This document shows positions 1 to 34,436 of a stretch of 34,436 nucleotides of DNA, one piece after another (the stretch's first letter is position 1; every line of letters begins with the position of its first letter). The stretch spans positions 1-34,436 of IMG/VR virus record IMGVR_UViG_3300024520_000275; one strand, given 5' to 3'. The notes beneath the pieces were generated by a model, which worked only from the letters and a program-made list of their open reading frames with translations, did no database searches and was not told where the DNA came from. Both the position numbers and the translations under genes were made by a program. This DNA is from a virus.

Positions 1-98
1 ATGCTGCTTATGCTGCTGCTTCTTATGCTGCTGCTTATGATGCTGCCGCTTCTTATGCTGCTGATACTGCTGCTTATGATGCTGCTGCTGACGCTGCT
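1..98 (+). repeat. Imperfect GCTGCT(TAT/GAT) tandem repeat
   Basis: Low-complexity DNA built from GCT triplets separated by TAT, TCT or GAT, running from the window edge to about base 98. It encodes the Ala/Tyr/Asp repeat of the partial gene and is likely to expand or contract by replication slippage. Confidence 0.85.
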
Positions 99-179
99 AA
101 ATTAAAAAACCAATTAGAAACCGCTAATATATGTAGAAAGATATTAACCAAAGACGTATTAAGACTAATAAATAAATAA
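3..179 (+). CDS. C-terminal part of an Ala/Tyr/Asp-repeat phage protein (5' end outside window)
   Basis: An open frame enters from the left edge and stops at 177-179. The visible 58 residues begin with an alanine-rich stretch of AAY, AAS and AAD units (about residues 1-32), followed by a charged tail with the motif ANICRKIL. From memory, repeats of this kind followed by a short (A)DICRK-type tail occur at the C-terminus of phage and bacterial proteins of unknown function. The function of the missing N-terminal part cannot be judged. The other two frames of the repeat read as poly-Leu or Cys-Leu runs and are not credible. The next gene starts 3 bases after the stop, so this gene heads or belongs to the plus-strand early operon. 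Confidence 0.7.
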   Translation, partial: AAYAAASYAAAYDAAASYAADTAAYDAAADAAKLKNQLETANICRKILTKDVLRLINK

Positions 180-182
180 ACT

Positions 183-356
183 ATGTACGATTTACTCACA
201 TTTAAAGACATGAGAATAGAGGCTATGGCTGATGCTATGTCAGAGAAGGATAAAAGAATATCAGAATTGGAGACTTATATCTTCGAGCTTTGTGATAAAG
301 ATTGTCCATTCGACTACAAACTTGTGGTTAAAGGACAGGTATTTGGAGGGGAATGA
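183..356 (+). CDS. Small hypothetical protein (57 aa)
   Basis: ATG at 183, TGA at 354-356. The product is acidic and helical, with a short heptad-like stretch (EKDKRISELETYIFEL) followed by a CDKDCPF segment holding two cysteines. I do not recognise the family. The stop overlaps the next start as ATGA, the usual spacing in this operon, which supports translation by coupling. Confidence 0.65.
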   Translation: MYDLLTFKDMRIEAMADAMSEKDKRISELETYIFELCDKDCPFDYKLVVKGQVFGGE

Positions 357-631
357 AAGGAATAGATGATAACCAGGATTTGGAAGCTGAAATAACATAT
401 CAGGATAAGATGATGTCTTTAGGGAACTTCCTTATTGAGTTGAAGTCTAAAGCAAAGAAGAAGGATAACATAGAAAGGTCATCCAAAGCAGTCAAAGAAC
501 TTACTGAGATAGCCCTATACGTTAATAACCTAGAGGTTGAGAACATGGCTATGAAGATGGAAATGGGCTTTAAGAAGTCCAAGGTTTATAATCAAATAAT
601 AAAACTATTAAAACAATGCTTGAAAAGTTAG
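353..631 (+). CDS. Hypothetical coiled-coil protein (92 aa)
   Basis: Lysine- and glutamate-rich, almost wholly helical, with probable coiled coil from about residue 25 to 75. No catalytic motif is visible. It starts in an ATGA overlap with the gene before and runs 16 bases into the ERF gene. In many phages the gene directly before erf is a small accessory recombination protein, but nothing in this sequence shows such a role; that is inference from position only. Confidence 0.65.
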   Translation: MKGIDDNQDLEAEITYQDKMMSLGNFLIELKSKAKKKDNIERSSKAVKELTEIALYVNNLEVENMAMKMEMGFKKSKVYNQIIKLLKQCLKS

Positions 632-1170
632 TTAAAATACAGAATGAATTAAAGGTTGGTAAGACCAGGTTCAACAACTTTGGTAAATACCATTACCGTT
701 CATTAGAAGACATACTGGATGCAGTCAAACCACTGTGTTTAAGAGAAGGATTCCTACTTACTATAAAGGAAGAGACAAAAGAATTATCTGGTATTCCTGT
801 TATAGATGTAACAGCTACAATAACAGATGGGGAACAAGAGGTTGTTTCAAAGGCATCGGCTGGTGTTGATATTAATAAGAAGGGTATGGATATAGCACAA
901 TCATTTGGTGCTTCTAGTTCATATGCTAGGAAATATGCACTCAATGGGTTATTCCTTATTGATGATACCGCTGATGCTGATGCAACCAATTCACATGGTA
1001 AGGATTTAGTGGAAACACCTAGGAGGGTAACGTCAAATAAACCTACACTACATGTAAATACTGTTCCTTTTGGGAAGTGTGTTAAGAAACTTGCAGAAGG
1101 AGCTACTATGCTAGATATAGAGGATAGGTATAGTCTTACACCAGAAGTAAGAAAGGCATTGACTAAATGA
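616..1170 (+). CDS. erf: ERF-family single-strand annealing recombinase
   Basis: 184 residues with the ERF-superfamily layout: the N-terminal FNNFGKYHYRSLEDI segment (about 19-33), a beta-rich core, and QSFGASSSYARKYALNGLF followed by the acidic IDDTADAD (about 95-120). ERF proteins form rings on single-stranded DNA and anneal complementary strands in phage recombination and circularisation. The C-terminal 60 residues are variable, as usual. The start lies inside the preceding gene (16-base overlap). The SSB-like gene follows after 38 bases, which matches the common order recombinase then SSB. Confidence 0.9.
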   Translation: MLEKLVKIQNELKVGKTRFNNFGKYHYRSLEDILDAVKPLCLREGFLLTIKEETKELSGIPVIDVTATITDGEQEVVSKASAGVDINKKGMDIAQSFGASSSYARKYALNGLFLIDDTADADATNSHGKDLVETPRRVTSNKPTLHVNTVPFGKCVKKLAEGATMLDIEDRYSLTPEVRKALTK

Positions 1171-1208
1171 CTAACAGGTATTAATTTAATAAATAAACAT
1201 TTTTAATT

Positions 1209-1559
1209 ATGGGAGCAATTATTTTAAGCGGTAGTATAAATCTTACCGAAGCAAAAAAGACAGGTAAGTTAGTGAAAAAAACGAATAAAGACAAGGAGGA
1301 AGAGGTGTGGCTTTACTTCGCTTCATGGTGTGATGACAAGAAAAAAGAATGGACTCAGGAGGACGGTAGCATAAAGCTAGGTGATAATGGAGGTATTTAT
1401 GTGAACCAAACAAAAGAAGATAGGGAGGCTAAGGTTGACAAAGAATTTATTGGCAACATGTCGGTTGTCTTTCACGCAAAAAGAGATAGTGCTTTTGACC
1501 CCGATAAAGCATCTAACAAAGAAGTTGTAGTTAGCACCAATACTGATGATGACTGGTAG
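1209..1559 (+). CDS. Putative single-stranded-DNA-binding protein (SSB-like)
   Basis: 116 residues, probably beta-rich. The last residues are STNTDDDW: an acidic tip ending in an aromatic residue, like the DDD-hydrophobic-Phe tip by which SSB proteins recruit partners. I see no clear match to the classic OB-fold SSB signature, so the call rests on the tail, the size and the place between ERF and a RecA-fold ATPase. The start ATG at 1209 follows an A/T-rich leader without a Shine-Dalgarno site, typical for Bacteroidota. Confidence 0.5.
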   Translation: MGAIILSGSINLTEAKKTGKLVKKTNKDKEEEVWLYFASWCDDKKKEWTQEDGSIKLGDNGGIYVNQTKEDREAKVDKEFIGNMSVVFHAKRDSAFDPDKASNKEVVVSTNTDDDW

Positions 1560-1562
1560 TAT

Positions 1563-2360
1563 ATGGAATACACTGAGTTTCAGTTCATGTTGGAGGATTG
1601 TGAGGTCAATCCAGATGAGAAGATAAACAGTCCACCAGTAGCTATTTCACTTGGCATGTACAATGATTTTGAGGGTAACGTACATGCCTTGCCTTTAGCG
1701 ACCTATGGTAACTTTGTTTTCATACAAGCACCTCCTAAGAGTTATAAGACTTATTTTGTCAGCTTACTCACAGCAGCTTATTTAGATGGAGACAAGAGCT
1801 TCGTAAGTTATATCAAAGGACATAGAGGTGATAGGGAAGTGTTATACATAGATACAGAACAAAGTAAATGGCATACCCAATCAGTGTCCAAGAGGATAGC
1901 AAGAATGATTCCTGATAAGAAAATGGTTGATAAGCTCAATGTATTTGCTTTAAGGGAATACGTACATGTTGATAGAATGAATTTCATTGAGACGTATCTA
2001 TCACATAACCAAAAGACAGGAGTGATTATCATAGATGGTGCAGCTGACCTGGTCAGTGACGTAAACAATATAGAAGAGTGTAATGAGGTTACACAGCGTA
2101 TAATGACAATAAGTTCTAAATATAATTGTGCCATTATAACCGTGATACATTCAAACTATGGAAGTGAGAAACCTACAGGCCATCTAGGTTCAGCACTTGA
2201 AAAGAAAGCTGAGACACAGATAATCATAGAGAAAAACTCTCAGTCTGGTGGCATGTTGGCTAAATGTAGAAGGAGTAGGAACAGAGCATTTGACCCTATT
2301 TCTTTTATAATAGAGAAAGGATTGCCAAGAATACAGAAGAAAATAGATATAGAGTTTTAA
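1563..2360 (+). CDS. RecA/RepA-like AAA ATPase
   Basis: 265 residues. A phosphate-binding loop of the Bacteroidota RepA-like type lies at about 55-63 (APPKSYKT, lacking the usual glycines but keeping Lys-Thr). It is followed by LYIDTEQ (94-100), a Walker B-like VIIIDGAADL (154-163), and a sensor-like TVIHSNYG (193-200). This is the layout of AAA_25/RepA-type helicase-like ATPases that load on DNA in mobile elements and phages. Likely role: ATP-dependent partner in replication or recombination with the two genes before it. It begins three bases after the SSB-like stop and is followed by TATG coupling to the next gene. Confidence 0.75.
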   Translation: MEYTEFQFMLEDCEVNPDEKINSPPVAISLGMYNDFEGNVHALPLATYGNFVFIQAPPKSYKTYFVSLLTAAYLDGDKSFVSYIKGHRGDREVLYIDTEQSKWHTQSVSKRIARMIPDKKMVDKLNVFALREYVHVDRMNFIETYLSHNQKTGVIIIDGAADLVSDVNNIEECNEVTQRIMTISSKYNCAIITVIHSNYGSEKPTGHLGSALEKKAETQIIIEKNSQSGGMLAKCRRSRNRAFDPISFIIEKGLPRIQKKIDIEF

Positions 2361-2361
2361 T

Positions 2362-2595
2362 ATGACACCAAAGGAATTAGCAGAAGAATTATATAATGAG
2401 TTTTTTGATGTTGACGTTTATGGAGCTGGATTAGGAGATACATGTACCATACCAGCAGCTGAGTATGCTATAATATGTGTTAGGAGAATACTTTATCAGT
2501 ATGAGTACATATCAGTATACCTTAGTCCAGATTGGTGCAACAAACAGATAGATTTCTTTAATGAAGTAATTAAGGAATTACAAACATATAAATGA
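2362..2595 (+). CDS. Small conserved phage protein (77 aa), unknown function
   Basis: Begins MTPKELAEELYNEF and carries an Ala-Glu-Tyr-Ala then ICVRRIL segment before an aromatic, acidic C-terminal helix (FFNEVIKELQTYK). This pattern (MTPKE.A.EL, then a Cys-Val helix, then FW.EV..EL) is one I know from many small Bacteroidota phage proteins without known function. Its stop overlaps the next start by four bases. Confidence 0.7.
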   Translation: MTPKELAEELYNEFFDVDVYGAGLGDTCTIPAAEYAIICVRRILYQYEYISVYLSPDWCNKQIDFFNEVIKELQTYK

Positions 2596-3122
2596 GTAAG
2601 GATATAATAGAAGTACTAGACACTAGGAGGGATGATTGGAGTAAGATGTTGACTAATCAAGGCTGCCCAATACATTTAATAGATGACTTCATCCATGATA
2701 CCTATATCAAATTAAGCAACCTGGACAATCCTAATAGGATTATAAGGGAAGATGGAGACGTTAACATGTATTATGTTTATTTCACTCTTAGAAGTCGTGT
2801 AGTGGACTATCACAGGCAGAACAAACTTGTTTATGTAGCTGACTTTATAGATACTACCGATACAGATGACTTCGATATAGACAATGAGATACTATTGAAT
2901 AATCTTTATGAAGGTATAATGAGTGAAGTGAATGTATTTGGAGCGTATGGAAGTAAACTATGTAAGCTATACTTACCAACCTCTTTATCATTAAGGCAGT
3001 TGGCTACAGAGAGTGGTATAAGCCTTACGAGTATACATAACAGCCTTAAACAGTATAAGGCGTACATTAAGGAGGAATTTGAAGATGAATATCTGGCATA
3101 TAAAAGGAATAAGAAAGGATGA
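2592..3122 (+). CDS. Sigma-70-like transcription regulator
   Basis: 176 residues. The first part (about 10-75) resembles sigma region 2: a DDFIHDTYIKL helix, then YYVYFTLRSRVVDYHRQNK, comparable to the region 2 helix pair of ECF-type sigma factors. The C-terminal part has a region 4-like helix-turn-helix, LSLRQLATESGISLTSIHNS (about 134-153), followed by a basic helix. Such proteins are frequent in flavobacterial phages. It could direct host RNA polymerase to the ACAA / CGTTATAT motif found before the late operons here; that link is inference. It sits inside the early operon with four-base overlaps on both sides. Confidence 0.7.
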   Translation: MSKDIIEVLDTRRDDWSKMLTNQGCPIHLIDDFIHDTYIKLSNLDNPNRIIREDGDVNMYYVYFTLRSRVVDYHRQNKLVYVADFIDTTDTDDFDIDNEILLNNLYEGIMSEVNVFGAYGSKLCKLYLPTSLSLRQLATESGISLTSIHNSLKQYKAYIKEEFEDEYLAYKRNKKG

Positions 3123-3259
3123 GGTTTGATTTAGGTGATATATTTGGATTGATTTTAGGGGCTATCGGCATCACGCTTTGTGTTATTTGGTTTGGATGGA
3201 AGCTGGTTCTTGTTTTATTTATATTAATGTGGAGTAATAATATTAGTCAAAGCCCATGA
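3119..3259 (+). CDS. Small membrane protein (46 aa)
   Basis: ATG at 3119 overlaps the preceding stop as ATGA and its own TGA (3257-3259) overlaps the next ATG. One long or two short hydrophobic segments span about residues 8-38 (GLILGAIGITLCVIWFGW, then LVLVLFILMW). It probably sits in the inner membrane. Function unknown; the tight coupling on both sides is the main reason to accept it. Confidence 0.6.
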   Translation: MRFDLGDIFGLILGAIGITLCVIWFGWKLVLVLFILMWSNNISQSP

Positions 3260-3474
3260 AACAAATGAAGTGGTGTTGGCTTAATGGAATCTATATCTAT
3301 CCTGTTCCTGTGGACAATTCCAAAGGTGTAAGGAGACCAAGATGTTATATTTATGTTAACAACCAAGGTAAAGAACATAAAATAGACTATATTTATACTC
3401 AGAACGCAAAGTTATACGATGAGATAACTAGAATGTATAAAGAGATTTATAATAAGAACCATGAAAGAATTTAA
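3256..3474 (+). CDS. Hypothetical protein (72 aa)
   Basis: Tyr- and Lys-rich basic product with probable beta strands in the middle (RCYIYVNNQGKEHKIDYIY) and a C-terminal helix. No recognised domain. The end overlaps the next gene by 14 bases. Confidence 0.6.
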   Translation: MKQMKWCWLNGIYIYPVPVDNSKGVRRPRCYIYVNNQGKEHKIDYIYTQNAKLYDEITRMYKEIYNKNHERI

Positions 3475-3757
3475 AGGAACAAGTGGGGAGTGGGAGGTAC
3501 GAAATATGAAAGGGATATACCCTAAGGTTGTCTGTAATGGATTTAATCAAGGTCATTTATCCATATCTTCAACCACTTCAGATAAAGAAAATGAAGCCAA
3601 CGCCAAACTAATAGCAGCAGCACCAGAACTTTTAAAACATGCGCAATGGTTAATGGAAAGTATGAAGGCCATTCAAAAGCATAATCCTGATTGCGTTATC
3701 AATAGGGATGAAATAAGGATGGTGAATATGGAAAAAGCAATAGAAAAAGCACTATGA
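3461..3757 (+). CDS. Conserved small phage protein with ANAKLIAAAPELL motif
   Basis: 98 residues. The N-terminal half has GTSGEWEV and a short beta-rich region; the middle carries NEANAKLIAAAPELLKHAQ (about 47-65). I recognise this motif from a very widespread family of small phage proteins of unknown function. The segment after it is helical. It overlaps the previous gene by 14 bases and couples to the next by ATGA. Confidence 0.75.
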   Translation: MKEFKGTSGEWEVRNMKGIYPKVVCNGFNQGHLSISSTTSDKENEANAKLIAAAPELLKHAQWLMESMKAIQKHNPDCVINRDEIRMVNMEKAIEKAL

Positions 3758-3936
3758 AAATATATAGAGCAAAGAGTTATTCCCAAGATGAGGTGAATAA
3801 ATCACTTAAACACCTCAATGACCAACTGAGTTTATTGCTCGAACAAAAAAGTCAGGTAACCAAGGATATAAATAAGGTAAGAAAAGATATTGAGTTTTGG
3901 GAGGGATTGGATGAAAGACAATTAAAGATGTTCTAA
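3754..3936 (+). CDS. Small coiled-coil protein ending in a clamp-binding-like motif
   Basis: 60 residues with a coiled coil (about 12-48) and the C-terminal sequence ERQLKMF. QLKMF fits the bacterial sliding-clamp (DnaN) binding pentapeptide QL-x-(L/M)-F and is exposed at the very end of the protein, where such motifs often lie. If real, the protein would dock on the host beta clamp. Nothing else in the sequence shows function. Confidence 0.6.
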   Translation: MKIYRAKSYSQDEVNKSLKHLNDQLSLLLEQKSQVTKDINKVRKDIEFWEGLDERQLKMF

Positions 3937-3937
3937 T

Positions 3938-4489
3938 ATGAGGATTGATAAAGATGATTATAGGTTGGAAGTCATAAAGAACTATGTTGAATATAAGATA
4001 GGGATAAATGATATTTCATTACCAACCAAAACAAATCCTTATGTGTTCAGTAGAGCTACTTTCTATTATCTTTGTAGGGAATATACAGGATATAGTATGG
4101 AATCTATAGGTGAGTATGTTGGCAGAGACCATGCATGTGTTATACATGCTTTAAAAAAGACACTTAAAGACGTTCCTGAGAAGTACAATGAAGCTATAAG
4201 GGATTTCAATAAGAACTCATTACTGACAGAAGAGGTTGGTTATTCTGTTATAAGGGATAATGAATCCCTTGTGCTTAATAATAGGGACTTGGAGAAAAGG
4301 AATAGTAGATTAAGAAGGAAGCTATCCACTATGTTGAATGAAGGTGTTGTGGGAAGGTTGGCTGGACTCCTGGTTGGAATGGATGAGATTGATAAAAGGA
4401 ATATTTCTGATAGGATAGAAGCCATGATAATGATGGAGAATAAAAAGAAGCAATATAAATCACTAGAAAGAAAACAATTGAACACATGA
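3938..4489 (+). CDS. DnaA domain IV-like DNA-binding protein with coiled-coil tail
   Basis: 183 residues. Residues about 34-75 match the DnaA C-terminal DNA-binding domain: FSRATFYYLCREYTGYSMES, then IGEYVGRDHACVIHALKK, with the GRDH(A/S)xVIHA signature that reads DnaA boxes in the host initiator. The ATPase domains of DnaA are absent. From about 105 on the protein is helical and basic, probably a coiled coil. It may bind DnaA boxes in phage or host DNA, as an origin factor or competitor; this is inference. It overlaps the next gene as ATGA. Confidence 0.75.
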   Translation: MRIDKDDYRLEVIKNYVEYKIGINDISLPTKTNPYVFSRATFYYLCREYTGYSMESIGEYVGRDHACVIHALKKTLKDVPEKYNEAIRDFNKNSLLTEEVGYSVIRDNESLVLNNRDLEKRNSRLRRKLSTMLNEGVVGRLAGLLVGMDEIDKRNISDRIEAMIMMENKKKQYKSLERKQLNT

Positions 4490-4611
4490 AAGAAGAGATA
4501 GTAAAAAGATTAGCGCAAGCCAGAGTAGAGAACAGTAATGAAGTGGTTAATGACATCTTAGTTGATGTAATGATTAAAACAGAAAACCATTTAATAGATG
4601 CCGAACACTAA
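4486..4611 (+). CDS. Small hypothetical protein (41 aa)
   Basis: ATG at 4486 in an ATGA overlap; TAA at 4609-4611. Acidic, helical, no known motif. Its last 14 bases overlap the start of the homing endonuclease frame, that is, the original 5' end of the resolvase gene. In a phage without the endonuclease this gene would overlap the resolvase gene directly. Confidence 0.6.
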   Translation: MKEEIVKRLAQARVENSNEVVNDILVDVMIKTENHLIDAEH

Positions 4612-5143
4612 CAGAACAAAGGAAAAATGGGTTGACATTCCTGATTGGGAAAGTTATTATCAGGTTTCAGACAGGGGTAGAGTGAGGTCTTGTACACGAA
4701 GATGTAAAACAAAATGGGGAGATAGACTTGTGCCATATAGACTAATGTCTTTAGTTCAGTGGGGTAAAACAAATCATTTAGGACTTAGACTTAAAAAGCA
4801 TGGATATTCAAAACAATATTATGTTCATCAACTTGTAGCTATAGCTTTCTTAGGACATAACCCAAAAGAATCTGGGTTTATTATAGACCATGTAGATGAG
4901 AATCCAAGAAACAATTACCTTAGCAACCTAATGTTGGTTACAGTTAGATATAACACATCTAAAAGCATAAGACACAAGGGGAAATCAACCTCAAAATATA
5001 CTGGTGTTTCGTGGGATAAGAAAAGTAAAAAATGGAAAGCACAGATAGTTATTAATGGCAAAAAAGAACATTTAGGTTTCTTTGATAACGAAAGAGATGC
5101 TTCTGAAACTTATAAAAATAGAATGTATGCCCAATACCAATAG
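4598..5143 (+). CDS. NUMOD4-HNH-AP2 homing endonuclease inserted at the 5' end of the resolvase gene
   Basis: 181 residues. After an atypical N-terminal MPNTNRTK, a NUMOD4 domain (about 10-60: KWVDIPDWESYYQVSDRGRV) leads into the HNH core (about 72-125: VHQLVAIAFL, IIDHVDENPRNNYLSNL) and an AP2-like DNA-binding repeat (about 130-175: YTGVSWDKKSKKWKAQI). This is a typical free-standing phage homing endonuclease. MPNTNR is also the start of the downstream resolvase, so the element sits just after codon 6 of that gene and uses its start. Its last codons and TAG overlap a recoded copy of those six codons. Confidence 0.85.
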   Translation: MPNTNRTKEKWVDIPDWESYYQVSDRGRVRSCTRRCKTKWGDRLVPYRLMSLVQWGKTNHLGLRLKKHGYSKQYYVHQLVAIAFLGHNPKESGFIIDHVDENPRNNYLSNLMLVTVRYNTSKSIRHKGKSTSKYTGVSWDKKSKKWKAQIVINGKKEHLGFFDNERDASETYKNRMYAQYQ

Positions 5144-5501
5144 GAATAAAGGTCATCGAGCAGAGAGGTTGTATGCAAATGAGTTCAAATCATTGGGGTA
5201 TGATAAGTGTATAACTTCTCGTTATGGTAGCAGAGTTCATGATGACTGTGGTATTGATTTACTCAACGTGCCCGTTAACGTGCAAATAAAGGCGGGTAAG
5301 CAGAGGGGAATAAATTACAGTAGTGTACTATCAAATATCAGAGAAAGGCTCTTAGAACTCTTTACAATGGATTCTAAGGAATTTGAGTATCCAAGTATAG
5401 TGATTCATAGAAAAGATGTTGGCAAAGGTAATAAGAGGGATGAATATGATGATTTAGTTATAATGAGTTGGAATGATTATAAACAATTAATAGAAAAATG
5501 A
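5127..5501 (+). CDS. PD-(D/E)XK nuclease, Hjc-like Holliday junction resolvase
   Basis: 124 residues from the ATG at 5127. An ATG 45 bases upstream in frame is rejected because that sequence belongs to the homing endonuclease. Motifs fit the Hjc-type resolvase/nuclease fold: KGHRAERLYANEF (catalytic Glu), CITSRYGSRVHDDCGIDLL (catalytic Asp) and VNVQIKAG (Q-x-K). It would cleave branched DNA made by replication and ERF recombination. The first six codons encode MPNTNR, the same as the upstream endonuclease, but with synonymous codons. Overlaps the next gene by four bases. Confidence 0.75.
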   Translation: MPNTNRNKGHRAERLYANEFKSLGYDKCITSRYGSRVHDDCGIDLLNVPVNVQIKAGKQRGINYSSVLSNIRERLLELFTMDSKEFEYPSIVIHRKDVGKGNKRDEYDDLVIMSWNDYKQLIEK

Positions 5502-5755
5502 TGACAAAAGAAGAATTAAGGAATGGCAATGATATTAACCATAGAATAAATGAGCTTAGTGTAGCTAAAGATGATATGGTCAAGGTGTTGAAAGAATTAG
5601 AGCTAGGGTCTTATGTTGGCGATAGGGTGCGATTAAGAATAGATAGTAGAGAATGTATGATTAATACTAAAAGAATATCTATATTTGTGCAAGTCGAACT
5701 TGACAACACTATTGCTAAAATAAGAAGCTTAGAGGAAGAGTTCTATTCGATATGA
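5498..5755 (+). CDS. Hypothetical protein (85 aa)
   Basis: Two adjacent Met codons offer starts at 5498 or 5501; the first overlaps the resolvase stop. Charged, helical at both ends, with a short beta-like middle (RVRLRIDSRECMINTKRISI). Not recognised. Confidence 0.6.
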   Translation: MMTKEELRNGNDINHRINELSVAKDDMVKVLKELELGSYVGDRVRLRIDSRECMINTKRISIFVQVELDNTIAKIRSLEEEFYSI

Positions 5756-5901
5756 AAATAGGCAGTATAAATAATAAGTGGAAGATAAGTGAAGAGGACG
5801 CTATAAAAGAGTATCCTCTTATACTTGAAAAGAAGAGTAACCTTACATCTACACAGAGAAGGGTGGTTATTAAGTTTATTGAAGGTTTAGATATTAAATA
5901 A
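5752..5901 (+). CDS. Small hypothetical protein (49 aa)
   Basis: ATG at 5752 overlaps the preceding stop as ATGA; TAA at 5899-5901. Basic, with KWKISEEDAIKEYPLILEKK and a C-terminal helix. No domain recognised. Seven bases separate it from the last plus-strand gene of this module. Confidence 0.55.
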   Translation: MKIGSINNKWKISEEDAIKEYPLILEKKSNLTSTQRRVVIKFIEGLDIK

Positions 5902-5908
5902 CAATATT

Positions 5909-6055
5909 ATGATTATATTTTTTTGGACATGTATGGTATTTGCCAATGGAATCTACGCAGTAGACGCATACAAAGATGAATCATATAAATCTGCTATGCT
6001 TTCTAGTTTCGTATGTGGGTGGTCAGTTGTGTTTTTGATGTATGCCTTATTTTAA
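5909..6055 (+). CDS. Small two-helix membrane protein (48 aa)
   Basis: Hydrophobic N-terminus (IIFFWTCMVFANGIYAV), a charged turn (AYKDESYKS) and a second hydrophobic helix (MLSSFVCGWSVVFLMYALF). The hairpin layout suits a small inner-membrane protein. It closes the left plus-strand module and overlaps the convergent spanin-like gene by nine bases, so no separate terminator lies between the two operons. Confidence 0.55.
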   Translation: MIIFFWTCMVFANGIYAVDAYKDESYKSAMLSSFVCGWSVVFLMYALF

Positions 6056-6523
6056 TAAGCCGAATGGATTATACTTCTTGATTATAAGGTATCCAAGTAA
6101 TATGTTAGCAGCAATGGAGATGACCAGGTATATCCAAAACTTAAATGGTATCTTATGTATAACTTTTTTTGAAACATCTACCACTGTCTTACTTGAAGTT
6201 CTTTCCACACTATCACGTCTAAGTAACTCTTTTTCAAGTACTTCTATGTTTAATAGTAGTTCATTGTCAACAATTTCTAGGAACACTGTATCTTTACCTA
6301 CCGTAAAACTTTGACTGAAAGGCTTTGGCTCTGACGTAATACTGTCGCATAATTCCTTTATTATAAGTGTAGAATTTAATGACGGTGCTTTTATTACCTC
6401 TGTCTTTACTACCAAGGTATCGCTTACACTCGTTGTAACGGTATGTAAGTTTTTTTTTACTGTTCCACAACCCATTGCGAACAGGATAAAAGCGTAGAAT
6501 AATATTAGTTTATAGTTTTTCAT
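6047..6523 (-). CDS. Putative unimolecular spanin (lipoprotein plus C-terminal membrane helix)
   Basis: 158 residues. The N-terminus is a lipoprotein signal, KLILFYAFILFAMGCG, with lipobox A-M-G and Cys19 as the acylation site. A periplasmic, partly coiled-coil region follows (about 30-125, including NIEVLEKELLRRDSVER). One transmembrane helix lies near the C-terminus (about 129-148, FWIYLVISIAANILLGYLII), with KKYNP after it. An outer-membrane lipid anchor plus an inner-membrane helix in one chain is the layout of u-spanins (T1 gp11 type), which fuse inner and outer membranes in the last step of lysis. The endolysin and holin-like genes lie upstream on the same strand. No experimental homologue is recognised, so this is a call by architecture. 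Confidence 0.6.
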   Translation of the reverse strand: MKNYKLILFYAFILFAMGCGTVKKNLHTVTTSVSDTLVVKTEVIKAPSLNSTLIIKELCDSITSEPKPFSQSFTVGKDTVFLEIVDNELLLNIEVLEKELLRRDSVERTSSKTVVDVSKKVIHKIPFKFWIYLVISIAANILLGYLIIKKYNPFGLLK

Positions 6524-6678
6524 CCCCCTACGTTTATTGAGTTATCCAATATCTCTATCAAGTGTCTTATCTCTGAACGCTCAAACCTTCCTTCTACCTT
6601 CTCTTTGTATGTTGACAACACCAAATCATAGTAATCAGGTCTATTCTCTACCTCTGTACACTTAGCTTTAAATTCCAT
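6520..6678 (-). CDS. Small hypothetical protein (52 aa)
   Basis: Starts at 6678 in a TAATG overlap with the metallophosphoesterase stop; TGA at 6522-6520 overlaps the spanin-like start. Charged and helical (KEKVEGRFERSEIRHLIEIL). Not recognised; coupling on both sides supports it. Confidence 0.6.
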   Translation of the reverse strand: MEFKAKCTEVENRPDYYDLVLSTYKEKVEGRFERSEIRHLIEILDNSINVGG

Positions 6679-7400
6679 TATAAATCCATCATTACGTTAA
6701 TCGGTGTATGACCACCTAATACTACTCCACAAGCTATTGCTGACTTAGGAAACCATCTGCCGTATGCCATTGCATATGCTTTCTGGTCTATACCACAACC
6801 AACTTGCATACCGAATATCTTATCCCTTTTACCCACATGCCATTGCGTATAACAAGATGTATGGTGATGACCTTGTACTGTTGACATCATATTCTTAACA
6901 GCTTTTATATGTGCCTTAGAACCCATACCATGAATGTACATCACATCATCTATGATAAGTTCTTCCTGGAAAGTCCAGTCAGGTATCTCCAATACCTCTT
7001 GATAAGACTTAATCCATTTCTTAGGTACACTACCTGATTGAGCTTTCCTTGCTATTATCAAATCGTGATTTCCGAGAAGAACATCAGCATAAGGGAAAGC
7101 CTCTTTCCAAGGCTTCAATGCTTCTATAGCCTTTTCCAATTCATATCCGCCACCAAAGCCATCTGCATCGGTTTCATGGAAACTTGAATAATGGTTATCG
7201 ACTACATCACCTATATGGACTACCCTGTTACAGTTATACTCCATATACGTTTTATAACAAAATTCCAAATATCCATCAAGACAAAAAGGATGGTGGTTGT
7301 CTCCTATAACCAACACCCTTTCCTCTTCCTTTGTGAACATTCTATGGTTCGCTAATAATGAACCACTTAATCTTGGTCTGCTTTCTTGCTTTTCTTTCAT
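6678..7400 (-). CDS. Calcineurin-like metallophosphoesterase
   Basis: 240 residues with the full set of metal-binding motifs in order: GDNHHP (33-38), GDVVDNH (64-70), GNHD (110-113), a YIHG His at 157 and VQGHHH (about 175-180). These ligate two metals in the phosphoesterase active site. Substrate unknown; phage members act on nucleotides, nucleic acids or phosphoproteins. It lies in the late operon after the portal and connector genes, where its job is not clear. A 17-base palindrome lies 22 bases before its start. Confidence 0.85.
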   Translation of the reverse strand: MKEKQESRPRLSGSLLANHRMFTKEEERVLVIGDNHHPFCLDGYLEFCYKTYMEYNCNRVVHIGDVVDNHYSSFHETDADGFGGGYELEKAIEALKPWKEAFPYADVLLGNHDLIIARKAQSGSVPKKWIKSYQEVLEIPDWTFQEELIIDDVMYIHGMGSKAHIKAVKNMMSTVQGHHHTSCYTQWHVGKRDKIFGMQVGCGIDQKAYAMAYGRWFPKSAIACGVVLGGHTPINVMMDL

Positions 7401-7421
7401 GGTTTGAATTTATACACCTAA

Positions 7422-7438
7422 GAGTACTATAAGTACTC
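7422..7438. promoter_or_regulatory. Perfect 17-base palindrome before the metallophosphoesterase gene
   Basis: GAGTACT-ATA-AGTACTC: 7-base arms and a 3-base centre, in the 140-base gap (7401-7540) upstream of the minus-strand start at 7400. Such symmetry fits a dimeric repressor site or a short mRNA hairpin. The rest of the gap holds a weak minus-strand TTG-N20-TATCTTGC candidate promoter that matches the Bacteroidota consensus only partly. Confidence 0.4.
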
Positions 7439-7540
7439 AAAAACCAGTATAATTAGTCCGCAAGATACACAATATCAGGGACTTTACCAACTAAATAGAA
7501 GGAATAATAAGGACTTTCCTAATATTGTATGAGTTTATCC

Positions 7541-7675
7541 TCATTCTCTATCGGTATTTCTTTCCCTATCGGTGCAATCATCATGTAGCTCTCCATTCTT
7601 TCTGAGTTTTTCAATATACTTATCCAGTTTTTCCACGTTTGCCTTCTTTGGCTTGTACATTTTCTTTATACTCAT
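7541..7675 (-). CDS. Small basic hypothetical protein (44 aa)
   Basis: Starts at 7675, overlapping the stop of the connector-like gene as ATGA; TGA at 7543-7541. Lys-rich N-terminus (SIKKMYKPKKANVEK), acidic/Arg-rich end. No domain. It is the last gene before a 140-base gap, so it may close the portal-connector transcript. Confidence 0.55.
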   Translation of the reverse strand: MSIKKMYKPKKANVEKLDKYIEKLRKNGELHDDCTDRERNTDRE

Positions 7676-8190
7676 ATCACCCAGCCTGTAAAGTTAACGT
7701 CACCGTCTGAGTGCATGTCTGAATCAGAACTCGTTGTATTGTATTCGGGGAATAAATCCTCATTATCACAAGCGTAGTCAACAAACCGCCTAGTATAAAA
7801 CTCTGCTTTGTCCCTTGCACTGGATAACATTGTCCTCATCTCATCCAATGTAACTGTTTCAGCTTTCTCGCTAGAATGTTTATATACTCCACCATTCTGT
7901 ATTTGGAACATAGCGAATGGTAGATATTCTACCTGACTATACCACACCAACATAGGCTTAATATAGTCAATAAGTAAATCCTTGTAATCAGAATTACCTC
8001 CATCATCTATTGTTGCACCTGTAATAAGCCCCTGTAAGTGTGTATATAAATTAGTTCCTAGATAGTTCTGTAGGTGCATATCCTGTGCAACCTCTATGAA
8101 CTGCATAAGTTTATCACCATCTACATTACCATCAATAATGGACTTCCTTTTTAACTCTGCTACTGATATGAAATATGCTTTATCTGCCAT
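7672..8190 (-). CDS. Head-tail connector-like protein (DUF6712-type)
   Basis: 172 residues. The pattern VAELKRKSIIDGNVDGDKLM, then VAQDMHLQNYLGTNLYTHL, then a LLIDYIKPMLVWYSQVEYLP helix, matches a family I know from Bacteroidota phages (DUF6712), thought to be a neck or head-completion protein with a gp6/adaptor-like helical fold. The last 25 residues are Ser/Asp-rich. It follows the portal gene by six bases, as expected for a connector. Confidence 0.65.
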   Translation of the reverse strand: MADKAYFISVAELKRKSIIDGNVDGDKLMQFIEVAQDMHLQNYLGTNLYTHLQGLITGATIDDGGNSDYKDLLIDYIKPMLVWYSQVEYLPFAMFQIQNGGVYKHSSEKAETVTLDEMRTMLSSARDKAEFYTRRFVDYACDNEDLFPEYNTTSSDSDMHSDGDVNFTGWVI

Positions 8191-8196
8191 TATATA

Positions 8197-9966
8197 TTAA
8201 TTTGCTCCTGGATATGCTCCTTTATTAGGCATATCTATTGGTCTGATTGGTGTTTCATCAGGATTACTTACTGAAACCTTATCCTCTGATGCCCTATTGG
8301 ATTCATTGACCTTCTTTTTATATACCCTTAATTCCCAATAGTGATGGCAATTCTTACCACCTTTGAATTTGAACAGGGAATAGTTCCTTTTATTGTGTCC
8401 TAATTCCTTATTAACACCCCTGAAACTCATCATATTTATGTCCTCTTTTCTGAACACAACTTTGTTGGATGTGAACCCTTCCATGTGCTTGCAGAACTTC
8501 CTTGAATCAGCTGAATTTCTGACAGGTGAATAAGCATATCTTACCTTGAAAACACCACTATCTTGTGAAGAGGGCTTGTTGGGGTTAGCCTCAGACATCG
8601 TCTCAGGCATTTTAAAGGGTGTTTCCGAGTCTTTTACAATTTCTTTATGTACGAGTTCCCATTCATCAGAGATAGTCTCTCCTAGCCCCTCTAATTGGCT
8701 TATAATATCATCACCATCTTCATCATCAAAGTCCTCTACATGTAGGTCATCCATAGCTGATAACTTTTCACCAGTTTCCTCTTCCCTTCGTATCTTTGTT
8801 TTGATATTATCAACCTCTGTAAATTCAATAGGTTGTAATGTTTCAAAGTAAAGATTAAGTACTATTCCATTGAAGAACAATAACTCATCCAAACCACCTA
8901 TAATCATCCTTTGGAATGGTACTATAACATTATTATCCATAAGGATAGATGCTGTTCTAATCTCTTCTGCATTATTACCAAAGCCTGTATTATCCTTTAT
9001 ACCTAATAGAATAGGTGAACCAATACCATGACCAAGCATTATCTTCTCCCTAGCCTCATCAGCAATGAATTGATACTGTGCGTGTGCATCAGGTAAGTGT
9101 ACTGCATCAACCGTAGCAGCATCCTCAGGGTCATCATTAAATGCTACAACTAATCTATCTCCACTAGAGCCTGTTAATTTATCATGTATCTTATCAGCTA
9201 TAATCTGTTGAGTTTTTTCTGGTGGAACACCATTATTAAAGTTGACCAAAATGGATGGGGAGAAACCATGCTTCATATTATTCAAATGATAATTGGATGC
9301 ATCTTTCTCCAACTCAGCGTACTGCAAACACCCTTGATAATCAGGTGGTGAATAGTAATAGAATCCACTTCTATAAGGCTTCCATATATAAAGCTCAACT
9401 AATTCTTTACTAGAACCATTCTTGAATGTAGGTAATTCTTTTAGTTTATCATTTCTTTTATAGTCAACCCAATTTGGATGGTAATAGTACTTTCTTACAA
9501 CACCATTAACGGCCTTAGCTGCTCTCCATGTTTCCCTTGGTGTGTGTATGATACGAATTATCCTGGACTTATCATTATTGTACATCACCTGTACCATACC
9601 TTCTCCAAGATGCTTTAAATCATTAATCATCCTGCGTAAATCAGTAGGATTAAATAACAATTTCATTTCAGCATACTCCTTTTTCTTCTCTTCGCTGTTA
9701 GTTGCATTAAGTCCTTTACCATATATCATATCACAGATGCCATTGATGCATCGTGAGTTGGTAGGGCTTAATAAGTATAGGTCTATAAGTTTACTATAGA
9801 AATCGTTATCCTCACCATACTTAATGAATTGTTTGCCGAAAGCATTACGTTCTTCCTTTACAACAGGGGTTTCATTAACCTCATTCTTAGAGAACTTTAT
9901 AACACCTCTTGCATTGCCTTTAGGCTTAGGTTTGGCATTAACAATCTTTAATTTATTGTTTTTCAT
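8197..9966 (-). CDS. Portal protein with a C-terminal Cys/His-containing domain
   Basis: 589 residues. The first about 400 fit Bacteroidota phage portal proteins: FGKQFIKYGEDNDFYSKLID, YLLSPTNSRCINGICDMIYG, a clip region, and LGHGIGSPILLGIKDNTGFG followed by the EEIRTASILMDNN helix. Residues about 475-560 form an extra domain (VRYAYSPVRNSADSRKFCKH, then MMSFRGVNKELGH, then FKGGKNCHHYWELRVYKK). I know this domain from Bacteroidota head proteins, where it often follows an XkdF-type protease. Here it is fused to the portal while the XkdF gene lies 11 kb upstream. The portal forms the dodecameric DNA gate of the capsid. Confidence 0.88.
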   Translation of the reverse strand: MKNNKLKIVNAKPKPKGNARGVIKFSKNEVNETPVVKEERNAFGKQFIKYGEDNDFYSKLIDLYLLSPTNSRCINGICDMIYGKGLNATNSEEKKKEYAEMKLLFNPTDLRRMINDLKHLGEGMVQVMYNNDKSRIIRIIHTPRETWRAAKAVNGVVRKYYYHPNWVDYKRNDKLKELPTFKNGSSKELVELYIWKPYRSGFYYYSPPDYQGCLQYAELEKDASNYHLNNMKHGFSPSILVNFNNGVPPEKTQQIIADKIHDKLTGSSGDRLVVAFNDDPEDAATVDAVHLPDAHAQYQFIADEAREKIMLGHGIGSPILLGIKDNTGFGNNAEEIRTASILMDNNVIVPFQRMIIGGLDELLFFNGIVLNLYFETLQPIEFTEVDNIKTKIRREEETGEKLSAMDDLHVEDFDDEDGDDIISQLEGLGETISDEWELVHKEIVKDSETPFKMPETMSEANPNKPSSQDSGVFKVRYAYSPVRNSADSRKFCKHMEGFTSNKVVFRKEDINMMSFRGVNKELGHNKRNYSLFKFKGGKNCHHYWELRVYKKKVNESNRASEDKVSVSNPDETPIRPIDMPNKGAYPGAN

Positions 9967-9967
9967 C

Positions 9968-10330
9968 TTAACTGTTTATTACTGGAAAATCCTCTGTTTT
10001 AGTCTGTATAACAAACCCTTCATCAGTTCCATCTCGTAAAGTATGTTTTTGTTTTGTATCTGTTTGACTGGTGCATCTAGCCTTACCTCTCCACCAATTC
10101 TCACTCTCATTGGTAATCTCTATGTAATACATATAGTTTTCCCTGAGTATTGTAAAGGCTTGTGCAACACAGATATAGTCACCATTCTCGAATACAGTTG
10201 CATCGGTAAATGTTTCCGTAGCACCTGAACCATCCTCGGTAATCGTTATATCTATATTCTTGAACCTAGTAAAGTCCCTTGGTATAATATTGAACTCTTG
10301 TTCGCTAGTTGTTGGTAATAGAGTAATCAT
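9968..10330 (-). CDS. Hypothetical virion protein upstream of portal (120 aa)
   Basis: Beta-rich, acidic product (NIDITITEDGSGATETFTDA, ICVAQAFTIL, YYIEITNESENWWRG). The only Met that fits is the first. It sits one base before the portal start and 2 bases after a candidate late promoter, so its transcript may begin at or next to the start codon. Probably structural by context; the family is not recognised. Confidence 0.6.
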   Translation of the reverse strand: MITLLPTTSEQEFNIIPRDFTRFKNIDITITEDGSGATETFTDATVFENGDYICVAQAFTILRENYMYYIEITNESENWWRGKARCTSQTDTKQKHTLRDGTDEGFVIQTKTEDFPVINS

Positions 10331-10332
10331 AC

Positions 10333-10360
10333 TAATATAACGGAGAATGATGGTTTTTGT
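10333..10360 (-). promoter_or_regulatory. Candidate phage late promoter (portal unit)
   Basis: Minus-strand ACAA (10360-10357) with CGTTATAT TA beginning 18 bases further on (10342-10333). It is identical in layout to the sites before the units at 21900 and 30253. The CGTTATAT box ends 4 bases before the ATG at 10330, which would give a leaderless or nearly leaderless message. Confidence 0.5.
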
Positions 10361-10497
10361 TCTAAAACATTATAATATTATGTTAAAACGTTTGGTGGTT
10401 CGGTTTGTTAGTGTTATATTCGTTGTTAGATACATTGCTGCAAATACAGCTAATAAGTTCTTTGATTGAAGATAAACGATAAGTTAAAAGAAATATC

Positions 10498-10896
10498 ATG
10501 AGTGAGTTATCGGAATACGACAGACAACAGTGCGAAGGATTATTATATCTTAGATGGGATATGTTTGATAGTCCTGACCAACCTGGAAGCGGTAAAAAGT
10601 ACATGGAACACGAACCTGTGCTTATACTTGATAAGATAGTGCACCAATCAAAGATGATATTAGATGTTGAATTGGGTTATGTTTCTCCAACTAAAGCTAA
10701 GATGATGGGATTGACTACACATGATAGCCATAGGATTGGTAAGGCTATTAGGATACGTGTATTGAATCCTAAAAAGAGGATGAAGCTAGTGTCTAGATTA
10801 ATTAAGTTAGGTGTTAGAAGGATAGCTTTAGGATGGGAAACAGTGTATTTTGATACGGATTCGCAAAAACCAGAATGGTTAAGTTTATGGTGTTAA
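10498..10896 (+). CDS. Degenerate M15-type (D-Ala-D-Ala carboxypeptidase fold) protein
   Basis: 132 residues. Order and spacing follow phage M15_3 peptidases: MFDSPDQPGSGKKYMEHEPV (about 22-41, compare FDSPDxPGSG), ELGYVSP (58-64, normally SGYR), HDSHRIGKAIRI (75-86, normally SSHxxGxAxDI), and ETVYFDTDSQKP (114-125, normally xxIHVDxD). Zinc ligand His78 is kept, but the Asp ligand is Arg85, the second His is Tyr117 and the SGYR Arg is Val62. Zinc binding and peptidase activity are therefore unlikely. It is the only plus-strand gene inside the late block, with its own 167-base upstream region. Possible roles: cell-wall binding, or an antagonist or regulator of the real endolysin at 13597. Confidence 0.65.
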   Translation: MSELSEYDRQQCEGLLYLRWDMFDSPDQPGSGKKYMEHEPVLILDKIVHQSKMILDVELGYVSPTKAKMMGLTTHDSHRIGKAIRIRVLNPKKRMKLVSRLIKLGVRRIALGWETVYFDTDSQKPEWLSLWC

Positions 10897-10928
10897 AAAG
10901 AAAGCCCCTCTACGTTTAATAGAGAGGC
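10893..10928 (-). terminator. Rho-independent terminator at the end of the capsid region
   Basis: Minus strand: 9-base stem with one mismatch (arms 10928-10920 and 10912-10904), 7-base loop, then a T-rich run TTTCTTTTT. It ends transcripts arriving from the gene at 10957-11478. On the plus strand the left side is A-rich, so it may also work for the degenerate M15 gene, whose stop is at 10894-10896. Confidence 0.7.
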
Positions 10929-10956
10929 AATCCAAACCATGAAAACAAACAAGATT

Positions 10957-11478
10957 TTAAGTTCCAGCTACTACTGTAAATCCAATAGTTGCAAGAGTAT
11001 CATCGAAGAAGTTAGCTGGTAATCTTTCCATCCCAGTTAACGTCAATGTATATCCTGATAATTCATTCATTGCTGCACCAGAGACTATAGTTCCCCCTGT
11101 TACTTCCATTCCATGTTCCAAACCAGCGATAAAGATATTATCATTGTAATCTTCTACCAATACATGCGGTCTACCATATGTAAGTAGTTTTAATTCCTTA
11201 TGGTCTGCCACAGTTAATTTCTTCAATGTCAATTCCAATACTTGCTCAAAGGAGGTTGTCCCTGTAGCTCTATCGGACTGTATGTTCTGCGTAAATGAAG
11301 ATGCACTCTTTATATCATATTGATATGCGGAAGGTGTGCCTGTTACAGCAGAAATCTCATCTGTAGCCGCCTGTGTATATGCTGTTATATCTCCATGATT
11401 CACGAAGTAGATGGCTTTAAGCCCTCCTACCGAATCCTTGCAAGGTTCTAGTCTCCCTAATGTTAAATCACATGCCAT
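10957..11478 (-). CDS. Conserved virion structural protein (173 aa), possibly tail-tube-like
   Basis: Starts MACDLTLGRLEPCKDSVGGL and contains VLVEDYNDNIFIAGLEHGME and AMNELSGYTLTLTGME. I recognise this pattern from abundant but functionally unassigned structural proteins next to the major capsid protein in flavobacterial phages. The beta-rich make-up and length suit a tail tube or similar ring protein. It lies directly downstream of the capsid gene behind a terminator-like hairpin. Confidence 0.65.
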   Translation of the reverse strand: MACDLTLGRLEPCKDSVGGLKAIYFVNHGDITAYTQAATDEISAVTGTPSAYQYDIKSASSFTQNIQSDRATGTTSFEQVLELTLKKLTVADHKELKLLTYGRPHVLVEDYNDNIFIAGLEHGMEVTGGTIVSGAAMNELSGYTLTLTGMERLPANFFDDTLATIGFTVVAGT

Positions 11479-11498
11479 TTTTATTATTGTTTTTACCT

Positions 11499-11539
11499 AA
11501 AAAAGGGATGGTGGAATAATCCAAGCCACCCCTCTTTAT
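11499..11539 (-). terminator. Weak terminator/attenuator after the capsid gene
   Basis: Minus strand: GGGGTGG, an 11-base loop and CCACC-AT-CCC followed by TTTTTT. A 5-base GGTGG/CCACC core, with possible extension past a bulge, sits between the capsid stop and the next gene. It could limit read-through so that capsid message exceeds downstream message. Confidence 0.45.
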
Positions 11540-11560
11540 GGTTGTTAGTTAGACTAATTT

Positions 11561-12484
11561 CTAGTTAGCTCCGTTAGTGATACCGTATGTTACGATGTCC
11601 GCACCGTTTCCAAATTGTACACCAGCGGTATATCTCATTATAATCCTTACATTCTCGTCACCAAGAGTTTCAGCAGTATCAATGACCTTAACTAAGTTTT
11701 GGTCAGATAGGATACCTGTACCGAACCATAGGTTATCATCATAAGTGGCTATCATTACATCATCAGACATTCCCGGACAAACGATTAATGGAACTCCTTG
11801 GAAGTTCAATGCTGTTTTATCAACATGGAATCTGTCTAAGTATCCCAAAGCGGCTTGTGCGGCAATGTAGAATTTCTCAGCACTTACTGGAATCCTAATT
11901 GCAAAACCTGGTTTTTTGTACAAGGCTGCACTTGTTGGAGTAACTACCTTACCTAGTTCAGCTATGATATTAGCTGCTGATAGAGTTGTTCCAGCTACTT
12001 CAAATCCTGTTGGTTGTGCTGCGTTAGTTGCCAATGCAACTTCAAGTCCACCAAATTCACCATCCGTAGCTTCAACACCACTCCAAATATTAGTTTCTAC
12101 TTCGCTTGCTACCTGAGCAGCTGCCAAGCCTAATAGATAATCAGAGAATTTAGGTGGAAGGTTATCATGTGCAGAGTATCCCATTTGGATAGCTTCCCAT
12201 GTATCACGATAGTTTTGCTTACAGAGTTTAAGGTTGACCTGTAAGGATTTAGGTGTGATAATTCTTTCCGCAACGGTAACAGTACCTACATCGGTAAAGT
12301 CACAAGTTGCATCAGCTTGGATTCCCGAAAGAGCCATAGTGTTCACTACTTGCTTGTACTTGACATTAGGGATAACGCTTACTGCGCCATTTCTAATGGA
12401 GTCACCTTGTAGTAAAGCTGCTGATATGTATTTCCCAGCTGATTCGCCAGCATAGGTTGTGGTAATTGTTTCAGTTGTTGCCAT
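11561..12484 (-). CDS. Major capsid protein (HK97-like)
   Basis: 307 residues. Features: LLQGDSIRNGAVSVIPNVKY near the N-terminus, ITPKSLQVNLKLCKQNYRDT, then SDYLLGLAAAQVASEVETNI, GYLDRFHVDKTALNFQGVPL and VRIIMRYTAGVQFGNGADIV. These match the capsid proteins of Bacteroidota siphoviruses as I know them. It is preceded by an acidic coiled-coil scaffold-like gene and followed by a terminator-like hairpin, the usual capsid setting. Confidence 0.85.
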   Translation of the reverse strand: MATTETITTTYAGESAGKYISAALLQGDSIRNGAVSVIPNVKYKQVVNTMALSGIQADATCDFTDVGTVTVAERIITPKSLQVNLKLCKQNYRDTWEAIQMGYSAHDNLPPKFSDYLLGLAAAQVASEVETNIWSGVEATDGEFGGLEVALATNAAQPTGFEVAGTTLSAANIIAELGKVVTPTSAALYKKPGFAIRIPVSAEKFYIAAQAALGYLDRFHVDKTALNFQGVPLIVCPGMSDDVMIATYDDNLWFGTGILSDQNLVKVIDTAETLGDENVRIIMRYTAGVQFGNGADIVTYGITNGAN

Positions 12485-12496
12485 TATATATTGTTA

Positions 12497-12961
12497 TTAA
12501 TTTTGAGAAATTACATCCCATATTCTACTTTGTACTGAATCACCTTGTTTTCCATAGGTCATTTTGGTGATTTCCTTTTCAACTGAATCAGGAGAGTGGA
12601 CTACCACTTCTTGCTCAGCTGCCATTTCAACAACCTCTTTTTCTACTTCCTTAGTTAGCTCATCAGAACCTTCTTTAGCTAGTTCTTTAGGAACATTGTT
12701 CTTTTCGTTCTGTCCCACCATTTCAATCATCTTCTCAAATGTCTCCATCAAGTCAGATTTAAACTTCTCGTTCTCATCCTTAAATGCTTGAAACTCTGTA
12801 GCGGTAACAAATTGAGGGGCAGTCTCAACAGGAGCTTCCTCTTCTTTCACTTCTTCCTTTTCAACAGCTAATTCAACATTCAAATCCTCATCCTTCTTTA
12901 GATTCAAATCAATGCCTACAACTTTAGCAATATCTTCCAGTTTCTTTTTGTAATCTATCAT
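12497..12961 (-). CDS. Putative capsid scaffolding protein
   Basis: 154 residues, strongly acidic, with long Glu/Lys-rich helical stretches (about 20-75 and 85-130) and a short conserved-looking C-terminus (MTYGKQGDSVQSRIWDVISQ). Low-complexity, coiled-coil and placed directly before the capsid gene: the usual profile of an internal scaffold, which binds the capsid protein through a C-terminal segment and leaves during maturation. Confidence 0.6.
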   Translation of the reverse strand: MIDYKKKLEDIAKVVGIDLNLKKDEDLNVELAVEKEEVKEEEAPVETAPQFVTATEFQAFKDENEKFKSDLMETFEKMIEMVGQNEKNNVPKELAKEGSDELTKEVEKEVVEMAAEQEVVVHSPDSVEKEITKMTYGKQGDSVQSRIWDVISQN

Positions 12962-12976
12962 CTTATTGTTATTTAA

Positions 12977-13399
12977 TTAAGGTGCAGTGAATGTTAATCC
13001 TATTGTAGTAACTACAGAACCTTCTGCATACCAATTAGTTCCATCAGACTCTAGTGTTACCCAATCCCCAGGAAGGAACTTAGCTACTACTAAAGTTATT
13101 AAAGATTCATTTGATGCAGCTATGATTGCACCAGCTACCTGTGCGCTTCCTTGGATAACCGCTGTTGCGGCTGTGATTGTCCAATCAGTTGTAGCTGTGG
13201 TAGTATCACATAGGAATCTATATTTTACTCCATTCGATGTCGCTACTGCTGGAAGCGTTATGTCTTCTCCTACAGCATCCAATAGAAACGTTTTACCGCT
13301 ATCTGCTGCTGTTAATGTTGTATCCGCTGATAGAGACTGATAATTAACTCTAGCCCTCTCTACAGGATTACTTACCCATACTCTTGTTCTTTCTGCCAT
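12977..13399 (-). CDS. Putative capsid decoration or head-fibre-like protein (140 aa)
   Basis: Beta-rich, Ala/Thr/Val-rich product: YQSLSADTTLTAADSGKTFL, then ITLPAVATSNGVKYRFLCDT, and a C-terminal strand set with WVTLESDGTNWY. This is the pattern of trimeric fibre or decoration domains found near capsid genes. It heads the decoration-scaffold-capsid unit, 19 bases after a candidate late promoter box. Confidence 0.55.
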   Translation of the reverse strand: MAERTRVWVSNPVERARVNYQSLSADTTLTAADSGKTFLLDAVGEDITLPAVATSNGVKYRFLCDTTTATTDWTITAATAVIQGSAQVAGAIIAASNESLITLVVAKFLPGDWVTLESDGTNWYAEGSVVTTIGLTFTAP

Positions 13400-13418
13400 T
13401 TTGCCTTTTTACTTATAT

Positions 13419-13449
13419 TAATATAACGATTTAACTGTGTTCCGTTGTA
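13419..13449 (-). promoter_or_regulatory. Candidate phage late promoter (capsid unit)
   Basis: Minus-strand TTACAA (ACAA at 13448-13445) and CGTTATATTA (13428-13419), ACAA-to-CGTT distance 20 instead of 18. TTATATTAATATAA at the same place is a perfect palindrome. The gap 13400-13459 holds nothing else. Confidence 0.5.
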
Positions 13450-13459
13450 AATTGTAATC

Positions 13460-13600
13460 TTATGCCTCAGTACTGCCTACACCTTGTACCCAATAATCAT
13501 ATTCATCATAATCAGTGTTAGCTGAATAGTTTTTGGTCTTTCTGGTTATTACACCTTTCTTATAGCCTTTCGGCATCCTTATTTTCTTATATCTGCTCAT
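13460..13600 (-). CDS. Small Tyr/Lys-rich hypothetical protein (46 aa)
   Basis: Starts at 13600 in an ATGA overlap with the endolysin stop; TAA at 13462-13460. Basic N-terminal half (SRYKKIRMPKGYKKGVITRK) and acidic, Tyr-rich end. It resembles the 45-residue gene at 23496-23633 in style (short, Pro-Lys-Gly, Lys-rich) but not clearly in sequence. Unknown function. Confidence 0.55.
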   Translation of the reverse strand: MSRYKKIRMPKGYKKGVITRKTKNYSANTDYDEYDYWVQGVGSTEA

Positions 13601-14007
13601 AATCTTCTAATGCGTTTCCAACTAGAATCATACAACCATCTTTCTGACTGACTGTTCTTATAATCAATATGTAAGAATGAATTGTATATTGCAACTCTAG
13701 TATATTCTGTGTTTAACGATAAAGCTTCTATAACTTCATCTTTCTTATTATTAAAGTCATCAAAGGTTAAATCAACAGCACCTAAATATTCATAGGTGTG
13801 CTGTGAGTAACCACTTCTTCCATGACTCTTTTCCCATTCTTTTGACCTGTAAGAGCTTTTAATTGAAACATGAAGGTCGAACCCCAAAATATCTTGAAGT
13901 GCCGTTAGAGGTCTTATATGACACACTAGCACCTTTGTTTCAACCTTGTCTGGTAAACCTTTTCCAGCAATGTCGTAGCTATTAAGTTCAGTTATAGAAT
14001 AAGTCAT
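13597..14007 (-). CDS. Endolysin, peptidase M15 (D-Ala-D-Ala carboxypeptidase/endopeptidase fold)
   Basis: 136 residues. Zinc ligands of the M15 family are in place: SQHTYEYLGAVDL gives His70 and Asp79, and FLHIDY gives His113. KSSYRS (50-55) provides the conserved Arg. The two extra residues between His and Gly compared with the SxHxxGxAxD form occur in other phage M15 members that I know. It would cut peptide cross-links in host murein at lysis. No signal peptide, so a holin or another export route is needed. Several small membrane genes lie just upstream. Confidence 0.85.
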   Translation of the reverse strand: MTYSITELNSYDIAGKGLPDKVETKVLVCHIRPLTALQDILGFDLHVSIKSSYRSKEWEKSHGRSGYSQHTYEYLGAVDLTFDDFNNKKDEVIEALSLNTEYTRVAIYNSFLHIDYKNSQSERWLYDSSWKRIRRL

Positions 14008-14008
14008 A

Positions 14009-14386
14009 TTAAGCTGTTTTTATATAAACCTTTACCGTTACTACATAACTTACCGCTGTATTATTCAAGAAGTCAGTGTCTGTTCCTAATCTAATATTGC
14101 TACTTAGAGTCAACCAATCGGTATAATATGTTACCGTATTCGATGAAATATAATCAGCAGCCATAATATCGTCAACCTGTTTGGCAATACCTATTGTGGC
14201 GTTCTCTGATATAGCCAACAATGTAGCAGCCTTACTAGACTCATCCACAGTAGCCTTTAAGACACTAAGTGTCAAGTCCCTAGTACTCTCTTGGTCTGTA
14301 AATTCTGTTACCCCTGGTTCTGTGTATCCTGTGGGTATTAATGCTAGTGGTATTGAAATTTTTGTTCCGTTGTTTACTAATGCCAT
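14009..14386 (-). CDS. Hypothetical structural protein (125 aa)
   Basis: Begins MALVNNGTKISIPLALIPTG, has a helical middle (LSVLKATVDESSKAATLLAI) and a beta-rich end. I know similar short proteins from late regions of flavobacterial phages without an assigned role. One base separates it from the endolysin start. Confidence 0.6.
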   Translation of the reverse strand: MALVNNGTKISIPLALIPTGYTEPGVTEFTDQESTRDLTLSVLKATVDESSKAATLLAISENATIGIAKQVDDIMAADYISSNTVTYYTDWLTLSSNIRLGTDTDFLNNTAVSYVVTVKVYIKTA

Positions 14387-14430
14387 TGTTTTTTTATTTA
14401 AATATTAATCTCTTTCTCCAAAATCCATAA

Positions 14431-14703
14431 CTATTTTTTATGATATTTCTCCAATTCATCTATTCTTTTCAGCACCTGTTCCTCACTCTCCTTCAATATC
14501 TCATTGTGCCGTTCCCAATCACTTCTTAATCCACCGACTTCCTGTTCTGTGTAATCCCTTGCATCCTTCTTATCAGTGATTATCTTCTTTGCCATATTCA
14601 TATTATCACTATAGAGCATACCCATAGAAAAGCTGATAGCAGCTATCCAAACTATAGCACCTATAGTCAATGGCATCTTATGTTTAAATTCCTCTATACT
14701 CAT
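14431..14703 (-). CDS. Membrane-anchored coiled-coil protein (90 aa), possible lysis accessory
   Basis: N-terminal transmembrane helix (about 12-31, TIGAIVWIAAISFSMGMLYS) followed by a charged helix likely to form a coiled coil (about 35-88). This is the layout of inner-membrane spanin subunits and of XhlA-like holin partners. Position next to the endolysin suits lysis, but the sequence does not decide between these options. Confidence 0.5.
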   Translation of the reverse strand: MSIEEFKHKMPLTIGAIVWIAAISFSMGMLYSDNMNMAKKIITDKKDARDYTEQEVGGLRSDWERHNEILKESEEQVLKRIDELEKYHKK

Positions 14704-14738
14704 GGTAATAGAATGTATATTTTAATAACCAGTAATAT

Positions 14739-14834
14739 TCACCAGAAGATAGCGTGACTCAATGCACCGAGCACAAACCAAATCAATATTTTAAATCCTT
14801 CTGGTAATTCGTGATAATAGTCCTTTAGTTTCAT
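14739..14834 (-). CDS. Very small membrane protein (31 aa)
   Basis: ATG at 14834 preceded by A-rich sequence; TGA at 14741-14739. A short charged start (KLKDYYHELPEG) then a single hydrophobic helix (FKILIWFVLGALSHAIFW). Accepted with caution because of its size; it lies in the lysis-type cluster. Confidence 0.4.
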   Translation of the reverse strand: MKLKDYYHELPEGFKILIWFVLGALSHAIFW

Positions 14835-14907
14835 TTGTTTATATTTTATGATACAAGATGAACCTCTTAATTTATAAGGTTTTCCTATGTTGTGATTCCC
14901 TGTGAAT

Positions 14908-14968
14908 GCCTTATCTTTGTGGGATAAGGCGATTACCGAGAGGGGAGGATGTTACAGTCCTCCTTTTT
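14908..14968 (+). terminator. Two tandem hairpins with a plus-strand U-tract in the late operon
   Basis: Hairpin 1: GCCTTATC/GATAAGGC (14908-14915 and 14923-14930), 8-base stem, 7-base loop. Hairpin 2: GGAGGA/TCCTCC (14944-14949 and 14958-14963), 8-base loop, then TTTTT on the plus strand. On the plus strand this reads as a terminator, yet no plus-strand gene lies upstream. On the minus strand the hairpins lack a U-tract. Possible end of a small antisense RNA, or a structured element in the minus-strand mRNA. The gap 14835-14967 holds nothing else. Confidence 0.45.
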
Positions 14969-15240
14969 CACTTTATATGATTATCTTTTAAATCCGTTAT
15001 CTCTTCTTTGGTTTTATCCATATTAAGGTTTCGTTCCTTCCTTTCAAGAAAGAACTTATCGTAAACGAACCACGCTATTTTAATTACCCAAAATAATATC
15101 AAAAGATATATTATAATATGTTGCATAGGAGGCGATACATTAAGCCCTTTAACAACATCCACCCCTGGCAATTGGTCTACAGCAACAAACCCTGTTCCTA
15201 TATAACAAAACCAGCCAATAAGTAACTTAATACTTTTCAT
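14968..15240 (-). CDS. Two-helix membrane protein (90 aa), holin-like candidate
   Basis: Start chosen at 15240, where ATG overlaps the preceding stop as TAATG; an ATG ten codons upstream lies inside that gene. Two hydrophobic helices (about 5-22, and about 41-60 HIIIYLLILFWVIKIAWFVY) and a charged C-terminal tail (RKERNLNMDKTKEEITDLKD). Number of helices, size and charged tail fit class II holins, but no family motif is visible. Confidence 0.5.
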   Translation of the reverse strand: MKSIKLLIGWFCYIGTGFVAVDQLPGVDVVKGLNVSPPMQHIIIYLLILFWVIKIAWFVYDKFFLERKERNLNMDKTKEEITDLKDNHIK

Positions 15241-15626
15241 TATAAGTATTTCTGCCATAATCTGATACATATATGTCCTACACCCGCAAAGGTTATTATA
15301 AATAGTATTGCCATGAATCCTTTGGTATGTAAGGTATATCCAAGAGCAACCCCAATTAGGTTAAATAGGAGGTATAAGGCAGACCATCCTGTTATTAATA
15401 TTTTTATTCTATTCTTTTTCATCGTTTCTGTAAGCCACATATAAAAAGACATCAGAAACATCACTATTGCGATTGATACCATCGCAAACCTCCATTGCAG
15501 AACAGAGTCGTTTAAGTATTTATAACTATAGAAATAGTTAATTAGGTTTGATACGAATATAGTTACAATAGACCCGTATAAACAAAGTGCTTTTAACCTC
15601 TTACAAGTGTTAGTTGTCAGGCTCAT
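15240..15626 (-). CDS. Four-helix membrane protein (128 aa)
   Basis: Hydrophobic segments at about 14-32, 46-64, 77-97 and 103-122 (for example GSIVTIFVSNLINYFYSY and ALYLLFNLIGVALGYTL). No motif recognised. Sits between two other small membrane proteins in the late operon; it overlaps the next gene upstream by 17 bases. Could be a holin or antiholin partner; that is inference from place. Confidence 0.55.
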   Translation of the reverse strand: MSLTTNTCKRLKALCLYGSIVTIFVSNLINYFYSYKYLNDSVLQWRFAMVSIAIVMFLMSFYMWLTETMKKNRIKILITGWSALYLLFNLIGVALGYTLHTKGFMAILFIITFAGVGHICIRLWQKYL

Positions 15627-15864
15627 CTCCTGGTGGTTTTCCTGGTGGAGGCGTTATTGATTGAATGTCTGGTTTCTTTGGTAACGATGCTATTCCTAAT
15701 GCAGTTAAAGCCGTACCAATAACTACTATAAGAATGTCTATATCCGTATCGTAGCTAGGCATAAAAATACCACCTACAACCATTAAAATACCTAGCGCAG
15801 CGTAAGACAAACCAACGGTTCTCTTGCTGCTCCAATTTCCTAAATCATCTTTAAATATGCTCAT
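15610..15864 (-). CDS. Putative holin (84 aa)
   Basis: Starts MSIFKDDLGNWSSKRTVG; two transmembrane helices (about 18-36 and 43-62) and a Pro-rich acidic tail (TPPPGKPPGDEP). The DxxGNxSSKR start before two helices is a pattern I know from proteins annotated as holins in Bacteroidota phages. Followed by two more membrane proteins and, further on, the endolysin. Confidence 0.55.
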   Translation of the reverse strand: MSIFKDDLGNWSSKRTVGLSYAALGILMVVGGIFMPSYDTDIDILIVVIGTALTALGIASLPKKPDIQSITPPPGKPPGDEPDN

Positions 15865-15874
15865 ACTCTTTATT

Positions 15875-18226
15875 TTAATTTGGGTTTAATAATTTCTTAG
15901 TTGTTCCATGGAAATAAACTGGTTCACCATTTGCACTTGCTGGTTTGGTTGAGTTGTCGCTTGATGGTGGTGTATTTACTATAAATTCCGTTTCTATTGC
16001 TTCTCTTTCCGCTACGCTTATCGCTTTAGGGATGGTTGCCACTATATCTAATGTCCCTCCACTATTCATTAAATAAGACCCATCAGTCCTTCCTCCTATA
16101 TTCGGACTAGCCGTTGTGACCGTTGCTGTGCCTATATTTGTGCTGTTGGTTATAATCTGAACACCATCAGCCCATAAATTGAATTGGTTTGTTTCCACTA
16201 TTAAAACAAACAATCTATTGTTGTTCGGGTCAATCGTAAGTGCGTCTTCCAACAGGCCGCCCAACCAAACCCCTTGAAAATCAGCAGGGGTTGAATTATA
16301 CGCAGGGCCAATCTGAAATGCTCCTGGCTGCGCCAATGACCACGAATACCCTGTTGTTGGTGCTGAATCACCCTCTCGCCAAACCAATGTAAATTCATCT
16401 GTCTGCGGAATGTAATTATTAAAATCAGTAGGGTCATCTATATCATAATAGGAACTACCATCAAAACTAGCTTCGTCCGTAAATGTTATAGTCCCAACCT
16501 CTGTTCCATGCAGTTCAAATCCGCTTGTATCGTCCCAACTATCAGCATCCCCACTTGTAGGTGTATAATACCCCTGTGGTTTAAGTATCATTATCGAATC
16601 CTCTGTTGTGGAACTTTCAACCGTTACCGCAACGGTGTCTGTAAAAGAACCATCTGTGGTTGTGAAGGTTATTGTACAACTTCCCGTTCCTATTGCTGTA
16701 ATCAAACCGCCTACCGATACAGTCGCAACTGCGCCATTGCTTGTTGACCATGCCCCTGTTTTATCATCCGATAATTCTGGATAAATAACTTCCGTTGCCT
16801 GTCTAGTTCCACTAACCAACATTTTATCTGAAACAGGGAACACCTCTACACTAGTAACAGGGGTGCCTCCTGGTAAACCAGCATAAGTAGGGCATACAGC
16901 ACAAGACCCACTTAAATCCGATATAACATATTCTGTTGTTACGGTAAAGTCCTCTACAAATTTAGCTTCACTATTAGTATAGGTATTGTTTGAATCAATC
17001 TGTAATTTTTCACCACCTTGCAAAGCGAAGTTAGGCCCTTTATCAAGTTTTATACCCCTTGCGGCTGTTGATGCAATCCCTATATTTGAATTACATATCT
17101 TAAAACTATTGATTTCACCATAAAGCTGTATTTGAGCAGCGGCATTTGCCCAAGATGTATTTGGGTCATCACCTGATTGAAAAGTGCAATTCCTGATTTC
17201 TACTTCTGTTCCATTTTTAGCAAGGTCTCCACCAAACCAAAAATCCACCTCCCAAGCATCCATAGCACCCGAACCCCAAGTACCAGGTGCTGCATGAAAA
17301 GTCGTACCACAAATTAAATTATTGTTTGAACCAACTGCGGCACTTCTGTTGCCTATATTGAACAGCCCAGCGGGTGCTGAATCTAGTGCTAAATTTGGAT
17401 TTGTCCTGTCAACCGCATGAATATTGGAATTAACCCATGTTTGGTTTCCCGTGTACATTTTTGCTGCCCTTCTTTCGCAATCCTTTATGGTTACATTCTC
17501 GAACCACAATGTATTGTTGGTATTTGAAATATCAATGAGTTGACTATTCACCATTAAACCGCTTGCCTCGTCACCGTAAACATCATTTATCTGACTGTTG
17601 ATCATCACAAATTGCATCCCTGTACCAAGAACTTGCTCCAACCAGAATATTTCCATCCCAGCACCCCACCCACCATAAGGCTGTGACCTTGGGGTTCCTG
17701 TTCTATCAGTATTCTTTATATCATGTATGTGTACATTATCAAAAAGCCACTCACCGCGTACACCTATATTGTCCCTTACCGTTATGCTTATTCCCCTAGG
17801 TCCACTGTCCTTATCGTTTTCAACAGCGTGGTGTACTTCTACATTGGTTAAGTTTGTCCTTGAGTTGGTGAACAGCAATTGCCCATACTTGGAGTTCCCA
17901 TCTATTTCAAGGTTCTTTATTGTAGTTAAAGAGTTAGAATAGTTCGGCTTGTTTATGAATAGCACCCAGTCAGTAGTAAAGTCCTTTTCTATAACGGAAT
18001 TATTGAAGTCAATGGTGTTAATTTGGTTTTGGTCAATAGCGATAAGCCCCGTTACCCTAAATGTCTTGCCTGCATCAGCAATAAGATTGGTTTCGTTGTC
18101 AAGTGCGTTTTGGATTGCCGCCCTGTCATCAGCCACCCCGTCACCTACTGCGCCATACGTCGAAAGATTCACCTGTGCATTTGCAACAAACCCGAACAAT
18201 AACAATATGTAAAGTATGTTTTTCAT
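15875..18226 (-). CDS. Secreted-type tail spike: pectate-lyase-like helix, BIG2-like and LamG-like domains
   Basis: 783 residues. A Sec signal peptide (NILYILLLFGFVANAQ, cut after about residue 18) is followed by VNLSTYGAVGDGVADDRAAI, the N-terminal signature of pectate-lyase-3/right-handed beta-helix spikes (about 20-440). Next come a bacterial Ig-like BIG2 segment (about 455-540, GLITAIGTGSCTITFTTTDG) and a concanavalin/LamG-like C-terminal part (about 550-745). Beta-helix spikes bind and often cut host polysaccharide. A cleavable signal peptide on a spike is unusual, because virion proteins normally assemble in the cytoplasm. It follows two other signal-peptide genes on the same transcript. 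Confidence 0.7.
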   Translation of the reverse strand: MKNILYILLLFGFVANAQVNLSTYGAVGDGVADDRAAIQNALDNETNLIADAGKTFRVTGLIAIDQNQINTIDFNNSVIEKDFTTDWVLFINKPNYSNSLTTIKNLEIDGNSKYGQLLFTNSRTNLTNVEVHHAVENDKDSGPRGISITVRDNIGVRGEWLFDNVHIHDIKNTDRTGTPRSQPYGGWGAGMEIFWLEQVLGTGMQFVMINSQINDVYGDEASGLMVNSQLIDISNTNNTLWFENVTIKDCERRAAKMYTGNQTWVNSNIHAVDRTNPNLALDSAPAGLFNIGNRSAAVGSNNNLICGTTFHAAPGTWGSGAMDAWEVDFWFGGDLAKNGTEVEIRNCTFQSGDDPNTSWANAAAQIQLYGEINSFKICNSNIGIASTAARGIKLDKGPNFALQGGEKLQIDSNNTYTNSEAKFVEDFTVTTEYVISDLSGSCAVCPTYAGLPGGTPVTSVEVFPVSDKMLVSGTRQATEVIYPELSDDKTGAWSTSNGAVATVSVGGLITAIGTGSCTITFTTTDGSFTDTVAVTVESSTTEDSIMILKPQGYYTPTSGDADSWDDTSGFELHGTEVGTITFTDEASFDGSSYYDIDDPTDFNNYIPQTDEFTLVWREGDSAPTTGYSWSLAQPGAFQIGPAYNSTPADFQGVWLGGLLEDALTIDPNNNRLFVLIVETNQFNLWADGVQIITNSTNIGTATVTTASPNIGGRTDGSYLMNSGGTLDIVATIPKAISVAEREAIETEFIVNTPPSSDNSTKPASANGEPVYFHGTTKKLLNPN

Positions 18227-18786
18227 TAATTTGTTTTTATAACGCTTACATTATCTACCAGAACAATATCCCCTGTGTTCCCTGCTCCATTACTCCTTGC
18301 GGGATACCATCTTAACTGCATAGTTCCTGTTGCATTAGCGGTTGTCGAGAATGAATACGTGACCCAAGAAGTAGTTAAGTTCTGTGAGCCGTTATTACTT
18401 ATAGCAAGACCTCCTATAAAGAAGTTAGCATTACTGCCGACAGATTCTTTCGCATCATAGGAAACATCAAAATCATCGCCACTGGTCACGCTAATACCGT
18501 AGTAAACAAATCCAGTACCACCGTCTGGTGATTCAACAGCAAGGGCATAACTCCCTACATTGGGGTCAGATGCATCACTTGTCCTGGTTGCAAAATTGGT
18601 ATTCGTCCCTGCAACCCCGTTAGTTTCATTACAATTAGGGTCACTGAATGCGTTGCCTGTCGTCACCTGTTCATTTGGGTCTGCTGTACATCCAGCAGCG
18701 ATAACGTCAGCCATAAACCCAAAAGGAACCATTTGCCCCATTGATAAAAGAGGTGATAAAAACAATATAAAAATAAGTTTCTTCAT
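18226..18786 (-). CDS. Signal-peptide protein with carbohydrate-binding-like jelly-roll domain
   Basis: 186 residues. N-terminal signal peptide MKKLIFILFLSPLLSMGQ. The rest is a beta-sandwich pattern like CBM4/9-type modules: YALAVESPDGGTGFVYYGIS, VSYDAKESVG, WVTYSFSTTANATGTMQLRW, and DIVLVDNVSV at the C-terminus. Two cysteines lie near the start of the mature part. Likely binds a glycan, on the virion or on the host surface. It overlaps the next gene by one base. Confidence 0.65.
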   Translation of the reverse strand: MKKLIFILFLSPLLSMGQMVPFGFMADVIAAGCTADPNEQVTTGNAFSDPNCNETNGVAGTNTNFATRTSDASDPNVGSYALAVESPDGGTGFVYYGISVTSGDDFDVSYDAKESVGSNANFFIGGLAISNNGSQNLTTSWVTYSFSTTANATGTMQLRWYPARSNGAGNTGDIVLVDNVSVIKTN

Positions 18787-18787
18787 A

Positions 18788-20704
18788 TTATTGGAAGTCT
18801 AAAGATGATACCCCGAACCAACCAGTACCATCATAATAAAAGGTCATAATATCCGTTCCCGTTGTTGCTGTTGTTGTCAGGGTTGGTGCTGTTCCTCCAG
18901 GCCATTCAACTGTTCCAGGCCATGTGGCCGTTCTACTCCCTGTGCTATCTTGGACTAACTTTAATACGAATGTTCCTGGATTGGTCGGTGCTGTGAAAGT
19001 GAATGTTTCATTGAAAGCCCCAAACTGGAAATTGAATAGATTACCATTCGCCCAAGTTATTGTGGTTGTTCCATCCCCTGTTGCCGATTGTGCTGTAGCA
19101 CCAATGCTATTTGCTCCTAAATCAACTTCTGATGAAAAGGTAATATCCGCTACCGTCAATGCCCTACTTTCAAAATCAACACCATCAGCAACCAATACAT
19201 TTTTATTAGTCACTGTTGCGGTGTTCACATCTGTTAAATCCGTTAGTTGTATTGTGGCATCCGTAGCAAAAGACAATACATCAGTTCCCAATGGCCTTGC
19301 CGCTATCTGTGCAGCTGTACCTACATAAATGGAATCTATTGAAACATCTGAATTAGGGTGAAGGTAAATATCACCGCCACCACCTGCATCAACCTCCCAT
19401 TGCATACCATTAACAGAATCATATCCTAAGTGGTAGCCGTCAATAGGAGCATTGAATATTTCCAACTTACTCTCTGCAATTGTGTCATTCGCTATATCGG
19501 CATTTACAATAGTCCCGTCCGTTATACTTGCAGATGTTATAAGTTGCCAACTCGAACTATCATCCCCATCTTCACGAAGGAATTTTACAGCACCTGTTTC
19601 CGCTGTTGATTTTATTTCAAACCCCTCTGTGGCTGTGTTTATATCTATTTGTGTTCTGTTCTCTGCTAAAGCACCTTCAACATCTGTGGCTGTTATAATT
19701 GAGCCTATGTCCGATATATCAACATTAGCAGCTGTTAAAGCTGTTAGATTAGTTCCAACTCCGCTTGATGGAGTGCCTAATACTGGTGTTACAAATGTTG
19801 GTGATGTACCGAACACCAAAGCACCTGAACCTGTTTCATCACCCACTATTGCAGCTAGCTTTGCGCTTGTGTCTATATCTAGATTAGTATCTGTTGTGTG
19901 TGTTAAATCATCATTGAAAATAGATAAAGGAATACCGCTTATGGTTTCATTGAAATCAGTTGCCGTACTTAATCCCACAAGTCTATCAGTTCCGACTAAA
20001 GCACCTGTCTTTTCAGAGAAAGTGGAAACATCATCGCCACTACCACCTAATGAAGATGGGTCTAACCAATCAAAATTAGCACCCACACTATCATACGTTA
20101 AAACATACCCATCTGTGGGTGCGCTATCCACATTGAGGTCTGCTTCTAATATGGAATTATTAGCTAAGTCCAATGTGCCAACTGTTCCATCGTTTATTTT
20201 TGCCGAGTTTACAGCGTTATCGGCTAAATCTGCATTACCTACCTCCCCATCTAATATTTCATCTGATGCAACCGAACCAGTTGCCATTTTGGTCAAGGTG
20301 ACAGAATCATCTAATATCTCACCTGTTGTTACTGCATTATTACCTATATCAAGTGCTGTTATAGTCCCATCTGTTATATTTGAACTTACAATAGTTAAAG
20401 CTGCTTCATGTTGGGTAACACTTGATTCCGTAATATTGGCATCAGGAACATTCACCCACGTAACTGTTGATAGATTATTCAGCTCACTGAATGTAGCATC
20501 CCATACTTCATAAGCAGAGCCATTCCACCTCTCGTATTGTCCAGTAGTGGTATTATACAGTACGGGATAAACACTTGTAGTGCTTAGGTTATCCCTTTGA
20601 GTAGTTGTCATACCCTTATATGTTGAAGCATTAAACGAAATGTTCTGCCCGTATGACAAAGCCCCGATAAACAGGGCAAATGCAAATAATAATATCTTTT
20701 TCAT
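18788..20704 (-). CDS. Large repeat-rich tail fibre protein with signal peptide
   Basis: 638 residues. Signal peptide MKKILLFAFALFIGALSYGQ, then NISFNASTYKGMTTTQRDNL and WNGSAYEVWD, typical of a fibre neck. Residues about 95-215 are repeats of the type ITDGTITALDIGNNAVTTGE, seen in trimeric phage fibres. A Gly-rich hinge follows, then further beta-repeat sequence and a C-terminal beta domain ending FYYDGTGWFGVSSLDFQ. Likely the main adhesion fibre. The opposite strand has a long stop-free frame here caused by composition, which I do not accept as a gene. Confidence 0.7.
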   Translation of the reverse strand: MKKILLFAFALFIGALSYGQNISFNASTYKGMTTTQRDNLSTTSVYPVLYNTTTGQYERWNGSAYEVWDATFSELNNLSTVTWVNVPDANITESSVTQHEAALTIVSSNITDGTITALDIGNNAVTTGEILDDSVTLTKMATGSVASDEILDGEVGNADLADNAVNSAKINDGTVGTLDLANNSILEADLNVDSAPTDGYVLTYDSVGANFDWLDPSSLGGSGDDVSTFSEKTGALVGTDRLVGLSTATDFNETISGIPLSIFNDDLTHTTDTNLDIDTSAKLAAIVGDETGSGALVFGTSPTFVTPVLGTPSSGVGTNLTALTAANVDISDIGSIITATDVEGALAENRTQIDINTATEGFEIKSTAETGAVKFLREDGDDSSSWQLITSASITDGTIVNADIANDTIAESKLEIFNAPIDGYHLGYDSVNGMQWEVDAGGGGDIYLHPNSDVSIDSIYVGTAAQIAARPLGTDVLSFATDATIQLTDLTDVNTATVTNKNVLVADGVDFESRALTVADITFSSEVDLGANSIGATAQSATGDGTTTITWANGNLFNFQFGAFNETFTFTAPTNPGTFVLKLVQDSTGSRTATWPGTVEWPGGTAPTLTTTATTGTDIMTFYYDGTGWFGVSSLDFQ

Positions 20705-20706
20705 AA

Positions 20707-20979
20707 TTAAATTATTTCTCCTTGTACCGCATTACTTAAATCACTTACATCCGTTACAGGAATGGTCAAAACCTTACCACTCACCCAAACTTCACCAATC
20801 CATCCTGAAATATAATCATCAACCTCTATTGTCGCAGCAACATTACTGACTCCTTTGATTACCCAAAAATCATTAATGAACGTAGCAGAACTTCCAGCGG
20901 TTGTTATTATTCCATCATTAACTGTTATATTTATGGTTTCAGTTGTATCGTCTACTGTTATGTTTATAATATTTGCCAT
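20707..20979 (-). CDS. Small beta-rich virion-type protein (90 aa)
   Basis: Thr/Val/Ile-rich (NIINITVDDTTETINITVND, then FWVIKGVSNVAATIEVDDYI). It probably forms a beta-sandwich between the baseplate-type protein before it and the fibre after it, so a fibre-attachment role is possible. Not recognised. Shares one base with the preceding gene. Confidence 0.55.
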   Translation of the reverse strand: MANIINITVDDTTETINITVNDGIITTAGSSATFINDFWVIKGVSNVAATIEVDDYISGWIGEVWVSGKVLTIPVTDVSDLSNAVQGEII

Positions 20980-21344
20980 TATGCCGCTGTTGAATCATCT
21001 ATTAATACTATCTTACCCCTTAGATAAGTTCTTACGATACCAGATGTTGCATAGGTCAGCTGTAGGTCATAGTAATAATCACCAGCACCATCCCATCCTA
21101 CAGTAGCTAAATTACCGAACTGTAGTTCTCCTTGTGATTGGTCTGCCCATGTTAACCCATCACCAATAACAGCTGTTTTCATTAACTTACCATTATAACT
21201 CCCTCTTCGTATCTGTACTTTAGGGGTGGCATCTGATAAATCTAATGGAGTAGTTCCATCAGAGGCAAAGAAATTTATCTCCTTTGTTAAGAAGGTATCA
21301 CCATCAACCTGTTCCGTAAAGTCCACTGTTCCTACTCTAGACAT
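20979..21344 (-). CDS. Putative baseplate/fibre-adaptor protein (BppU-N-like)
   Basis: 121 residues. FFASDGTTPLDLSDATPKVQ followed by IRRGSYNGKLM fits the N-terminal domain of upper-baseplate or fibre-adaptor proteins, with the DG-x-P-x-DL-x-x-A-x-x-x-x-IR pattern. It then continues with a beta-rich end (YYYDLQLTYATSGIVRTYLR). Such proteins link fibres to the tail tip. It overlaps the XkdF gene end by eight bases. Confidence 0.5.
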   Translation of the reverse strand: MSRVGTVDFTEQVDGDTFLTKEINFFASDGTTPLDLSDATPKVQIRRGSYNGKLMKTAVIGDGLTWADQSQGELQFGNLATVGWDGAGDYYYDLQLTYATSGIVRTYLRGKIVLIDDSTAA

Positions 21345-21900
21345 CTTTCAGTATTTCTTTTATCTGGTTAAACTTTTGTTCGTTCTTATCTACAATACTT
21401 TCATCGAACATTCCCTCTATACTAAAGCCTAGATAAGTTCCTTTCTTAACATCTGCCCAAACATCATCATTATTCACCTTCATTGCAATAGCCCAATCTC
21501 CAACAGCTGCATCTATTCCATATAAAGCTGTTTTATCCTTTTTAACATCTTCAACTATCCATGTTTCAGACAATGATACGTTTTCAACCAAGTCTTTATG
21601 GTCTACCGTAGTATTATTACTGTGTAGGTTGCTTAGGTATAGTTCAGATGCTTTTCTAACCGTTTCATTGGAAAATTCCACGTTGTACACATAATCACCC
21701 TTCCTTCTAGGTATCTTCTTATTTGGCTTTAGGGCAATGCCTAAAACTATCCTCTTATCCTCATCGATCACCTTTAAAGCAACTTCGTGTTTATTAAGCG
21801 CAACGAAGTTAGATTCAATAGCTGGTTCTTCTACAAGGCTAATTGCAAATACCCCATCCAATTCCAACTCTTCGTTTATAAGTAATTCTACTGTATCCAT
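21337..21900 (-). CDS. XkdF-type prohead protease-like protein
   Basis: 187 residues. FAISLVEEPAIESNFV near the N-terminus and the pair VDHKDLVENV (His101) and GTYLGFSIEGMF (Ser160) match XkdF/S78-like phage serine proteases, where the serine lies in a G-(L/F)-S-I-(G/E) motif. These mature the capsid by trimming head proteins. Here it is the first gene of its own unit, behind a candidate late promoter and among tail genes, about 9 kb from the capsid gene. Confidence 0.75.
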   Translation of the reverse strand: MDTVELLINEELELDGVFAISLVEEPAIESNFVALNKHEVALKVIDEDKRIVLGIALKPNKKIPRRKGDYVYNVEFSNETVRKASELYLSNLHSNNTTVDHKDLVENVSLSETWIVEDVKKDKTALYGIDAAVGDWAIAMKVNNDDVWADVKKGTYLGFSIEGMFDESIVDKNEQKFNQIKEILKDV

Positions 21901-21918
21901 TTCTATTGTATTATATAT

Positions 21919-21947
21919 TTATATAACGCCACTTGTAGGCTTTTGTA
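21919..21947 (-). promoter_or_regulatory. Candidate phage late promoter (XkdF-fibre unit)
   Basis: Minus-strand ATACAAAAG (ACAA at 21946-21943) and CGTTATATAA (21928-21919), ACAA-to-CGTT distance 18. The box lies 18 bases before the ATG at 21900. It also overlaps the 51-base gap after the tape-measure gene. Confidence 0.55.
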
Positions 21948-21951
21948 TCAA

Positions 21952-23505
21952 TTAACCAACTGTAGCACCCGCTACTATATTCCTATCCAATTCAGCTGCT
22001 GTCCGTACATCTTTAGCCGTAATAAAGACTTTATTAGGTTTATTCAGTTCACCTATAATAACATCCCTTAGCTGATTTATACCAGAACCTCCCACTATGT
22101 TGAAGTTAGGTGGTTGAATTTCTGTTGTTCCAGTATCTCCTGTATCACCGCTAACACCACCTCTCCCTCCTGGTACTTTAACATCGTATATTTTCTTGAC
22201 CTGTGCGAAGCCGAACAAACCAACTCCTATAGCTTGTGCTATTGCATATCCAGGAACACCTCCTAATGGGCCTTTACCAGCCCCTTTAAGCACACCCGCT
22301 ATTGCAGCATAAGTATCTATCAAAGCTCCCGCTGCTGCTATTGCCTTGCCTTCTTGTGTAGCTTCACCCATTAGAACACCAAGAGCATTTAACCCTTGCC
22401 CTATTCCATCATACAGCATCATTTTATGTTCAAAAGCCATTTGGTCTGCCGCTATTTCATCATCTCTTAAGGCATCTTTCCTCTTTTGAGATTCCCCTAA
22501 AAGCTTTAACTCAGCATTTAAAAACGCCTGACCAGCTTGTAATTCCTCTGCTGCTAAGTTCTGTCTATCGGTTTTATATTCAGCATCAAACAAATGGTCA
22601 AATACCAATCCAAAGGATTTCCCTTTAGTATGTTTTAGCTCTTCCCTTTTTTTACCTATCTTATCTTTAGTTAATCTATTTACCGCATCAATATCTATAC
22701 TTGCTATAAGGTCAGCTATCTTGTCCTCTATTTCCTTCCTAGCCTTTGCTTTGTTTTCCTCACCAAGACCCATAACCGATGTTATGAAATCCTGTGAACG
22801 AGTAGCTCCACCAGACAATATATCACCAGATTTAACACTTTCCCACAAAGCCTGATACCAAGGAACAAAATCCCCAAGCTGCTTCATCTCTATCTCTATC
22901 AAGTCACCTTGTAACTTCTGTAGCTGTGCTATTTGCGCTCTAACCTTAGCTTCCTCTTTAAGTAGTTTTATCCTTTCTTCTATGCTTTCTCGCTGTCTCT
23001 CCGTAAGGCTTTCGTCAAGTTCTAACATTAATTCAAGCTCAGTACCAGCATTTCTATATGCCTTTGCAACATCATTAACGGCTTTACCTGTTTTCTTTGC
23101 CTCTATAGCAAAGTGTTCCATAACGGCAATAACTATTTGGAATATAACAATTATACCAAGTGGGCCAAGGAAAGCAGCCTTCATAGCTAATAAACCCTTT
23201 TTCAGACTTCCTGTTGTAGCGATTAAAGTAACGAATAAGGTTGATAACTGAGAAATGTTATTCGCCATTGCAGTAAGACCAAAGTTGGAATCCGATATGG
23301 TTCTACCTAATTCCACAACAGCAGCACCAGCTAATCCAGTTTTATCTACGGTTTGACCCATTTTCTTACTGGTAGTGGCTAGAGTTGTGTTTAACTTCTT
23401 AGCGGCAAGTTCAGCATTTACAAATCCCTTTGTAATGCCATCAATCTTTACCTTGCCATTAGCGGTATCGACTTCTATGATATATGTGGTCTTTTTTATC
23501 GCCAT
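21952..23505 (-). CDS. Tail tape measure protein (short, 517 aa)
   Basis: N-terminal YIIEVDTANGKVKIDGITKG, an AELAAKKLNTTLATTSKKMG helix, then LSTLFVTLIATTGSLKKGLL and a hydrophobic helix (about 113-130, FLGPLGIIVIFQIVIAVMEH). Long coiled coils (about 150-340) follow, then an Ala/Gly-rich hydrophobic part (about 385-435, GKAIAAAGALIDTYAAIAGV). This is the usual plan of tape measures that set tail length and enter the host membrane during DNA entry. At about 1.5 angstroms per residue of helix, 517 residues suggest a tail of roughly 75-80 nm. Confidence 0.85.
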   Translation of the reverse strand: MAIKKTTYIIEVDTANGKVKIDGITKGFVNAELAAKKLNTTLATTSKKMGQTVDKTGLAGAAVVELGRTISDSNFGLTAMANNISQLSTLFVTLIATTGSLKKGLLAMKAAFLGPLGIIVIFQIVIAVMEHFAIEAKKTGKAVNDVAKAYRNAGTELELMLELDESLTERQRESIEERIKLLKEEAKVRAQIAQLQKLQGDLIEIEMKQLGDFVPWYQALWESVKSGDILSGGATRSQDFITSVMGLGEENKAKARKEIEDKIADLIASIDIDAVNRLTKDKIGKKREELKHTKGKSFGLVFDHLFDAEYKTDRQNLAAEELQAGQAFLNAELKLLGESQKRKDALRDDEIAADQMAFEHKMMLYDGIGQGLNALGVLMGEATQEGKAIAAAGALIDTYAAIAGVLKGAGKGPLGGVPGYAIAQAIGVGLFGFAQVKKIYDVKVPGGRGGVSGDTGDTGTTEIQPPNFNIVGGSGINQLRDVIIGELNKPNKVFITAKDVRTAAELDRNIVAGATVG

Positions 23506-23633
23506 CTCTTAATCTTTTTCTTTAGCCCCTTAAATCCTTTAGGTGCTGCATACTTCCCCTTTGCTATATCAATGTCCTCATCACCGATATACCAATCACT
23601 AGCAGCTAATATTTGTATTATGTTCTTTATCAT
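23496..23633 (-). CDS. Small basic protein before the tape measure (45 aa)
   Basis: ATG at 23633 overlaps the preceding stop as ATGA; the TAA lies ten bases inside the tape-measure gene. Helical start (IKNIIQILAASDWYIGDEDI) and a Lys-rich end (PKGFKGLKKKIKRWR). Overlaps on both sides speak for a real gene. Function unknown. Confidence 0.6.
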   Translation of the reverse strand: MIKNIIQILAASDWYIGDEDIDIAKGKYAAPKGFKGLKKKIKRWR

Positions 23634-25720
23634 TCTGTCACAAGCTCTTTAGATTCTGTTATAAGTTCCAATGTACTTTTTCCATCAATCAAGTCTATAC
23701 TTATTGAGTTTATTTTATGGCTTTGTCCATGTATTATAATCTTATCATTCATACCATAATTAAGAATAAATGATGGTGGTAAATATGCTTCAACGGTTCT
23801 TATTCTATTTGCAGCACCATATACGCTAGTAATATAGTTCTCATAGTAATTAGCGAACAATGATTGAGTGAATGTATTTCTATCCCACTCATCAAGTTCT
23901 GCATTAAAGTTTATTGTCTGTACACCACCAGTTGACCTAGAGTTACCCGCCCTTTGGTATGATTGTGTATTTACAGCACCAGAGTCGTATTCCCACTCTA
24001 TATCGGCTAATGTCTGTGTTCCGTTATTATAGAATATCAATGGTTCATCGGGTGCAATAGGTTCATCACCATCATCCACAAACCAACCAAACAGCATATT
24101 AGCATATCCACTTGTGCCAAGTTCCTCTAATCGTTCAAACATCAAATGTGAAAACGGGACATCAACTGTATATGTTGAGTTGCCGAACACATTACCTAGA
24201 TTGTAACTTAAATCACCAAACCTGTCATCAAGAATTTCCTCTCTTTTCTGTATCAGTTTGGTATCTACATCAGCGTATTTAAACTCAACCGTATCATATA
24301 ATATAGATGGTTTGATTTCAGAGGTAGTTATGTCAACATACTTCGTTATATCCCTATCAACACCTAATCCATAAAAATTATCCAAGGTATCCACATAAAT
24401 ATCACCATCATCATCCTTATACGCTGTAAGGTTGAACATCTTGAATATTCCCATAAGGAAGTCCATTATCCTTTGATTAGGCATTTGATTACTCACATTA
24501 ATCTCAGTTACGGCTGTAACCTGTGTAATATCATATATGCCACCCGCATCAACGGTAGGAGCAGCACCAACATTATATGTTGTCTTAACTAATGTCATAT
24601 CCACATCAACAGTGGTCACAGTGCTATCTGATTGTATGTATATCCTTGGTTGATATGCCTTCTCAGAGTTATAGTCAATAGGATTTACTGTACCAAAACC
24701 ATATTCAAGGTCAATACTCTTACTTCCAGCCGCTATATCAAACTCCTGATACAATATATCAGTAGATGGATTAGCTATATTAAGAATGGTTATGTCATAA
24801 TTACCACTTCCACCCGTTACCACATCAAATGTCACATCCCATGCTGTAGCGTATCCTGTTGGATAAGTTGGCATATTCTTTCCATAGGAAGATAACCAAC
24901 CAACAAATGAGCCATTATAATATGCATTATCCACATTCGCAGCTGTGTATGTGTAATCATCAGCCTCTATCAAACTCCATTGGTCAGCTTCACCATTAAT
25001 AACTCCTTCTGCCCTGTTGAGCCACATATAAAGGTCATTAAACTCATCTTCACTAAAGAAATCCCTGGTAAATGTTAAATTAAAATCATTCTCTATGGCT
25101 TCTATAATATGTATAAGCCTTATAGCTGGTTTTAATTGGTTATACTCCAATCTATTCCCATCTGTTGTATCATAGAACTGTGGTGATGCGGTAGAGTCAT
25201 AAACATATCTCTTTGTGTGCGCTATAAGAGGATATATTATATCCGCATCAACATGCCTAACGCCACCAGATAATCCAAGCTCTAATCCATCCCTTACTAT
25301 TGCACCAGTGTAAGCATGGTTATAGGCTTCCATGTTAAGGAATGATAGTGTCTTATCCGAAAGAGCATCCCTTAAATCAATACCATCACCATAGAACCTG
25401 ATAGCATAAGATATAGCTTTATTATTCTCTAACTTTACATTAGTCAGTTTTATACTACCTGTTTTGTAATTAGCACCACTTATCTTTATTTCAGCTGGCA
25501 ATGAAAATCTAGCATCAAAAGCACCGTCAATATCCTTATTGTACCAGTGTCCAAATATCTTATTGTTGTTTTTGGATGCTGGTAAACTGAAATCCTGTGT
25601 GAATGAGGTAAATAGAGAGGATATGTCCCTTATATTCTGTATGGTATCAGTTATATTTATGTTCTCATCCTGAAACATGTCAGTTTTACTTCCTTGTATG
25701 TATAAACTTACGTCTAACAT
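23630..25720 (-). CDS. Large tail/baseplate structural protein (696 aa)
   Basis: Begins VSLYIQGSKTDMFQDENINI, then SLFTSFTQDFSLPASKNNNK and IFGHWYNKDIDGAFDARFSL. I know this N-terminal block (DLFxDE.I, FTxFTxxFxxPAS.NN..F.H.YN.DI) from large tail proteins of flavobacterial phages. The rest is beta-rich with several Asp/Tyr-rich stretches, and its end (YGMNDKIIIHGQSHKINSIS) looks like a beta-sandwich. By place, after the gp10-like and tail-terminator genes and before the tape measure, it may be a tail-tip hub, but no enzyme motif is visible. Confidence 0.65.
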   Translation of the reverse strand: MLDVSLYIQGSKTDMFQDENINITDTIQNIRDISSLFTSFTQDFSLPASKNNNKIFGHWYNKDIDGAFDARFSLPAEIKISGANYKTGSIKLTNVKLENNKAISYAIRFYGDGIDLRDALSDKTLSFLNMEAYNHAYTGAIVRDGLELGLSGGVRHVDADIIYPLIAHTKRYVYDSTASPQFYDTTDGNRLEYNQLKPAIRLIHIIEAIENDFNLTFTRDFFSEDEFNDLYMWLNRAEGVINGEADQWSLIEADDYTYTAANVDNAYYNGSFVGWLSSYGKNMPTYPTGYATAWDVTFDVVTGGSGNYDITILNIANPSTDILYQEFDIAAGSKSIDLEYGFGTVNPIDYNSEKAYQPRIYIQSDSTVTTVDVDMTLVKTTYNVGAAPTVDAGGIYDITQVTAVTEINVSNQMPNQRIMDFLMGIFKMFNLTAYKDDDGDIYVDTLDNFYGLGVDRDITKYVDITTSEIKPSILYDTVEFKYADVDTKLIQKREEILDDRFGDLSYNLGNVFGNSTYTVDVPFSHLMFERLEELGTSGYANMLFGWFVDDGDEPIAPDEPLIFYNNGTQTLADIEWEYDSGAVNTQSYQRAGNSRSTGGVQTINFNAELDEWDRNTFTQSLFANYYENYITSVYGAANRIRTVEAYLPPSFILNYGMNDKIIIHGQSHKINSISIDLIDGKSTLELITESKELVTE

Positions 25721-26857
25721 CTATCTTATGTTATTTAACTTATTGAACGCAAAATCAATTGAAATAGAATTGTTTATTAACTTGTCTCCTACACTGGTCT
25801 TAAATTCCATGCCATTATCACTAACATTAACGGGTAATATACTACCATCATAATCTATCCATACAACTTCACTTAGGTATAGCTGTTTAAACACTTCATT
25901 ATAATCTTCTGGATACCAACCTGAGTTCATTTGCAATGTTTCCCTACCGTTCTTATCTAATATCTTCTCTTGGTGGTGTGTTGTGTCATAAGTGCCTATA
26001 CTTAATATATTGGACTTATAGGTTTTCTTCTGTGTTGAAATACTCAATCTAGACCTCTTAAAGAACCATAAGTCCTGTAATGCACCAAACTTGTTTACGA
26101 ATGTTAGTTTATATGGTGTGTGTTTTTGTTCATGTATATCTTTGACGGTTAATTTAGTCTGCGTGGTTCCATCATCTAATATAACGGCATCACAAGGATG
26201 TGTATAATAACGCTTAAAGACGTTCTCTAACGCACTTTCTTCAAAGGTGGCACTTACAGCCTCCACCCTTGCCTTAAAAGTGTCGTAGGAAGCTCCTGTG
26301 TTACTTACATACTGTATTATATCTGTTGTTTCTAGTCTTGTAGCTGTAATTGACTCACTATCCACTATTTCACCTTTATACAGGAAGTAAACGTCAGTTA
26401 TGTTGGTTTGTAATATTGGTACTCTAACTACACCATCATCACTCTTGTATATCAATGTGTTTGATTGCAATAAGTCTGGTGCTGTATATGTTTCATCATT
26501 ACTCTGCACACCTTCCTCAAAATACCTATATCCGTCAAATCCCTCTATACGGACAACGGCTTCTGGTGTTTGAGCCACATCACTTATGTACTCTGTTATC
26601 TGATAGGCTACCCAAACACATGTTGAGGTGTATGTGCCATCGAATGTAGACTCTATGAAATCCCTTGCCAAGTCAGCTATATCAAAAACTACATAGGGGT
26701 TGCCTGTGGCTGGTGTAATAGCACCTGATGTTAGACTGTACTGTGCAGCTGGTTCATCTGTGGATAGTGTACCAACATATGTAGATATATCCAAGTCAAC
26801 CTGTGTTAAGTTGGCTGTTTGTTTTATTACAAAATATGGGCTTCTTAGATTTATCAT
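25721..26857 (-). CDS. Tail structural protein (378 aa)
   Basis: Starts MINLRSPYFVIKQTANLTQV; beta-rich throughout with no clear catalytic residues. Characteristic blocks are YVVFDIADLARDFIES, VRIEGFDGYRYFEEG and KLTFVNKFGALQDLWFFKRS. I know this type from flavobacterial phage tail clusters, always next to the large protein that follows here. Its stop adjoins that gene directly. Likely a tail-tip component. Confidence 0.6.
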   Translation of the reverse strand: MINLRSPYFVIKQTANLTQVDLDISTYVGTLSTDEPAAQYSLTSGAITPATGNPYVVFDIADLARDFIESTFDGTYTSTCVWVAYQITEYISDVAQTPEAVVRIEGFDGYRYFEEGVQSNDETYTAPDLLQSNTLIYKSDDGVVRVPILQTNITDVYFLYKGEIVDSESITATRLETTDIIQYVSNTGASYDTFKARVEAVSATFEESALENVFKRYYTHPCDAVILDDGTTQTKLTVKDIHEQKHTPYKLTFVNKFGALQDLWFFKRSRLSISTQKKTYKSNILSIGTYDTTHHQEKILDKNGRETLQMNSGWYPEDYNEVFKQLYLSEVVWIDYDGSILPVNVSDNGMEFKTSVGDKLINNSISIDFAFNKLNNIR

Positions 26858-28062
26858 TGTGTTCTAGATTTTGAGTCAGTATCATTCAATACCCTTTTAT
26901 ACATTGCCACTTCCTTTATTTTAGCAGCCCCACCTTGACCCCTTAGTAATAGAATCTCATCAGTTAGTTCAAGGTCAGATGCTTCTGTTATAACCTTAGT
27001 TCCATTCACCCAAACTTCCGTACTATCGCCAAATAAATTAAATAAAGCCTTTAGTCTCTTGGTTGTCGTTGCTGTGTAAGTAACTGTTGTTGTGTCTGTA
27101 TTCTGTAGGGATATTCTTCCATAACCACTTCCAGTTGTTTTACCGTAAACAGCTACATATCCATTAGTAGTACCTATTCTAGCTATAGTTGTTCCCGCAT
27201 CCTGGTCATCATCAGTCACTTCTAGGTCAACATACAGAGCACCACTCGTTTCGTTGATTAATCCATTTGTCACTACACTACCTACGTTTAATGAGTCAAA
27301 TAACCTTTGTAATTGAGAGCTAGTTGTCGGTATGTAGCTAGTTGCAAAAGCACCAACCTCTATTTGAGCACCCCACAACCAACAGTGTCCTGTATTAGCA
27401 CCGCTAGTTGAGTATGATGGGTAGAATATGTATCTTACTTGTGTTGTTCCTGATATGGTCAATGTAGTAATAACCCTAGCCCATCCATCACCATAATCTT
27501 CCACTTTAGTCACAGTTCCACCAAAGTCATCACTTACAGCTGTTGTGGTCAGGTCATCATTTATATCTACCTCATAATTATCCGCTACTGTAAATGCAGA
27601 AACCTGTACCCTAATACTGTCCGTATTGCCGAACTTGACAAATGCAGAGAAAGTCAGAACAGTTCCATCAGTTTGACTTGCGTTCATTAAGAATCTTGAA
27701 TATTGACTATCCGCATTAGAACTATCCTGTATTTTGCTACCAGTCTTATCCCCATCAGGAGAAATGGTGTCATTTGCTGTTTGGGTGTTGGTGTGTGTCC
27801 AATTAGCACCACTAAGGGCTTCACTGTTGAATACTAAGTTAGTCCTAGTTGGCTCTAATAATAAACCAATTCCATTATGATAGTCTAATCTTGGTGTATC
27901 CGTTGCCACAGCCTCTATTAATCCCTCACTATTAACACGTGTGCCATTTCCTATGTAAGAAGATACGTTCATATCACCATCACCGTTATCAGGTAGTATA
28001 GCGTATAGATTATTAGCTTTATATGCAGATGGCTTTAATAAAAATGTTGGTTTACAACTCAT
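26854..28062 (-). CDS. Virion protein with carbohydrate-binding-like and LamG-like domains (402 aa)
   Basis: The LDYHNGIGLLLEPTRTNL and FNSEALSGANWTHTN blocks are followed by a CBM-like beta-sandwich (about 105-235, SAFVKFGNTDSIRVQVSAFT, then WLWGAQIEVGAFATSYIPTT). A second beta-sandwich lies at about 265-385, with VEVWVNGTKV-like sequence STEVWVNGTKVI. This domain set is common in phage fibres and head spikes that bind sugars. It has no signal peptide, unlike the three spike or fibre genes at 15875-20704. Four-base overlaps on both sides. Confidence 0.65.
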   Translation of the reverse strand: MSCKPTFLLKPSAYKANNLYAILPDNGDGDMNVSSYIGNGTRVNSEGLIEAVATDTPRLDYHNGIGLLLEPTRTNLVFNSEALSGANWTHTNTQTANDTISPDGDKTGSKIQDSSNADSQYSRFLMNASQTDGTVLTFSAFVKFGNTDSIRVQVSAFTVADNYEVDINDDLTTTAVSDDFGGTVTKVEDYGDGWARVITTLTISGTTQVRYIFYPSYSTSGANTGHCWLWGAQIEVGAFATSYIPTTSSQLQRLFDSLNVGSVVTNGLINETSGALYVDLEVTDDDQDAGTTIARIGTTNGYVAVYGKTTGSGYGRISLQNTDTTTVTYTATTTKRLKALFNLFGDSTEVWVNGTKVITEASDLELTDEILLLRGQGGAAKIKEVAMYKRVLNDTDSKSRTQ

Positions 28063-28586
28063 TTCACTACTCTTTTTGTGTTCTTATTCAAATGGGCTTC
28101 CACATCATCCACGTAAGCACCCATAACATTTTCTTCATAACTAGGGGCTATTCTGTTGAATGTAAAATCAAGTATTCCAGAACCTCCACTAAACCTTCTA
28201 ATACCACCTCTTCTACTTATCCCTATAGCAATGGCGGTAGCTGCTCTTCTGTATGATGCTCTAGTCCGTCTAACAAACTTACCCTTCCTTTTTGGATGAA
28301 CCCCTTTGTCTTTCATCCACTGTACTATCCCATCCAAATGTTTACCAGCTGGTGGTGATTTAGGACGGAATCCTTTGTCTATCAATTCAAGTGTAGCAGC
28401 TGGCCCCTTCCCATCTGATAATATATGGGTTGTTGTTTCCTTTGTCTCCTGTTTAATACTTCTTCTGGTCTTACCACTGGCATCTGTTTTATCTATCTTC
28501 ATTTGGGTCTTTAGTTTCTCAACGAAGATTTCACCCCATTTATTCATTGCAGAGGTTGTACGTGTATATATTATCTTAGCAGCCAC
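28059..28586 (-). CDS. HK97 gp10-like tail completion protein
   Basis: 175 residues, basic. It has an N-terminal helix (TSAMNKWGEIFVEKLKTQMK), then KTRRSIKQETKETTTHILSD, a GPAATLELIDKGFRPKSPPA turn and a helix with FVRRTRASYRRAATAIAIGI. The helix, strand and Arg-rich loop order matches HK97-gp10-type neck/tail-completion proteins. Its start overlaps the tail-terminator-like gene by 11 bases. Confidence 0.65.
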   Translation of the reverse strand: MAAKIIYTRTTSAMNKWGEIFVEKLKTQMKIDKTDASGKTRRSIKQETKETTTHILSDGKGPAATLELIDKGFRPKSPPAGKHLDGIVQWMKDKGVHPKRKGKFVRRTRASYRRAATAIAIGISRRGGIRRFSGGSGILDFTFNRIAPSYEENVMGAYVDDVEAHLNKNTKRVVK

Positions 28587-29040
28587 CTTTACTTATATCA
28601 TTTGGTACTTGAATCTCTATTTGTGCCAACCATCCAGCTAACATACCCTCAAACCTGTCCTCATATGGCTCTACAGTCGGTTCTTCTCCTAATTTTATGT
28701 TCAAATCGTTTAAAGCACCCCTTCTTAATGAATTAATCAGTTTTGTCATTACAACGAACTGAGTATTATAAACATCGTGTAAATTATCATTACCAAAGAA
28801 CTCATCTTCACTTTCAGCACTCTTATTGTGGTCAATTTGGTCTAATGTGAGTATATTTATGGTGAATGTTATGATATTGTTATCAAAAACAGCGTTTTCT
28901 ATATCCATGTGTGATAATGGGAAAATAGTTGTCTTATCATTGTCTATTTCAGGTAAATCACCATAGGATACCGTTTTTGTTATACCATCATTCCTAAAAT
29001 GGTCTCTTATGCTATCTAAAATATTATATACCTGTACCAT
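28576..29040 (-). CDS. Putative tail terminator/neck protein (154 aa)
   Basis: N-terminal helix (VYNILDSIRDHFRNDGITKT), then alternating strands with PLSHMDIENAVFDNNIITF and a C-terminal strand WLAQIEIQVPNDI. Acidic. Size, alpha-beta layout and place beside a gp10-like gene suit a tail terminator. I know related proteins from flavobacterial phages but not with proven function. Confidence 0.5.
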   Translation of the reverse strand: MVQVYNILDSIRDHFRNDGITKTVSYGDLPEIDNDKTTIFPLSHMDIENAVFDNNIITFTINILTLDQIDHNKSAESEDEFFGNDNLHDVYNTQFVVMTKLINSLRRGALNDLNIKLGEEPTVEPYEDRFEGMLAGWLAQIEIQVPNDISKGGC

Positions 29041-29811
29041 TGTCTTTCATACTGTTTAATTCTAATTCATTCTTCTCTGCTTCGTACATAAGGAACATTA
29101 AGGCCTGATGGAGTGGAATCTCTGAAACCTCATTGATTCTAGCAGCGTTTCCCTGACAGAGTACATGGAAAGAAGAGTACCATCCCCACCTTTTAGCAAA
29201 GTTTCGCTCTCTTGCCCCAACTTCTCCGCTTGCTTCTTTGAATAATCCATCATATTTTCTGATAATTTCATCCCTAAACGGTAAAAAAAAACCACTGCAC
29301 CGAGTACAATACTCACAGGAAGCTCTTTCATTGCCATCGCATACTCTTCACTTCCCTTATATTCGTATATTTCATACATTTCTTTAGGGAAATTGGTCTT
29401 TATTGGCCTAAATAAGACCGCCATAGCCTTATGCATCTCTTGCCAATTAGAGATATATTTCTCTATATCAGTGTATTCTCCTACTGACATTTCCTCTAAA
29501 TCAGGTATAAAACCAAATTCATGCTGTTTTCCTGAGTCATCCCTAGTCTGAAACCTTCTTATTAAGGGCGTTTCCTCTCCAAAACAGGATTCAAGCTGTT
29601 CTAATGCGAACATAAAATGCTTTACCGGCAAATTATAGCTCTCTTTTAGTGCTAATCCACAGAATATATCCAAAGCCTTTAGGTTAAGGAAATCTTCTAC
29701 ATCCTCTATGTCCTTGTTGGTATCAACCACCTTTAAATACTGTTGGTATTGTCCAAGTGTAATATCACTAAGCGAATTAGGCACTGCTATGTTAAGTTTT
29801 ATCTTACTCAT
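29024..29811 (-). CDS. Tail assembly chaperone, -1 frameshift product (GT-like, 262 aa)
   Basis: If the ribosome or RNA polymerase slips by one base on the T9 run, residues 1-176 join an 86-residue extension in the -1 frame. It starts LPFRDEIIRKYDGLF, contains NFAKRWGWYSSFHVL and IPLHQALMFLMYEAEKNELE, and stops at 29026-29024. The extension is stop-free, has A/T-rich wobble positions like its neighbours and looks like a helical protein domain. G/GT-type frameshifting is a conserved trait of long-tailed phages, where both products guide tail-tube assembly around the tape measure. The alternative is a real one-base indel or a sequencing error in the homopolymer, which would make this the sole product. 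Confidence 0.7.
29098..29811 (-). CDS. Tail assembly chaperone, zero-frame product (237 aa)
   Basis: Begins KIKLNIAVPNSLSDITLGQY, an alpha-helical protein known to me from the tail-chaperone position of Bacteroidota phages. Residues 1-176 read up to VVFF on the slippery run. The zero frame then continues for 61 codons (YRLGMKLSENMMDYSKKQAE and on to FHSIRP) to TAA at 29100-29098. After the run the wobble positions are less A/T (30 of 61 by hand count) than in the -1 frame (39 of 61), which hints that this tail is the lesser or secondary product. Overlaps the Cys-rich gene by eight bases. Confidence 0.7.
   Translation of the reverse strand: MSKIKLNIAVPNSLSDITLGQYQQYLKVVDTNKDIEDVEDFLNLKALDIFCGLALKESYNLPVKHFMFALEQLESCFGEETPLIRRFQTRDDSGKQHEFGFIPDLEEMSVGEYTDIEKYISNWQEMHKAMAVLFRPIKTNFPKEMYEIYEYKGSEEYAMAMKELPVSIVLGAVVFFYRLGMKLSENMMDYSKKQAEKLGQESETLLKGGDGTLLSMYSVRETLLESMRFQRFHSIRP
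29283..29293 (-). other. Slippery sequence GG-T9 for -1 frameshifting or transcriptional slippage
   Basis: Minus-strand GGTTTTTTTTTAC; zero-frame codons GTT TTT TTT TAC. T TTT TTT allows perfect re-pairing of two Phe tRNAs after a -1 slip, and nine identical bases also favour RNA polymerase slippage. The zero-frame codons are residues 174-177. I see no obvious strong pseudoknot right after it. Confidence 0.7.
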
Positions 29812-30253
29812 GCTTATGTACCTTTACAAGACGTTTAAGTTCATTGACAACTCTTTTTAAACACCCTCCACATGATGTAGGTTGTATGTTCTTATCGAAA
29901 GCATAGTTATAAATACCCAATAACTTGACTTGTTGCACATGTGTTACTCTAGTTCTACTTTCCGTAAGAAATTCCACTAGAAAAACAAAATCTTCTTCCT
30001 CTAAACAGTTGGGTTTGTAATATCTAAACTCTTTATTGAGTCTTTTTCTTCTGTCCTCACATCCACAGTCCTCCATCCCCAATAACTTAGCGGCACTATC
30101 AGCTACCTTATCTAATCCTATTGCTTTGGTTATCTTTGCAACAGTATCACCCAATCCTTCTGATTGCTTCTCATACCATACCACCCATTCCTTGTATTCC
30201 TTGGTTCTTTTGTCTAATTGCTCGTAATACTCTGCATTTCGTTCAAATTTCAT
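29804..30253 (-). CDS. Cys-rich conserved late protein (149 aa)
   Basis: Contains GLGDTVAKITKAIGLDKVAD, then MEDCGCEDRRKRLNKEF (about 60-76) and a C-terminal TSCGGCLKRVV. I recognise the GLGDTxAKxTKAxGxDK and CGCxxRxxxLN blocks from a widespread family in flavobacterial phages and prophages, function unknown. The two Cys pairs (CGC and CGGC) could bind zinc. First gene of the late minus-strand block, 42 bases after a candidate late promoter box. Confidence 0.7.
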   Translation of the reverse strand: MKFERNAEYYEQLDKRTKEYKEWVVWYEKQSEGLGDTVAKITKAIGLDKVADSAAKLLGMEDCGCEDRRKRLNKEFRYYKPNCLEEEDFVFLVEFLTESRTRVTHVQQVKLLGIYNYAFDKNIQPTSCGGCLKRVVNELKRLVKVHKHE

Positions 30254-30295
30254 GATTTTTGTTTTTTAACTTTAATTTAACTTATTTGCCTGTAA

Positions 30296-30324
30296 TAATA
30301 TAACGGTAAAGTGATATATTTGTA
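30296..30324 (-). promoter_or_regulatory. Candidate phage late promoter (first late unit)
   Basis: Minus-strand TTACAAA (ACAA at 30323-30320) and CGTTATATTA (30305-30296), ACAA-to-CGTT distance 18. It lies upstream of the Cys-rich gene and thus of the whole tail operon. The upstream ACAA part overlaps, in opposite sense, the TTTG of the plus-strand promoter box. Confidence 0.55.
30315..30322 (+). promoter_or_regulatory. Bacteroidota-type -7 box (TATATTTG) before the second homing endonuclease
   Basis: Perfect match to TAnnTTTG, four bases before the ATG at 30327. A TTTG at 30285-30288 could be the -33 element, although the 26-base spacing is longer than usual. Such a promoter would give a leaderless message for the endonuclease and the right-hand plus-strand genes. 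Confidence 0.55.
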
Positions 30325-30326
30325 AC

Positions 30327-30818
30327 ATGATAGAAGTATGGAAAGAGATAAATGGATACGAGGGTGTGTACGAGGTGTCTAATTTAGGCAGAGTTAAATC
30401 CCTTAAGTACAATAAAACAAGGATACTAAAACAAACTGTTCACAGTAATGGGTATTTTGGTGTTACTTTGTACTTAGACAATTCTCCAATTCAGCGTGAA
30501 ATACACGTACTCGTAGCTATCGCATTTCTAAAACACGTCCAAAACGGGTATGTTAGAGTTATTGACCATATAGACAATAACCCATTAAATAATAATTTAA
30601 ATAATCTTAGGATTATATCACATAGAGAAAATGTAAGTAAGCGAAAGAAAAAATACTCAAGTAAGTTTCCAGGAGTTCATCTAAACGCCAAACAAAATAA
30701 GTGGTTTGCATCAATATATATGGACGGTTCTCAGAAGCATATAGGGAGTTTCCGAACAGAGATTGAAGCCAAGGACGCATATCAAAAAGAACTAAATGAA
30801 TTATTAAACAGGAAATAA
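30327..30818 (+). CDS. NUMOD4-HNH-AP2 homing endonuclease (second copy type)
   Basis: 163 residues. NUMOD4 at the N-terminus (VWKEINGYEGVYEVSNLGRV), HNH core (about 70-110: VLVAIAFLKH, IDHIDNNPLNNNLNNLRIIS) and AP2-like C-terminus (about 112-155: FPGVHLNAKQNKWFASIYMD). All core HNH residues appear present. It is related in domain order to the endonuclease at 4598 but not a recent copy. It sits at the boundary between the divergent late and right-hand operons rather than inside a gene. TAATG coupling to the next gene. Confidence 0.85.
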   Translation: MIEVWKEINGYEGVYEVSNLGRVKSLKYNKTRILKQTVHSNGYFGVTLYLDNSPIQREIHVLVAIAFLKHVQNGYVRVIDHIDNNPLNNNLNNLRIISHRENVSKRKKKYSSKFPGVHLNAKQNKWFASIYMDGSQKHIGSFRTEIEAKDAYQKELNELLNRK

Positions 30819-31168
30819 TGAAAACTATACTACTATTATGTTTAATGACAACAATATCCTACGGACAGGTTTTTATTGAAACAAAAGACACCATTCGAGT
30901 TAGGTATGGTGATGTGTATTGGGCAGAAGAAATGGTTTGGGAACACGCCTATGGCGATATATCAATAGGAAGTGAGAAGATGGTACTCAAACAGGATAGT
31001 ATCGGTATTGATTCAGTAAGGATTAAAAAATTATATTATTTTGAGTGTTATGATAGGAAAACACATAAATACAGACCCGATGCCGAACCAACATTATCTA
31101 TGTTTAATGATTACTACTGTGAAAAAGCCTATTTGGATTATGAAGAATATAAAATAATAAAGCCATGA
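30818..31168 (+). CDS. Secreted hypothetical protein (116 aa)
   Basis: Signal peptide MKTILLLCLMTTISYGQ with the GQ end typical of flavobacteria. The mature part is acidic and Tyr-rich (VFIETKDTIRVRYGDVYWAE; two cysteines near the end). No domain recognised. Its start overlaps the endonuclease stop and its end overlaps the next, also exported, gene by four bases, suggesting a joint role at the cell surface. Confidence 0.6.
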   Translation: MKTILLLCLMTTISYGQVFIETKDTIRVRYGDVYWAEEMVWEHAYGDISIGSEKMVLKQDSIGIDSVRIKKLYYFECYDRKTHKYRPDAEPTLSMFNDYYCEKAYLDYEEYKIIKP

Positions 31169-31689
31169 AAAATAAGAGACCCAATACATCAAGCAAACAT
31201 GAGTTACCTAACTATAATCCTATTTTATGGGTTATATTTATGTTTGCAGTCCTTATATTTATATCAGGTAACTGTCAAGGACAGACATTCGCAGAGGTAA
31301 GAGGTGGTTCTATCACTGATATAGATGGTGGTGGAGCTATAGGAGCTGGTTTAACGCAACATCTAGGCAAAACAACCCTATCCACTATGTTTAATGCATA
31401 CACTTTAGGAGGTGACAGCTATGATAGTTATGATTTAGAATTAGGTAGGTTAATAGGAAATGAAAGTATAGCTATATCACCGATAATAGGTTTTGGATAT
31501 AACAACCAAAGGAGTTATGTTAATATAAAAGATGGTACAGAATTATCATTAGGTGGTAATATATTATTCAATATACAAGGGCATAAGATTATGGCGTTAT
31601 ATAGATATAGGGATAATCTACATATTCTGTCAATGGGGATTAAATTAAAGCTGGTATTCAGCAAGAATAAAAAACATAGATTCTTTTAA
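31165..31689 (+). CDS. Putative outer-membrane beta-barrel protein (174 aa)
   Basis: A basic N-terminus is followed by an export signal (WVIFMFAVLIFISGNCQGQ, about 22-40). Then come alternating amphipathic strands with Gly-rich turns: ITDIDGGGAIGAGLTQHL, TTLSTMFNAYTLGG, IAISPIIGFGYNNQRS, and a last strand LHILSMGIKLKLVF. About eight strands fit a small OmpA/OmpW-size barrel. The Cys before QGQ could even act as a lipobox Cys (SGNC), although that is less likely. Phage barrels in the host outer membrane may block receptors against superinfection; this is inference. Confidence 0.55.
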   Translation: MKNKRPNTSSKHELPNYNPILWVIFMFAVLIFISGNCQGQTFAEVRGGSITDIDGGGAIGAGLTQHLGKTTLSTMFNAYTLGGDSYDSYDLELGRLIGNESIAISPIIGFGYNNQRSYVNIKDGTELSLGGNILFNIQGHKIMALYRYRDNLHILSMGIKLKLVFSKNKKHRFF

Positions 31690-31690
31690 T

Positions 31691-32050
31691 ATGAAAGCAA
31701 GTGAACTAAGGATAGGGAATTATGTAAAAGACCCTTACAACAAAGAGATAAGACTTGTATCTGTTGATAAAGATGCTAGTATGCTTAGTCCAATCCCATT
31801 AACAGAGGAATGGTTGTTGAAGTTGGGAGCGTTAAAAGATTTAATGACGAGCGGTTTATTTAAGATTAGATTAAAAGAATATACCCTAGAAATAATGATG
31901 AATGGATTTTCTGGTACATTAATAAAAGAACCTTCTTGGTGGATTACAATCAAGGGATATAATGATAAAGTTACATTCACCAAAATGTACGTCCACCAAT
32001 TACAGAACCTATACCACGCATTGACAGGAGAGGAACTAAAAATAAGGTAA
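31691..32050 (+). CDS. Conserved Bacteroidota phage protein (MKASELRIGNYV family)
   Basis: 119 residues. MKASELRIGNYV at the start, PIPLTEEWLLKLGA in the middle and YVHQLQNLYHALTGEELKI at the end are the three hallmarks of a family that I know from very many Bacteroidetes phages and prophages, function unknown. Apparently complete. The next gene starts on its last base. Confidence 0.8.
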   Translation: MKASELRIGNYVKDPYNKEIRLVSVDKDASMLSPIPLTEEWLLKLGALKDLMTSGLFKIRLKEYTLEIMMNGFSGTLIKEPSWWITIKGYNDKVTFTKMYVHQLQNLYHALTGEELKIR

Positions 32051-32220
32051 TGATAACAGAAAAAGAGTACCTGATATTTAAAGATTCTAGGGATAGGATG
32101 CAGAAGTCCTTAGTGCTTATCACAGAGCCAGCAGAACTATTAGAAGCTAGTAGGATACTAAAAACAATAGAGTCTTATAATAAACTTATTGAAGAGTATG
32201 AGTGTGCCAAAGAATTATAA
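32050..32220 (+). CDS. Small helical protein (56 aa)
   Basis: TAATG overlap with the preceding stop; TAA at 32218-32220. Charged helices with LLEASRILKTIESYNKLIEE. Not recognised. The next start lies inside its 3' end. Confidence 0.55.
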   Translation: MITEKEYLIFKDSRDRMQKSLVLITEPAELLEASRILKTIESYNKLIEEYECAKEL

Positions 32221-32338
32221 CGTAGAGGATTTCAGTACAGGACTCCTGGAACGACAATTAAAACTAGCTATTGAAAGGGAAGAATACGAATGGGCTGGTA
32301 AAATACATAACGAATTAAAGAAAAGAAACCATGAGTGA
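32198..32338 (+). CDS. Small UVR-motif protein (46 aa)
   Basis: LLERQLKLAIEREEYEWAGK followed by IHNELKKR matches the UVR motif, a helical hairpin that binds partners in UvrB and UvrC and recurs in small phage proteins. It overlaps its neighbours by 23 and 8 bases. Possible adaptor role; no enzymatic part. Confidence 0.6.
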   Translation: MSVPKNYNVEDFSTGLLERQLKLAIEREEYEWAGKIHNELKKRNHE

Positions 32339-32447
32339 ATTAGTAAGTAGTTGCTGCGGAGCATCGGATATTAGATATGAGGATTATGGAATCTGTCCAG
32401 ATTGCAAGGAACACTGTGATTTTATAGACTTAAACGAGGAACAGTGA
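32331..32447 (+). CDS. Small zinc-ribbon protein (38 aa)
   Basis: SSCCGASDIRYEDYGICPDC followed by KEHC supplies two Cys pairs about 13 residues apart, a zinc-ribbon layout. I know the CCGA...CPxCxEHC pattern from small phage proteins. Ends in a GTGA overlap with the next gene. Confidence 0.65.
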   Translation: MSELVSSCCGASDIRYEDYGICPDCKEHCDFIDLNEEQ

Positions 32448-32677
32448 GCAAAGCAGAGGAATTTAGAAAAAAATATTTAGGACTTCAATATAATCAAGTG
32501 AACACTTTAACCCCTTTTGCTATTGATGAAATGTTGCAAGCCTACGCAGACCAAGAGAATAAAGACAGGATTAAAAGAACCGATGAAGCAGTCAAACGAG
32601 AGGATTTTCATAATTCCGTTGGGGGTAAAATGGAGTATCTACAAGCATGGGTTAACAAACTAAAACAAGACCAATGA
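32444..32677 (+). CDS. Hypothetical protein (77 aa) with GTG start
   Basis: Starts with GTG at 32444, overlapping the preceding TGA; no ATG fits. Helical, charged, with FAIDEMLQAYADQENKDR. Resembles short phage proteins that carry the motif MxxYA. Function unknown. Couples to the next gene by ATGA. Confidence 0.6.
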   Translation: MSKAEEFRKKYLGLQYNQVNTLTPFAIDEMLQAYADQENKDRIKRTDEAVKREDFHNSVGGKMEYLQAWVNKLKQDQ

Positions 32678-32751
32678 AACCAGAAGAAAAAAGCATGAAA
32701 GCAAGGGATTTAATACAAGGTAATTATTATGAGGATGATTTAACCACCTAA
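32674..32751 (+). CDS. Very short peptide, possible remnant of the MKASELRIGNYV family (25 aa)
   Basis: ATG at 32674 in an ATGA overlap; TAA at 32749-32751. From residue 8 it reads MKARDLIQGNYYEDD, close to the MKASELRIGNYVKD start of the gene at 31691, then stops. It may be the stump of a decayed paralogue or a short regulatory peptide. Confidence 0.4.
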   Translation: MKPEEKSMKARDLIQGNYYEDDLTT

Positions 32752-32761
32752 AGAATAGAAT

Positions 32762-32989
32762 ATGAATATCTCAATTACCGAGTTAAGTACCCTAAACTTA
32801 ATAATAAGTGACTATGATGATAGGATAGAAGTGGTTGAGGTATTGTTAGGTGATATATTAGGAGACCTACAGAAAGGTGATACAGATAGTTATGAACTAG
32901 CTGATGACATCCTGGTAGACTTGGAAGTGTTCCACGATAGTAGGTTGTTATTATTAAGACTATTAAATGAAAGTAAATTAAAAGTATGA
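32762..32989 (+). CDS. Acidic helical protein (75 aa)
   Basis: Leu- and Asp-rich: VVEVLLGDILGDLQKGDTDS, then ADDILVDLEVFHDSRLLLLR. Probably a coiled coil. Not recognised. ATGA coupling to the next gene. Confidence 0.55.
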   Translation: MNISITELSTLNLIISDYDDRIEVVEVLLGDILGDLQKGDTDSYELADDILVDLEVFHDSRLLLLRLLNESKLKV

Positions 32990-33162
32990 AAGAAAGGATA
33001 GCGTTCCTCCAAAAGAGGATGAGGATAGCCTTACAAGACTTAGGTGAGAACATATCAAGCCTAGAGTATAGTAAAGAAAGATGTGATAAGCTGATAGATG
33101 AAAGTCAGATGCTTAAAGAATGGATAAGAGAACTTAAAGGATTTCCTAAAGATAAGGTATGA
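32986..33162 (+). CDS. Small coiled-coil protein (58 aa)
   Basis: ATG at 32986; TGA at 33160-33162. Two helices of mixed charge (KERIAFLQKRMRIALQDLGE, then SQMLKEWIRELKGFPKD). No motif. Overlaps both neighbours by four bases. Confidence 0.55.
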   Translation: MKERIAFLQKRMRIALQDLGENISSLEYSKERCDKLIDESQMLKEWIRELKGFPKDKV

Positions 33163-33260
33163 CTGGCAAAGATATAATGGTTATAAGTGTAAGTTGCTTA
33201 TATATGTTCATAATCGTAGTCTTTATATATAAAATAATAAGCAAGGATGACAAACTTTGA
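33159..33260 (+). CDS. Small single-helix membrane protein (33 aa)
   Basis: One hydrophobic helix (IMVISVSCLYMFIIVVFIY) and a basic end. ATGA coupling before it and a 14-base overlap after it. Function unknown. Confidence 0.45.
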   Translation: MTGKDIMVISVSCLYMFIIVVFIYKIISKDDKL

Positions 33261-33339
33261 GATATTAATAACTGTAGCTATGGTATACCTTATAGGTATC
33301 GCTGTAGGCATCCTAATAGCTAAAACAGATGAGGACTAA
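33247..33339 (+). CDS. Small single-helix membrane protein (30 aa)
   Basis: NFEILITVAMVYLIGIAVGI then LIAKTDED: one membrane helix with an acidic tail. TAA at 33337-33339. Adjacent to another tiny membrane protein, so the pair may act together. Confidence 0.45.
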   Translation: MTNFEILITVAMVYLIGIAVGILIAKTDED

Positions 33340-33463
33340 GAAGGAGGTAGAGGATAAGATAATCTTCCTGGAAGAACACTTTAAACAATGCCTCTTTGAA
33401 GTCAATAAAGAAGAGATAAGGATAATGATAAGCGAACTTAAATGGGTACTTGATGAGAACTAA
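33329..33463 (+). CDS. Small protein, first of a tandem paralogous pair (44 aa)
   Basis: Starts MRTKKEVEDKIIFLEEHFKQ and ends ISELKWVLDEN. The MRTKxE start and the (E/H)LxWVL end recur in the next gene. I know the short WVLG-ending protein type from many phages, function unknown. Confidence 0.55.
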   Translation: MRTKKEVEDKIIFLEEHFKQCLFEVNKEEIRIMISELKWVLDEN

Positions 33464-33602
33464 AGAAGAGATACTGCAACGTATAGATGAGCTACAAGAG
33501 ATTGTAGATACTCAACAGTATGCAAAGGATAAACCAGTGGGAACATATAAGGTAGTAATAAGTCACCTTAATTGGGTGCTTGGAAGATACTTCCAGGATT
33601 AA
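33453..33602 (+). CDS. Small protein, second of a tandem paralogous pair (49 aa)
   Basis: MRTKEEILQRIDELQEIVDT at the start and VVISHLNWVLGRYFQD at the end, parallel to the preceding gene. Overlaps it by 11 bases. TAA at 33600-33602. Confidence 0.55.
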   Translation: MRTKEEILQRIDELQEIVDTQQYAKDKPVGTYKVVISHLNWVLGRYFQD

Positions 33603-33619
33603 TAATTAAAACAAAGCAA

Positions 33620-33754
33620 ATGAGCAAAGTAGAGGAACCAATGAATTGGACTAAAAAACAGACACAACATTATGGGGCTTTCTTAGCTATACTTGGATTT
33701 ATTTTAGGTTGTATTGTTACTTATGGAATAATTATATTAATTCAAACAAACTAA
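33620..33754 (+). CDS. Small membrane protein (44 aa)
   Basis: Start set at ATG 33620; the frame is open upstream to 33572, but that part lies in the previous gene. Charged N-terminus (SKVEEPMNWTKKQTQHYG) and one membrane helix (AFLAILGFILGCIVTYGIII). The MSK start is like that of the GTG-started gene at 32444 (MSKAEEF). Function unknown. Confidence 0.5.
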   Translation: MSKVEEPMNWTKKQTQHYGAFLAILGFILGCIVTYGIIILIQTN

Positions 33755-33756
33755 AA

Positions 33757-34014
33757 ATGGAATTAACAAAAGAATTATTTAAAGATAAACCAGATTATAT
33801 TAACTGGTGCGGTGTAGATTATGATGGTCTTTTAAAGTTTGGGGTTGCTAAAAATCCAAGATACACTTGGGCATCTGAACGATGGAGAGGAATAGATGAA
33901 GTAGAAAAATATAGGGTTGAGAATAGTGGATTTAAACCTCTTACAAGTTTACATAAAAATTCTATTTTAGATGTGTATAAAAACAAACTAAAACAAGACT
34001 CGGAACACTTTTAG
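33757..34014 (+). CDS. Hypothetical protein (85 aa)
   Basis: Start chosen at ATG 33757, two bases after the preceding stop; an earlier in-frame ATG (33709) lies inside that gene. Soluble, Trp/Tyr-rich: DYINWCGVDYDGLLKFGVAK, then YTWASERWRGIDEVEKYR. No domain recognised. Last gene visible in the window. Confidence 0.55.
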   Translation: MELTKELFKDKPDYINWCGVDYDGLLKFGVAKNPRYTWASERWRGIDEVEKYRVENSGFKPLTSLHKNSILDVYKNKLKQDSEHF

Positions 34015-34033
34015 ACCTTTTACGTTATATAAG
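34003..34033 (+). promoter_or_regulatory. Candidate phage late promoter facing the right-hand non-coding region
   Basis: Plus-strand ACAC (34005-34008, versus ACAA elsewhere) and CGTTATATAAG (34023-34033), again 18 bases from the start of one to the start of the other. It overlaps the end of the last gene and would transcribe the non-coding region and whatever lies beyond the window. Confidence 0.4.
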
Positions 34034-34436
34034 TATAATTCCACTTATGCTTCCATATAGCGAGAGAAATCCAGGAAGAGTTATTAAGGAAACTTAGTTG
34101 ATAAGTTGGTGAGTGGGTAAGCCAAGGGAGGGAGACCATAATAGGTGCATATCTGTCGAGTGATATGATTACTAGCCCCTGCATCAACATAGAGAGGTTG
34201 CCTTTCTAAAAGTAATTTAACACTACTAATAGGAGAGGTGTGTAGAATGGTGAAAAAGTAACGAAACCGAAAATGGTAGAATTTGTAAGAGTGGTTAACT
34301 AAACCACCCAACATCCAAATCGCGTCTCTAACGCATTATCTTTCACTCAGTGATGCTAGACTATCAACCAGGTAGAGAAGTGCTCTTAGAATGGCTGTGA
34401 GGTAGCTTAGAATGGACGTTGAAGGGTTGTTAAAAG
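34034..34436 (+). other. Non-coding region with short repeats and hairpins
   Basis: No credible gene on either strand. TAGAATGG occurs three times (34243-34250, 34387-34394, 34408-34415), the last two within CTTAGAATGG copies spaced 21 bases apart. Hairpins: CATATC/GATATG (34148-34153, 34162-34167) and GTGGTT/AACCAC (34291-34296, 34302-34307). G+C looks higher and A-runs rarer than in the flanking genes. It could be a structured RNA, part of an origin or packaging region, or the start of an RNA gene cut by the window edge. No complete tRNA is visible. Confidence 0.5.

What the first reader, a model, noticed from the sequence alone, without database searches (positions are those of the whole stretch)
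4598..5146. Homing endonuclease captured the first codons of the resolvase gene and rebuilds them as a fully recoded copy
Seen: the endonuclease starts ATG CCG AAC ACT AAC AGA (MPNTNR) and the resolvase after it starts ATG CCC AAT ACC AAT AGG (MPNTNR). All five codons after ATG differ at the third base only, while the peptide is unchanged. MPNTNR is not part of a normal NUMOD4 start. The endonuclease's own last codons and TAG overlap the recoded copy in another frame. Inference: the element inserted after codon 6, fused itself to the resolvase start signals, and supplies a substitute 5' end whose changes block self-cleavage and repeat recombination. Known parallels exist where an inserted endonuclease gene replaces the end of a host gene (Allomyces atp6), but I do not know a described phage case that restores a recoded start in this way.
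Basis: partly seen in the sequence, partly recalled or inferred. Interest (0 to 1): 0.78.

Follow-up and report, generated by a model that had tools for sequence, protein, structure and literature searches.

The report
Phage endonuclease wearing a resolvase start
In a Bacteroidota-type phage, a homing endonuclease gene begins with a borrowed copy of the first codons of the next gene, a DNA-junction resolvase; this is most likely the scar of a one-sided recombination between two diverged phages, and a related phage carries the same kind of scar with no endonuclease.

Summary
In detail: the NUMOD4-HNH endonuclease (4598-5143) and the resolvase behind it (5127-5501) both start MPNTNR, and all five codons after ATG differ only at the third base. 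Chance is unlikely: MPNTNR is an extension absent from 80 related endonucleases, and start copies this good are very rare in 632,000 ATG pairs. A related phage (L047, about 80% DNA identity) has, behind the same small upstream gene, a stub of the start of its own, unrelated (T7 endonuclease I-like) resolvase. The stub is separated from the intact gene by a different cargo, without any endonuclease. There the stub goes with the native left flank, and the cargo plus intact resolvase goes with a second, foreign copy of that flank. So both starts look like recombination scars: recipient 5' stub, then donor cargo and donor start. Complete synonymous difference needs no selected recoding: shared codons differ 51% of the time between relatives (five of five, about 3-5%), and in L047 only three of eight differ. 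The only close endonuclease-free relative starts MANTNR and uses the downstream copy's codons. I rate it a new, mirror-image (5' end) variant of endonuclease inserts that duplicate a gene end.

The parts
4486..4611 (+). small ORF of unknown function (MKEEIVKRLAQARVENSNEVVNDILVDVMIKTENHLIDAEH); overlaps the endonuclease start by 14 bases; the conserved left flank shared with L047
   Evidence: 91% DNA identity over 47 bases to L047, directly before the stub in both phages
4598..4621 (+). upstream start copy: MPNTNRTK, resolvase-type start fused in frame to the endonuclease
4598..5143 (+). NUMOD4-HNH homing endonuclease (181 aa), with a partial AP2 domain
   Evidence: Pfam NUMOD4 5e-12, HNH_3 2e-12; AP2 6e-5 below cut-off; PHROG HNH endonuclease 2e-29
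5127..5150 (+). downstream start copy: MPNTNRNK, start of the intact resolvase; overlaps the endonuclease 3' end by 17 bases
5127..5501 (+). Hjc-like PD-(D/E)XK Holliday junction resolvase (124 aa)
   Evidence: 28-member family, invariant E13, D44, Q53, K55; model pLDDT 92.5; viral Hjc models E 8.5e-7 and 1.1e-6; weaker matches to archaeal Hjc
5779..5885 (+). conserved right flank: next DNA shared with L047 (81%), showing that the block between the flanks was exchanged

Best explanation
The doubled start is the scar of a one-sided, probably break-driven, exchange between two diverged phages. The recipient had its resolvase gene directly behind the small ORF. A donor carrying endonuclease plus resolvase repaired or replaced this place. 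On the right the two resolvase genes were similar enough to recombine. The endonuclease thereby took over the recipient's start (MPNTNRTK, fused in frame), and the gene behind it keeps a complete start from the donor. The synonymous differences are the ordinary divergence between donor and recipient alleles. Shown: the copies, the fusion, the exchanged block between conserved flanks, and the same architecture in L047. Inferred: direction, the break, and that this endonuclease made it.
For: MPNTNR(T) is an extension absent from 80 related endonucleases. The homologous resolvase core begins at T4-N5 of the downstream gene, so the motif belongs to the resolvase. L047, whose other genes match the window at 74-82% DNA identity, has behind the same small ORF a stub MAYKRKKGNGI of its own resolvase (MTYKRKKGKGI), then a second, diverged tail of the small ORF (DVMIKTENHL), a 77-aa gene, and the intact resolvase. 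Tail A, next to the stub, is closer to the window (40 of 45 bases) than tail B, next to the cargo (33 of 45), so stub = native side and cargo plus intact gene = foreign side. The two resolvases are unrelated in sequence (no significant match), so the two events are separate. Shared-codon difference of 51% between resolvase relatives (38 of 74) makes 5 of 5 unremarkable. T4 work shows that one-sided homology gives illegitimate double-strand-break repair with microhomology junctions (PMC2988022).
Against: No actual donor or recipient without the insert was found, so direction in the window rests on analogy with L047. The closest endonuclease-free start (L015) uses the downstream copy's codons; that fits a donor-type start but does not prove it. 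The longest exact word shared by the two junction regions is six bases, so no microhomology can be demonstrated. All six shared codons (K8 included) differ, at p about 0.02, a mild excess. The window is a metagenome assembly, and the two near-identical contigs (L045, L046) do not cover 4598-5146.
Confidence: 0.6

Rival explanations
1. One reading: the endonuclease inserted into its own phage's resolvase gene and carries a copy of the start whose codons were changed under selection, so that the allele is not re-cut and the two copies do not recombine.
For: All five (with K8 six) shared codons differ; chance at saturation 0.05 (0.025 with K8). The longest shared word across the junction regions is six bases, too short for deletion by homologous recombination.
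Against: Ordinary divergence gives 0.02-0.035. L047's copies differ at only 3 of 8 shared codons and have no endonuclease. L015 shares the downstream codons. Cleavage site unknown.
Confidence: 0.12
2. Modular gene exchange at a hot spot behind the small ORF, in which the endonuclease is only a passenger: any cargo can be added in front of the resolvase by illegitimate or homeologous recombination, leaving a start stub.
For: L047 shows the same scar with a non-nuclease 77-aa cargo and a different resolvase.
Against: The window cargo is an intact endonuclease whose class is known to drive such exchanges and to sit at exchange boundaries (PMC2988022, PMC10448857); two cases are too few to separate driver from passenger.
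Confidence: 0.23
3. Coincidence or convergence: the endonuclease start and the resolvase start agree by chance; MPNTN-type starts are common enough.
For: MPNTN(K/R)NKG also occurs at the start of an unrelated resolvase-like phage protein (L014) and by chance in an unrelated frame (L145). The DNA at 4594-4611 also faintly resembles L047's MEHVS start region.
Against: Peptide chance 3.5e-7; only pair of its kind in the window; absent from 80 related endonucleases; a second, independent start copy at the same place in a relative.
Confidence: 0.05

Closest known systems
Endonuclease mobile ORFs that duplicate a gene end in fungal mitochondria (Allomyces atp6; Glomus atp6, atp9, cox2, nad3; PMC3630166)
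   Same: An endonuclease gene inserted at a host-gene end, two copies of that end, nearly the same protein but many synonymous differences, explained there by horizontal transfer of the donor end.
   Different: There the 3' end (C-terminus) is duplicated; here it is the 5' end, in a phage, and the native start is fused to the endonuclease.
One-sided (illegitimate) homing of phage T4 introns (Parker, Belisle and Belfort 1999, as reviewed in PMC2988022)
   Same: Homology on one side only; the other side is joined illegitimately; phage recombination machinery.
   Different: That was a laboratory assay with an intron; here a free-standing endonuclease, event inferred from sequence.
Free-standing phage endonucleases such as mobE of T4 and Aeh1 (intronless homing, split nrdA; PMC2988022)
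   Same: Endonuclease between or within essential genes, overlapping the neighbours' ends.
   Different: Aeh1 nrdA is split into two working pieces; here the resolvase is whole and only its start is doubled.
Endonuclease genes at boundaries of exchange between phages (PMC10448857)
   Same: Endonuclease sits at the edge of an exchanged block.
   Different: No doubled gene start came up in the passages of that paper searched here.

Membership tests
NUMOD4-HNH homing endonucleases | NUMOD4 and HNH_3 domains | tested here: met
   NUMOD4 5.1e-12, HNH_3 1.8e-12, both above curated cut-offs
NUMOD4-HNH homing endonucleases | site-specific cleavage of endonuclease-free alleles and transfer | not testable with these tools
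   needs protein and phage crosses
Hjc-like PD-(D/E)XK Holliday junction resolvases | PD-(D/E)XK active site and Hjc fold | tested here: met
   invariant E13, D44, Q53, K55; model pLDDT 92.5 matches viral Hjc models, E 8.5e-7; solved Hjc structures match only weakly (E 0.06)
Hjc-like PD-(D/E)XK Holliday junction resolvases | junction cleavage | not testable with these tools
   needs purified protein
Endonuclease inserts that duplicate a host-gene end (Allomyces atp6 type) | two copies of one gene end flanking the endonuclease gene | tested here: met
   but 5' rather than 3' end
Endonuclease inserts that duplicate a host-gene end (Allomyces atp6 type) | native copy matches an insert-free close relative, inserted copy is foreign | tested here: inconclusive
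   no close insert-free relative; L015 (61-63% aa) resembles the downstream copy; in L047 the flank test supports stub = native
Selected recoding against self-cleavage | more synonymous change than expected from divergence | tested here: inconclusive
   p 0.02-0.05 in the window, absent in L047

The most novel reading that the evidence does not exclude
In this phage group the start of the resolvase gene is a recurrent entry door: cargo genes (endonuclease or not) enter a few codons into the gene, keep the old start for themselves and restore the gene with a second start. It happened at least twice, with unrelated resolvases, as a 5'-end counterpart of the fungal gene-end mobile elements.
Probability: 0.25. 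Interest if true: 0.62.

Novelty: new variant of a known kind. Interest (0 to 1): 0.42.

Why it matters
It gives a phage example, at the 5' end, of an insertion that leaves two copies of a gene end, and a simple reason (two parents) for copies that look recoded. It also shows, through L047, that such scars need not mean that an endonuclease rewrote the gene. Start stubs of this kind can be searched for as markers of past exchange.

Tried and rejected
DNA similarity of the region to annotated phages: no match. Resolvase in plasmids: none; in GTDB genomes by alignment: none. Pattern scan for other MPNTN-K/R starts: one unrelated resolvase-like protein in IMG/VR and one chance frame in a Ruminococcus MAG. 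Pattern scan for the small ORF's MIKTENHL: only L047 plus two chance hits. Scan of 30 resolvase relatives for upstream start copies: none comparable. Survey of 80 related endonucleases for a start shared with the next gene: none but the window (L143 is a second endonuclease). The 77-aa L047 cargo and the small ORF have no match in phages. First structure run with 8 sequences was poor. The weak similarity of 5109-5126 to L015's upstream DNA was put down to chance, since those codons align with the endonuclease family's own C-terminus. Literature searches showed no title or abstract describing a phage gene with a doubled start flanking an endonuclease; papers were only partly read.

Full report
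Observation. The window is a 34.4-kb IMG/VR virus record. The endonuclease ORF (4598-5143) and the resolvase ORF (5127-5501) start MPNTNRTKE and MPNTNRNKG; residues 2-6 are identical and every one of the five codons differs at the third base only, as does K8. The endonuclease stop lies inside the resolvase start in another frame (17-base overlap). A small ORF (4486-4611) overlaps the endonuclease start by 14 bases. The endonuclease has intact NUMOD4 and HNH_3 domains.

Identity of the neighbour. 'Resolvase' is right. The 124-aa protein belongs to a family found in metagenomic phage contigs and in Flavobacterium phages, with invariant E13, D44, Q53 and K55, a PD-(D/E)XK pattern. A model built from 28 members (pLDDT 92.5) matches viral Hjc models (E 8.5e-7) and, weakly, archaeal Hjc structures.

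Not chance. The peptide has a composition probability of 3.5e-7. It is the only ATG pair in the window with 6 of 8 shared residues. In all sequences held (632,000 pairs) comparable pairs are L047's resolvase starts, paralogues or repeats, and a few short or unexplained ORFs. In 80 related endonucleases the start codon is usually followed by only a few residues before E-x-W, none begins MPNTNR, and none shares its start with the next gene except where that is a second endonuclease. In the resolvase family the conserved core begins at TNR/TNK, so the motif is resolvase property.

The sister case. L047 (contig IMGVR_UViG_3300032272_000108) matches most of its shared stretch with the window at 74-82% DNA identity. 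Its resolvase is a T7 endonuclease I-like protein, some of whose relatives are annotated as DUF1064, without significant similarity to the window's. Reading its minus strand: small ORF (12862-12704), overlapped by a stub MAYKRKKGNGID that runs in frame into a second, diverged tail of the small ORF (RIDERIIDVMIKTENHL, stub ORF 12729-12640), then a 77-aa gene (12637-12404), then the intact resolvase MTYKRKKGKGIV (12403-11954). Tail A (before the stub) is 40 of 45 identical to the window's small ORF, tail B (before the cargo) 33 of 45. So the stub belongs with the native flank, and cargo plus intact resolvase came with a foreign flank. No endonuclease is present.

Reading of the window. By the same logic the upstream MPNTNRTK is the recipient's old start, now driving the endonuclease, and 5127-5501 begins with the donor's start. 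Recombination with homology on one side and illegitimate joining on the other is documented for T4 homing (PMC2988022), and endonuclease genes sit at exchange boundaries (PMC10448857). Fungal mitochondria show the mirror image: in Glomus, the two atp6 C-terminal copies share 63.5% of DNA but 91% of protein, attributed to horizontal transfer (PMC3630166).

Is the recoding special? Among residues shared by the window resolvase and L015, 38 of 74 codons differ; five of five differing has probability 0.035, six of six 0.018, and 0.05 and 0.025 by window codon usage. In L047 three of eight shared codons differ. A mild excess in one of two cases does not require selection.

Limits. No donor or empty-site relative was found; the two near-identical contigs do not cover the junctions; cleavage specificity is untested. 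Misassembly is unlikely, since the copies share no exact word longer than six bases and both flanks match L047.

Noticed in passing
L047:11954-12862 (- strand): Resolvase start stub fused in frame to a second, diverged tail of the upstream small ORF, ahead of a 77-aa gene without known relatives and a T7 endonuclease I-like resolvase.
   Followed up: yes
L074, L076, L080, L084, L091, L092, L094, L095, L098, L101, L102, L140: A subgroup of NUMOD4-HNH genes begins with the extension MIA(K/S)xLSR(L/I)G(I/V)EVWK; in the five inspected (L074, L076, L094, L095, L140) the region carries phage exonuclease gene ends, directly upstream in L094 and L095. Origin of the extension unknown.
   Followed up: partly
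L018:7236 and 7813 (+): Two neighbouring small ORFs begin MYIEFEQ with similar next residues; paralogues or another start copy.
   Followed up: partly
window 3938-4489 (+): Phage protein with a DnaA C-terminal DNA-binding domain (Bac_DnaA_C, 6.6e-14) just before the exchanged block; related proteins also in L047 and L015.
   Followed up: no
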